From positions 1-64,000 of the forward strand of contig JABCPU010000145.1 in assembly GCA_016800925.1 (NCBI GenBank): a stretch of 64,000 nucleotides of DNA, in the 5' to 3' direction. A model generated the notes under the pieces. It saw only the letters and a program-made list of their open reading frames with translations. It had not been told where the DNA came from and did no database searches. The position numbers were made by a program, and so were the translations under genes. Source of the stretch: Suillus spraguei (taxonomy: Eukaryota > Basidiomycota > Agaricomycetes > Boletales > Suillaceae). Positions 1-64,000 of this stretch are shown here, in pieces (position 1 is the first letter of the stretch; each line of letters opens with the position of its first letter).

Positions 1-257
1 TTGAATGATCAAACACATTTTCAACATCTGCAGGAAGACCCACTGGGATTTTTATATGCCTTTATGAGTACATCAGCCAAGCGATCGCACGCCATCACCA
101 GATCAGTGTCCAGGTTCGGAGAAGGTATAACCGGTTCTCCTCCAGTCTTCTCTGCATTGAATTTTTGTTCGGTATATGCCCCTGCTTCATGAGTGATGGC
201 CAGGGCCCAAGTGCGCCAGATTTTTATGTCACAAGTGGACATGGAAGAAGTGTTCAT
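1..257 (-). CDS. Partial hypothetical gene at left edge
   Basis: A minus-strand open frame of 78 codons ends near the window edge. It contains the stretch KTGGEPVIPSPNLDTDLV followed by ACDRLADVLIKAYKNPSG. After NPSG, continuing in a neighbouring frame gives GLPADVENVFDH, so one extra base probably breaks the frame near base 28. I do not recognise the family. The setting, next to tandem repeats and transposase remnants, suggests a transposon-associated gene. Start and end are not fixed, because the gene runs out of the window on one side. Confidence 0.35.
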
Positions 258-471
258 GTTGCAAGTTGATATTGGGAAATCAGACGCTGAATGCTGGATG
301 TCCAGACTTTGGTGTTAAAGGGGGTGGAGATAGCGAGGATCAGATAAGGGAACCTTGGATGATGTTGGCTTTCAAAGCTGTATTATCATCCATTGCTCAA
401 TGAAATACCAGATGATTGGAAGTGTGCTGGATATCTGATATTCATTTGTCCAGACCCGGGTTCGGAACTCC

Positions 472-950
472 GGAACTTGGTATGCTTCACTCAAATTTCG
501 GGGGTCGGAACTGGGTGTCTCGTATTGACTGAATTATGTGTCGAGACCCGGGTCTCGGAACTCGGAACTTGGTATGCTTCATCTGATTTTCGGGGGTCAG
601 AACTGGGTGTCTTGTAGGGCAACACAAGCCTCGCACCCCGCTTTCCACATTCTACAAGATAACCTAAGCGCCATAAAGGCCATTTCAAGACATCACTTGC
701 TGCTCCTGGAACTTGGTATGCTTCACTCAAATTTCGGGGGTCGGAACTGGGTGTCTCTTATTGACTGAATTATGTGTCGAGACCCGGGTCTCGGAACTCG
801 GAACTTGGTATGCTTCATCTGATTTTCGGGGGTCGGAGCTGGGTGTCTTGTAGGGCAACACAAGCCTCGCACCCCAGTTTCCACATTCTACAAGACAACC
901 TAAGCGTCACAAAAGGCCATGTCAAGACAGCACCTGCTGCTCCGGGAACT
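472..950. repeat. 236-bp tandem duplication with a nested sub-repeat
   Basis: Two head-to-tail units of 236 bp start near 472 and 708, with only a few substitutions between them. Inside each unit the block GGAACTTGGTATGCTTC, followed about 20 bp later by CGGGGGTC and AACTGGGTGTCT, occurs twice about 86 bp apart. A half-unit is therefore repeated four times overall. Short open frames here are by-products of the repeat and show no protein family. Confidence 0.85.
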
Positions 951-1029
951 CAGTAACTGTGATTTATTACCTCCTCTGATTCAGATGATATGCAACTCCC
1001 TCAGCTCCGTCATGTCTACCATTATCATA

Positions 1030-1440
1030 CACATGGGCCCACCCGTCTATATTTTATACCACCCTCGGCCCACCCGTCTAATATAATATACTGTACAACA
1101 CCCTCGGCCCACCCGTCTAATAAATATTTATATAACACTCTCGGCTCACCCGTCTAATACCCGTCTAATTTAATATGTGTCTGGGCCCACCCGTGTATGT
1201 GATAACAAGTACCCTTCACATACCTGTCTATTTGATACACATCTACCTTGATACACCCATCTACATGATATCCAACTACCTCGGCCCATCCGTCTACCGG
1301 ATATTCATGTACATCGGCCCACTCATCTACTCTACATATTCCTTGCATGGGCCCACCCGCTGTCATCGGGAATAATATTCCTCCCGGCCCATCCGTCATC
1401 AACGAGGATATTTCTACCATGGGCCCATGGTCCGCTGGCC
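1030..1440. repeat. Degenerate minisatellite with CGGCCCACCCGTCTA core
   Basis: The core (T)CGGCCCACCCGTCTA recurs about ten times, separated by AT-rich spacers of roughly 25-45 bp. Later copies drift, for example to GGGCCCACCCG. Spacing is irregular, so this is an old dispersed-spacer array rather than a clean tandem array. No coding potential is seen. Confidence 0.7.
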
Positions 1441-1456
1441 CGTATCATACGGGATA

Positions 1457-1941
1457 TTATGCACGTCCGTTCACTCGTATAATACGGAGATAGTTCACTG
1501 TAATATGTGACTCGTCCTCAATCCTCTTTAGCACCTCTTCACACTTCTGCTGGTAGACCACCATCCTAGGCATCCATTTCCTTCCATACTTAATCAGGTC
1601 CTTCCTTTCCTTCTTTTTCTTGTTGTTGAACAACCAAGTCTTATACATCTAAGAGTTGATGGAAGAATAAGATGTTAAAATTTTAGTTTTTCAACACAAC
1701 AAAGACACATCACCTGCTTCCTCTTTTTCCATTGTCCTTGGTTGACTTTAGGAGCAAACAACCTGGCCGCCCTGGCGATTGCAGTGAAAACCCCTCGCTT
1801 CTCACCCCTTTTGGCTGTGGTCCACTCAGGAAGGTAGTCCTTCAACTCCAAAATTTTGTTTTCTGTGAGCTTCTGTGTCTGTGGTTGACGTGCCCTATTT
1901 CTGCCGGAAGTCAAGTGAGTGGAATGACCTGTCCTTGCCAT
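1457..1941 (-). CDS. Two-exon hypothetical protein, Lys/Arg-rich
   Basis: Exon 1 (1941-1714) begins MARTGHSTHLTSGRNRAR and ends in KKRKQ. A 65-bp GT-AG intron (1713-1649) joins it in frame to exon 2 (1648-1457), which begins MYKTWLFNNKKKKERK and ends INVNGRA-like. The joined product is about 139 residues. It is strongly basic, with a helical Lys/Arg-rich centre followed by YGRKWMPRMVVYQQKCEEVL. I do not recognise a named domain. The clean splice junction and undisturbed frame suggest a real gene, or one that decayed recently. It lies between a repeat array and a KDZ transposase remnant and could belong to that element. Confidence 0.5.
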
Positions 1942-2290
1942 GGTGAATCAGATTGCAGAATGAGCTGAGGATTAGCAAGGTGGAAGTATTAGCGAATTGT
2001 CAGAGGTTGAACTTTGAGAAAAGCCTAACAGTAGCTTAATTGAGCTATATTGGTCCCGAAGCCATAAATGGACATAAATTTGTAATGAGCCGGCAGGACT
2101 GTATGACACCATAATGTAATAAACATTCATTCCACCTGAGCAGATGCTTTGCTTGCAACATTAGCTTTAGAAAATAAGATGAAGATAGGTAGATGCACCC
2201 CATTGCAAAAATCCCACAGGGTAGAAGCAAGGGGCAGCAAAGGTAGAAAGATTTGGGTCAAGGTCCCACTTGCAAGCATAAGATAACATG
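1942..2290. other. Non-coding gap
   Basis: About 350 bases between the hypothetical gene and the transposase remnant. I see no conserved reading frame, repeat or RNA gene here. Confidence 0.5.
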
Positions 2291-2815
2291 CCTACAGGTC
2301 CATGCCTCACTCTCCCCCAGAATCACCAACACTTCAGCCTGTTCAGGCACCACCTCCTTGGGATGACTTTCCTGACAATACTTACGAGCAAGACCAAGGC
2401 TCATTTGAGCCATTGCAACTCCCAAAAACCATGGCAAGTTCATGTTAAATGTTGGAGTGTCATTCAAACTATAGCTAAATATAAAAAATGCAGAGTCAAA
2501 ATGACTACATCAGGCAATGGCTGCCAAGGCAGGAATCATATCTGCATCACCTCCTGGATTGAGAAGCTCCACCAGAAGACAGGAGATGCATCATCTGCAA
2601 CCAGGATGGGGTCTACAAATGTCAAGATTGTCTTGGCGAGCCTCTCTATTGCACAGGCTGTTGCAGGAGTCAACATTGTTGCAATCCTTTCCACTGGATC
2701 AGTCAATAGAATGGTCAATTCTTCGAGCAGAGTTGTCTCGCTCATGTGGGACTCACCATACACCTCGGGCATGATGGCAAACAATGTCCGGTGTCTTCTT
2801 AGATAGATGATCTAT
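2290..2815 (+). pseudogene. KDZ transposase N-terminus (CxC2-like cysteine cluster), broken
   Basis: The frame through 2497-2800 reads QNDYIRQWLPRQESYLHHLL, then a stop, then EAPPEDRRCIICNQDGVYKC. It continues with QDCLGEPLYCTGCC and NPFHWISQ. This is the CxxC...CxxC...CxxCC...NPFH pattern of the cysteine cluster that precedes KDZ (Kyakuja-Dileera-Zisupton) transposases in Agaricomycetes. In-frame stops lie at 2560-2562 and 2707-2709, both where Trp is expected, so TGG to TGA or TAG explains them. The frame ends at 2803. The catalytic KDZ domain that should follow is absent; unrelated sequence replaces it from about 2890. Family assignment rests on motif memory. Confidence 0.7.
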
Positions 2816-2889
2816 GGATAAAGACCTATAAAACCAAATATCTTCATGGTCAGTGATTCAGACAAATACCAATGACTGATAATGTGGTT

Positions 2890-4440
2890 GTACGTGGGTG
2901 GCTGTTTATGTTTCCCAGGCTACAGTCAGCAAATGAGTCACTTCTGTGCGATCAGCAAACTCTTGGACAATGACAAAGATTCTCGAAACAACTAAACTTC
3001 AAAGAAAAACACAGAAGTCAAACAAACTAAGAAACAGAAGTAACTGGCCAAATTACTCTCTCCAATGGAATGCAGGTGTTTTGCAACAACTGTGCTACCA
3101 GAATTTGTGGGAAGTTACAACAATCACCTTCTCAGACAAGCAGGTAGGATCCCCGGTCAAGACTAGTCACTACTTCAGAGATCTCTAGCTTACTATTGAA
3201 CCTGCTGCCAAGGAACTCACTATGAGTATTAAGCAGTTAGCAGGAACGGACGTCCTTGGATTTCAATACCAAGTCCCCTTTCAATAACTAGAGTCTATCA
3301 GTCAGTGAAGACCTTAACTCAGTATCGCTACTCAGATGTGCAAGATAGAGTGTTGCTATCAACTTCTGAAGTCTCTCCCACTAAGCTACTCTGGCCTTAG
3401 ATGGACTAAAGAGACAACACAAATATCAGAAACACAAGGACACTTAGCACCAGCAAACTTTGAAAGAGAGAGAGAGACCAGTAATCAAAGAAAAAGAAGA
3501 AAAGAGAAAGATTCAAAAGAAACAGAAGCAAGGAAACAGACAACAGAGAAAGAAAAACAGAGAGAAAGATGATGAAAGAAACTAGAATGAATTTGTCAAA
3601 GAAAAAAAAATTGTTGTCTTGCTGGTTGTCAGACACAGTGAGCTCAGGGTCTTGCTAGTTGTTGAGCACAGTGAGCTCAAGGTAGTGCTATCTCACAGAG
3701 TAGACTTCCTATCTTACTGTTGTTGACAATGTTCTTGACAGTGTACTGATACAGCTGGTCACACTTCACTCTCAGTTATATTTCTGAAGGGGAGAAAATC
3801 AAAATCTCTCTCTTTTATTGACAAAAAGGTGGGTCTTATATAGACAAAATGAATGGCTATGCTACTGTTTTCCCACATTTTGTAGGGGTGCTGACCTACC
3901 CTATTTATTGAATATTGTCATAGTTGATTTGTAATATGCTCAAGGGTGTGAGAAGAAGTCATGTGGGATATCGATGGCTATGCATAAATTTGAGATCAGG
4001 TGACTATTAGTGGCTATCCTAGGAGGAATATCAATTATGTCATATTTGAAGCATAAATCTGCACTTTTTTGTAGATGCATAGAAATGACACGAGTGAATC
4101 ATAATGTGTTTCATGAGTTTCTCTGCAGGGTAACTCTATGTAATTATTTTGCTGGGGTCACCTGACATCTGTGGGAATCTTATAAAGTAGTTTCTGTAGC
4201 CAAACATACATAAACACACCCTTGAAAAATGAATTAGAAATAATAAGCAAACTTTTATGAGCAAAAAGAAACTTTCGATTCTGCGTCATGGATTGATTTC
4301 TGAGTAGAGGAACACTAAGCTATTATAGTCCTGGTACTATTTGTCAGCTGCAGTAATGCTTAGTCAGCCATGCACCAGACCAGTTTGGTGCGTGTCACCA
4401 GTCAATTTTCTGCTCAGAAAGACTCAACTTGAACTTTGAT
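2890..4440. other. Non-coding stretch with LTR-like promoter features on the minus strand
   Basis: No convincing protein frame is present. The stretch holds a purine-rich tract (about 3462-3600), two 30-bp direct repeats around the word CACAGTGAGCTCA (3635-3690), and, on the minus strand, CTATATAAGA at 3843-3834 just upstream of a pyrimidine-rich leader. The arrangement resembles the promoter of an LTR lying on the minus strand, but I could not find a second copy or matching ends, so its limits are unknown. Confidence 0.3.
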
Positions 4441-4468
4441 AGACTTGTCATGAGTTCGAGCTCGTGGA

Positions 4469-4705
4469 CTATGCAATCAGCAAGTGACTTTTTAGCGTGG
4501 AGTTTCTCTCATCTAGTCGCGTGATTTGATGGAGTTTCACAAACTCTTCAGAAATAAATGTTCCGGCCGCTCCTGAATCTATAACGGCGGTGGTGTCGAC
4601 GGATTTCAAACGAGTACGCGAGTGAAGGGTGATAGGGACACGAAGTTCTTTTCGTTCACCTATAGCACGTACAAGTCTTAGTAATACATTGGGAGAAACA
4701 TACAT
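4469..4705 (-). pseudogene. Retroviral-type aspartic protease fragment
   Basis: The frame reads SVDTTAVIDSGAAGTFISEE. This contains the single DSGA motif of retroelement proteases, which work as dimers. It is offset from the gag frame by a short gap that includes a stop, either an ancestral frameshift or decay. Coding resemblance ends after about 78 codons, where the rest of Pol should begin. Confidence 0.65.
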
Positions 4706-4725
4706 CGAATCTTTGTTTCTCCAAT

Positions 4726-5538
4726 TTAAAAATCCTCAACAATCCGCCTCACAGTTTCTTTGTCTCCTTCTTCGTCTTTGACTTCAGCTTGTTGGAGCGG
4801 AGTCTTCTTCTTTCTGTCAGGACAATTATGAATGCAGTGTCCTGTCTTCTTGCATCTGAAGCATTGTCCCTTCTTCATGCATTCGGATCTCTCCATATCG
4901 GAGATTCGATCTATGACCATTGCATTGGAGTCACGATTAGGGATGTAACATGCGCTCCCGTAGTTCTTCTTCTTCTGTTGTGGAACATGACGTGTCCTCA
5001 TGGCTTGAAGACGATGATGGGAATTGTCAATGGAAACACATTGCAGCACAATGTCTCGGAATACTTCTGAGACATCTCCTAGTGCGAAAAGCTTTGTAAG
5101 GATACCCCAATTCAGGCCATCTTGGAAGAATTGGATCTTCATTGCATTGTCGGTGATATGAGCCTTGGCTGCAAGTGCCTCAAAGTCAGCGATGTAAGTA
5201 TGGAGATCTCCACTTCCTTGTTTGAGGTCCCTGAGTTTCATGAGTGCGGTTCCCTTGGTATCCACTGGGTCGAAGGCTTCTTTGAAACTTTTCATAAAAT
5301 CCACCATTGTCCCATAACCAACTTTTTGTCCAGAGGTGTCGGTTGATTGAGCATGGTCAAGAAATTGCTTTTTCCAGGATTTAGCATTCTTCTCGGTCAT
5401 AAAGGATGTTATGAAAATGATCTTCTGCTTGTTGGTGGTGTAAAGCTTTTCGTTGATGTCGATTGCAAGACTGGAGAAATTTGTGAGAATTGTCGCGATC
5501 TCCATCAAAACCGGTTGGTTGACCAATTTTGTATTCAA
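4726..5538 (-). CDS. Retrotransposon Gag with CCHC zinc knuckle
   Basis: A 270-residue open frame. The middle carries a retrotransposon-gag type region (VGYGTMVDFMKSFKEAF, then MKLRDLKQGSGDLHTYIADF). Near the C-terminus is a nucleic-acid-binding zinc knuckle, CFRCKKTGHCIHNC, which fits CX2CX4HX4C. In the living element Gag forms the particle and binds the RNA genome. Length and order match Ty3-type elements. The ATG at 5538 is the first in the frame after the LTR leader, though a slightly earlier start is possible. The frame is intact, but the element is truncated downstream and cannot be autonomous. Confidence 0.75.
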   Translation of the reverse strand: MNTKLVNQPVLMEIATILTNFSSLAIDINEKLYTTNKQKIIFITSFMTEKNAKSWKKQFLDHAQSTDTSGQKVGYGTMVDFMKSFKEAFDPVDTKGTALMKLRDLKQGSGDLHTYIADFEALAAKAHITDNAMKIQFFQDGLNWGILTKLFALGDVSEVFRDIVLQCVSIDNSHHRLQAMRTRHVPQQKKKNYGSACYIPNRDSNAMVIDRISDMERSECMKKGQCFRCKKTGHCIHNCPDRKKKTPLQQAEVKDEEGDKETVRRIVEDF

Positions 5539-5682
5539 ATTCTTTGGTCGTCATATTTGGCGATTCGTCTGGTGAGTTATACTTTCTCGGTGCCTACACG
5601 CACTGTCTTGCTGTCCGTTAGGGCTTATCGGGGTTCAGGGTCGAAGACTGGATAGTCGATGATCAAGTAGACTTTAATCTTT

Positions 5683-6154
5683 TGTTACGAACTGGGGTGG
5701 CGTCACCAGCGACAGTGAAAAGACACAGACGGTCTGCTGGGTAGTTCTACAATGTCCAGAAGAGGACAAGGTGAAAGTACAAGGAACGTGTTCCGAGTAC
5801 GATCAGGGGTTCGGCCTCAAAGACAAGTCTAAGAGGTTCTACGAGAATAGAGACTAAGACTAAGGAGTGCTTAGACTTAGAGACGATTCAAGGACAACTT
5901 AGGTTGGAGGCCTAAGCGAAGGATATTCCAGGTAAAACCCAGTAAGATTAAAGTAGAGTATACAAGTGTAATACAATGTGCTTAAATAGGCCAATATGTG
6001 CGCACAGACCAAGAGAGACGTGGGAACGTAAGTGCGTATCCAAAGAAGGAAGGCAACTATAGTACAGATGTGTTGAGCATATGAATCAGAGTCATGTTAC
6101 GTAATGTACAACGTAAAAAGAAGAGAATGAATAGGGGCACATACAATTGTAACA
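5683..6154 (-). repeat. LTR family A, copy 1 (5' LTR of the Ty3 fragment)
   Basis: 472 bp. On the plus strand it starts TGTTACGAACTGGGGTGG and ends GATTGTAACA-like (here CAATTGTAACA), so the termini are TG...CA with an inverted TGTTAC/GTAACA. It is nearly collinear with the copies at 8402 and 17190. It lies directly upstream of the gag leader on the minus strand. Confidence 0.85.
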
Positions 6155-9100
6155 GACTTGGACGATGTGAGGCATTCATATGAACAGGAAGGTGACCTTT
6201 ATTTTGGAAATGCTGATGACAATGGCCGGGGTTCACCTGGAGGTGGAGGTTGGGATGAGGCTAGTGGGACCCCACCAAGGGATATTGAAGAAGAAACACA
6301 TGGCAAGGTCACCGACTACTTTCCAGGTGCTGCAAAGACATATGGCATGGGCTACACGTTCTTGAGCCTGTTCAATACTGACAAAAACAGTGTTTATTGC
6401 AAGACAAACCTGTACTATCCATTTAGCTGTAAACAAGACTTGGAGATTGCATTGTGGTTACTACGTTCTGGTTTGAGTATGGGGAAGATAGATATTTTCT
6501 TATCACTTGAGATGGTGAGTAATTGTTTGCTTTATCCTGATCTAACTGATTGACCATTAATCAGATCAAGGGCCTTTCTTTGTTGTTCCGCTCAGCCAAA
6601 GAGTTACAAGGATGAGCAGAAATGTTACCCAGCGGCCCACATTGGATGTCACAAATCATTCATACATTGCATTCAACCAAATTGCCCATTATTTTATACT
6701 GGTGCAACCCACTGGAGTGTATATCTACCATTCTCAAACATCCTTTCTTCCATGATCAAATGGACTTCACACCTTGCAAGGTTTATTCAACGGTGAAAAA
6801 GGTCTGCCATGTGTATATGGAGTGGATGACAGGCGATGATGCATGGAACATGCAGGTACGTGCCTTCAGATAGTACACTAAAGTCTTATTGATTTTCAAC
6901 AGTCAGTGCTTCCCCAAGGTGCTACATTGCTTGGGACAATACTATCTTCAGACAAAACAAATATCTCAACTCTGACAGGCGACTGCATCATGCACCCACT
7001 TCTTATCAGCCTTGCAAATATACACATGAACACATGACTCAAATCATTGTCCAACTCTTTTGTACTCACTGCCCTGCTGCTGAGTCTGAAGTTTCTTCAC
7101 AAGAATAAGCGCTTGCATGGCATATTGGCAGATTGCCTCATTCATCAGTGCCTAGATATTGTCTTAAAGCCACTCAAGGAGGCCACTCTACATGGCGTGA
7201 TGCTATTGGATCCAGTTGGACAGAGCCACTATTGTTTTACTCCACTTGCAAGTTATATCATTGATACCCCAAAAGCCATGATGTTGGCCTGTGTCGGTGG
7301 AAAGACTTCTCCGGTCACCATGGCCATGTATAAGCAATTCAGAGACTCCTTTCACCATAAACCTTGCACGGCATCAACCACCCTTGCACAACTATCTGTT
7401 GTTCGCACATGAGCCGATCCATCTGATCTACAAGCCTTCCTTCATGAAGCACAAAAATTCCGCTTGAATGGTGTCTCTGAGTCATTTTGGCAGGACTGGG
7501 TGCTTATAGATCCCTCCCGCTTCTTCACACCTGAGACACTCCATGTCTTTCACAAGGAGTTTTGGGATCATGATGCAAAATGGCTCATCTTTGCTGTTGG
7601 GGAGTCGGAGATGGATTTCTGTTTTCTGTTTTGCATCCTGTTACTGGTTTTTGGCGTTTTGCAGAAGGGATTTCAAAACTCAAACAAGTTACGGGTCGCT
7701 GTCAACGAGACATCCAGTGTTCTATCATTGCATGTAGTGCAGATGCAGCACCCTGCGGAGTTCCCATTGCCATATGCGCCCTCATGGATTTCTGCTATCT
7801 CGTACAATCATTGATGCCAGGGTTCATTGAGGCAAGGGCAATAAAGTGATCGACAATTGGTACATACCGAAACTAGAGCTTATGCAGAGTGTTGTACCCA
7901 GCATTAGGAACTCCAGAGTCACAGCTCAGTGGTCTGCAGATGTTACAGAGCACGTGCATATCACCAAGATCAAGGACCCAGCAAGATCAAGCAATAACAA
8001 CAATTACGATCTGCAAATATGTTGACATCTCAACCAACTCGATAAATGTCTTTGGTTTGAGCTTGCTACCACCCTTCTCAACGAGAAGCAGAACATCAAG
8101 ACATCAGTCCATGTAGCAGGGAGTCATATGGATGACGAGGACAATGACAACAGTGATTTGGAGGACGACATCAATCGCACAGATACTGCTCCTCAAACCT
8201 ATAGGCTCCATACCCTTACCATTGCATTCTTTTGTTGTTGGGCGCATTGCTTTTCATTTGGCTTATGACCCTTCTATCCGAAACATCACTATTGATGATG
8301 TCACTGTCAAATTTGGCTTGCCAGATTTGCGACCGGTGCTATCTGATTTTCTGCATCACAAGGCCAGTGTTGGATGCAATCACACCCATGCAATAGGTGG
8401 CTGTTATGAACTGGGGTGGCATCACCAGCGACAGTGATAAGACACAGACGGTCTGCTGGGAAGTTCGACTATGTTCAAAAGAGAACAGAGACTACTACTT
8501 AGAAAAGGTTCCAAGTAGGATCAAGGGTTCAGTCGAAGAGTCGTGACTCTAAGACAATCAGTAGAATAGAGACTAAGGCTAAGGAGTGCTTAGATTTAGA
8601 GACGATTCAGACGACTTAGGTTGGAGGCCTAAGCGAAGGATATTCCAGGTAAAACCCAGTAAGATTAAAGTAAAGTATACAAGCGTAATACAATGTGCTT
8701 AAATATGTGCGCACGGACCAAGAGAGACATGAGAATGTAAGTGCGTATCCAAAGAAGGAAGGCAACTATAGTACAGATGCGTTGAGCATGTGAGTCAGAG
8801 TCATGTTATGTAATATACAAGTAAAGGAGACAAAGAGAACATGAATAGGGGCACGTACGATTGTAACAGTGGCCCTAGGAGAGCTGGACCAATGCTACAC
8901 TTCCTTTTGAGAACATTCAAGTATGGTTCAAGCTTCGCTTGAAAGATACGGATTTCCATGATACTCACAATATTCAGCCAGCCCAAACTCTCAATTGTGC
9001 ACCCCCAAGTGAACCTTGGATATGCAGCCATTATGATTCAATCATCGTCAACACTGAAGCAGAACACTTGTGGCCTACAAGTGGTCTTGAAGGTACGTCA

Positions 9101-9490
9101 CACTCATTTCTCCTTCGTAAATGCTTATTAACTCATCCCTCAGGACACACTGTCACACAAATCAGACTTATTTTTTGCCCCCTCAGCAAGACTGGCACAC
9201 AATGGGCATGGCAAGATTGGTTTCTTACCTATGTTCATTGCTTCAACATTGTTGGTGCTCGTGAACCAACTACACAGATGCATGTGCTTAAAAGAGCAAA
9301 ATGGTCGAATGGGACTTGCATGGGGGATGTTGTACCGATTTTGCAACTATGTGCACCCATGAATCTTGTTTCTCAGTTTGGTGCCACTGCAGACAATCGC
9401 CTTACCACATATAATTGTATGGAGCATGCATTGGAGTTATGGCTGAATCGTTTTTGGGACAAAAGCACTTACTTCACTCTTTCAATGTAG
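6155..9490 (+). pseudogene. Plavaka-type (CACTA-related) transposase, decayed and interrupted
   Basis: Recognisable segments in order: GKVTDYFPGAAKTYGMGYTF and LLRSGLSMGKIDIFLSLEM, an intron at about 6515-6563, HPFFHDQMDFTPCKVY, VYMEWMTGDDAWNMQ, an intron at about 6856-6901, MLACVGGKTSPVTMAMYKQF, FWDHDAKWLIFAVGESE, WYIPKLELMQSVVPSIRNS. After the solo LTR come DTDFHDTHNIQPAQTLNCAP, MHVLKRAKWSNGTCMGDVVP and LWLNRFWDKSTYFTLSM, ending at 9490. This series is typical of Plavaka transposases, including the DUF6830-like C-terminus. TGA stops at 6613, 7035 and 7410 each sit where Arg is usual, and a frameshift lies near 7620. The N-terminal part was lost at the junction with the LTR at 6154. It is non-functional. 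Confidence 0.85.
8402..8868 (-). repeat. Solo LTR family A, copy 2, with 5-bp target duplication GTGGC
   Basis: 467 bp, TG...CA ends. GTGGC is present at 8397-8401 and again at 8869-8873, a perfect 5-bp target-site duplication. No internal sequence remains, so this is a solo LTR left by recombination. It splits the Plavaka transposase between ...ASVGCNHTHAIGG and the downstream part that resumes with VWFKLRLKDTDFHDTHN-like sequence. Confidence 0.92.
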
Positions 9491-9597
9491 TCATTTTGGA
9501 AGAGTTTGGTCACTTTTCATTATAGTTGTGTGTCAAGTTGATAAGAGATTAGGAAAATTTGTAGATATTCCCATGTTAACCCTTGACTATCATCGCA

Positions 9598-12291
9598 ATG
9601 CCCTCCAACTCGAAGTCCAAGTCAGAATCAAGGTCAAAACACCATTTCTCAACACTAGCAGTTGGAATAAAACTTGGATCCTTTGTCAAAGTTCCTCTTA
9701 TCCATGATGTACTGACCATGGATAAGCTAACCACTCAAGAACTAAATCAGCTGGTTCATGAGGAGCCTGTGAGTCATATCAAATGTAATACCCCCCTCAG
9801 GCATCTTCTAGCCATCATTTTTCAATCCTTCAAGGCTCAAGTGCCTCGCACAGAGGATCTTCGGATCCCTCTTTCTCAGATTCAGTATCCCAACAAGTGG
9901 ATTAATAATCAATTTTCTCAACATAAACTGATGGACTCTGTGGGACTGTGGGATAGTAAGGCAGAGATGTGGAACTTGGGGCTGCTAGATCCGCCCCCAA
10001 AACAGCGCAAGAAGAATAAGATGGGTAAAACACATGAGGGAGGGGGGAGCCGGGCGCCCGGAGGCAGTACTTCCCAGTCAAACTCAACTACTGAGCATGT
10101 AGTTGCAGGGCTTTTGAATGCCCTTACGGCAGCACTTTCTCGACATGGGCTCAATACCAGTAATCAAGCAAATCACATATGGAGTGGGGCCCACTCAACT
10201 GCCCCAATCAAGGGAGAAGACATTCCCTGCAAACCTGACATCGTTATGTCAGATGAACTGGACCCTGGGTGGGCAGGCATCAAGGTTGTCACTGAGGTGA
10301 CAAGCAGCAAGTACTGGCCAGGGAAGCCTGCTGTCAAGTCCCTTGATACCAAGGCATAGATCATCTTGAAGCACCAACCCTGGAGGTGTTTCGCTCTCAT
10401 GCTTTCACTATGCAACCACTATCACGAACTTTGTGTCCATGTATATGACTACTCTGGTTCTGCTGTATCCCCTCCATTTCATATCGACCAACAAAAGGAT
10501 GAATTTCTAAAAATCCTCTCATCTATTGTCTTTGGCAATGAAGAGTGCATTGATTTTGACACAACGATGAACATTCGACAACTCAAACTCCCTGTATTAT
10601 CTCATCGTTCCTGTCTTCCTAGGAGATTGTGTGCTAAGGAAAAGAGGGACACCACTCAGTGTACATGGGCCAAGTCAGGAGATGCAGCATTAGGCGAGGA
10701 GTCAGGATATGAGTCAGATTCATCATACAAACCTTCGCCCTCATGTCACCCAGAGACTTTCAGCAGTGATACCTTTCTATCAAGTGCCCTCCCCTCCCTT
10801 GAGCCAGATGAGTGGCCTGATATCAGAACTGGTCCTCCTGCACTCCCCTCTGAACTGCTTCCCTCAGCTACTCCTGCCTCACTGGCTCCATTTATTGCCG
10901 AAAATTCTGTCCCTCCAAATTCATCACCAATCGGCAAAATTCAAGTCAATGATAACTGGTACGATATCCTGGAGGTTATATTTTCAAGTCATGGCCTGGT
11001 TAGTCGTGGCACCATTTGCTACCTGGCTCAAAAGGATGACCAAGAGTATATCATCAAGGACCACTGGGTCCTTGGGAATGCAGATGATGAAGATATCTTG
11101 AATGAGGTCATTATGTTGAAGAAGATGCAAGGTGTCCGTGGCATCCTGGAGCTTGTAGAATTCAGCAAGGTTAAACTGTCGACTGGCAAGGTCAACAACA
11201 TGAAGATTTACCGATACCAAGAACTGCCCAGCTTAGTTGGCACTTGGCGCACTCATTTTTGCCTCGTAATAAAACCCCGAGGGCGACCTTTACATAAATT
11301 TCGAACAAAGTTGGAATTTATTAAAGTTATAGGTGACATTGTGGCCAGTAAGTATTCCGCTTTTGTGATATGCATGTTGATACTAACTGGCGGGTGTTCT
11401 CCAGTTCAACAGGAAGCGCATGAGTGAGGTGTTTTGCATTGTGATTGCAGCCTCCACAATGCGATGGTCATGACTGCCGATGGTGACAGCCTTGGAATGT
11501 TGATCGACTGGGAATTTGCTGTAGCTATCACACCAGAGAATACATATGCTATCAGTGGAACAGTAAGTGAATGATTGATTCAGGATTAAATCTGCTGACT
11601 CAACTTACAGGGCACAATTCCATTCATGTCGCGGCGGCTCCTGCAGCAAGTGAAAAAGGTCTTGGTTCCCGACACTGCCAAAAAGGGGGCATTGTCATCG
11701 TCACCTTTGGCAATTGAGTTTGTCAAGCAAGACTACTCAGATGATCTTGAATCACTGTTCTACGTCGTTTGTTGGATCTGCATCGAGTACAGTGGCCCTC
11801 TTGGCATAGAGCGCCATTTAAACACTTCGAAGACATGGCTTCTGCATGCATGGAGCAATCAGGATATTGGGGGATGCTTTGAGAACAAGGTTGCATTTTA
11901 CACAGTGGGTGATGGTGAAGCTGCACTCCAAGTGTAGTTTGACGACTACTTCAAGGATCTTCGTCCACTTGCACTGGAGTGGATGGGCCTCCTGAGACTC
12001 AATTTTCCAGTTCAGGTTGGTAGTGTTGACAGCCAGGCCCTCCACAGACCCATTGAATTTGATGCACTGCTCAAGATCTTGGACAAATACATCGCCAAAC
12101 TCAAGGGCACACCTGAGCTACCCCCTGAATGGCTACTCTGCAAGAGGTTAGTAGACAGGAATAAGCAGGACATGGATGCATCAGGAGAGATTATGAAGGA
12201 AATGGACTTTACTGTAGTGAAGAAGCGTGGTCTGAATGACGAGTGTACTGTCGAACCTGTGAAGAGGAGCAAGGCATCGAACTCGGGGTAG
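9598..12291 (+). pseudogene. FunK1-type fungal protein kinase, three premature stops
   Basis: The layout fits the fungal-type kinase family (FunK1) of Agaricomycetes: an N-terminal region ending in IKVVTEVTSSKYWPGKPA, an acidic Ser/Pro linker (10690-10940), then a kinase fold. The small lobe has RGTICYLAQ and EYIIKDHW. The catalytic loop reads VLHCDCSLHNAM, with Cys where Arg is usual but the Asp kept. The metal-binding loop reads MLIDWEFAV and the activation segment GTGTIPFMS. Introns lie at 11348-11404 and 11563-11610 and keep phase. Stops at 10357 (TAG), 11425 (TGA) and 11935 (TAG) interrupt an otherwise continuous frame. Each can come from one C-to-T change. The final stretch ends VKRSKASNSG. 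It was probably active until recently. Confidence 0.85.
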
Positions 12292-12686
12292 TTAGGCCAG
12301 TTCTACCATCAATCTTGATTTCACGTACACAGCAGTATGTTTTCGCTCATGATGTTTTTTATGTTGTTGCATTGCAGTATCATTACTTGTTTTACCCCTT
12401 TTGCCAATTGATATTGACTTTGACTCAGAAGTGTTTGTGACTCATCACAGTTGTTCCCACGACTTTGGGAACTTGGCAGATTATTGCTATGACTATTACT
12501 TGTCCTCCTCACATGTACCTCCATTTGACTACATTCCAACAAAAATGCGGTCACTTACTCAAGTCATACTGCCTGTCAGTGACATGTTGCTCAGTTGAGT
12601 CAAATCCTTTAAGAGCTGAGTGAGTTTTATCTGTGTCTTGTCACTCATCTCCCTTCTGGTTTTTCTACCCTTTGTCAGTGTCAATA
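12292..12686. other. Non-coding gap
   Basis: Roughly 400 bases between the kinase pseudogene and the next open frame. I see no repeat or RNA gene. CT-rich words near 12645-12680 precede the next ATG, as in fungal promoters. Confidence 0.4.
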
Positions 12687-12950
12687 ATGCCCCCTCGTTC
12701 CAGAGCTATGTCTAGCCCCAAGAGACTGAAGGCAAAGTGCAAAGTCATGGATGATATCCCAGCGCTCACTGGGCAGGGAAAGAAGGCCCAGGCAGTGGAC
12801 AATATTGGTTTGGTGTCACTACAGCTAACTTCTGATCCCAATGCTCCTGCCATTCGTTGTTCTGGTCGCCCTTGTGCAGGGACAGGAGGTAGGAATGCTC
12901 AACTTGAGAAAGTTGGCGCAGTTCAGGAGGCCCCAGCACGGACAAGCTAA
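12687..12950 (+). CDS. Hypothetical protein, truncated by an LTR
   Basis: The frame starts MPPRSRAMSSPKRLKAKC and contains LTSDPNAPAIRCSGRPCAG and GTGGRNAQLEKVGAVQEAP. It stops after about 87 codons at TAG-like decay. The continuing sequence still reads NISANPLAPAS before LTR-B copy 1 begins at 13026. Short Agaricomycete proteins with a SGRxxAGxGGRNxQLEKVG motif are familiar to me as transposon neighbours, but I cannot name a function. Probably a 5' gene fragment. Confidence 0.4.
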   Translation: MPPRSRAMSSPKRLKAKCKVMDDIPALTGQGKKAQAVDNIGLVSLQLTSDPNAPAIRCSGRPCAGTGGRNAQLEKVGAVQEAPARTS

Positions 12951-13025
12951 CCTAAGGGCTCTACGACCCTCACGCCAAATATCTCAGCAAACCCTCTTGC
13001 TCCAGCATCACATTGAAAGGGCCAT

Positions 13026-13759
13026 TGTAAAGATGCAATCTAGCCTGGGCTGTAGATAAACCATGGCCTCAGCTAGTTGGTAGCGAAAGTGGTAAAACTG
13101 CGGTAGTGCGTGCGGTAAAACTGCGGTAAGGCGTGGGAAACTGGCGGTAAAACAAGCGGTGAAGCGTGGGAAGGCGTAGCGCAAGCGGTGAAGCGCGGGA
13201 AGGCATAGCACAAGCGGTGAAGCGCGGGAAAGTGGTAAAGAGCGGTGGTGTGTGCGGCAGTAAAACAATTCTTAAGAGACAGTGACTTCAGCGAAAGACT
13301 TTATTCCATTAGAGACAGTAGTGGTGACAATTCCTAAGTACTGTGTGTACCATAGAGGGAAAAGTACAAGTACCGGAATGTGTGAAGAGTCCTTTATAAC
13401 ATGTGCCATGAACAGCCGGAATACATAGCGAGAACGGTAGCGAGATAGAGATATTTAGCTAAGAGGCATGCAGCGAGCAAGCGGCGTCACGGAAGGTAAG
13501 GTAAGTCTTGCCGTAGCTTTAGTAATGGCGGAAATAAATATGCTACGCACCAATGGATCTTAGATGGAAATGGAATGGACAGGAGGACATCAGTAGTGAG
13601 ATTCGGTAAGGGGCAAGGATCCACGGAGCAAAAATGGTACCGGCGAAGCAAAAAGGGGTAATGCTTGCTATAGGGGTTTTCTCGGTAGCCACTGTAGATG
13701 GTAACGAGACACTTGTCTAAAATGGCACTTTCATGGTCAGCGTGACTTTGTTCGCTACA
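13026..13759 (+). repeat. LTR family B, copy 1
   Basis: 734 bp, begins TGTAAAGATGCAATCTAGCC and ends TTTGTTCGCTACA. Its ends match copies 2 and 3, but it is about 200 bp shorter inside. Flanks are CCAT and CTGT, which would both derive from CCGT by opposite-strand CpG decay if the target duplication is 4 bp. No internal retroelement sequence is attached, so it behaves as a solo LTR. Confidence 0.75.
13080..13262. repeat. GCGGTAA/GCGGTGAAGC tandem array within LTR-B copy 1
   Basis: About three units of roughly 30 bp built on AAGCGGTGAAGCGYGGGAAG are preceded by shorter ACTGCGGTAA units. The array is far less regular in the other LTR-B copies, so it has expanded locally. Confidence 0.6.
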
Positions 13760-14079
13760 CTGTGGCAGCCACCCACAGGTAAGCTCAAGTTTTTATCTGG
13801 GCAGATGGGGCTGATCTTAAATATTTAAAAGCCTCCTCCTTTACCGTATAGCGTCTCAGATATTATGGGCTCTACCATCAAGAGTTCCTGTCAGAAGGGA
13901 AAGAAAGCCAAGGTAGGTCATTTTCTTTATCCATGCCTGGTGATACAATGACCAATTACTCAAATAAACAACTTCTGCCTCCTCGCAAGTTGAACTAGTT
14001 AGGAATATTATTTTTATATGTAGATCAAGTACTCATTTATACCTGAGGACGTCACTCACAAGCCAAACCAACATAGGAC
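13760..14079. other. Non-coding gap
   Basis: About 320 bases between LTR-B copy 1 and the WD40-tail remnant. There is no open frame of note and no repeat seen. Confidence 0.4.
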
Positions 14080-15950
14080 GTTCATGCTACCTGCAAAGAG
14101 GCCGGTCTTAATGACCTAGTATCCATTGGTACCAATATTGCAAGTGTCAAAATATCATCCTCTCTTGCACTGACAATTTTGTCTGCTGTTAGGCATCTCA
14201 AGATGGTTCACACACACCCCACTCTTCGCTTGACAACGAGTCATTTCTGCAAGTATGTATTGTATTTGCAGCCTTTCCAATCACTATAACGCTAAAATTA
14301 CAGGCTGATGGTACAAGACGTCCTGATCAGTTCGGCATTGTCAATGAGCTTTCACCAGCATTTTTTGCCAGAATGAAAGCTGATATTGATGTGTGTGACC
14401 AGTACTTCAATTTCTTAGCTCCTATCTAGATATCTGCTCTCAGTCCTCCCCATTGGATGGTGCTCATTCCTCTGTAAATCCAGTCCTTGCTCGTGTTAAG
14501 ACCGTACTCAAAGGGTGAAAGATTTGAAGGGCTTTGGCCTCAGTTCATGCACTGTGCCCCTTTCCCGAGTAATGCCCCTTATTTCAGAGGGTAGATATAC
14601 GTCCAAAGATCCGGAAGGAGTTGCGTGATGGATTTGGATGTCCGAAGGTTATCTGGAGCATAGAGATGGAACGAGGATTAAGGCTAGCTTCAGAACAAGT
14701 TCCTAACTAGAAAATAACAGAGATAGACTATCCGAAGATAGAGTCGGAGATATAGACTAAAGGATTCAATCCAAAGTCTCGGAAGATGACTAGAGCAAAG
14801 AGTAACTCAAGTCCGGAGGAAACAGAATGAGCAGAATCTAAGATGATATTTGAACTAAGGTTCTATGGAGATCTACAAGTAGTTTATATACTGTAAGTAA
14901 CCAGCACAGATAATCAAGGAGTCCGGGACCGAGGGCTATGTATGAAGTATAACGGAAGTCTATTAGTTAATGCACAGCGGATCAGTAAGCACGAGTCAGA
15001 AATAAAACACAGGTAATGGATCAATAAGCAGGATGGAAGTATACACAGCCGGAATACTGGAAACAGGAGGGATGCCGAAAGGAGATAGACACAGATATAC
15101 ACAGGGGAGTTAGAGTGCGAGAATTGGGCACTTTCGGATGGGTGATCCAGACAGGATCTGTGGACTGGACGGAAGTAGGGTCGATCAGATCTGATCGGAT
15201 CTGAGATTGGAAATATGGTATATGACAGCTCGCCTTTCCTCGTTCCTTCAGCACTTTCGATCTGCCAATGGTGAAGGAACCAAACTTCAGCAACCCTCCA
15301 CACCCTCATGGTTACATCCCCATGTACTCTTGGCTCATCTTTCCTCACTTTTCCCCCAATCTCCATTCAATGGTGACGAACAAGATAAACCCCATCCTGC
15401 AATGCCTTCAAGTTCACGTCCAGATGTAGTCATCAGTCAACTCTTCCACTCTCAACCTCACCTCAACAAGGAAATTGAATTCATGCAACACCCAAGTCCT
15501 CCTCCTGTAGTTAAAGTGGCTGCAATACATGACAAGCAGGTATATGTTTCCTTTGTGCATTTACAGTCACTGTGGTTCAATAATTTTTGTTCAGACTTTG
15601 ATTGTTGCTCAGGGGCCACAATTTAAGAAAGTGAAATGAGCATATGACCAAAAAATTCAATCACATGCTCAAGCACAAGTATCATCATTGTGCATTCAGC
15701 CTGTCAATGGGTCAACATCCACGAGCCCTCCTACTCTAGGTACAGTAGCCACACAACCACCACCCATATCATGGTGGGCTCAGATCATGTTGTTTATATG
15801 CTGTGTACATGCCAATGGTCATTGATACAGCTAGCATTTGACAACTACTCCACTTTTACTTCTAGTTATATTCACTTGTATGTCTTTCATTGTGTCTTTC
15901 AGTACATCATCAATCCTTGCAGGGGCGATGCAGCCGATGCAGTGTTTTGA
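14080..15950 (+). pseudogene. Remnant of a WD40-gene C-terminal tail, split by LTR-C
   Basis: From about 14080 the sequence aligns base by base with the tail of the WD40 gene at 28669-29760 and shares its intron signals. Coding traces include ISLLEAD-like exon ends and, after the LTR, LSSFLQHFRSANGEGTKLQQ and LLAHLSSLFPQSPFNGDEQ. The tail then runs to a hydrophobic terminus reading IMLFICCVHANGH. No WD40 repeats precede it, so only the 3' half of the gene was duplicated or survives. The solo LTR at 14494-15227 interrupts it between SVNPVLAR and LSSFLQ. Confidence 0.75.
14494..15227 (+). repeat. Solo LTR family C with 5-bp target duplication GCTCG
   Basis: 734 bp, starts TGTTAAGACCGTACTC and ends ATGGTATATGACA. 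GCTCG at 14489-14493 is repeated exactly at 15228-15232. Comparison with the uninterrupted WD40 tail at 29085-29100 shows the pre-insertion sequence, which fixes the ends precisely. It is seen once in the window. The minus strand carries a 150-codon frame that I take as chance. Confidence 0.92.
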
Positions 15951-16419
15951 ACAGTAAGCACAATTGCTCTTCATCAACACACTGCAGGCCTGTACCTTGG
16001 CAAGGTCATTTGGGTGGCATTGAGGAACCCTCTGCAGGACATGGTTAACTTTGTGACAGGTTGTACTAAGCACAACCTAAAATGATATCCCTTCTGAAAA
16101 TTGGTTGTTTCATACTTGATTCAGGTTGTGCATTTCTCCCCAGTTCTGCTGTCAACCACAAGTTGATGTCTGTCCATAGCAGAATCATAATGATCTACCA
16201 TTACATAACAACAGGACTGGGTGATGCCTGCTGTCTTCTCTTCTCCTGTTCACTGCTACTTGACTCCTCATTCATCCCCACATGGCGATAACAATCAGAA
16301 AATGCAGCCACTCAGTATGTGCACAAGTATTCAGCAGTAATATTTCAAATCTTAAGGCCTCGTTTTTCAGTGGTTGCCACTTCATCATGACAGAATGCAG
16401 CGATGCCATTGAAGAATGG
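15951..16419. other. Non-coding gap
   Basis: About 470 bases between the WD40-tail remnant and LTR-B copy 2. Nothing recognisable. Confidence 0.4.
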
Positions 16420-17839
16420 TGTAAAGATACAACCTAGCCTGGGCTGTAGATGAACCACGGCCTAAACTAGTATGCAAGTCTTGCGCTCCGTCTAGTCTGC
16501 TTCACTTGTGAAAACAAGAGCGTTCGACCCAAAAGGGGGATGCCTATTAGTATGGTCAAGTCCGAGTCTAACTTATGTGCGAATGAAGCGTCGTGGTCAG
16601 TGGTGATGCTGCCAGAACTAGCATCGTAAGTAGTGGTACTACTGTGGTCAAGATATAGTCAGAAACAGTTGCATTGAGCAAGCGATGTCGAGCGATGATA
16701 TCAGCGGTAATGGTAAAGTTGTGAGCGGTGCAAAGAAACAGTAAAGAAAACCGCAGTACTTTCAGCGGTAAAGTAGTGGTGCGTGAGAAGTTCAGTCAAA
16801 ATAACAGTCAAAAGTCCAGCAGTATGCCAGCAGTAACAGAGAACGAGTGTGATAGATTAACAAGCGATAAGGAACTTTAAAGACTACATCTACTACTGGG
16901 TAGATCCAGAGCTAGACAATAATTCTGACCTATAGTACGTGCAATGGTGTAAAATCAGGTGTCTCTATCATGCGGGGTATGTGGTGCTTATATCCTAAAT
17001 CGTATATACTCGGAATACTCTAGGCGAGATCAGTAGCACTGGAGTGTAGTAACCGCCATAAGTAAACATAGCGCGAGGCGCTGCGGCATGAGGCAACATG
17101 TAATAAGGCTTGCCATGGAATCAGTGATAATGAACAGAAAACAAATTATGCACCAAATGGAGCTATTCAGATGCGGCAAGGACATGGAATGTTATGAACT
17201 GGGGTGCCATCACCAGCGACAGTGATAAGACACAGACGGTCTGCTGGGAGGTTCGATTTCATTCAAAAGAGAATGAGGACTACTACTTAGGAAAGGTTCC
17301 AAGTAGGATCAAGGGTTCAGTCGAAGAGTCACGACTCTAAGACAATCAGTAGAATAGAGACTAAGGCTAAGGAGTGCTTAAACTTAGAGACGATTCAGAC
17401 GACTTAGGTTGGAGACCTAAGCGAAGGATATTCCAGGTAAAACCCAGTAAGATTAAAGTAAGGTATACAAGCATAATACAATGTGCTTAAAGAAGCCAAT
17501 ATGTGTGCACGGACCAGGAGAGACGTGAGAACATAAGTGCGTATCCAAAGAAGGAAGGCTACTATAGTACAGATGTGTTGAGCATATGAGTCAGAGTCAT
17601 GTTACATAATATACAAGATAAAGGAGATGAAAAATGAATAGGGGCACGTATGATTGTAACATGGAAGGACATCAGTTCATGGAATGAGGTGCAGCAGTCG
17701 TTACGGTGTGCGGTAAGCGTGGGATGCCGCCGGTACTGCTGAAGGGGTAAGACGGCCATGGACAAGTGGTAACTCCTGTAGACGTGAGACGAGTGTCAAA
17801 ATATGGGGTTTTAAGCCCAGCGCCAATATGTTCGTTACA
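16420..17839 (+). repeat. LTR family B, copy 2, carrying a nested LTR-A
   Basis: Starts TGTAAAGATACAACCTAGCC and ends ATATGTTCGTTACA. Removing the nested LTR-A and its duplicated 5 bp leaves about 943 bp, the same size as copy 3. Flanks are ATGG and CCGG. It has no attached internal domain. The opposite-strand copy 3 at 23860-24795 is a separate insertion and not its partner. Confidence 0.8.
17190..17661 (-). repeat. Solo LTR family A, copy 3, with 5-bp target duplication TGGAA
   Basis: 472 bp with TG...CA ends, inserted in LTR-B copy 2. TGGAA at 17185-17189 is repeated at 17662-17666. The empty site can be read from LTR-B copy 3. This shows that family A was still moving after this LTR-B had settled. 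Confidence 0.92.
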
Positions 17840-18387
17840 CCGGATTATAGGAGTAGAGTAATTTCGGTACAGAATAGATTTCTTGTTTCTACTCCTTAAC
17901 TTGTAGTTTACATGTTGTTCTTATACTAAATATGTATGGAGTATCTCCGTCATCATCTCCAATGATATGACAGAGTCTGGAGTAAGTAGCTGTACACTAT
18001 GCTATCATTATTATGGATGAGTGTTAGTCTACTCCACTACTTGACAGGTAGTCCAGTGATTTAAGAGGAGTAACCTAATCCGGATGACAGGTCACATGAC
18101 TGGAAATACTTCCAGATATCTCTTCTGGATAGGGGCTATCGGATGCAGATTCTAACATTTTTTTCACTGAGTATAATACAAATACATAGCCATTTTCCGT
18201 CACAGGCACCCAAAACAAGATTTATACCAACATAGTAATACCATTGAATCCAATTAGTTTATGATCTGAGCAAATAGATTTCCCTTCAATGACTCTATTT
18301 TCACCTTGACATCTTTCAAAGATCAATGTTAACGAAGGGGCAGGTGACACCTTTCAACGTCTGTGTTCTTCTATTATTCATTATTAC
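17840..18387. other. Gap with possible LTR fragment
   Basis: On the minus strand, TGTTAGAATCTGCATCC at 18157 begins a stretch of retro-LTR character (TG start, AT-rich, TATAAG-like word). It is cut off by LTR-B copy 2 at 17839. With no second copy in the window, this reading is weak. The rest is non-coding. Confidence 0.25.
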
Positions 18388-18437
18388 TTTTTTTTTTTAA
18401 AAAAAAATCCTCATTTATTGTCCGTTGGGGTGTAACC

Positions 18438-19541
18438 CTATGTTAGACAATACATGCGGTAAATACTCTGTCTACTTATGTGCGGTTTTGTGAATGATGG
18501 GTCTTGTACAGTGGTGAATCTACCTGTGCTCGCAATGAACTTAAATAGCAGTTTCAGGCAGTCAGTTTTGTTGAGGATGTGTTTCACGTGGTGCGCTTTA
18601 GTGCCCAGTTCCATTCTGAGGATGTTGCATTGTCTGGTGTATGCTGGGCATTTAAAGAGGAAGTGGTGTACCGATTTGTTTCCTTCTTTGCATTGGAGGC
18701 ACATTGGTGAGTCCAACTTTGCAATACGATGGAGATGCTTGTTGAGGGGAGCATGGCCTGATCTAAGCTGGAAGAGGAGTGAACTGTGGCAGCATGGGAA
18801 GTCATCTATGATATCTGCAAAGTGTTTTGAGGGTGCGGAGGGATTTATGGTGTGCAGGGTGGCGTATCTGGGGGACATGTATAGGATTTTTGCTGCTTCT
18901 CTTTTGATCTTCACCCTGAAATTTTGTAGTGTAGTTGACTTGCTGATGGGTAGCGTGATGGGGGTTGCTGATGTCATTTGAAGGGAGTGTGGGAGTCATC
19001 TTGTTTCTGATGCATCTCTTTTCGCAGCTCTTTTTGCGCACTCGTCTGCTTTCTCATTTCCTGGGATGTCGATGTGACCTGGTGTCCGGCATACCACCAG
19101 TTTCCTGCCATCTTTGTTGGGGAGGAGCTTTCAAAGATTGTTGTGGAAAATGACCATGAGATAGTGACCTGGTTGGGAATTGAATGACTTCATTGCGCAG
19201 ATTGCCGCTTGATTGTCCACGCCTAGTGCCATTGACCCTTCTCCTCCTGCTCTTCTCAGTAGCTCGACCGCTAGGATCATCCCTATCATCTCTCCCTTGT
19301 AGACCGTATGCTCACTGTCTTTCCCTAGGTGGAATCTTAGCTCGTCTCTTACTTCTTCTCCTTTTATCAACACCACTGCTGCTCCTACTCCTCCCTCTAT
19401 TGCTGACCCATCCAAGTACACTCTTAGCTCCTCATCTGCAAGCTCATCTTCTTCAGCTGCCTCCTCCTCTTTCCTGGCTATGCGTATTTCCATGTCTGCT
19501 TCCCACTTTGGGTAGTGGCGTACTGGCAGGATCTTTTCCAT
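18438..19541 (-). pseudogene. LINE RNase H and C-terminal zinc-binding region
   Basis: The RNase H part (19541-19131) shows LRVYLDGSAIEGGVGAA (first catalytic Asp), YKGEMIGMILAVELL (Glu) and MALGVDNQAAI (Asp). The C-terminal part (18977-18438) has FQLRSGHAPLNKHLHRI and CLQCKEGNKSVHHFLFKC, the zinc-binding tail seen downstream of RNase H in Tad1 and related LINEs. A frameshift separates the two. Confidence 0.8.
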
Positions 19542-19844
19542 CTGGGTGGGGTCTAACTTGAATTCATATAGCAGCTTGTGGAGTGGGGAGGGGTGGCATT
19601 TTGGCTTGCTGAAGTTTCATGCTGCTCCATAGTCGTATGCAGCTTTGATGTCTCAAGCTAACGGGTGAGAGTCCGGGAGTGTTGTTAGCCTTAGTGTTGA
19701 TTTAAAGCAGATTTTGTGCAGGGTCTGTTGGAAGGGGAGAACATTAGCATGTGCATCGAGAGTATCGGTAACTGTGGATCTCATCCCCCCTGTTATCATC
19801 AATGTTGCCATCCTTTGTACTCTTGCCATTTGCGAGGCGAATCC

Positions 19845-21313
19845 TCATGCTCCTCGGCCATTTAGTCTTTTTCCTTTGCCCTTTGCAACCAGTCCTGCGC
19901 ACCAGACATCAGCTGCATACAACATTTTAGGAATTACTACTCCCTCGTATAATCTCTTCATTAGACGGCTCTTGATTCCCTTTGTTGGGCGGATCATTCT
20001 GTTGCAGGCCAGCGCATATTTAGTTCCCTTTGCAAGTGTGTAGGCCATGTGTTCCTTGAAACTTAGGTTCTCGTCAATGATTACTCCTAGAAACTTGTGG
20101 AAACTTGAAGATTGTATTGTATGGTTGTGGATGGTGATGGCGGGTTTCGGGACCAGAATGGACTTGTTCAGGTTCATTTTGCTCGGGATTCTAGCTCTGG
20201 ATAGGCATACTAATGCTGTCTTGTCTAGCTCAAATTATGTGTGTTCTTCACTCCATTGGAGTGCGCCTCCTCTCTTCTCCATCATCTTGACTAACTTAGC
20301 GTGCACTTCTTTGTATTATTTGCCCTTTGCTATGAGTGCAATGTCATCAATGAAACCAAGACTAAGTTTGCCCTTTCGGGGTCTTGGATCTGCAACTCTT
20401 AGTAAGTCCGTGTTGTAGAGGATGAAGGCTAACAGGACAAGGGACATCCTTGGTCTACTCCTCCCTCGACATTGAATAGGTCCAATTGAAAGTTGTCAAA
20501 GTTCAGGGTTGTGGATCTTCCATCGAGCCATCGTTTGTACCATTTGATGTAGTCGTTCGGTATGCCTGCTTTTCTCAGATTGTGTAATAATTTGCTGATT
20601 ACCATGCTGGGAAAGGCAGCTTTAACATCTAGGAACAACATGGACACGAAGCTTTCTTGGGATGCCCAGGAATCTGTAACAAATTTTGTTAGTAAGTGCA
20701 GGGAGTCTGTAGTGGAACGACCTGGTCTTCTGCAAAAGTGTGTTGCTGCTAAGAGATTGTGCTGTTCTGCGATGTAGATCAGGTTGTTGGCTATGCAGGA
20801 GGATAAGATTCTGGTCATTGTGTCAAGGAGCATTATGGGTCTGTATGCCTTTGGTAGGCTGTAGTCTGGTCTTCCTGGTTTGTGGAGCACTATGGTAGAC
20901 AGTTTCTTCCACTGTTCAGGGTAGATTCCAAGTGTGAATGTCACTCGGAATATCGGGCCCATATATGGGATGAGTTGTTCTGCACAGTGGGTGAAGACGC
21001 AGTTGCTGATTCCATTTGGGCCTGGGGCCTTGTGTGGGGACAATTTTGATATTGCTCTTGCTATCTGTTCGTTTGTGATTAGTGAGAATTCGCATATGGG
21101 AGGAGGATAGATATAATTAGGATTAATGTGGTCATCTAACAGGGGAGGCTTGAAGAAAACATTGTAGAGTAATTCACTTTTTCTGTTGTTGTCCTGGGTC
21201 GTGTTGGGGTTGTTGGCAGCTGGGTCTTTGAGGGTGGTGATTCTTGCATATATTTGGTCGTTTGGATTACTTGCTGCATAGCTGTGGAAGTTCCATACCC
21301 CGGATGGGGTCAT
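19845..21313 (-). pseudogene. LINE reverse transcriptase domain
   Basis: The frame 21313-20429 has ISKLSPHKAPGPNGISN, STIVLHKPGRPDYSLPKAYR, MLFLDVKAAFPSM (catalytic Asp in FLDVKAAF) and VEGGVDQGCPLSC. A frameshift then moves to another frame giving LGFIDDIALIAK near 20340, the FIDD version of the catalytic YxDD box. After that, the frame 20177-19845 reads FLGVIIDENLSFKEHM. All palm motifs are recognisable, but the frame is broken at least twice. Confidence 0.8.
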
Positions 21314-21462
21314 ATTTTCTAGCCAGTCGCTCCAGTGGGATTCCTTCGCCTTTTGATGTTTTCAGAGAAAGTGTTGCATGCTCTTCAGTAGCTTTCGTGT
21401 ATGGGATCATCTCTGTATGGTAGATTAGCTCTTGATTTGCGGCCTAATTTGTGTACCTCCTT

Positions 21463-22524
21463 TCATTCTTTGTCCAGACTCTTAGACCACCAATGCTTGG
21501 CATACAGTGAAGGTTTTGATTTGGGGACTTTGGAGTCTACTACCTTCGCGATGACATCAGTTAGGTTGCTCAGAGCCTCTTCGAACTGGGCATCTGAAGT
21601 TATCTTGGTTGGTGGGGGGATGCTTCTAAGTTGTTCGGACAATGCTTCATTGATGATGTCCCAATCAGCTTTTCTATAGTTGTGGTGTGGGGTGTCATTT
21701 ATTTGGTCTGGGTACAGATCAATCAAGCTGATGATAGGGAAATGGTCCATTACTACTGGCCTTAGGTGGTATTCTATGTTGCACATGGTGAAGGCGTGTT
21801 GAAGTCGGGCTGAGCAGAAAACATTGTCGGGGTGGGTAAGGTTCTTGGTGGCAGATGCTTCTAGAGTTGTGATACCTTGAGGGAGGACCTGGACTAGATT
21901 ATATAGTGCGAGTAAGTTTATGAGTACACCTGCAGCATCTAAGTTCGCTGCAGTGAATAGATGGTTGTTTGTATTTAGTTCCCATAGTGGATGGTGACGA
22001 TTGAAATCGCCTAGCCATATTATATTTTCATTATGTACTTCCTCCTTGCCTTGAGCGAGTTGTTGAGGGATTCTTGGCACGCGGTATGTTCAGACTGCAT
22101 GTCTTTCGAGAAAGTGCATGGTGCCGTCGTGGTCGCATGGGTTGTAGATATTGTAAATACGCACCTTTCTGAATTTGCCCATGAGTTCTAGTGCCATGAC
22201 ATTTGCCAATTGTATTGGGATTGTGTGCCATAGATTCTTGGATATCTTCTTGTTGATGAGCATTATTACTTGAGTGCGGTCCTGGTTGGTGTGGTGTGTG
22301 GTCAGGTAGAGTACATCCCAGTAGCATTTGAGGTTGGATGTGTTGGCAAGATTGACGGGGTTGAGGAACAGTTCTTGTATACAAGCTAGGTCGAAGTTGT
22401 CTGGGTTAAGGTTCTTCAGTAGGTGTTCCCAGGCATGGGAGGATTTTTGGAGGTTTTGTTGCCATATCCTGAAGTTTGTTCTAGGTTGATGTTGAGCGTT
22501 GAGGTCATTCTGCATTAGTCCCAA
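21463..22524 (-). pseudogene. LINE endonuclease domain
   Basis: Two consecutive minus-strand frames carry the exonuclease-endonuclease-phosphatase fold motifs: RIWQ-QNLQKSSHA at the start, CIQELF (the catalytic Glu), then IIWLGDFNRHHPLW (the GDFN motif) and VMDHFPIISLI (the SDHxPI-type motif, here MDHFPI). The frame changes near 22090. The enzyme nicks target DNA to prime reverse transcription. Confidence 0.75.
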
Positions 22525-22936
22525 CCGCTGGCTGTGTTGCTGTCCTGGTTATAGTCTAGTGTTGAGAAAAAGAGTCTCTAGATTGGTTGTCGTCATATTG
22601 CTGTTGAGGCGGGTAGGTTGCATAGTCTCTGCAGGGTCTGGTGGGTGGGTTGGTTTTGTCTTGATGGGTCCACATGTCTGTTAGGCGTGATTGACTGCCT
22701 AGTGGGATGATGTTCAGGTATGTGGACCTTGGGCGTGCTGGGAGGTTTGATCTGTAGTTGGTGAGTCTCGGTCCATCTGGTCTGGGGGGGAGCAGGCGGG
22801 GTGTTTGATTGGTGTGTGTTGTGTATGGGCTGTTACCTTCTGCTTGTGGTTCTGGTGGGTCTTCTAGTGCCTCGTTTACTTTCTCCCATGTGAGAGGGTC
22901 TTCCGTTGGATAAAACCTGTATAGTGACTTGCTGTT

Positions 22937-25312
22937 TCACTTTTTGTGTGCTTCCCATTTACCTATGAATGTGTGGCATTTGCGACTCCATGCTGCGTGG
23001 CCTTTGGCTTTGTAGTTGACGCAGTAGAAGTTGTTCTGGTCAGTGACGCTGCACATATTCATGCAGTGTGAGTCGCCGCATGTTCCACAGGAGTCCGTTT
23101 CATTGGGGCAGTCGGTTGACATGTGGTTGCCATCGTACAAGTGGCATTTGAGGCATCTTGATGGTTTGGGTAAGAGTTTACGACCATATACCTTCTTACT
23201 TGTGATTGATAGTCCGAATTTGATGGTGTGGTTAGCGCTTTCCCTGGATTTGAAGGTGAGTATTACATGAGCTGTTCTTTGGTTTGGGCTCCTCCTCACT
23301 ATTGATTTAATGTATCGTGCTTTCAGGATGCTCTTTGGTGCAATGCCAGCTTTCTTTTCTGTGTCTGCCAGAGCTGCTGTTGATTCTGGGAAGAAAGCTA
23401 CTGGCATGTTCTCTATGAGGACATGGTATGATCTGTCTTTAATTGTTATGTTAGTACTGAAGCACTCAAGGAAGTTACTTCGGTTTGAGGGTGTGTTGAA
23501 CCATTCAGCCAACTCCTTGGTGTTCAGTTCATATAGAATTCCGCCATGTGGAAGTTTGTGTGCTGATACAAAAGATAGGTTGGTAGGGGTTGGGATGTTG
23601 TCCTTGTTCATCATTTTGAGGATTAACTTTGCCTTGGATACCAGCTGTTCCTCTGTGAGTTGGGTCGTCATGTCCTTTGGCATAAGAAGTGATCTTCTAT
23701 CTATCAGAATTTGTCTTGATTGTCCCTCGGTGCATGAGAGAAGCTTTGTTAGTGGTCCTGGGATTAAGGATTTTGCTGCTGCTGCATAAGTTCTGGGTCC
23801 TTCAGACCCAGGTTATCTGGTACCTGCTTGCACATGGTTGTCCATTGCAGTTGTTACGTTGTAACGAACATATTGGCACTGGCCTTAAAACCCTATCTTT
23901 TGGCACACATCTCACATCTATAGAATCTCCACCAGTCCAAAGGCCATCTTACTCCTTTAGCATTGCCGGCGGCATCCCATGCTTACCACACACCATACTG
24001 ACTGCCACACCACATTCCACATACCGATGTCCTCCCGTGTCCTTGCCGCGTCCACATAGCTCCATTTGGTGCATTGTTTGTTTTATGTCCGTTATCACTG
24101 ATTATGGACCATGGCAAGTCTTATTACATGTTGCCTCGTGCTACATTTACATACAGCGGTTACTGCACTCAAGTGCTACTGATCTCACCTAGAGCATTCT
24201 GAGTACATATGATTTAAGATATAAGCACCGCATACCCCGCACGATACAATACCTGATTTTACCCTATTGCACATACTATAGGTTAGGATTATTGTCTAGC
24301 TCTAAATTTACCCAGTAGTGGACTTAGTCTTTAAAGTTCTTTACCACTTGTTAATCGATCACACTCTTTCACCGTTACTGCTGGACTCTTGATTCCTATT
24401 TTGACTGAACTTCTCATGCACTGCTACTTTACCGCTGAAAATACTGCAGCCTTCTTTGCTGTTTCTTTGCACCGCTCGCAACTTTAACCACTGATAATGT
24501 TGCTCATCACCGCTCACTTGATGCTACTGTTACTGACTTTGTTTCAACGACGCTAGTACTGCTACTTACTACGCTACTTCCGGCAGCATCACCGCTGACC
24601 GCGGCAACTTACCGCTGACTACAATGCTACTTTAGCTCACTGGTTTGACTTGGATTTAACTATACTAACAGGCATCCCCCTTGAGGGTCGAACGCTCTTG
24701 TTTTGCAAGTGAAGCAGACTAGACGGAGCGCAAGACCACACATACTAACTTAGGAGGTAGTTTATCTACAGCCCAGGTTAGGTTGTATTTTTACAATGTT
24801 TTTCACTGCTTTGTCTATTCCCTCAAATGAATTGGTTAAGTTGGCACGCACCTCGTTTACGGTCTCCTCTAGAGCACTCTGGAGTTTGTCTGCTGATGTT
24901 GCGAGCTCATCAGCCTTTTCTACCATGATTGTTAAAGGCCCTCCTAACAGGTTCTCGATTCTGTTTATGATGTTCGTCATATCCATTGATCATTCCGAGT
25001 CGTGTAGCATTAAGGCAAGTGCTCTGAGTATTCTGAGTGGGTTGAGCCCAGGCCTGCAGGGATGCTGAATTCGAAAATCGCTGCTGCGATTTGCTTGAGC
25101 ATTGTGCCTGCTGTTGGTAGGATGAGACCATGAGTGGTCAATAACTTCTTTGCTGTGGTAGTGTTAGTTATGTCTGTTCTAATTCCTGTACCATCTATAT
25201 GTTCTTCTAAGGTTTTGCTCGTGGTTAGTAATGGTTTGTTAGCCGTGGTTTTCCTAAGTTTGGCGTTGGCCGCTGTTGTGAGCACTGGGCTCGCGGATCC
25301 TGTTAATGCCAT
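22937..25312 (-). pseudogene. LINE ORF1, split by LTR-B copy 3
   Basis: The N-terminal part lies at 25312-24796 (with a frameshift near 25000) and reads into FEGIDKAVKN. The C-terminal part resumes at 23859 with VTTAMDNHVQ, then TYAAAAKS, a conserved-looking N-terminal block, and from 23683 the main frame. The latter has an esterase-free RNA-binding type region and zinc fingers CLKCHLYDGNHMSTDC, CGTCGDSHCMNMC and FYCVNYKAKGHAAWSRKC. ORF1 proteins bind element RNA. Removing the LTR restores the order, though not necessarily one open frame. Confidence 0.75.
23860..24795 (-). repeat. LTR family B, copy 3, inside LINE ORF1
   Basis: 936 bp on the minus strand, from TGTAAAAATACAACC at 24795 to GTTCGTTACA at 23860. 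The flanks, read on the minus strand, are ACAT and ACGT, fitting a 4-bp duplication of ACGT with one CpG decay. The interrupted LINE frame reads through if one 4-bp copy is removed. Confidence 0.82.
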
Positions 25313-25559
25313 TCTCTGGATTGTGAACTGGGATTTGTTAGTCGCCTTGGGGCAGGCTTAGCGCTGTTGGGCGCGGTGTTGACTAGGGCTTTTTCGGGGT
25401 CCTGGTCGGGGTGCCAGGTAAGGGTCCAAGAAGCGATCTTTCATTATTACTTGACGCCGGATCACTCGAATTGCCATCCTCTGATTGAACGGTATGGCGA
25501 GTTTTGCGCTTGAGAGGCTTCGCACATGCTATCCTATTGGGATCATAGGAAGACGGCCC

Positions 25560-26480
25560 CTAGCTGCTGCCATCACTCAGATACATCGTCGTGTGAGAGT
25601 CTGACACGGACGACATAAAGGTATCAGCATCCATCATCGTGTCCAGCTGGAACCAGAGTATGCATAGCTGGTATGTTCTGATAGACACTTTCATCTGTAA
25701 ATTTTGTGCTTGAGGGAATAGCGGTTTGGGTCCATACACGTGGGGATCCCCCACTGCTCAAAGTTCCGTGTCAACGATGACGGTGAGAATGTAATTTTAT
25801 GAGCAAAATTAGGTCCATTCACATACATACCACTATCGTACTCGGGCTGGGACCATGCAGGTTTCCAGTGGCGCTTGAGGGGCAGAATGGAGCTGCGGAG
25901 AATAGTATTAGCTGGGTCCATTGAGGGAAACTGGAGGAGACCAGCCACCGGAGTGGTGAACTGGTTCAACGTCAGAAACGACGTCTGATCATGTTGGAAA
26001 GACTCCCTTACCAAAGATCTGGAGAATTAAAGGAGAAACGGTGAGCACTCGGTTAGAGTGGCACGTACTCCACTTGCACCTTCACATAGCCATCTTCCTC
26101 GCATGCTTAAGCCCATCTGCCAAAGGCCGTCAGTTTAAGTCGATCATTTGAATGAAGTGGAACCACATACTTAGCCCTTGCAGAGCCACATCGTCTGGAT
26201 GAGCAAGATCTTGAGCGTCTTCCGAGAGCATGTCAGCGATAAGTTCGGGGTGGATTCTAGGTTGAGAATGCATGCGCTAAAAATGATAAGATGAACCACG
26301 TCATTCGAATCAAAATCGAGCACCAACCTATCCAACACAATTTGAAGACTATTGTATGAGGCACTAAATGCAGAAGGCATTGTCAGCATATGAATACACC
26401 AAGTCAACATATAGGTAGACTTACATAGACATATTGATGACTTGAACGGGTGATGTGAAGTGGCTAAGATGACAAGGTGA
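25560..26480 (-). CDS. Hypothetical multi-exon gene, possibly F-box-like
   Basis: On the minus strand a short first exon (ATGTCTAT then GTAAGT) is followed by SASYNSLQIVL, an exon reading HSQPRIHPELIADMLSED and then LAHPDDVALQGLS. Next come small exons and a longer one (26014-25691) containing LLQFPSMDPANTILRSSI and WGIPTCMDPNRYS. The IHPELI...DV.LQGLS block resembles the start of fungal F-box-like proteins that choose ubiquitylation targets, but this is a weak match. Splice sites fit GT-AG. Exon phases were not fully reconciled, so the model and function are uncertain. Confidence 0.35.
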
Positions 26481-26639
26481 AGCGTCAAAGTGAAGAAGAT
26501 GAGAGATAGTGAAGTGAAAGAAAACAACACCAGCTTTTTAGCCTCACAACATGTGGTGAAGCACTAGATTTTGGACTCCATCTTCTCCGCGTTGGTCGTG
26601 AGTTGGTTTTGCAACACTAATTGGAACACGCTGAAAATT

Positions 26640-28665
26640 TATCATTCTGAAGTTGAGTCTGATTGTGCAAGCGGAAACAATGAAACAAAATAGTGATATT
26701 ACGTTACATATAATAGGGAATCCTGTGACAAAAACACAGCCTGATACACGAAAGGGAGAGCACTGGTGGCAAATACCATTCATACTTTGCCCTTGACTCC
26801 AGCGACCTGGACGTCTTGCTAATGCAGGAGTTCGAGCGTTGCCTATCGTGGCCCATTTTAAGAGTTGAAACGGAAGCCGGAGCTGTGGTTAAAAAACGCC
26901 AATCAATTACATAGATACAATAGCCACATCGATTACTATCATACAAAGTAATCGACGTGGCTATCCAAATCTTAAAATCAATACCGATTATGCAGCGTAG
27001 CCAAAAAGTTGCCCGGATTCGATACCAGAGGTCGACAAGCACCTAGCCAGGTTTGACGTCCATGGATATAGATAAATATTCGAACGACCACTTCTAACAT
27101 GCATGATCTCTCACTTTCAGCTTACCATACTTCTTCATACACAGTCAAGATGTCATTGTTGAGAGCGGAATGACCGGTGAATGCTGGAGTTCGAACATAG
27201 GCTGGAAGAAACGTGCGGAGTGAGGAGGGAGTGAGAAAGCTGTCAAATACTCGTCAGAAGCGCCAACGTAGTCTTTATGTATAAGGAACATACACAACAG
27301 ATAGCGCTAATTGCAAACCTGTACACTCTATCTACACAGGAATGAAGCTGTGAGCGAACAGGATGGAACGTACCTTGAAACAAACAAGTGCTCAACTTCC
27401 TCAGGCCTCAACTCTCAACCAGATACCTCTCGTGATTGCGCTCTGTGCCCGCCTGAAAGGTGCTTCCAGTGAGCAATACTCTAAGCTGTTCTGCAGGTTG
27501 AAGCTGACGACTTACTTACCAGTAATTTCGAATATTCATAAAGATCTCTCGCGCATTCTCGCAGCTGCATTCATTGTCCATCTTGTGGATGGGGATTGAA
27601 TCCTGTAAGCACGTCGTCCCACGAACCATGGCTTGTGTGATTCTGACAAGCACCAAAGAAGGTAGGCGCTGAACTCACCAACAAACTGTGCCACTGCCGA
27701 ATAACCTGGTCTGATTCCAAGATCCCAACGGACTTCTCGCATAGACGATCCGCCATAGTTGAACACGCATGTCTTCCTCCAGCAGTAAGATGCCAGCGAT
27801 CACGCCATGCCAGACGATGCGAGGTCATACCCACCAGGTACAAGGTGTTGTGTACTTGCTTGACGGACAACACATCATCACATGTTCGGTGGACGGCTCA
27901 CTCCGACTATGGAACCTAAAGAGCGGGAAACAGATGAGCGAGGACTGGCGGGACGGGGATGGCGGAGAGTGGTCCATGACATTATCTCCAAATGGAAAGA
28001 TAATTGCAAGTGGAAGCGCAGATATCGGTTACAAAGTTAAGTTGTGGGACGTCAAGACGAGGAAGGTCATTGCCACTTGGACAGGACACAGCGATGTCAT
28101 ATGTGCATTGTGCTGGCGTGGAGATGGTGAACGAGTAGCGAGTGGATCCTGGGACGGGACAGCGAGAGTCTGGGATGTCAAGAGCAGCAAAAATATACTG
28201 ACAATCAAAACCGGTCATGATTGGGTGCGAGTGATGATGTACTCGCCTGACTCATCAAAACTTGCAACAGGCGGACATGGAGACAACGCTGGGATGCAAA
28301 AAGGGGCAAGCTTCTCAAAACACTCGATCACGATAATATTGTTTACAGCTTGGCATGGACATCAGACGGACACAAGCTTATCTCCAGTTCATATCGTCTG
28401 ATTAGGATATTCAGCACTGACACCTGGCAGCAAATCGCCTTCCTTGAAGGTCACACCCATCTTGTCACCGGCATCTCCTTGTCTCAGAACAACCGCTTTC
28501 TTGCAAGTGTATCATGGGATAATACAGTGTGTATATGGAATCTGGAAACCAACCTCCCAATTGGACCACCCTTCCAGCACGAACAGGATTTGCGCTCTGC
28601 AGCCCTTTCCCCTGATGGAAAGGTGTTAGTCACTAGCTGCAAAAATGGAAACGCATACACATGAG
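26640..28665. repeat. Duplicated segment, copy 1 (divergent gene plus WD40)
   Basis: The segment 26640-28665 is collinear with 32815-34700 at high identity, including non-coding parts. The upstream half is present a third time at 31980-32805. The three were made by local duplication, with the middle copy lacking the WD40 half. Confidence 0.85.
26690..27756 (-). pseudogene. Unknown divergent gene, copy 1
   Basis: A start at 27756 gives MADRLCEKSVGILESDQVIR then QWHSLL, a GTGAGT intron, an exon with KMDNECSCENAREIF ending MNIRNYW before GTAAGT, and further exons. One of these reads VGASDEYLTAFS and ELQHSPVIP in a frame disturbed by a one-base change. The ATG lies 12 bp from the start of the WD40 gene on the other strand, so the two share a promoter region. 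The same exon signals recur in the copies ending at 32798 and 33924. The family is unknown to me. The frame of later exons is broken. Confidence 0.4.
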
Positions 28666-29760
28666 ATGTTCACGACACCTGCGAAGAAGCCAGTCTTGAT
28701 GACCTAGTGTCCGTTGGTATCAATACAGCAAGTGTCAAAATATCATTCACTCTCTTTTACTAACAATTTTGTATGCTGTTAGGCGTCTCAAGATGGTTCA
28801 CACACACCCCGCTCTTCGCTTGATGACAAGTCATTTTTGGAAGTACGTGTCGTGTTTCCATCTTTACCAATCACTATAACAGTGACATTACAGGCTGATG
28901 CTACGCAATGTCCTCACCAGTTTGGCGGTGTCGATGAGTTGTCACCAGCGTTTTTTGCTAGCATGGAAGCCAATGTTGATGTGCGTAATCAGTACTTCAA
29001 TTGCCTAGTTCCTATCTAGATCTCTGCTCTCAGTCCTCCCCATTGGATGGTGTTCATTCCTCTGTAAATCCACTCCTTGCTCGCCTTTCCTCGTTCCTTC
29101 AGCGCTCTCGATCCGCCAAAGGTGAAGCAGCAGAACTTCAGCAAACTCCCGAAAGATCTTCAGTGTTCCATCTGCACGCACTTCTTGTTCGCCTGTCATC
29201 ACTCCTTCACCGCTCTCCACCTGAAAATGATTTACCAGACGAACTACAGCAGTCCTCCATACCTTCGTGGTTACATCCACGTGTACTTTTAGCTCATCTC
29301 TCCTCACTTTTCCCTCAATCTCTACTCAACACTGACGAAGAAGCCGAACCCCATTCCACAAAATCTTCGAGTTCACATTCAACTGCACTCATTAGTCGAC
29401 TGTCCTCATTCCTCCGTTCTCAACCGCACACCAACGACGAAATCGAACTCGCGCAACGTCTGAGCCGTCCTCCTGTAGTCGAAGTGGCTGCAGTGCGGGA
29501 CAAGCGGGTATGTTTCTCTTTCATCCATTTACAACCGTTTAATAATTTTTGTTCAGCCCTTAGTTGTTGCTCAGGGGCCTCAATTCAAGAGAGCAAAACG
29601 AGCATATGAGCAAAAAGTTCAATCACAGGGCCAAACCCAGGCGTCGTCATCGCACAGTCAGCCTGTCAGTGGGTCAACATCCGTGAGCCCTCCTGCTCCA
29701 GGTGCAGCAGCCGCACAACCACCACCCATATCATGGTGGACTCAGACTGTAATGTTTATC
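27769..29760 (+). pseudogene. WD40-repeat protein with Ser/Pro-rich tail, copy 1, inactivated
   Basis: The N-terminus MSSSSSKMPAITPCQTMRGH leads into seven WD-type blades, e.g. DGSLRLWNLKSGKQ, TWTGHSDVICALCW, WDGTARVWDVKSSK. Compared with copy 2, ten bases are missing near 28292 (GTAACAATCT), shifting the frame. A G-to-A change makes TGA at 28662 where copy 2 has Trp. The tail exons (28790-28852, 28891-28980, from 29020) encode ASQDGSHTPRSSLDDKSF and about four 35-residue repeats of the LLARLSSLxxRSPP type, then a hydrophobic end with MFICC. WD40 proteins are scaffolds; the role of this tail is unknown. The gene keeps a blade that copy 2 lacks. Confidence 0.8.
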
Positions 29761-29831
29761 TGTTGTATCTCCACCACACGCCAACAGTGATTAATACAGA
29801 TGGTATTGTAAAATTTGGACCTTTGCTTGTA

Positions 29832-30248
29832 CATCAGGAAATCATGAGTTTACCTATTCCTTACTTATTTCAAACTTTTCCCACTTATTCCAAATGGATC
29901 TACTTATTTCTCTTAAATTACCACCTGGTCCCAACTGAACTATCAGGATCTGTTAGCCATCATTATAAATGTGTGCTATAAAATTATTGGACTCTTAATT
30001 TGCAAAATAGTACCTCAAGAGAATATTTGAGAAATAAAATCATCAGCATTAATGTGTCACTCGAGCTTCATACTAGTCACTAATTGTTGGTCTTATGCAA
30101 TGAAACTTGTCTCTCAGGCCCAACAAACATATTGGAATACTCAATTTTGAAGCAGTTGTCAAATTTCAGAAAAAAAGTAGGTCCATTTGAAATAAGTGGG
30201 AAAAGTTTGAAATAAGTAAGGAATAAGTAAACTCATGATTTCCTGATG
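29832..30248. mobile_element. 417-bp inverted-repeat element (MITE) flanked by TA
   Basis: About 80 bp at the left end (CATCAGGAAATCATGAG...) is repeated in reverse complement at the right end with only a few mismatches. TA lies on both sides (29830-29831 and 30249-30250), as for Tc1/mariner-type insertion. The central 250 bp is AT-rich with no coding frame. It sits in the 3' region of WD40 copy 1. The paralogous sequence at 15850-15920 lacks it, confirming insertion. Confidence 0.88.
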
Positions 30249-30250
30249 TA

Positions 30251-31897
30251 GTTATTCTGCACTTGTGTGTCTTTCGTTGCCTTTCAGCACATCATAAATC
30301 ATTTCTCTCGTCGTACCACTCGTGTAATGTGTCGGATTCGATCATGCTAATTGTTGCAGCTCCTGTTGGAAATCAACCCGCCAACGTAGTACATAGTCGT
30401 TTGACTCAGACACTGATTCACTTAGCGCTGCGCCAGCGGAGTTACCTGATTAGGTAACTCTACTCACAGACACTTTTGTTTCACTAGAGTTCGTTCTATC
30501 TAGCCAGCGCCCGTTTTCTATTAGCTCCTTCGTTAGCTTTCCTTCGTCTCTTCTTCTCTTCTCTTCACATAGAGGCCTGATCAAACTCTGGTCTTTTACA
30601 ATGGCCCTGGTTGTGGCAGGCGAATCAGAGAATGGCATCATGACCGTGAAACAGAATGTCTGTTATACTCATGGTCATGGCCATCCGATGTCTCGTAGGC
30701 CTGAACAGGTCTTTATATGCATTCCGATGGCAGACACTTTTTCAGCGTTTTCTGCTTCAAAAATGCCAGTCATCGCTATACATGCAGGTTGCTAAATTCT
30801 CAAGGTAGCTTCTGACGCATCTGACAATCATTGATGTGTACGACCTGATCATCCCAGGCCTCTACAAATCCGCAACTTATCTAGCACCTGCACGTCCTCA
30901 AACGCATTTTTTCTCCCTTATCCTTTGCTCTGTCCCACTACATGCTTTTCTTTCTGGGCAATGTGCACCTTCTTGGCGGGTCGCTTTGTAACTGGCCTTC
31001 CACTTACGAGTGCGGTCAGCAAGAATTTCCAAGCCCAAGTCGATCAACAGCTTGAATGATGTTGTCTCTTGACGTTCCACACTCTGAATATTCCATCGAA
31101 GGATCCGCTCACCAATCGCCCTCAGTCTGAACTCCAGCAGATGGACGACACTTCTTTTGTGTGCCCCATCAATTTATTATTTCGTGATGGCCTCGCTGCG
31201 TCGATGTCCCACAATATTGGTGCGCCATCAAATTCCTGCTTGCCACATTCTTGTCATCAGGTAACAATGCTATGTCACGTAGTTCTTCGTATTTCTAAGC
31301 CTCCTCGACCTGCACGCCGCTCTTCAAGCTCCAGACTCGAAGTGAGTCATTTCATGAACAGCTGGGGATTTGATGTCCCCCAGCAGCCATAGGACATCAT
31401 TGACAGTAACGGTATGTCCACGAAGGCTTTTGTGAGACGCTATGGATGATCTTGCTTTGTGTGGCAGGAGAAGACATTATGGCTGCTCATGGACCTCACC
31501 TAACGGGTGCGGGACAACTTTCGTTCTTGCATTCAAAAGCTGGGGTACAGATGCTATCACTTACTCAACGTATGAGAAACAGGGTGGGTGTCTCGTTCGA
31601 TGTAGAGTCCATATAGAAGGAGGTATAGTCCTAGGCTATAGACACGTCTTACAATTTGTATCCTCACTTTTGCCTTGCAGCTTTGGCACTGTGGAGCTGT
31701 ATAGATCAAGCACCCAAGTCGAAGTCGTATTTTTTCATCTGATTGAAAACCAGCACTACCAACAGCAAGAATCTCCTCATAATTAAAATATTGAAGCTCC
31801 AAGCGGGTGATGACAATGACTTCAATTTCAGATACTGCCGAGAGGAACACCAGAATATTAACAGTGTCCGAATGCTCATTCAGCCAAACCAACGTAT
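30251..31897. other. Non-coding or unresolved stretch with a possible plus-strand start
   Basis: A CT-rich run (30520-30590) precedes ATG at 30601, whose frame reads MALVVAGESENGIMTVKQNV and then YTHGHGHPMSR, closing at 30795. This looks like a promoter and first exon, but I could not build a convincing spliced gene from it. No family is recognised. A 22-bp palindrome lies at 30439-30460. Confidence 0.3.
30439..30460. promoter_or_regulatory. Perfect 9-bp inverted repeat
   Basis: GAGTTACCT and AGGTAACTC are separated by GATT. It could be a dimeric regulator site or the relic of an element end. It lies about 140 bp upstream of the ATG at 30601. Confidence 0.35.
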
Positions 31898-31964
31898 TAC
31901 CGCATGTAATGTCTATCATAGGGCTCCGCCCCAACGGACACAAAACAAGGATTCAAAAAAAAAA
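31898..31964 (+). mobile_element. Small retroposed insert with poly-A and 12-bp direct repeats
   Basis: A 67-bp insert ending in a run of A is flanked on both sides by AAACCAACGTAT (31886-31897 and 31965-31976). A poly-A end plus long target repeats is the mark of LINE-driven retroposition. The body contains GGGCTCCGCCC, able to form a short hairpin. I cannot identify the source RNA. Confidence 0.65.
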
Positions 31965-31979
31965 AAACCAACGTATGAA

Positions 31980-32798
31980 CCTCGAGACTGAAACCTTGAC
32001 ATCGATCATGCAGCTTGGCCGAGAAGTTCCCCAGATTTGATACTGGATATCAATAGGCACCCAACCAGGGTAGAGGTATGCTGTATATGGACATAGATAA
32101 GTATTCGAACAACCACCACTAACACGCATGATCACTCACCTATCAGTTTGTCATACCTTGTCATACCCCGTCGACATCGTTGACTCGACCGGAATGTCCG
32201 GTGCATGCTGGAGTTCAAATATAGAATGGAAGAAAGATGTGGAGTGGAGCAGGAGTGGGAAAGCAGTCGAATACTTATGAGAAGCACCAACACAGCCTGT
32301 ATGGATAGGAAAATATACAGTACAGGTCGTCAATAGCAGACCTATGCACTTCGTCTACAAAGCTGTGCAGAAAGTACAAGGATAACGCATGAAACGCACC
32401 TTAAAAATGGTATGAAACGAATGACTAGTCAACTTCCTCGACTCCCAACCAGATATCCATTGATCTCTGGTGATTGCGCACTAGGCTCGTCTGAAAGGTG
32501 CTCCCCATAAGCGAACCTCTAAGCTCTCGTGCAGGCTGAAGTTGATAACTTGCTTACAGCAACTTGGGATACCCATAATATCGCTCGCGCATTCTCGCAG
32601 CTATATTCGTTGTCGTCTTGTAGATGAGGATTGAATCTTGTGAGCACGCTGTCCCGTGAACCATGGCTTGTGTGGTTCTAACAAGCATAAAATCAAGGAA
32701 GATAGGGTCCTGAAACTCACCAGCAAACTGTGCTTTTACCGAATAACTTGGTCTGATTCCAAGATCACAACGGACTTCTCGTATACACGATCCACCAT
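31980..32798 (-). pseudogene. Unknown divergent gene, copy 2 (WD40 partner missing)
   Basis: Collinear with 26990-27756. The start at 32798 gives MVDRVYEKSVVILESDQVIR and then TAA where copy 1 has CAG. A later exon reads FNPHLQDDNEYSCENARA or, in the other frame, the copy-1 type sequence; another reads VGASHKYSTAFPLLLH and ELQHAPDIPVESTMST. Beyond 32810 the sequence runs straight into the next duplicate instead of a WD40 gene. Confidence 0.45.
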
Positions 32799-32819
32799 AG
32801 TTGAACGCACATTGAGTCT

Positions 32820-33924
32820 GATCGGGCGAGAGGCAACAATGAAACAAAATCGTGAAATACATAGTTACAGTACATACAATAGAAAAAACTGTGATACAGA
32901 CACAGCCTGATACGCGAAAGGGAGATCACCGGTGGCAAAAAATATTCAGCATACTTTGCCCTTGACTCGAGTGACCTGGATATCTTGCTGGATGCAGGAG
33001 TTCGGGCGTGGCCTATCGTGGCCCATGTTGCGAGTTAAGACGGGAGCTGGAACTGTGATTAAGAAAATCTACATACATAGGAAATAATCGATGACATTAC
33101 ATACCCAGTGGCTATCTAAATCTTTTCGATCATAAAATCAATATCGATTATGCAGCGTAGCAGAGAAGTTTCCCGGATTTGATACCAGAGGCTGATAAGC
33201 ACCCAGCCAGGTTTGGTGTCCGTGGATATAGATAAATATTCGGACGACCACTTCTAACATGCGTGATCACTCACTGTCAGTTTGCCATACTTGTTCGTAC
33301 CCAGTCAAGATGACATCGTCGAGACCGGAACGTCCGGTGTATGCTGGAGCTCGAACATAGAATGTGCGGAGTGCGGAGGGAGTGGGAAAGCTGTCCAATA
33401 CTCGAGTCGTCAGAGGCGCCAACGTAGTCTTTACGTATAAGAACATACACAGCACATAGCGCCAATTGCAAACCTGCACGCTCTATCTACACAGCAATGA
33501 AGCTGTGAGCAAACACGAGGATAATGCATGGAACGCACCCTGAAAATGGCATGGAACAAACAACTGCCCAACTTCCTCAGGCCTCAACTCTCAATCAGAT
33601 ACCTCTCGTAATTGCGCTCTGTGCTCGCCTGAAAGGTTCTTCCAGTGAGCGATACTCTAAGCTGTTCTGCAGGTTGAAGCCGACGACTTACTTACCAGTA
33701 ATTTCGAATTTCCATAAAGATCCCTCGCGCATTCTCGCAGCTGCATTCATTATCCATCTTGTGGATGAGGATTGAATCCTGTAAGCATGTCGTCCCACGA
33801 ACCATGGCTTGTGTGATTCTGACAAGCACCAAAGAAGGTAGGCGCTGAACTCACCAACAAACTGTGCCACTGCAGAATAACCTGGTCTGATTCCAAGGTC
33901 TCAACGGACTTCTCGATCCGCCAT
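32820..33924 (-). pseudogene. Unknown divergent gene, copy 3
   Basis: Collinear with copy 1. After the start at 33924 (MADR...) a 7-bp loss relative to copy 1 shifts the first exon. Splice signals GTGAGT and GTAAGT and the exon encoding CENARGIF-like sequence are retained, and the exon at 33479-33277 is open in two frames. The ATG is 12 bp from the WD40 copy 2 start on the plus strand. Confidence 0.4.
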
Positions 33925-33936
33925 AGTTGAACGTGC

Positions 33937-35483
33937 ATGTCTTCCTCCAGCAGTAAGATGCCAGCGATCATGCCATGCCAGACGATGCGAGGACATACCA
34001 ACTGGGTAAAAGGTGTTGTGCACTTGCTTGACGGAAAACACATCATCACAAGTTCGGTGGATGGCTCACTCCGACTATGGAACCTAAAGAGCGGGAAACA
34101 GATAGGCGAGGACTGGCGGGACGGGAATGGCGAAGTGTGGTCCATGGCATTATCTCCAAATGGAAAGATAATTGCAAGTGGAAGCGGAGGCAGCAATAAC
34201 AAAATTAAGTTGTGGAACGTTGAGACGAGGAAGGTCATTGCCACTTGGACAGGGCACAACAATGTCGTGTGTGCATTGTGCTGGAGTGGAGATGGTGAAC
34301 GAGTAGCGAGTGGATCCTGGGATGGGATAGCGAGAGTCTGGGATGTCAACAACAGCAAAAATATACTGACAATCAAGACCAAGCACAATTGGATCTATGC
34401 GGTGATATACTCGCCTGATTCAGCAAATCTTGCAACAAGCGGAAATGGAAACAACGCTGTAACAATCTGGGATGCAAAAACGGGCGAGCTTCTCACCGGC
34501 ATCTCCTTGTCTCAGAACAACCGCCTCCTTGCAAGTGCATCATCATATGATCAAACAGCGCGTCTATGGAATCTGGATACCAACCTCCCAATTGGGCCAC
34601 CCTTCCAGCACAAACAGGATTTGCTCTCTGCAGCCCTTTCCCCTGATGGAAAGTTGTTAGTCACTGGCTGCGAAAACAACAACGCATACACATGGGACGT
34701 TCACGCCATTCTCAAAAAAGCAGGTCTTGAGGACCTCCTCTTGCCTATTCTTGATGTAATTTTCATGGTTTTTCATTAAAAACTATGCTAATATCCCCCT
34801 CGCAGGTCCCAACTCTAAAGCCGATGATGTGTGTACGTGACGTATTCCTTAATCTTTTCAACCACCTCAAGGTTGTCACTCTAGAGTAATGCAACGCAAC
34901 TTCCACCTATTCAAGCCCGTCAAATACCGCAGAGCTTTTTTGACGGTGTGCAAGTCAGTCGTCTGCACTTTGAACCACTTCATGTCCTGATTTCTATACT
35001 TTCAGTCCCCTGCATCGCGCAGCACTCGTTCTTCTTCGCAACACCTTCACAGTACCTGGGCACCCCTTTTCGAACGCTTTTCGTCGCTCTTCAACCACTC
35101 TCGTTCCGATACCGATGGAGTAATTGAACTCCAACAACGTCCAAGGCGACCCATCTTCTCTCACCGCGGTCCTCGCATTGTCGAAGTTCCCGTTCCCACA
35201 GTACAAGACAGAAGTGTATGTATTTCTTCTTATGCATTTCGTGTTGCTGTGGTTTAATAATTTCCGTTAGGCTTTGTATGTTGCTCGGCCAAGACAGAAA
35301 GCACGGCAGCATGCCCAATCTCAAGGCCATGGATCATCCACGACACCGCCTGCTCCAGGTCCTAACACTACCACACCAGGTGCAAGACCTGCGAATTCAC
35401 GACTCGTACAATTGTTGGCTCATCTCGTACTCTTTCTCTGCTGCGCATCCCCTCAACATGCCGGTGGCAATGCACAGCAGTGA
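33937..35483 (+). CDS. WD40-repeat protein with Ser/Pro-rich tail, copy 2
   Basis: Exon 1 (33937-34755) is open and encodes MSSSSSKMPAIMPCQTMRGH and six WD blades ending NAYTWDVHAILKKAGLED. Relative to copy 1, about 150 bp covering one blade is deleted in frame between the short words CTTCTCA and CTTGTCA, so a seven-blade ring is probably reduced to six. A small exon near 34806-34828 has unresolved phase. Then come exon 35006-35215 (SPASRSTRSSSQHLHS, FERFSSLFNHSRSDTDG, IVEVPVPTVQDRS) and exon 35271-35483 (ALYVARPRQKARQHAQSQ, ending LVLFLCCASPQHAGGNAQQ). The end is a short hydrophobic Cys-Cys segment. Function is unknown; it is likely a scaffold. Confidence 0.65.
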
Positions 35484-35823
35484 TCGCAAGCCCAGGCGCA
35501 GACCCATTCCACATCATCGCAAACGCTACACCAGCAAGGTCAAGCGCAAGGTCAGCCCCAGGCTCATGCGTCATCATAGCAGACTCGGCTTGCTGCCCCC
35601 TCCACATCCGCAACACCTACTGCCCATACTACCGCACCAAGTGGGCAACCACATCCATTTCCATTGCGGGTCCGATTCGTTCTTTTTCTCTGCTGTGCAT
35701 CTCCCCATATGCAGATGGCCACTAACACTACAGCATCTGGACACCTATCTCATCTCTCAATCCGCAGACTTGTTGGTAATGAATATTCACTTGATTGTCA
35801 TCGAACCTAAAAAGGGGGAGTGA
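35484..35823 (+). pseudogene. Second copy of the WD40 tail's terminal exon
   Basis: Directly after the stop at 35483 the sequence again encodes a Gln/Ser-rich stretch (AQAQTHSTSSQTLHQQ), GQPHPFPLRVRFVLFLCC, then ASPHMQMATNTTASGH, with stops between. This repeats the terminal-exon design of the gene just upstream and probably arose by tandem exon duplication. Confidence 0.5.
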
Positions 35824-36201
35824 GCAAATAGATGTTATCCGACATGGTTACCTACTGCCACGCTGTTTCGAAAAAATTAATGTTTCAAATAAATTCACAC
35901 CTGTATCACGCAGTTGTTATATTGAACCGACAACTTGAGAGAAGTCGATGACCGTCTCACTCACTCCAGAATGCAATTAGTTAGACTGGAATGGCAGGGG
36001 ATATCGTGTGCAGCCCACCGGCGATTACATTAGACTAGAGAAACGGTAGGAGTGTGGTTTGATGGTACGATACCGTTCATGACAGAAGCCTCATATGAAT
36101 TGTCCGCAGTTATTACTTACACAAGTTTGATAAGTTCACGTATATCTACAACGTCGAAAGCTCTGTATTTTGGTATATCGGACAGCCAGAGTTTCACTGA
36201 A
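35824..36201. other. Intergenic gap
   Basis: About 380 bases between convergent genes. I see no gene or repeat. Confidence 0.4.
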
Positions 36202-38436
36202 TCACGGATCCATCGCCGCGACCTCTTCTACGAATTTGGCCCAACGTTGTTCCCATGCATCCATAGCCGCGCGCTTGCTCCGTTCATCTAGCATAGAATA
36301 CTACCCAGGGAATATTAGACAATAAGTACAAGAGACGAGGATGAGGACATGGCTCACAATAATGCTGTCACGGGCCATCTGGCCAAGAGTAAGGAGTCCC
36401 GTAACTTCACTTGCTACTAGTACCTGTAAGCGACTAGTGAGTCTGGTTCCAGCAAGGGACAAACAAGGAAGAGGTTACCTGAAAGAAATCAAAAGATAGC
36501 CCCATACTATTAAACATCGCAGGATCATCGGAAGACAGTACCACCGGAATGCCTTGGTTCATGATTATCGGGAGGGGGTGCATAGGCATCGATGAGGTAA
36601 GACGCTATCATTTCTCGCGTCAATGCAAGGTTCCGGGGCAGTATACAGAAAAACATACCAGCACTTCGTTTCTATTGGAATGTGAAAATCAAATGAGGGT
36701 GTCTATTTGTGTGAGCGACTCACGATATAGGGCAGACTTCAATCGCTATTTTCTTCTCTCGACAGATCTCCATCAATTTGGGATGCTTGGCAAGTGAAAA
36801 GCTATGCAATATAAGTTAGCGAGCGCTTTGTGCCATACAATGCACCTAACCCGTGTCCAATACGCTTGGTTCCAAGAAGAATCGCGTCATAAAGGTTCAT
36901 ATCCGCTGCAGTGCCATCACCTAGAGTTTCACCAGCATGAAAGATGAAGGGAATGTCCGGATGCTGCTGGGCGAAACGCAGAAGTGGCTCTGCGTAATCG
37001 ATAAGTGGTTTACACTCCGCCCCATCTTCGTGGCCCACGAGGTCAAATCCTGGTAGATAGAACTATTAAATTTGGGTATCCTGATTTACAAAGACCGCGG
37101 ACTTGCCAGCAATAAGGTCCGGGAATTCTTGCTTGAATCTACTGCATTGTTCCAGTTCCAATTCCAATTCATCGACGGAGACAATTCTCAGGGTATTGTA
37201 GATAATCTAGGAAAAATATCAGTCTGAGCTTGAGTAGGTTCAACCGAGAGCAAGCTAACCTTCAAACCAGCGAAATCGTCTTCCCGACCTTTCGCCTTCA
37301 TTTCGGCCTTTATTTCGTTCGTGACTTCTTGGAATATTAAGAGTAGTTCACGTATTTCAAGTTTGGTCTTCGCGTCTTCTGCAAGAATATATCTACCAAA
37401 ATGTCAGGTATCACAATCATAAATATTTTTTTGACTTACTTTTTGAAAAAACTGGTTCGTACTTCAATGTACGAGATACCATCATCTATCGACGAGCGAA
37501 GGAACAGTCGCAAGTATTCCTTTTGCATTGGCACGAAACGAACGATGGGCTAAGTTTTATCAGTACATGCGCACATCTTTCCTTTCAGCACACTACAGAC
37601 TCACATCAGTCACGCCAAAGGTACTCCCAAACTTAAGCCAGATCTGCAAGTCTCACATTAAGAACATATTCAGCAGGTTACACGTTAATGTGGAGCTCAC
37701 TTTCATCGGTGTATTGTACGTCTGGTACGCATCACTAGGATTGATCATAAAAGCGCCGAGCACCCACTTATCAAATCCAGCAGGGCCGCCCAGTGCAGGA
37801 TCGAACAGCTCTCGCGCCTTCTTGATAGGAACCCAGCCGCCAGTGTATAAAGAATCTGTGATACCGATTACATCTGCGGCAGGATACTGTTCCACAGGAA
37901 TTGGCTGGATTATAGGCAGCGTGTGTTGGAGAGAAGCTGCGTCCAACGGACCTGGGACACGGATATGTATTGCGGGATGACCCAGTGCCAGATCAAGAAG
38001 TGTTCTTGCCTCCAAAGAGGCGTTCTGGTGCACATGCAATAGCGCACCCTTTGGCATCTACAGTGAAATTAGATGGGGATGAAGGTGACGAGAAGCACAG
38101 TAATTTGCTATGCTTACTTTAGAGACTATTTTACTGTAGAGATCCGTCTTTAAAATGATGTCTTTGGCTGTATGCAAATGTGAGAGGAAGTGTTAAGCGG
38201 GAGCCGAGCATCGTACCATTCAAGAACTCCATCCCTGGGTATGGGTGAGGAACATCTTCATGATCGATCCCCCAAACGGTGACAGCTTCTCTAGCACGGA
38301 TGGAGCGCACAACTTGATCTGCCTTCAGTTCAGCTGGAGTGTAATTTGTACGAACATAATCTATTCGCAACGCGCGGTCCTCTATGATAAGCTTCTCACG
38401 TCTTTGTAAGTAGTCAGCAAGTATTGGGGAGGACAT
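36202..38436 (-). CDS. Adenosine deaminase, ADGF/CECR1-like, 13 exons, 529 aa
   Basis: Exons: 38436-38217, 38167-38118, 38057-37701, 37643-37605, 37549-37440, 37392-37260, 37206-37107, 37049-36851, 36801-36724, 36671-36659, 36604-36479, 36423-36358, 36300-36202. All phases agree. The enzyme deaminates adenosine to inosine through a zinc-bound water. Zinc ligands are seen in LLHVHQNA and in the His of RIGHG and Asp of SSDDPAMF. The acid-base Glu is in FHAGETLGDG. FDLVGHEDG and CPISNEVLRLT match the ADGF/CECR1 branch. Length suits that branch, but the N-terminus MSSPILADYLQRREKL shows no signal peptide, so it is likely intracellular. Two oddities: a 13-nt exon (36659-36671) and a GC-AG intron after 37107. 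The start is the first ATG; the gene appears intact. Confidence 0.92.
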
Positions 38437-39546
38437 TGGCAAAGAAGGGGATGATGATGGTATTTTCCGTAAATTAATTAGATGACTTTAAAAACGATTT
38501 CCCTTGTGGCCCGCTGGCATTGTCAAACGTGAGGTTTCTGACCAAAAAAAATTAACAATGGCATGCTACAGTGGAAGGACCCACAGGAAGAGCAGTGTGA
38601 TAGACCAATCGAAATTATGGCTGAATTGTCCATTGGCCATTTTATCTTAGTACCGTTCCAGTTGTTGGTATACAACCTATAGCCAATACAAATGAAATTG
38701 ACTGACATCGTCAAGATGGCAAGTGTTATACAGGTTGGGATGGTCCCAGGCCAAATAAACAGTGTTGATTTGCAGTAGCTAGTGTACTAGTGGCCTTTTC
38801 GCAAGGTCAAATTGACCCACGTGGGCTTTCAGAACGTGGGCCATCTGATGCCGTGGTCATTGTAAAACGAGTAATATGATTATTCTCTAGTAGTGATACT
38901 ATACAGTACATGCCACGGTTGTGACGTGCCTGTGATGCAGCGTAACGCACCACTAGCACTTGCGGAAATGAGATTTTAGTTAGAGGACTCAGGAAGGCGA
39001 CATGTGTAACGACATACGTATATCTGATGAGCTCTCGGTCGTTCGGTTTAAATAACGTCAGTCGAATGGTAACACACTTTCAAAACATTGGGAGCCGGAA
39101 TGGTAACTTGAACAGATAACGCATCACTCGAGCATATGACACATGACGAACTTTGAGAAGGACGCCGATCGTCAAAGCTACGTCATCAATGGGCAGTCAC
39201 AATGTGGACAACCACTCTCAGTAGCGCGACCTGGGCAATGACATTCTGGCAAGGTGCTGAGTTGATGATGCGAGCTAGGATCTCTATGGAAATGAACCTG
39301 AGGTAAGTCAATGAACCTTTGCACCATTGGTAAACAAACCTGAGCGAATTGTAAATTCCTGCCACCTGCCAGCTTCAAAAGCAAAAAGTCGAATCCTTGC
39401 ACTCGCGATGACTCGGATCGCAACTACCTCATCATTGCTTTTTCGAGGGGAAACGTCTCATACGTGGCACAGTCATCGCGTTCACTGGCACATGACTTGA
39501 AGCATATAATGGGCTACTGAGTATTGATATCACTTTCCACCAAGCC
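38437..39546. other. Divergent intergenic region
   Basis: 1.1 kb between the minus-strand deaminase start and the plus-strand protease remnant. It holds AT-rich and CA-rich words and no coding frame. It is the presumed promoter region of both. Confidence 0.5.
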
Positions 39547-41054
39547 ATGTTCCTCGCTGTATCTTTATTGATACTTTTCCTCACTTTGGCAATCACAAGG
39601 ATCGCCCGTTGAAGTTTGCGATTCCCTTATCACCCTTCCCCTTACCAGGAGGCTAGACCTCTCCAATGGTACTATCAACTTCTTGCAGCACGATAAAGCT
39701 CGTCCGGCGGTCTTTAGGGGCCACAACACACATGATCGACGTGCCGATAGTATTCCTGTGAAAAGCACTTTTTTGGATTACAGCGTAGCAGTTGGCATTG
39801 GCAACCCCCCATAACCTGTCAGTTCAACACTGAGAAAACATGCGCCTGCTAATGTATTATTGAAGATAACTTGGTTCTCGACACTGGCAGCTCAGTTACA
39901 TGGGTTGGCGCCGACAAATAATACGTGAAAACCAGTACCAGCTTCATATCTGGACGGCAAGTAGAGGTATTATATGGTCCTGAGTCTACTGGCACCGGTG
40001 CTTCTTCTCTGGTATGACATCTAACAATATCATAAGTTGAAAACTTGAATACCTACGATTATTTGTAGGAGATATCTTCCTTGATACCATCACTCTCGGT
40101 GGTGGGATCCCGTCACCTGGTTCCAGCTTGGTATTGCTCTGATTGGTCGAGCTTCCGTCCAGGTGAAGATGGTATCCTTGGCATCGGGCCTGAAAACTTG
40201 ACACGCGGAACTGCCCCAAATGACCCGGGTGACACAATCCCAAGTTTCACTGATCTGCAGAAACAGATTAGTCAGCATGTTGTTGGTATCTTTGTCCAGC
40301 CCATCACTACGGAACTCTACGGAACCAGACAGCGAATTCGGAGGGATCACCTTTGGTGGAACTGACAATACAATACCAAGTACATTGGTAACATCGTATA
40401 CACGTAAGCTACCTCAGCTCCTAGATCAATCTAGACTAATAGTAATTGTTTTGTTTCAGTCCTATCACCACCATGCCACCTTCATCGCGCTATTGGGATA
40501 TCAATCAGAGGATCACCTACGGCTCCAGGACGATCTTTGGCCTCACTTCTGGGACTGTCGATACTGACACTACCTTTCTCATGTTTGCCTCTGGTGTGTA
40601 TCTAGAGTGCAGTGAGTAATAATGGCCTAATCATCGTTCGATAGATTGCTTTGAGATGTACAAGGCTGCGACTGGCGGTACTTATGATCAAGCCACTGTT
40701 CTTTTCCGTATTACTACTAACCAGTATAATGCCCTACAGGACTTAGACTTTCATATCGAGGGCGTACGTCAATTTTATCAGCCCTCTCACCTTGTATTTC
40801 GCTATTTTGCACAGCAAGTCTTCAGTCTCACCCCTAATGCCCAAATCTGGCCTTGTTTTCTCAACACCGAGATTACTAATGGTGTTGCCGGTAACATATA
40901 TCTCATCGTTCACTGCAGTGGGACCCATTGGGGCCAAGGGGACGACTTTACTATTGGCTACACGTTTATCCAGCGCTTCTACACCGTGTTGAATGGCTCC
41001 AGATCCAGCGTCGGTTTTGCCGCAACCCCGTTCACTCGTGCCACTACCAACTAA
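39547..41054 (+). pseudogene. Polyporopepsin-like aspartic protease, inactivated
   Basis: Order matches secreted A1-family proteases of basidiomycetes. A hydrophobic signal (MFLAVSLLILFLTLAIT) is followed, after a frameshift, by a propeptide SPVEVCDSLITLPLTRRLDL. Then come STFLDYSVAVGIGNPP, the first active site LVLDTGSSVTWVGADK with a stop right after it, GDIFLDTITLGGG, DGILGIGPENLTRGTA and FGGITFGGTDNTIPS. The second active site reads GTVDTDTTFLMFAS, where the second-site Gly of DTGT is Asp. LTPNAQIWP and IGYTFIQRFYTVL lead to the end, FTRATTN. At least three frame breaks and one stop make it non-functional. When active it would have degraded extracellular protein at acid pH. Confidence 0.85.
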
Positions 41055-41733
41055 TATGAAATTAATATACAAAGGATCGTTTTCAGATGCCAAACAGCAT
41101 ACGGGTTTGTGTGGACTCTTCTCAAATAGGCTATGTTGACATCTATTGACAGAACGATTGATCCCGCGTGAGCAATTCGTGTCAACCCCCATGTACGTGT
41201 TCCAACTTGAATTGCACTCCACACGCCATCGCTCTTTTTTTCCTAAACTGAAACTCCTGTTCTTGAGCTCGAGCCACTATTGTTTCGGCATGTTCTTTTC
41301 AAGGTGCTGTCGGTATCCAGAAAGCTGCTCATTATACATCGGAGCCGAAAAACAGGTTTTGGAAGATGGATGAGTTTGTGGCTGCCGGTCTCCGTTGATC
41401 CAGAAGACAGCATTGGAGCTCCTCATTCACCTTCGCTGGTCGAAATATTTTGAGTCCTCCTTCAAGCTAGACTATCAATCGAACTTCTAGTTCTTACGCC
41501 CTGCCTACGTGACGAGAAAGCCATGCTTGACTTGCGCACGACTTCGTTCGCACATGGGCAGCTTTACACGAGGCCATGTAAGTATCATGCCATATATGCA
41601 ATGTAACAGTAGAAAATTAATGTGCGATGACAATGGTGACATGTGGCATAAAACCAGCAGCTTCAGAACTATTATTAAGATGACCCAGGAAGTTGGAGGA
41701 GATGGTCCTATGTAGATAGGGTAAGTTGTGAAG
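41055..41733. other. Intergenic gap
   Basis: About 680 bases between two convergent genes. Nothing recognisable. Confidence 0.4.
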
Positions 41734-44700
41734 TCAAGAGAATCGTTGGAAACACACCTCTGCAAGTTTACGGCCTGCGGACAAAATAGTGAGACAGGAC
41801 TGCAGATCCTTCAAACACCACTGCCTTTCGAGCCAAGAGATGAGAGAATGATTCCAGAAAGCCTTGAATGTGTGGGTAAGGCTCTCAGGCCATGGGACTG
41901 GGGTGTGCGAGAGATGAACGGCCCAGTTTTGACATGCGTATTTAAGAGCTTCGGAAGTTGAACGACTTCGTTTCCATGCTTCGTAGGCAAAACTCAAAAA
42001 AGCCATCATCGCATGGATGATCTCCATATCCAGGGGGACACGATCCTGTATTATTGCAGAGGTGGAATGATCCGGGTTCCTTAACGCCAGGAACACCGGA
42101 AACATCAAGAAATCCGGCAAATTTTTGAACTGGTGGACTAATTGCAAAGCTGATTGCGAAGGCGATGCTGCAATGACGCCATACTCTCTGGTTGCTTTCA
42201 ATGTGCTCGAGAATTCTTCCATTGTCACCCAGACAGTCGTCAACCGCCATGCCTTACCATGGAATGTTTGCAGCCAGTCTTGCCCCTCCCGGGTCCGCAG
42301 CCAGTCTCGCCCCTCCTGGTTCCGCAGCCAGTTTCGCCCGCCCTGGGTCTGCAACCAGACTTGTCCGCCTGAGTCCTGAAGCCAGTTTCGACCACCCATG
42401 GACTGTAGCCAACCCGTGGACTGCAGCAATTCATCCCCCCTCTGATACTGCAGCCACTCCCGCCCACCAAGGGTCTGTAGCCAGTGCCATCCGTCCTGAT
42501 TCTGCCACAGCCAATCCATCCTCCACCCCCCTCCCGGTCCATCTTGCCTGCCCGAGGCCGGTGGCCAGTCCACCTCCATTTGGGGCCGTATGAAGCCCGA
42601 CTTCTGCAGCCGCAGCTTGTCCGGCCACTTATCTTCATATGGATCCTCATCCTCGATTTGCGGCGAGGCTCTTCCGCCCTGGGTCCACAGCCAGTTTCTT
42701 CCGCCCCAGGTCCCCCCCAGCCAGCCTCTTCCGCCCTGGGTCTGCAGCCAATCTCCTCCGTCCTGGGTCTGCAGCCAGTCTCTTCCGGCCTGGGTCTGCA
42801 GCCAGTCTCTTCCGGCCTGGGTCTGCAGCCAGTCTCTTCCGGCCTGGGTCTGCAGCCAGTCTCTTCCGGCCTGGGTCTGCAGCCAGTCTTCTCCGCCCTG
42901 GGTCTGCAGCCAGTCTCTTCCGGCCTGGGTCTGCAGCCAGTCTCTTCCGGCCTGGGTCTGCAGCCAGTCTCTTCCGGCCTGGGTCTGCAGCCAGTCTCTT
43001 CCGGCCTGGGTCTGCAGCCAGTCTTCTCCGCCCTGGGTCTGCAGCCAGTCTCTTCCGGCCTGGGTCTGCAGCCAGTCTCTTCCGGCCTGGGTCCACACCC
43101 ATCCTCTTCCGCCCTGAGTCCGTAGCCAGTCTCTTCCGCCCTGGGTCTGCAACCAGTTATTTCCATGCTGTGTTAGCAACCAGTCTTTCGCTCCGTCTGT
43201 CTGCAGCCAAGCACGCCCATCTTGGGTCTCCAGCCAGAAATTTAATTCCGAATCACGATGGCCCCGAAGCCACAAGAGGGTGATAAGCACCTGCAGTGGT
43301 TCAGGTGGCTGGACGGTGAAAGCTAATGCATGTTTCAGATCTTGGGGGTCATAGGATTTCATAGCTTGACTGTGCTTGTTCAATTCTGAGAGTGCGTCGA
43401 AGAGGGCTGTGCTTCCTGGAATCTCGCGCCGTATCAAGCGGAGAGAGGAAAGTGCAAGTAGGGAGTGCGGTGATATGATATGTTTTACTTGAGGGAGGCT
43501 GCAGTTGGAGGGGTGGGAAACATAGTCACGGACGGATGAGTGATAGATATTCACAGGGAGACTGTGGTCGGTGGGAACATCTATGACAGACCGCAGTTGC
43601 ACCAGCACTCTTTCAACGTCCCTGCCCTCACCAGGACCCAGAAGTTCCGAAATTTGTGACATAGGTAGAGGATCTGAAAGGGCAGCAACAACGGACAAGT
43701 GCAGGTATGCCTGCGTCGGGTCAGCACACGTAGAGAGAATTCGGTCGTATAACTTGTACACCTCTGTTCCTGGAAGCAAGTCACTTGCTAGTCCGAGCAT
43801 GAGCTCAAGCCGTTCGTAGGGATCACTGTGTCGATCATCGATAAACTTCATCATCGTAGACGCCACAATGAAACGTCTCCCTGCTCGGTTCGCTAGCCGC
43901 TCGAGTTGAACCTTCGTTGGCTGCGGGAAAGTGGGAAAGCGACTTCGCAGTTTTCTAAAGGAATGTTGCAAGAAAACATAGATGTCTTCATCGACGTCCG
44001 CGCCGTCTAGTGAGATGGTGGTAGCAACGCCATGTCCAGAAATCTTCACTGGTATCTCACACACGAGCGGGTGCACATCTTCGTGCTGCATGGCTTCATG
44101 AATATGAGCTTCCGAGCGGCTTGTGACTAAAATGTGAGTCACGGGCAGATCAGGATCTCGAAGTGCTTGGGCAAGTAAGGAAATGAGTTCAGCAAGTTCG
44201 ATTTCGGATTTGTTTTCATCAAAGGGTTCGATTGTGGATTGATCAAGGGATTCTGGTGCGGATTGATCGAAGGATTCTGTGCATTCATCAAGGGCATCGA
44301 TAACGAACGCCAAAGGCGGACAGCCACACAGTCTGGATTTGAGCTGCCGCAGAGGTCTGGAAAACAACGCCTCCATCTGTTTGCGAAGAGATCCATCGGG
44401 GTGCAGAAGGGCAGGGTTCTCGAGGATCGCTTTATTCACGTGTGTCCTGACGCTGGGGAAATTACTGGCCAACTGGTAGGCAAGCGTCGCAAAGAGAAGA
44501 CCAGTTGTACGCCGATTTGTGTGCTTGCGGGAGAAAAAGAATGTTCCTGCGAGCCGCATCTCCACACTCGTCTCCTCTGTCACTTTCAGACCTCTCATCC
44601 TTTCGGCCACAGTAAACGCAACAGCAGACTTTCCGACGCCCGCTGTGCCATGGAGCCAAATGAGTCGACTCTTCGATCTGTCATCTAGTACTCCGTAGAT

Positions 44701-44823
44701 GAACTTGAGGAGGTCCACTCGGGTCCCTTCCAAGCATTTTGGATGGGGCAAACGTTCACGAGAGTCATGTTCAGCGCCCTTGACAGTGACCTGGGCCAAC
44801 TTCTCCCAAGTGCCTTCGGACAT
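41734..44823 (-). CDS. NACHT-type STAND NTPase with C-terminal WLQTQAGRD repeats, 1029 aa
   Basis: A single open exon. Residues about 28-45 (HPKCLEGTRVDLLKFIYG) lead into a NACHT NTPase with Walker A GTAGVGKS (59-66), a sensor-like FFFSRKHTNRRT and Walker B LAFVIDALDE (171-180). Behind Walker B lies an acidic insert of three 8-residue units (SFDQSAPE, SLDQSTIE, PFDENKSE). A helical region follows to about 528. From about 530 to 850 there are roughly 30 copies of a 9-residue WLQTQAGRD unit, 20 of them regular, then a 170-residue helical end. No N-terminal effector domain is seen. Fungal proteins of this type are thought to oligomerise on ligand sensing, with the repeats as sensor; here the ligand is unknown. 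The frame is intact. The start at 44823 is the first ATG; an upstream exon cannot be excluded. Confidence 0.88.
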   Translation of the reverse strand: MSEGTWEKLAQVTVKGAEHDSRERLPHPKCLEGTRVDLLKFIYGVLDDRSKSRLIWLHGTAGVGKSAVAFTVAERMRGLKVTEETSVEMRLAGTFFFSRKHTNRRTTGLLFATLAYQLASNFPSVRTHVNKAILENPALLHPDGSLRKQMEALFSRPLRQLKSRLCGCPPLAFVIDALDECTESFDQSAPESLDQSTIEPFDENKSEIELAELISLLAQALRDPDLPVTHILVTSRSEAHIHEAMQHEDVHPLVCEIPVKISGHGVATTISLDGADVDEDIYVFLQHSFRKLRSRFPTFPQPTKVQLERLANRAGRRFIVASTMMKFIDDRHSDPYERLELMLGLASDLLPGTEVYKLYDRILSTCADPTQAYLHLSVVAALSDPLPMSQISELLGPGEGRDVERVLVQLRSVIDVPTDHSLPVNIYHSSVRDYVSHPSNCSLPQVKHIISPHSLLALSSLRLIRREIPGSTALFDALSELNKHSQAMKSYDPQDLKHALAFTVQPPEPLQVLITLLWLRGHRDSELNFWLETQDGRAWLQTDGAKDWLLTQHGNNWLQTQGGRDWLRTQGGRGWVWTQAGRDWLQTQAGRDWLQTQGGEDWLQTQAGRDWLQTQAGRDWLQTQAGRDWLQTQAGRDWLQTQGGEDWLQTQAGRDWLQTQAGRDWLQTQAGRDWLQTQAGRDWLQTQDGGDWLQTQGGRGWLGGTWGGRNWLWTQGGRASPQIEDEDPYEDKWPDKLRLQKSGFIRPQMEVDWPPASGRQDGPGGGWRMDWLWQNQDGWHWLQTLGGREWLQYQRGDELLQSTGWLQSMGGRNWLQDSGGQVWLQTQGGRNWLRNQEGRDWLRTREGQDWLQTFHGKAWRLTTVWVTMEEFSSTLKATREYGVIAASPSQSALQLVHQFKNLPDFLMFPVFLALRNPDHSTSAIIQDRVPLDMEIIHAMMAFLSFAYEAWKRSRSTSEALKYACQNWAVHLSHTPVPWPESLTHTFKAFWNHSLISWLERQWCLKDLQSCLTILSAGRKLAEVCFQRFS
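42250..43240 (-). repeat. 27-bp coding minisatellite in the STAND gene
   Basis: The unit GGCCTGGGTCTGCAGCCAGT plus 7 bp (CTCTTCC) repeats with near identity from about 42720 to 43095 and with drift on both sides. Twenty-one units are regular in the protein, then a diverged spacer (about 42540-42660) and nine degenerate units. Because 27 is a multiple of three and units lack stops, other frames are also open here. Confidence 0.92.
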
Positions 44824-45335
44824 ATCCGAAAACTGGTAACGATGTTAGAGGTGAGGAGGAAATAGATATGGATGTACTCGCGTTGACTCCTCAACAAGGG
44901 GACGATGATGATCGTAACGCAGATCTGTGAGATCAAAGTCTTATTGGTCGAGTAAAGACAGTGGGGTCAGAAACCATAAGAAGCGGAGCAGCAATCACCT
45001 TGCGACTTACCAGGATGTTTATCCAAGGACCAAGGATAGAAGGCTAAGCTGTCACTTGGCTCTTTGGAGGCGGGTCGTCAAACGATGTTTTGCGTAGTGA
45101 GTCTATCTTGGGCTTAAACAGCGGCGATCATGAGGCAGTGAGTAAGGGATCGATCAAACTGTCACTCACAGAGTGATGGAAAATAAAATGAGTAAGATCA
45201 CCTGAGATCGACTGGAATGGTGTGGATGGTGGTGGAATACAGCTAAAGGACGACAGGCGCTTATCCGATAGGTTTGCAGGCTCAGGTTGGGCTCTAGTAA
45301 ATAATGTAGAATATATTTGTATGCGCTTGATGATT
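44824..45335. other. Promoter-side gap of the STAND gene
   Basis: About 510 bases between the STAND start and the left end of the transposon. No open frame; presumably holds the STAND promoter. Confidence 0.4.
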
Positions 45336-45366
45336 CCCAGTAAAGATCCAACATGACGGGGTCGGG
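45336..45366 (+). repeat. Left terminal inverted repeat
   Basis: Begins CCCAGT and shares CCAACATGA and GGG with the right end in reverse complement. Preceded by the target duplication GATGATT. Confidence 0.8.
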
Positions 45367-45403
45367 GGAAATATGATATTTCTATAATTACATAATAGTA
45401 AAA

Positions 45404-48400
45404 ATGATAAGATCTGAGATTTCCAAGGAAGATGCGTTGCACGTGTGGTTTTCGTCGTGCATCACATCGTTTTTGTCGTGCACCTGGACGGTATCGTTAT
45501 CACTCCTGTCGTCGTCGTCGTCTATCGTATCGTTCTGTGTCGTTCTCGTTGCGCATCATATCGTTTTCGTTGGCATTGTCCCAATGCAAGGGTAAGCTCA
45601 TACATTTTACAAGTTACTTGATTAACTGTAGTGTTCTTCACAGTGACGGAGTAAACCAACTGCCGGCAAGTAGACGTCGGCTTCAAGCCCACCGCGCTCT
45701 CATAAAAAGCGGGTCTGGTAAAGTAGAAAGTTCGCGGGTCGGACGGAGAAAGGGTGCTCGTCCACCAGTCGAGGTATATAAGCTCAATTTTTGTGATCGT
45801 TGTATTTTACTGACTTTGTATATAGTCTGCACCGTATCCTGGACCAGATGCAGCTCAGGACCAGCTTGATGGGCAAGTCGAGTTTCCAGATGATCCTCTC
45901 GAGGATGTTGATCATCATGACTATGAGCTTGGGGACTTGGACCACCACGAGACCCAATCCACTGGACATACACCCCTACCCGATGAACCCAATACACCCC
46001 CGCCCAATGAACCCAATACACCTCCACCTGATGAACCTAATACACCCCCACCCGACGAACCCAATACACCTCCACCTGATGAACCTAATACACCCCCGCC
46101 CGATGAACCCAATACACCTCCACCTGACGAACCCAATACACCCCCACCTGATGAACCCCAGCATCTCCCTCGGCCCCTCCACCACATTTTTAATATCAAT
46201 CAGCTTGAGGAGGAGGCTGCCTTGCCGAAGCAGACAGATGCTGTAGCTTTCATCAAGTTACTGCGGGTAGCATCTCTGGATGATCCTGTGGCAAAATTGG
46301 ATGATGCCGCGCTGAACCGGTTGCGTAATCCGTACCAGACCAGTCTCGAAATTGACAGTAGTGCTGTCCGACACGCGATTGCAACATACTTTGCATTAGA
46401 ACACTCGGCAATCAACGCATATGAGTCTATTCGACAATCCGCTATGCGCTGCCTTGAAGGCGAGGCTACTCAGATCCCTAGTTACTATAATGTCGAGCGA
46501 CTTATTGCGGAGTACACTGGTGTTGAATCAATCGAACATGATATGTGTCCAGATACCTGTGTCGCATTCATGGGTCCCTTTGCCAATCTCACACATTGTC
46601 CTATCTGCAATACAGAACGCTATGACCCTATCAAACTTCGTACCAGTGGTGGCCGAATGCATGTAGCACGCCAGAAGTTTGTCACTATTCCCCTCGGTGC
46701 TCAACTCCAAGCACTATGGCGTGACCGAGACCAAGCCCAAGCAATGGCCTATCTGCGGGAAGGAACTCAATCCTTGTTCGAAACACTTCGAGCCAATGGT
46801 GGTGTCATTGATGTTTTCGACGACTTTTTCAAGGGCCGTGAATTTTTACAGGCTGTTCAACGGGGTGATATTAAGCCTGATGATATTGTTCTGACGACCC
46901 CCCTCGATGGCGCGCAGCTGTATGAGAGCAAATTATCAGATTGTTGGATCTACATCTGGGTCATTATGAACCATGCTCCCGACCGGCGATACAAGAAAAA
47001 ATATGTCCTTCCTGGAGGTTTCATTCCAGGACCCAACAAGCCAAAGAATGTCGACTCTTTCCTATTTCCCGGTATGCACCACCTAGCTGCCTTGCAAAAC
47101 GAAGGTCTTCGCATCTGGAATGCATGGCGTGACATTGTGTTCATTTCCAACCCGTTTCTGATCTTCGTTACTGCGGACGGACCTGGGCTGGTGTATTTCG
47201 ATGGTATGGTGGGACACAGCGGAAAGAGTGGCTGTCGATTGTACTGTGGGTTACTCGGTCGTCGGAAAGGAACACATTACTACCCTGCGTTGCTAATCCC
47301 CCATCATTATGCTATCGCTGGCAGCAACCACCCTGATGTCAGTGTCTATGAGTTGCATGATCCTGACCTCACCGAATATTTCGACAACCTATTGAAACTT
47401 GTTGCTGCACCAAACACCCGCCAGTATCGCAAGCTGCGAACTGACACAGGAATCACAAAACCTTTGCTTTTACTCGGCTTACACCCATCATGCACCCTTG
47501 GAATTCCGAACTGTCTTACTCCCGATATCATGCATCTCGCACAACTACTCTCCGACCTCTTGTTGTCGTTATGGCATGGTACAATGGACCACACCTTTCC
47601 AGATCATGTCTCAATGTGGCCCTGGGCAATCTTTCGTGATGCTGAGACCTGGGAAACCCACGGAGAGGCTGTTTCTACTGCAGCGCAGCACCTCCCAGGT
47701 TCATTCGACCGCAAACCAAGAAATCCTGCCGAAAAAATTAGCTCAGGTTACAAAACCTGGGAGTATCAAGTCTACATATTCGGTCTCGGCCCTGCGCTAC
47801 TATACAACATCCTTCCCCGACCATATTGGTTAAACTACTGCAAGCTTGTTCGTGGATTTCAATTAATTAACCAGCACTCTATCAGCCGCGAAAATGCTCG
47901 TATTGCTCAAGTGTTATTCACTCAGTGGGAACTTGACTTTGAGACGCTCTACTATCAGCGCCGTGCTGAGCGTCTACATTTCATTTGACCCTGCGTACAC
48001 CAAGTCAGCCACCTCGTACGTGAGACTGTCAAGAAAGGGCCACCCATCTGCTATTCTCAATGGACCATGGAACGTACTATTGGAAATCTTGGGCAAGAAA
48101 TTCGCCAACCTTCCAATCCATATGCCAACTTGTCACGTGAGGGCGTCCGACGGTGCCAAGTTAATGCTCTAAAAGCCATGATGCCTGATCTCTCCCCTGA
48201 CAAGCCCCCCTTTCCAACAACAGCTGTTGATCTTGGAGACGGATATATTCTCTTGCATAAGCGAGATCCACGGTCAATGGTTCCTCGAGAACCAGGTGTC
48301 CAAGCAATTTTCCAGTATCTTGGTCCCCAGCGTCATGGCATCAAAATTCGCCGGTGGGCCCGTCTACGTCTTCCAAATGGACAGATAGCACGCACTGCAT

Positions 48401-48921
48401 GGAGGGAGACTATGCGCCCACCTGAAAAAGTGCGTCCTGCATGACATGTCAAGGTAGTTATTGATACTGTTGTTGTCCATATCTCACTAACATCTTTGAA
48501 GATTGTTATCGAAGGCGAAACTCGAGTTGCTGAAGTCCTATACTTCACACGATTACCTGTTAAAGCTGGTATTGATGACGACGACAACCAAATTTGGGTC
48601 TGGAAGGATGTTGCCGTCGTCTCGATGTTCTCGCTCCCTGATAAAGACCTCCTTGATTTATCTTGCCATACTGTCAGCTCGTGTCAACTTGAAGAGGATG
48701 ACATTCGCGTCATTGATCTCAAGTCTATTCTTAGTGTGGTTGGTATGATCCCACATAAACCAACTCTTCCATCTGGTGTTACTGAGGATCGTTATTTCAT
48801 GGTAGAAAAGCCAGGCCTTGATATTGCAACGTTTGGTGTGCCGTATGAAGGACATGCAGCTCAAGATGATCAGCTTGATGAACAAGAAGCAGAGGCTGGC
48901 GATGATGATGGAGGTGCTTAG
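45404..48921 (+). pseudogene. Tnp2-type (CACTA superfamily) transposase with two stops
   Basis: Exon 45826-47988 is long and open. It starts in an acidic linker with PPPDEPNT repeats and goes on to YNVERLIAEYTGVESIEHDM, FMGPFANLTHCPICNTERYD, FLFPGMHHLAALQNEGLRIW and TADGPGLVYFDGMVGHSGKS, then CRLYCGLLGRRKGTHYYPAL, LGIPNCLTPDIMHLAQLL and YYQRRAERLHFI. This is the Tnp2 transposase pattern. TGA at 47986 falls where Arg is usual, and the same frame resumes with PCVHQVSHL and QWTMERTIGNLGQEIRQ. Another TGA lies at 48442; an intron (48454-48501) leads to IVIEGETRVAEVLYFTRL and MIPHKPTLPSG. The first coding exon (before 45643) is uncertain. Both stops can come from CGA codons, so inactivation may be recent. 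Confidence 0.82.
45964..46158 (+). repeat. 24-bp coding repeat (PPPDEPNT)
   Basis: Eight head-to-tail units encode PLPDEPNT, PPPNEPNT and then PPPDEPNT repeatedly, in the disordered linker before the transposase domain. The DNA alternates between two slightly different unit versions, pointing to duplication in pairs. Confidence 0.85.
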
Positions 48922-48984
48922 TGGAGAGACTTGTTATTGTTAATTTTACAGAGTCCAGTTTCACGTCCCTCAATAAAGTATTTC

Positions 48985-49934
48985 TCATTCATTATCAAAC
49001 AATGCCTGCAGCTCTCGCTTCCGCTGACGCACAACTGAAAAGCTATCATCAACACCCGCACGGTCATACCACTTTGAGTCTTCTTCACGTGTGACGTATT
49101 TCCAGTAAATTGAATCTGGAGGAGGGGGACTTGGAGTAGCAAAGAACGAGCGTGGATCGAGCCGTTCGAGACGTGGTGGTATAGTGGTGCTTCCTGGAGT
49201 TGATGTGGCTGCTGGACTGTTTTCATCAGATTCCGGTTCAGTTGTTGAGCCTGAATCCGCGCACGGCCCTGAGGTAACTTGAAGAGGCACAATCTCTGTG
49301 TCAGATTCGGGCTCCGTAATCGAGCCAGTGCTGTCCGCGATTGGGGTCTTCGCTGGTGTGGTAGCCTGCACAGTGACATCTTCAGATTCGGGCTCCGTAA
49401 TCGAGCCAGCGCTGTCCGCGATTGGGGTCTTCGCTGGTGTGGTAGCCTGCACAATGATATCTTCAGATTCAGGCTCTGTGACCGAGCCAGCGCTGTCTGC
49501 GATTGGGGTCTTCACTGGTGTGGTAGCCTGCACATCTTCGACAAAACTTTGATGTAAGATTAGACAGTGTTACAAAGTTATTGAACGGAATAGAGAAAAA
49601 AAGCCTACAGGTCTGCAACCCAATTGTGGTTCTGTGTGCCCGGGTCAGACTCTAAAATGGGCAGTAGAGTAGAAATCTGTTGTATCAAATAACGAAATCG
49701 AGGAGGATGTTGAATCCAGTATGCGGGATCGAGAAGCATGTTATCAGATGCTGTCAAATAGGGACTGCTACTGCTCTCCGTTACGCTTGGATCACTGAGG
49801 ACAACATTGTCAAAGTCAATATCACAATTCATCTGCAAAAAGCGCAATAAAGGTAGGCTCATGGTGGTACTGGAGTAGACACTGATGTTGTACTTTGCAT
49901 ATTTTTCATTGAAGTCCAGATATGTTTTGCTCAC
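48985..49934 (-). CDS. Transposon accessory gene 1: acidic protein with 27-residue repeats
   Basis: Two exons. The first (49934 or 49860 down to 49617) contains LLRFLQMNCDIDFDNVVLSD and WIQHPPRFRYLIQQIS. A GT-AG intron (about 49616-49549) leads to the second, beginning FVEDVQATTPVKTPIADS. Three tandem 27-residue units carry the core TPIADSAGSVTEPESED (81-bp DNA repeat). The end has YWKYVTREEDSKWYDRAG and RKRELQALFDNE. No family is recognised. It is convergent with the transposase (64 bp apart) and lies wholly inside the element, so it may help transposition or be carried as cargo. Frame intact. Confidence 0.6.
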
Positions 49935-49999
49935 GTGAACAATTCCGAGTCGTCAAACACACTCACTGCATCCCCAACAAATGTCTCTCTGCTACCACC

Positions 50000-52095
50000 A
50001 TGTCCACCAGCAACATGGATTTTTCTTGTGGATCCACTGCTCGATACTCACATGATTTCACGATCCCTTCTCTTCGTGCAAATGAACAATCTTCGAGTAG
50101 ATTCAGACCACAGGCTCCCATGCCCCTATCTTCATCACTAGCTCAAGCTTCACCGGATTCATTCGATGATCTGCACACATTTGCAGGCTCTACTCCTTCT
50201 GGATTCTCTGGTGTGAGTTGCTTAATTTTTTGATACTGTCAGCTCCCAGATTATGTTCTAGGGCGCATATATGCAGCAGGCCACACCAAATTTCATTACA
50301 GCACGGCAGGTGCATGCCCTTCAAGAACAGCTCTCTATATACCAAGCACAGCTCACAGAGACTCAACTCGAGTTAAGCAAGACTATTACCGAACGCGACA
50401 CTATCAAGTCAGTCTTGTTCACCTATCATGATGATACTTAGATCACAGCCGTGTCTTATTTGTTCTAGGGCATCTTTTACTGAACTTATCAGTGTACTGC
50501 GACTTCCGGATTCCACTGACCCACTGAGTTTCAGTCTCGCAGACGACACATTAACAGGACACAACAAAGCCCATCCTTCGAAAGACTCTCACCCAAAAAT
50601 CTGTTTCTGGAGTCGAGCAGATTATGACAAATACATCGAGAATGCTGAGTCTGGGACTGGGACTCGGGGTAAAGCCCCTTGGCTAGAGCTCGAGGATGGT
50701 AGACCTGTCACAATCGAGCAACTCAAAGCAATTCGTAAGGTTCTGCGCGCAGCCTGGGCTGAATTGGTTGTTCAGAAATTGGCTCCACCCACCTGGTCAA
50801 GGATCTGTGCTACTGGCAAGAAGCTCGTATTCGATATCATGGTGAAACAGTTCCCGCTATTCCTATTTGACCACTGCGGCTGGAAACTCGAGCTGCTTTG
50901 CATCACTGATTACTCATCCTGGCGGAAGAACAATCTTGGGACTGACAGAAACTGGAAGGACGTACCAGGGAAGCTCTCAGCCAAGGAAGAGCATATCGAC
51001 GACTTGGATGAACTTGAGGTGTTGGAATTGAAACGCACTGAAGCCCGGGCTAAAGGAAATGGCAAGCGGCGCCTGTCTGACGACAGCAAAACCCTGGTCC
51101 AACAAGACCGTTTGAAGAAACCTAAATGTATGCATTTTTTTTCTCATAATTCCGATGCTCACATTACCACTAGTTGACTCAGCACTGTCTCCCCTGCTTC
51201 CCATTGAACCAAAAGGCATGTATTGTTCTTTCTTTCATTATCTTGCTAATATCAATACTGCTAGTCGACCCTGGTACTATATCACGACCTTTACTCTCAA
51301 CTGATGCTATGCCCCTGCATCCAGATCAAGATTCTGAGCCTGGCACTAGCGCCAACATCTGTGTTCCTTCGCCCATTGATGATTGTCTTGCCCTCGAAAA
51401 TACTCGCATCACGCCAACCTACCCACGCGATGCATCTGCCCCACCATTTGGAGTCCACTTACCGCAGCCCACTCCACAAGGCTTATATCTTCCCAGATCG
51501 CCTTTACGTCCGACCGTGTCTACTTCTGAAAATAAGACCTTGCCGACTTGTCACACACCAGGAACATCTCAGAACATACAACTTGAATGTGCCGACAAAG
51601 AGAATGAGATTATATTGCAGGATCCACTGTAAGTACCTCATACTGCATGCTCGTCCTTGCTACTAACTCCAATGCTATGAAAGGGCTGATATTTTCGGAC
51701 CTAACGGAATCGCCAAGACAGTCCCTGCCCCAGCACTTAGCCCAATCAAGAAGACAAACGACGATGGACCAAGTGCATCTAACAACAAGTTAGCTGCAAA
51801 AGCGGATGGAAAGAAGAAGATGCGACCAGGTGCCGCGAAGAACGCTCGGTAAGTATTAGTATGCCTGTCTCTTAATGTTTTGCACTAACCTTTGTCATGC
51901 AGAAACTTATGCGCATGGCGTTGGCTGAAGCAGGTGAACGAGACGAGTGGAACAACCGAAGAATTCCGCATGTATTGGGCGGCACTCACGCCCGCACAGC
52001 AAGATGAGTACAAGGCCGACGCAGAGCGGTTGCAGAGCGCAGGGACGTGGACAAAGGGTTCTGATTGTGCCGTCTGCAACGGCGCACTATACTAG
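50000..52095 (+). CDS. Transposon accessory gene 2: coiled-coil protein
   Basis: Start ATG at 50000 (MSTSNMDFSCGS). Exon 2 encodes QVHALQEQLSIYQAQLTETQ and LELSKTITERD, a coiled coil. Exon 3 (from about 50469) has ASFTELISVLRLPDS, ICFWSRADYDKYIENAESG, VTIEQLKAIRKVLRAAWAEL and FPLFLFDHCGWKLELLCITD. Small Ser/Pro-rich exons follow. The last, from about 51901, reads NLCAWRWLKQVNETSGTTEE and then WAALTPAQQDEYKADAERL, which resembles the end of an HMG box. Introns fit GT-AG. Proteins with the FWSRADYDKY...FPLFLFD layout are familiar to me beside fungal CACTA-type transposases, with no proven role. It could be the DNA-binding partner of the transposase. Confidence 0.6.
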
Positions 52096-52227
52096 TATGT
52101 TTTCCCCTGCATTGTATGTCTTTTTCATTGCCTATTGCTGTCCTGCCTGCATGTTTTCACCCTGCTTTTGTGCCCCCGCCCTGCGGTTTGCTATTTGCGA
52201 CTGCACTGTAACATCCCATGTCATCCA

Positions 52228-52415
52228 ATCCTGTCTGATGTCGTCACAATACATTGCATTTGCTTGACTCTCATAAATATGCTTGAATCGGGTGAAATAT
52301 GTAAACTACGGTGAAAATCAGATCCTGTCCGCTGTTGTCACAGTACATCCCATGTGCTTGACTATAGTAAATATGATTGAATCGGGTGAGATATGTAAAT
52401 TACGATGAAAATCCG
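52228..52415. repeat. 94-bp subterminal repeats of the transposon
   Basis: Two diverged direct units begin ATCCTGTC at 52228 and 52322 and share GTCACA, GCTTGACT, ATTGAATCGGGTGA-like and ATATGTAAA words. They lie about 150-330 bp inside the right end, where transposases of CACTA-type elements bind. Confidence 0.75.
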
Positions 52416-52533
52416 ATATCATCACGGAAAACCCTGCCCCATCATGTAATATATGGGACGCACTTGAGTGGATTCTGTTTAGCTCGGGAAATTGCCTAGT
52501 CAAGAAAAATTTTTCAGATGTCGTCCGCTGGCG

Positions 52534-52564
52534 CCCGTTCCCATCATGTTGGGTTTTGACTGGG
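52534..52564 (-). repeat. Right terminal inverted repeat
   Basis: Ends TTTTGACTGGG, the mirror of the left CCCAGT end, and is followed by GATGATT. The core TCATGTTGG mirrors CCAACATGA of the left end. Confidence 0.8.
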
Positions 52565-52571
52565 GATGATT

Positions 52572-54411
52572 CTTTGTGATGATACGGGGTTACAAACTCG
52601 ACGCTTGACTATCCTACTGTAGGTGGGTCTGCATATAAGCTAAGTACCTCGTGGACAACACGAGTCTAACACGAGTACCGTTTGATCGAATATTCCAACA
52701 AATAATAATTTGCATACTATACACCGGTTTCGGGAAACACCGGTCCAACGAGCATTTGAATTGAGGACCTTCACTAATCCATTTAATATTTATTTTATGC
52801 TCTTCGAGACTTTGCCAGTGGGTCTGACATGGTGCTATGGTGTGTGAGCCGCAACTGACTTGATTTTTATTGTAGTCAACGTACGAATCTTTTTGGACCC
52901 ATCGATCCATTTCACTCACTTTCGAAGAACAGAACAGCAGTCATTAACCATTGCCTATCCAGGATTCCAGGTGGTATCCCTGAACGAACTCCACCTCCTT
53001 ACTATACATCCTGGCTACAGCCACAGTGACCAGTAACGACCCGTCAACCATCATTGGATAATGCTACCGCATCCACCACATTCGTGTGGCCTTTGGTTGT
53101 CTGTATCGATGCCAGGTGGCCTTTCGAAGTGAGATTTGTACCCTTTGCTGTATCAGGCTTCCCTAGCGTCGTTGTGTTGACGATCAACAGGGTTTGGCGC
53201 TGGCAATGACCGTACATTTTGGATATCGTTGCGTTGCGGATATTGTGAGTAGTGCTAACTCCCCACTCATGCCCAGCTGTTCCAACTCATGTGGCGCTTG
53301 TGTTAACAGCTATCGGATCGACGCTTCTTCGATGACTACGGCTCTGCGAGTAGCTATATATATTAGCTGGGAGTTGATCTCCGTGAGCATTGATCTCCTC
53401 GCCCAGAACAAGCTCAGCGTTAAAACTTTATCTGCAGAGTAATACCGTCCGCTGACTTGCCGGAGAGCTTTGCATCTGCTGCTGTATTTAGGGTAGCATG
53501 CTTTGCTGTGACATAAATAAAGCTGGCAGTTTTCAATAAAGACATTTGCCATTATATTCTCAAGGTCACAAAGTGTTTTTCAAACCAATATACGTGCTTT
53601 CAGCCTGTTTAGATGTAGCGGGAAAAAGTAGACAATCTATTGTACCTTTCGAAAACGGGAACGGCAATCATTGCCTATCCGGACAATATCATCGAAAGTC
53701 ATCGAGTTGCTCCAGGGCCCCAAAGAGAGAGGGTCTCAGACATCAGGAATCAGTAATTTTGGATATCTGTCTCGTCGCCCACGCCGCTACATTTTTACCG
53801 GTTGGTTGGCCCTTCCCTCGTGGTTGTATCGAAATGCCAAGCTCACCAAGAAGTACTGGTTGGCGCGGGTCAACCCCTCCTTAGAGTTACCTCCGTGGTT
53901 CTGCTCTTCTGTCCCATTTTTCCGTAGCATTATTAATCTTCCGTTCTCTCAGTCTGATGGCCGTTCTGGATTATTAAGGTATTGTATACCCCAACTTGGT
54001 GAGGGCGTGGCTCCACGACTGGATAAAAAAACAACCTCTAGGCACACATTCAATTTGATGCTGCTTCTCAACTTCTTTCCGCCATGTGCTTGAATGTAAT
54101 GGTGATTCTTTCGAGACCTATGAAAAGTTTCGAGGCGAAGTTGTCAGTCATTATGCTGAAAATTCCAGCGTTGATCAGAATCTCAAGGTGTGATTTCAAG
54201 TCAGGAGTTCAATCTCGTTCTATGAGTTGTTTGCAAAATGGTTTCCATCTATGTATGCTACATGTGTTGACTACTCTATATCAGGCGCGAGTTATTCAAC
54301 CGATGATCCAATAATGCGATGCCACTTTCTAAACAGCTACAGTAAAACTGCAAGAAACACCGGTGACAAAGAAAACGGACTAGGTCATGCATAAAAGCGA
54401 TTAGGGAACTA
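52572..54411. other. Intergenic gap
   Basis: 1.8 kb between the transposon and the ferric reductase stop. Several short open frames exist (53194-53442, 53671-54093), but none shows a family motif, consistent splicing or codon pattern that I trust. Confidence 0.4.
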
Positions 54412-56725
54412 TCAGGCGTATCCGAAAGATTCGACATATAAGGTCACGCTCGGTCCTCCATTGAGAATATTCGAAGGTCCAGAGACAGGGAAACGAAGAG
54501 CATGACGGACCGCGCGTGCAATACCCTGCGATCCGCAAACTAATGTAATACCCATAAGTTGCATATTCTTGAGGTCGGCGGAATCAGTGCTTACCGCTCA
54601 CCGACATACTCCCTGAGGTCCTGCTGACCTCTTCTTTAAGCAATGCGTCCAGGTCCGGTCGTCCACTTTCCATCCTGACCCCGCGTGATGACAATAACAT
54701 CGATGACTTCCTTGTCTCAGCTTGTTCGACACTACCCTTCTCTGTTGAATTTGAAAGGCTGGAATCCTCTTCCAAGGACTGTTTCGCTGACGGAAAACCA
54801 GTGTCAAAGATACGGATGGATAGTGCTAAAGAAGGCGGAGAAAGCTGAATGGCCTTGATAAGTGCTTCTTCAATCCATTGAATATACTCTATAAAATATG
54901 ATATCAGGATGATTCATAGAAGAAACTGTGGATGGGTCATGAATCTGCGCACCAGCGTCTCGTATGGACCAAATGAACACCACCCGTTTGCAGGAGCTTC
55001 GTCCCTTGCGTACGCTCCTATGGAAACAATGAGATATCATTGACGACAATCAAATTAATCCACGTACTCGATAACGCTCAGGAAGACCGGGAGGGTATAC
55101 GATACACCAGATCCTCCTGGATCCAATAAGTACTGTGTGAATATAAGACGACGCACAACTCACCTGCCACAAATACAGACGTGTCGTAAGAATCGAGGTC
55201 AGGAGACGGACCATAAGGACCGTCTACAAAAACCTTAACTTCGCCCTTCGCGGCAGCCACCTCCTTTAGCCTTTTTGTGAACCCTCCATGCACGTTGACT
55301 AAAAACACTAGCTCTTTCCAGAACGGAGTATTTGCATTTGATCCTAGAACCTGGGTTTCGTAGTTTTCAACGCTTCCCGACTTATCCTCTGTTTTTGCGG
55401 CTGACAAAAGACCACTAGAATCAAAACTTGCAATAGTAAAAGGGTGCGCTTCAAATGGCAGTGTCGAAACTGAAGGCATGATTAGATATGCGGTTTGTCC
55501 TGGAGACCAGTGAAAATGCGGGGGTCGACGTAGGCGCAATCGAACGACATCTTTGGAAAGCAATTCTGTCGTCGCGTCCATTGTGCCAGATCCTGATTTA
55601 AAGCCAAAGTAGGAGTGATTGAATACAACAAGTCGAATCACCCGGATGAAGCGATCGAAAGCCCAGAACACAAACGAGGGCCATATCCAGTACGACCCGC
55701 TGATCGCCATCAGTCAGAAATAGAGCCGCATCTGTAATGATTTGCACTTACTGAGCACCTTTGGTGTGGAAATATCCTCCTACAAGAAATATACTGGGTT
55801 CTGTTGGTCAAAAAATAATAAGCGCGTAGGAATCCTACACCCACCCGACGCCAAGGAAGTGAATAAAGAAGAAGACCTCGTAGGCTCCAGTGCGAACGGG
55901 ACGCAGTGATACTATGATCAGAATGGAGAAAGCAACCATGGCAGTGATACCGCCGCGGAGCCAGTCTTCACTCAAAGTCTTCTGGAAGCTTTTGATAAAC
56001 TCCATTAGAAGATAGCAAGTACGAAATGGAAGATACGTACTTGGGAAAGGATACTATTTCTCCCGCCGCATGCACCCAAAGTAGCATGAAGCATGTCCGA
56101 GCCATCATTCGATGGATATAATTGAGCTTCATATCCACGAGTAAGCACCAGGTAGAGAGTAATTAAGGGTCATACCCTATCGTAGCTGATGCCTGTAACC
56201 ACTGATGCGAAAAATCAGCTATATGTCGAATTAGTAGCTTTTCCACGTACAAGACACGATATTGTTCTTTGTGCCAAGAGCCGTGATAATAGGAAACTGA
56301 CTAGCCGCCAGCATGGCTATGCGATTGCACCAGTAGATCATATCAAGCTTCTGACCCTCAACTGAGGTTGCTGCGTGATTTAATGGTTAATGCGATGTAA
56401 GTAGGACCGTGCACAATCCTGTGAGCTTACTGTTAATGAAGGCATGGATCAACAGAAGGGCAATGTATGCCACAGTCACAAAAACCTCTGCTATGTTAAG
56501 GGTATATGATTGTCCTATTTCTATGGTCCACCGGAAGGCAACAACGCGATAGAAATTTATGATCGCGAGTGGGATGCGACGGAGAGAAAACTTGTATCGG
56601 ATATCATTGGCGATGGCCGTTTCTTCGTCAGATTTGTGGTATCTGCGCCTGGCGAATTTCGAGTGAACGAGTGACCCCCACTGGAAGCAGCCGACTATGA
56701 AGAGAAACGTGGCGATGCATACCAC
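54412..56725 (-). CDS. Ferric reductase (FRE/NOX-type flavocytochrome), 5' end uncertain
   Basis: Exons: 56725-56431, 56361-56251, 56201-56176, 56126-56041, 55988-55845, 55793-55752, 55699-55164, 55116-55068, 55017-54953, 54888-54595, 54539-54412, all phases agreeing (591 codons from 56725). It is an integral membrane enzyme moving electrons from NADPH through FAD and two haems to ferric or cupric ions outside, feeding iron uptake. Haem ligands come in two pairs spaced 13 residues apart: His in YIHRMMARTCF with WVHAAGE, and His in FFIHFLGVG with GGYFHTKGA. FAD binding is at HPFTIAS. NADPH binding is at VDGPYGPS, GGSGVSYTLP and CGSQGIARAV. The first residues before MVCIATFLFIVGCF are not settled: upstream YPKQVW-like sequence is out of frame, so a first exon or earlier start is likely. 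Appears intact. Confidence 0.9.
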
Positions 56726-58929
56726 ACTTGTTTAGGGTAGGTATTATTTTCGTGCACGAGTGCGGATATGTCAGCTCCAGATAAAGGAGAACGCATCCTA
56801 AGTCGCAAGGAAGGGTTGATAGTTCAGGTAGAAGGGAAGGGAAGAGCAGACTAAATATGAGAACTGCAGGGGTGTGACTTTGCATCCCCAAATAATCCTC
56901 CTGAATAATCTTGCTAAAGCATTGCGAATTGGATTCATCACTCGGACATTCGTTTCTTTGAGAGCATGATAGCTATTGAACCTCGGAGAAGATTACCAAA
57001 TGAGATATTATTAACGTTGATCTCACTTCAATCTATCCGAAAAAACGGTCTACGGAACCGAAGCCATGGGTGTTGGGTGAGATAACCATTCAAAATATTA
57101 TCTGGGTACTGCAATAAGAAAGTTCGTCGCAGTTCCACTTGGCGTCCAACGCGAGGCCGTGCTGTCACAGATATCAGTAAGTTATATGATTGTGCAACGG
57201 TTACCACGCATATTATGCTTGCCTGGGACCACCGACTCAATAAAGTATGTGAATTGAACGGTGAACCGCTTCGCATGAAGTAGTCGCCAGCTTAAGCGTT
57301 TTTGAATTGAGTAACATTTAACACAACAGGGATGATGTGTTGGAGTGACCGGTGTCCAATGGATTCTGCTCGGTGCCAATGATTTCGTTGCGATCCATAA
57401 CTTGAAGTGAATGTTGTTGGATCATTATCAGGAAGTTCGTGAATCGTAACATGGTACATGATTGATCAGTAGATGCGTTGACGCTCAACTCAACATCATT
57501 GCAGATAGTCCGAATATGGTAACCGAGTCCGAGTCTGAGGTTGAATTTCAAACGACATCCAAAGTATACGTACCGCCGCAAGGTCGATATCATATAACCT
57601 TCTCACCAGTCAATTATCTGATGGTTCCAGTAACCTGTAACATCGTGACAACGCATCGAAGCTAATTGCAATTTCTCTTGCGCACGTTCATACCGGGATG
57701 GAAGGCGACGAGAACACGTACACTTCTGCCTGTCGAACACCGCCTACAGACTCTATGGTTTAAAGAATTTGAGGGTCAATCTACCTGATAGAAGAAAACT
57801 AGTATTGCAGGACCCGGGAACTCCTGAACTGTTCAGAGTCCTTGTGTGTTCCAAGCACCGTTTGCGAGGGCACTAGATTTAGACCAAGGCGAAACGTCCA
57901 ACAGCTAAACGATCGTAGTAAGGGCTGGGGGCTGAATTACAGTGATACCATACAAATATGGAGTGGACCGCCTTAACTGATCGTCGCAGCTCACTGTTGT
58001 TGTTCTGGTTGATACATCGGTGACTAGACCCACTGGTGAAACTGCAATACCCTGCGTCATGGTGACTGCCTTATGGTTCCTCCCAGTGATAGCCCCGACT
58101 CTCTTGACACGGCACGCAGTCATGTCTTCCATGGGGCATAAACGTTCTCAGAGTAAGTGATCTCACGTTGGCTCTTACCCAGGGTTCTTGTTATCATGCT
58201 CGCATCTCTTCTATCATCGCCACAGGATGTTACGCCCGGGATACGTATCTCGTACGACGACCTGTGCATTCTCAAACAGAAGTGTGCTGATCTACCTTGT
58301 CCGCACGATAACGATTCAAGTTACCAAGCTGCACTGGACCCCGATCCCGTCACGGTGTTGGCAGTTTCCGGCGCCCCTGCTCGTCTCGGTCAGACTTGTT
58401 CGACTCTCGGAACCGTTAGCAACGAATGTACTGAACTGATATATACAATGATCTAATTCAAAAGCTGTCATCGCTTTCAGCGATGGTTCTGGATTCTTCA
58501 TTTCATGTGGGTGCGCAACTGCGGTTTGGCGCATGTTGTAAGGCAGTATACGATCCCACACAAATGTCTGCAAAACTAGTTCCACGCAGATGCCACCGCA
58601 AGAAAACACGTGAGATCCCTGTAATTTTCGAAATTGCAATCTCCCGCGTCCGATCATAAGTTAAGGCCTGATGACGTTGGCAAGTTCATTAAACAATCAA
58701 AATTAAGTCTTCACCTTAACATCGAAAAAGTGGACAATAGATAGGGATTATCTCGGTATTGACTACGAGTCCATGTAAATGCGAAATGGTACCAAAAAAG
58801 CCTAAAGATCCATGCAAAATGCACAAGAGCGTTGTCATAAGATGTGGACAGGTCAGAACGAAAGAAAAGGTGAGTACAACAGTTCCACAACGTCTCTCCT
58901 ATGATACATCGATAGGAACCAAAAAGACC
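56726..58929. other. Intergenic gap
   Basis: 2.2 kb upstream of the ferric reductase and downstream of the flippase. It presumably includes the missing 5' end and promoter of the reductase near 56730-57000. Short frames at 57905-58132 and 58157-58456 show no family features. Confidence 0.4.
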
Positions 58930-61900
58930 TCAAAGAACCCGCGGTCCGTTCCACGCCAGTGAACTGTCTGCCTGATCTTGATCGGATTGTTCTGGTCGAT
59001 ACCGACCTTCGCCAGCATCATAATTATGGAGTCCCTCTGGTTGAAGCTGAACAAGGGGTTGTTGGCCGGAATGAGGATGTGGGGGTGTCTGCAGACGCGA
59101 AGGGGATGGGGACCAATCACGCGAGGGGCGTGAGTAAGCTGATTTAGGAACAGGAGGCTCGCTTAGGGAATGTGGTCTTGATGGCGTGACAAATGGTGTA
59201 TGGTTGCTTATTTCTCCTGATGGATACTGATATAGCGAGTGTGGTATGGGTGAGGTGTCGGATACCGAGTAGTAGGATGGATTGGGTGAGACAACATCCC
59301 CCGTGTCGTGGGGATTTGGTAACGTGGCCTGGGGGACCAACTCAATAGCATCTGCACCATTATCGTCAGGACTCTTCCTATCGGAAGCGAGGGATCTTGG
59401 AATCGTCGGTTCGTAACCATGTTGCAGAGTCAATTCCGACACTGAACGAGCATGAGGTTCGCGGAACATGGGTGCAGTCTCAAGGTCAATATGTTTGTTC
59501 TTCGATTCCTTGCGATGGCGAATTCCCAGACGATCTTTGAGGTCTCCTCCAACCCACATCTCGCGAACAATGTCTTTATCTAAGGGCATATACGTCGACT
59601 TGAAGAACTTAGTGACGAACCGAGGTGCTAATCAATCGCCGGTTAAAATGAGTCTCCAGAAACACCAATATATCCACTCACCCAGTGCCACCAAAACAGA
59701 GAAGACAATTGTCGCCCAAAACGTCACATTGGGGAAAAGAATCTCTACCTCGTCTATGAATCCATCTGTGTTAGAGAAAAAGGTGTTGACTGGGAAGAAC
59801 GAGTAGATAACGATCCAAAGGATCATGACAAGGGATGATCCTATGCTGACGACCCAAGTTATAGAAGTCCAGCTAAATTAGGCAACATTTAGCGTTATCA
59901 AATCAGCACGACAAAGCGTACTCACTAGTGAGTGTTCAGCCCGACATATGTGTTCGCTGCAAAGATGGCAGCAACCGCAACAGTTGTCCCGAAATCCGCT
60001 AAAGAGTCAACTCCTTTGCCATTGGACGCCACAGCCAGTCCAAGCTGCCAGACCAAGTAGGGAATGAAGAAGACGACCGCAGACTGGTAAAGACCATCGA
60101 GCATATAAAACCAGAACTTTGTCCGCGTGTACTCCAAACCTCGGATGCCACGAACATAGAGCTGAGGGAAAGCAAGGGCAGCTTTTGCATTGATATCTTG
60201 ATCGAATGCTAAGACAACCAGTTAAGTTAAGCGAGGCCCAGTAACTGATGAACAAAGGCTCACATCCGAGGACGATGACAGGCAGCGAGGTAAAGAGGAG
60301 ATTGTAAAACAAAATAAAGCTGTAGTCGTATAGATAGGTTGCGTCAAAGCTTTCAGAAATATTGTTAGCTTGTGCATATAAACCAAAGAATCAAACTCAC
60401 TAGCAGAATGGCATAAACCAAAACATGGCCAGCGTCCAGATGACATTCTGAAGCAACGAATCAACGGCAGGCACAACTAGACAAAATCACACAACACACC
60501 TTGTAGAAGAAGTTACTGTGCATATCAGCAATACGCTGGTACGACCACCTCCCATGGACGAGCAGCAATTTTGTCAGAAACCTGAATTGACCAAAGGCAT
60601 AATCGGCAGACATAGCAGCTTGTGAACCTTCATGTCCAAGTAGACCACAACCAACGTTGGCCTCTTGAATCATTGCGACATCATTAGCACCATCTCCTAT
60701 GGCTAACGTCATTGCCTTCCGACCCTCCTTGACCTTGACACCCAAATCAACGTCAGTTGAATGCCTCAGAAAGTGACGGTATACTCACCAGCTTCACGGT
60801 CAATGCTTTCTGAGCAGGAGAAACGCGACAGCATACAACTGTTTCGCACTGGGTACCAAGGTTCAGGAACAAAGGCTTGATATCCGGCGTTAATGCATGA
60901 CGCAGGGTGTCACCATCGATAACGACCGCAAAGGAAACTTGAGCCCCAGACACAAACCCGCGTTCTATTGTTTTCGAGGTAGGCGGGCCCAATATCGACG
61001 CAATCTTGTTGAGACCCGCCTCTATTTGAGCAAGAGTGCCTTCGGGGCTGTCGGAGGACAGGATCATGATTTCCATATCTTGTTTCAGAAGGTTGCAGCT
61101 GAAACCTAGAAACGATAAGACCCAGTTGTGGTGACATGAAAAACCCCACTCACCAATCTCGATCGCGGTCTGCAGCTTATCGCCTGTGAGAATCCAAAGC
61201 TTAATTCCAGCGCGATGGAGCATTTCGATAGCTTCCGGTACTCCTTCTTGTAGTTTGTCCTCAAGAGCCGTAGCGCCCAGTATCTGTAACGAGTGTTCCA
61301 CCTCGGCTGCTGCACTCTCGATGGCCTCGTCGCGATTGTCGACAGTCGACTGAGCAGCTTCGTACGTCCGCAGCCACCCGAAGAACTCATCCTCCGCGAG
61401 CACTCTATAACCAATGCAGAGCGTGCGCAAACCACCATTAGCAAAAAAGTCCATATCCTTGGTCGTCTTTTCCTTCAAGGCAGGGTCCACATCCGCAGCA
61501 AGCCGTTCATATATGACACTATCCGCCCCTTTGCAGTACAAGATGATGCGTCCATCTGATGCACGGACGATGACGCTCATGCGCTTACGCGCGCTAGTGA
61601 ACTCGAGCGTCTTGATATGCGTGAACCGCTCAGGTTGGCCAAGTACTTCAATATCAATCGTGTCCTTATGCTTGCCGACAAAAGGAAAGCCTACATCCCG
61701 CGCAGCACCAACTAATGCTGCCTCATCAGGAGACTCGGCCTTGTACTCCAAGTGGTAAGGCTGCTCCTGCGGCTCGGGCTTATCCGCCAATACCGAGTGG
61801 CATACAGCCAAAGCACGGAAAAACGCGACAATGTGGGAATATTGTTCCGTCGAGCGGTCTGCGAGGTCCTCTGCGAGCTTGGGCGATACAAGCGTGAGTT

Positions 61901-64000
61901 TGTCGACTTGCATATAGCGGTTCTTGAATAGCTTGGTCAGCTTGGCGACCATCGTATCCTTGAGCAGTGCGAGCTTCTCTGTCAGCTCTTCTGGTGCTAC
62001 TGTATCAGCCCGGCCTTCCCTCGTTGCAGCCCCGCGTTGCGCCTCTGTAACGCCCTCTCCATATATGACCCCGCGCACCGAGCATTTTTGGAACTCCATC
62101 ACGTTTTGTGTCAGCGTTCCGGTCTTGTCGGAGAATACATACTCGATTTGTCCGAGATCATCAGAAATACCCCAGTTCTTTGGGACACAGGTGCTGTCGA
62201 AGGGCTTGTAGTACATGTCCAAATCTTGAGCGATGAAGTAGGCTTGGATGGTCTTGACGATCTCGATAGAGATGAACAGGGAGACTGGGACGATGTTCTG
62301 GAAGGCAATGAGACACGACCTGAAAGAATATTAGCGAGCGTTCAGGTGACGTTACAAGGACATACACAAAAGTAACGAGTGCATTGAGTACATTGGAACT
62401 GGTGGGTAGGACGCCTTGCTCGTATACATAGGTGCTCGTGGTTGTTAGCCCATCCATGACGCCGTTGATGGTCGCTGATATCGAACAGATAATAACCAAG
62501 AATAGGAAATTCACTATGACATTGAAGTTTGTCTCCTTCGCGATCTTCGATTGCTTGGACGGGGTCTGTCCACCGTTCAAGTATATCTTGGTGTCCTGGC
62601 CAGTGAAGACGACTAGTCCGATAATCCATGCAGTGTTCCGCACAGTGCAGCCACGAAGGAGCAGCTCATTGATAGTGACACCCTCTCTACGAGGTTCGCG
62701 CGTGGTAGCGTCTGTATATCGTAGGACCCCATTGTATACATACAAGTTCTGGTGCGGAGGTTCTGAATCAAGAACAAACGAGGATTTTTCGATGTCTTCT
62801 TCTGAGGTGAGGGATGCCGTAGCTTGTATTGCCTTCCGTACCTTGAGATTTGTTTCGCCGTCAAGATTCTTGGTTTCGAGATAGCACAGTCCGTCTGCAT
62901 CAGATGTCGACAATACGACGATATCAGCAGGAACCTGCTCATTATCCCGTAGAAGGACAATGTCGCCGACGTCCAGCTTCTTCCATAGTGTCCTCTCCCA
63001 ACGGGCTGTCCCGTTTATGCGCCTGCTCCAATCTACCACGCCCAGAGATGACCGTGAAGGAGATGATTGCGCATAGTTTGATAGGGACATACTTGGCTGA
63101 CCCCACCCTTCAAGCTCGTTTTCTGGGAGCCCCGGAGGGTAGGTATGCAATTCCACGCTGCCTATACTGCTTTCAATGTCGTCCAGTTGCCGACCACCTG
63201 CCCCTGTAGGAGGGTGAGATCCGCCAAAGGCCGTAATGCTATCGTTCATGTCTGTGGTGCTCATGCTGACTCTATCCTCACCACCCTTCCTCAAGATGAT
63301 CTGTTTTCCTTCGCCAGCCTCCTTCTCCCGTAGTTTCTGCACTCCACGAGTTATTTTCCCAGGAGCATTTATGTGGAGCAGCCGTTGGTACCATGGTCGT
63401 GGATCAAGGGCCTGATTCACGTTGCGCCACTGCCCGAGTCGTGTTACTGCGGACGTGTTCACTTCTTCATCCAGTTTTGCTCGTCTATAATCCTCGACAC
63501 CATCCTTGACTGCTGTCACCACTAAGATGAACAAAAGCGGAAGAGCCGCAGTCTCTGGCGATGCAGCGCCGAAGACGGAGAAAACTGCGCAAGTCTCATT
63601 AGCAATTGTTACTCCACAAGGCACCACTCCCGCATGAACTGTACTCACATTGAAAAATGACGAGCGCCAAAAAGTAGATGTTGGCAATTCTAGGGGCAAT
63701 CAATGAAGTTACTGTTTCATAGACAGTTACACGTACCGATGAAATTGTTCAAACAAGTTCTTTGGAAGAAATGTGAAGAGCGTGTACCCTATGAGCAATA
63801 TTAAACTCGATGGAGCACTGACATCGAAATATGAAACATACTGCTTGTGCGAACTTTGTTCCGTGCATACCGGGCGAGCGGTTCGCCATGCTGGTCTACT
63901 TCCATGGCAGAGAGCGGTTGATTGACGTATATGTTCCTCCGTGCACCTGAAATGCGCGATTGCGGGGTTGAGGGGGCCTCCTCTGATTGGGCCGTTGATG
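58930..64000 (-). CDS. P4-ATPase phospholipid flippase, Dnf1/Dnf2-type, N-terminus beyond window
   Basis: Exons: 64000-63842 (partial), 63788-63737, 63689-63649, 63584-62366, 62319-61154, 61105-60789, 60733-60500, 60447-60401, 60349-60264, 60208-59926, 59872-59682, 59627-58930, with agreeing phases and about 1497 codons visible. It moves phospholipids from the outer to the inner leaflet, driven by a phospho-aspartate cycle. Seen: [31 protein letters not shown] (dephosphorylation DGET), [12 protein letters not shown] (PISL motif as PVSL), [11 protein letters not shown] (phosphorylated Asp), [31 protein letters not shown], and [17 protein letters not shown] in the C-terminal membrane part. The motif style ([18 protein letters not shown]) fits the Dnf1/Dnf2 branch, which needs a Cdc50-family partner. 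The C-tail of about 220 residues is Ser/Pro-rich, probably regulatory. Intact as far as visible. Confidence 0.93.

Follow-up and report, generated by a model that had tools for sequence, protein, structure and literature searches.

The window, by which we mean the whole 64,000-nucleotide stretch analysed here, contains on its minus strand an uninterrupted open reading frame (41734..44823) that encodes a predicted protein of 1029 amino acids followed by a stop codon. The protein consists of a NACHT NTPase, a tandem array of nine-residue units that we denote WL nonapeptides, and a C-terminal cap, and the homologues listed in a whole-protein search cover up to 99–100% of its length. The short leader (residues 1–45, starting MSEGTWEKL; 44689..44823, as all following features of the gene on the minus strand) carries no recognised effector domain, and no N-terminal effector domain was detected in a Pfam scan of the 1029-aa frame alone. 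Among the relatives, the median length ahead of the P-loop is 66 aa (103 of 124 proteins with a recognisable P-loop); eight of these 103 have more than 100 aa there, and the stretches they share are only 11–22 aa long.

The leader is followed by an NTPase of the NPHP3_N/NACHT type (residues 46–248; 44080..44688; PF24883, E 1.5e-22; PF05729, E 3.9e-11), with the Walker A motif GTAGVGKS at residues 59–66 (44626..44649) and a Walker B-like motif AFVIDALDE at residues 172–180 (44284..44310). The NACHT/NB-ARC NTPase with both Walker motifs, by which STAND proteins are defined, is accordingly present, and fold matches to STAND and ORC-type ATPases were obtained. The next segment (residues 249–529; 43237..44079) is a mostly helical arm by AlphaFold2 and is conserved in alignment A1; in the full-length model, where model residue i corresponds to protein residue i+1, its helices are predicted at model residues 276–518. 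The STAND fold matches stop at model residues 341–359, i.e., within the arm, and the matches that reach residues 427–456 are of the ORC/Cdc6 type, with an rmsd of 8.6–14.8.

The array itself spans residues 530–858 (42250..43236). Its first block (residues 530–712; 42688..43236) comprises about 20 units with a homogenised centre and is separated by a degenerate in-frame stretch of about 68 residues, mostly of low model confidence (713–780; 42484..42687), from a second block of eight diverged units (781–858; 42250..42483). The C-terminal cap (residues 859–1029 and stop; 41734..42249) is helical in the AlphaFold2 model and of nearly constant length among relatives, 152–162 aa (5–95% range) in the 76 of 126 proteins in which it could be bounded. 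The earlier note, made from the letters alone, described a STAND protein in which a nine-residue Trp repeat takes the position of the sensor, and the Pfam NACHT domains, the Walker motifs and the period-27 array bear this out. It also held that the repeat is not WD40, ankyrin or TPR; Pfam recovers none of these, even with matches admitted up to E 10. Judged by its sequence, the gene is NLR-like in its NACHT/NPHP3-type STAND switch and new in the repeat that occupies the sensor position.

At the DNA level, Tandem Repeats Finder reports a period of 27, with 18.0 copies at 42669..43157 and 3.3 copies at 42270..42358. The spacing of the tryptophans yields 29 units, two of them atypical, in agreement with the position and the approximately 30 units given in the earlier note; the unit WLQTQAGRD is present nine times. 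In the DNA alignment of 28 units, the centre of the array is almost identical between units and both edges are diverged, just as the note had it, and identity is slightly raised for units five apart (0.977 vs 0.937–0.953).

The note further pointed to the intact motifs and the intact frame. The motifs and the 1029-aa frame are indeed whole; however, an open frame is by itself weak evidence of coding here because some other frames are also nearly open across the array: two of the five carry a single stop over 42250..43240, and ORFs of 151–308 aa, including one on the minus strand at 42647..43102, run through it. The pattern of substitutions is better evidence. Between-unit differences in the array frame show pS of 0.448 against pN of 0.239 (28 units, including the shifted unit at residue 701), whereas of the five other frames one has a smaller synonymous excess (0.375 vs 0.264), one a slight excess (0.303 vs 0.279) and three none. 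We also re-placed each unit's own base changes at random in 2000 trials, using the 18 unique sequences among 27 units, the shifted unit being omitted. Amino acid changes from the consensus numbered 45 against a null mean of 62.8, stops 0 against 7.4, and changes at W1, L2, T4 or G7 six against 22.3; on none of these counts was any of the 2000 randomisations as low as the observation, in a procedure that treats the units as independent although they are related by duplication. The array evolves under coding constraint.

The whole-protein search, run against sequences clustered at 90% identity with the 7994 candidates sharing most words scored, retrieved 267 proteins at E<=1e-3, all relatives being predicted gene models, some of them truncated. 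An organism name is attached to 69 of the best 120 of these 267, namely 62 from Suillus and seven from Rhizopogon, with no other genus represented; a single species, S. placidus, contributes up to ten entries to the best 120, and none of the 120 is identical to the window protein. The nearest N-terminal half among 57 proteins compared, at 85% identity, is that of P0077 from Suillus clintonianus. When the P0010 repeats were used by themselves as the query (7997 candidates scored), 94 proteins were found. Of these, 92 also match in the N-terminal half: in 78 the match begins ahead of the P-loop, and in the others it begins only later, in some cases being confined to the arm. The association of the repeat with NACHT, on which the earlier reading hinged, thus recurs in other proteins. 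Sequence comparison assigns the window gene to a large multigene family of the Suillus/Rhizopogon lineage.

The two proteins of the repeat search without an N-terminal match are P0125, an otherwise unrelated protein, and the metagenomic P0123, in which WD40 repeats precede WL units numbering in the dozens and nothing matches NACHT, so that the WL array seems able to join other domains. Two predicted proteins (P0002 and P0121) contain two NACHT copies head to tail, which suggests tandem gene copies fused by annotation. In P0102 and P0113, long nine-residue repeats of the LAADPG or VAGDTERE type represent a similar 27-bp minisatellite read in another frame, comparable to the minus-strand ORF at 42647..43102 of the window, and are either annotation errors or arrays tolerant of frame shifts.

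Across the family, the unit has the consensus W-L-x-[TS]-x-x-G-x-x, with variable positions 3, 5, 6, 8 and 9. In 2878 strict units from 121 of 125 proteins (P0125 excluded), for which W at position 1 is fixed by definition, L2 is found in 96%, T4 in 79% and G7 in 88%; when F or Y is allowed at position 1, W still accounts for 95% of 2596 units. Successive W-L pairs no more than 20 residues apart are spaced by exactly nine residues in 2665 of 3177 cases. In the 107 proteins with at least eight units, T, S, D or N occupies position 4 in 2502 of 2817 units, and 354 of 445 prolines fall on position 5. A capping T, S, D or N followed by proline at N1 is a typical helix start, and the prevalence of T/S at position 4 with the concentration of proline at position 5 places such a start at positions 4–5.

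The structural models agree with this assignment, at a confidence that is moderate and varies along the array. The full-length AlphaFold2 prediction (56 alignment rows) contains one helix of 6–7 residues per unit, formed by positions 5–9 and the W and L of the next unit, with a pLDDT of about 84 at the start of block 1 that has dropped to 67 by its end; the best model averages 72.6 and the others 69.1 to 55.0, with a pTM of 0.50. In the prediction of the array alone (36 rows), helices with pLDDT 84–91 are obtained at model residues 21–120, the model is confident only at about residues 20–130, and past residue 146 it is strand-like with pLDDT <50; the five models average 70.6 to 37.9, four of them 38–55. 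On these models, each unit probably forms one short helix. A fold search with the array model in PDB and BFVD gave no match at E<=0.001, an absence that does not amount to proof of a new fold. The best viral match, in BFVD, is an uncharacterised protein of Bodo saltans virus (E 0.0077), and giant viruses may carry such arrays. To our knowledge, the unit would be unusually small for a helical solenoid if the predicted fold is right; one helix per nine residues is far smaller than the units of ANK, TPR or LRR.

The arrays differ widely in length. Their boundaries were set by phmmer, given that a regular expression recovered only 24 arrays, and in the 78 of 126 proteins where both sides could be bounded they span 109–737 aa (quartiles 240, 318 and 430). 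All six pairs whose N-terminal parts are at least 90% identical differ in array length, by 9, 70, 89, 121, 163 and 305 aa; in five of these pairs one of the compared N-terminal parts is only 283–406 aa long, and the pairs could be allelic or paralogous. Two units taken from one protein are 13 times more likely to be identical than two from different proteins (107 proteins), and the rate of identical units exceeds the between-protein level in 62 of the 107 and does not in the other 45. The window gene has the highest rate of all 107 (0.114), which upholds local homogenisation as claimed in the earlier note, and it is atypical in this respect: by the same measure, most relatives hold diverse units. 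The mean distance between units is 4.13 of nine positions within arrays against 4.45 between arrays, with 77 of the 107 proteins below, and so small a gap speaks against strong homogenisation across the family. Given the identical-unit excess in 62 of 107 proteins but distances of 4.13 vs 4.45, the family is for the most part diverse, with episodes of local amplification, of which the one in the window gene looks recent. Taken as a whole, the interpretation in the earlier note is partly supported.

Sensors named for fungal NLRs are ANK, TPR and WD40 (PMC4986451, PMC10197012). The window gene resembles such proteins in the combination of NACHT with C-terminal tandem repeats, whereas Pfam recognises none of these three repeats in the WL nonapeptide. 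The closest parallel is with HET-E and HET-D of Podospora (HNWD genes), which likewise combine a NACHT switch with nearly identical C-terminal tandem units whose number differs between relatives. The unit of the window gene, however, has nine residues (27 bp) and one Trp, compared with the 42-residue, 126-bp WD40 unit of HNWD (PMC12222747), and no HET or other N-terminal effector was found. As for the features that characterise HNWD genes, high internal repeat similarity is present in the window gene and weak in the family as a whole, and Pfam, searched up to E 10, shows no WD40, the unit length being nine.

We therefore favour, as the probable though by no means certain reading, an NLR-type receptor of the Suillus/Rhizopogon lineage with a WL solenoid as its sensor. 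The coding constraint, the domain architecture, the multigene family and the variable array length among predicted relatives are features of the data; the solenoid fold, ligand sensing and recognition are what the proposal adds. Under this scheme, the NACHT STAND NTPase would act as the switch and the solenoid of nine-residue units as the sensor. Each unit would contribute one short helix, capped by T/S4 and formed by positions 5–9 with the W and L of the following unit; W, L, T and G would serve as the scaffold, the free positions 3, 5, 6, 8 and 9 would provide the reading surface, and the C-terminal helical cap would close the array. By analogy with other STAND proteins, a ligand bound by the solenoid would free the protein from its closed ADP form, leading to exchange for ATP, assembly and signal. 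Because no N-terminal effector was found, the signal would probably pass through a separate partner. The 27-bp minisatellite would permit gain, loss and homogenisation of units, as in genes of the HET-D/HET-E type. If so, the multigene NLR family of an ectomycorrhizal lineage appears to be based on a repeat much shorter than ANK, TPR or WD40.

The array could instead be a fast-expanding minisatellite in a tolerant gene, that is, a linker or spacer of variable length with no role in sensing. The nearly uniform centre of the window array, the wide differences in length among relatives and the partial reading of the minisatellite in another frame in P0102 and P0113 would all be expected of a spacer, but the constraint on W, L, T and G, seen both within the window and across the family, the strict spacing of most W-L pairs and the near-constant length of the cap that follows the array make it unlikely. 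We assign a similarly low likelihood to an NLR-like protein of development or symbiosis signalling in which the WL solenoid binds a fixed endogenous partner. A review lists NLR and repeat-protein genes among those that change during mycorrhiza formation and names Suillus (PMC10197012); by term search, the main text of the Suillus study cited there (PMC5065116) contains neither NACHT nor NLR and names WD40. A fixed partner is also hard to reconcile with array lengths that differ in all six closest pairs and with variation at five of the nine positions of the unit. Compared with both alternatives, the receptor with a variable WL sensor remains the preferred reading.

To judge from the matched proteins, the WL unit also occurs outside NACHT proteins. 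A generic WL query (1800 residues; 4115 candidates scored) gave 146 matches, the best 120 of which were examined. Among the matches listed are the subtilase P0126 (bacterial MAG isolate Dive96_bin1.51, perhaps marine to judge by that title), four LRR/InlB-repeat proteins of Bifidobacterium (P0130–P0133) with about 20 units each near the C terminus, two HECT proteins (P0127 and P0128), in both of which some 25 loosely defined units precede the HECT domain, and P0129, which also has a WL array. These arrays have the same tandem W-L-x-[TS]-x-x-G-x-x consensus as the NLR family, including T/S4 and G7, but are joined to other domains and lack NACHT, and the likeness could reflect descent or convergence. 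Prolines again fall on position 5 in P0126 (31 of 34), the Bifidobacterium proteins (50 of 60) and P0129 (7 of 9); the HECT proteins have only three prolines. A scan of genomes with P0126 gave at least 12 loci, one of them the record of the protein itself; of the 11 others listed, seven match the subtilase part, and L006, L007, L008 and L014 match the array or the region just before it at 24–27% identity. Phage matches of P0127, the window array and P0129 are all below 27% identity, and scans of viral contigs with alignment A4 and with P0129 found no relative. The Bordetella phage match was discarded: it lies in a different reading frame from bbp36, which itself encodes another short repeat.

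Automatic annotation offers one more reading, namely that the array is an RTX calcium-binding beta-roll (PF00353) attached to a NACHT protein. The window array scores 69.6 bits (E 2e-19) against a Pfam cut-off of 23, P0001 reaches 142 bits, also above the cut-off, and 33 of the best 120 of the 267 homologues carry PF00353 in their precomputed annotation, although the other 87 do not. The RTX period of nine residues is matched, with G, D and L in phase (G-x-D-x-L), and many true RTX proteins are among the matches listed for the generic WL query. In a sequence search of solved structures, the RTX-type matches are at E 0.0014 or weaker and others are weaker still. The strand-like last third of the array-only model, of low confidence, would also fit a beta-roll, and a designed beta-roll with stacked tryptophan pairs (PMC2174480) indicates that Trp alone does not exclude this fold. 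On the other hand, of the eight relatives scanned, P0002, P0004 and P0010 fall below the PF00353 cut-off and P0113, P0116, P0117 and P0102, some with few units, have no match. Outside the family, P0126, P0127, P0129, P0131, P0158 and P0185 have no PF00353 match, and no best Pfam stretch is listed on their arrays. Matches to NCBIfam RTX-type models are far below the cut-offs (52.8 vs 1000, 53.4 vs 625 and 30.3 vs 2000). Not one of the 2865 family units has the defining turn GGxGxD, which is likewise absent from the remainder of the family proteins scanned, whereas five RTX proteins contain it 24–61 times; at the sites of its two calcium-turn glycines, the WL units mostly carry T/S and one of Q, P or E. 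With this turn absent, proline concentrated at position 5 as befits a helix start, and the confident parts of both the full-length and the array-only models helical, we reject membership in the RTX family despite the passing profile score and regard a calcium-binding beta-roll as highly improbable.

We tentatively suggest, as a wider possibility that we hold with less confidence than the receptor itself, that the WL nonapeptide represents an unrecognised class of helical solenoid used in bacteria and in fungi of the Suillus lineage; in the fungi, it would be an NLR sensor shuffled in 27-bp steps, with the few variable residues of each unit on a W-L-T-G frame forming a modular recognition surface. 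In the Pfam and NCBIfam libraries, the repeat is either filed under RTX, in our view wrongly, or unlabelled. A literature search by title and start of abstract, in mostly open-access papers, found no publication that describes this repeat family, and a term search of the main text of a study of fungal NLRs (PMC9815663) returned neither Suillus, Boletales, RTX nor nonapeptide. If the predicted fold is true, a unit so easy to count and to make would allow direct tests, in pine-associated mushrooms, of how array sequence relates to recognition.

The candidate receptor gene sits in DNA with several mobile-element remains. On the plus strand, at 45937..47988, lies a 683-aa ORF with a Transposase_21 (tnp2) domain, the N-terminal PPPDEPNT repeat of which derives from a 24-bp minisatellite (8 copies, 45968..46158), and retrotransposon gag and reverse-transcriptase stretches are present on the minus strand at 4729..5550 and 20432..21361. 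An 81-bp tandem repeat (2.9 copies) at 49301..49534 overlaps open frames on the minus strand. Two similar WD40-repeat genes or fragments with starts of the MSSSSSKMPAI type are located about 6 kb apart on the plus strand (27763..28660 and 33931..34776), and the WD40 part of P0123 matches both of them.
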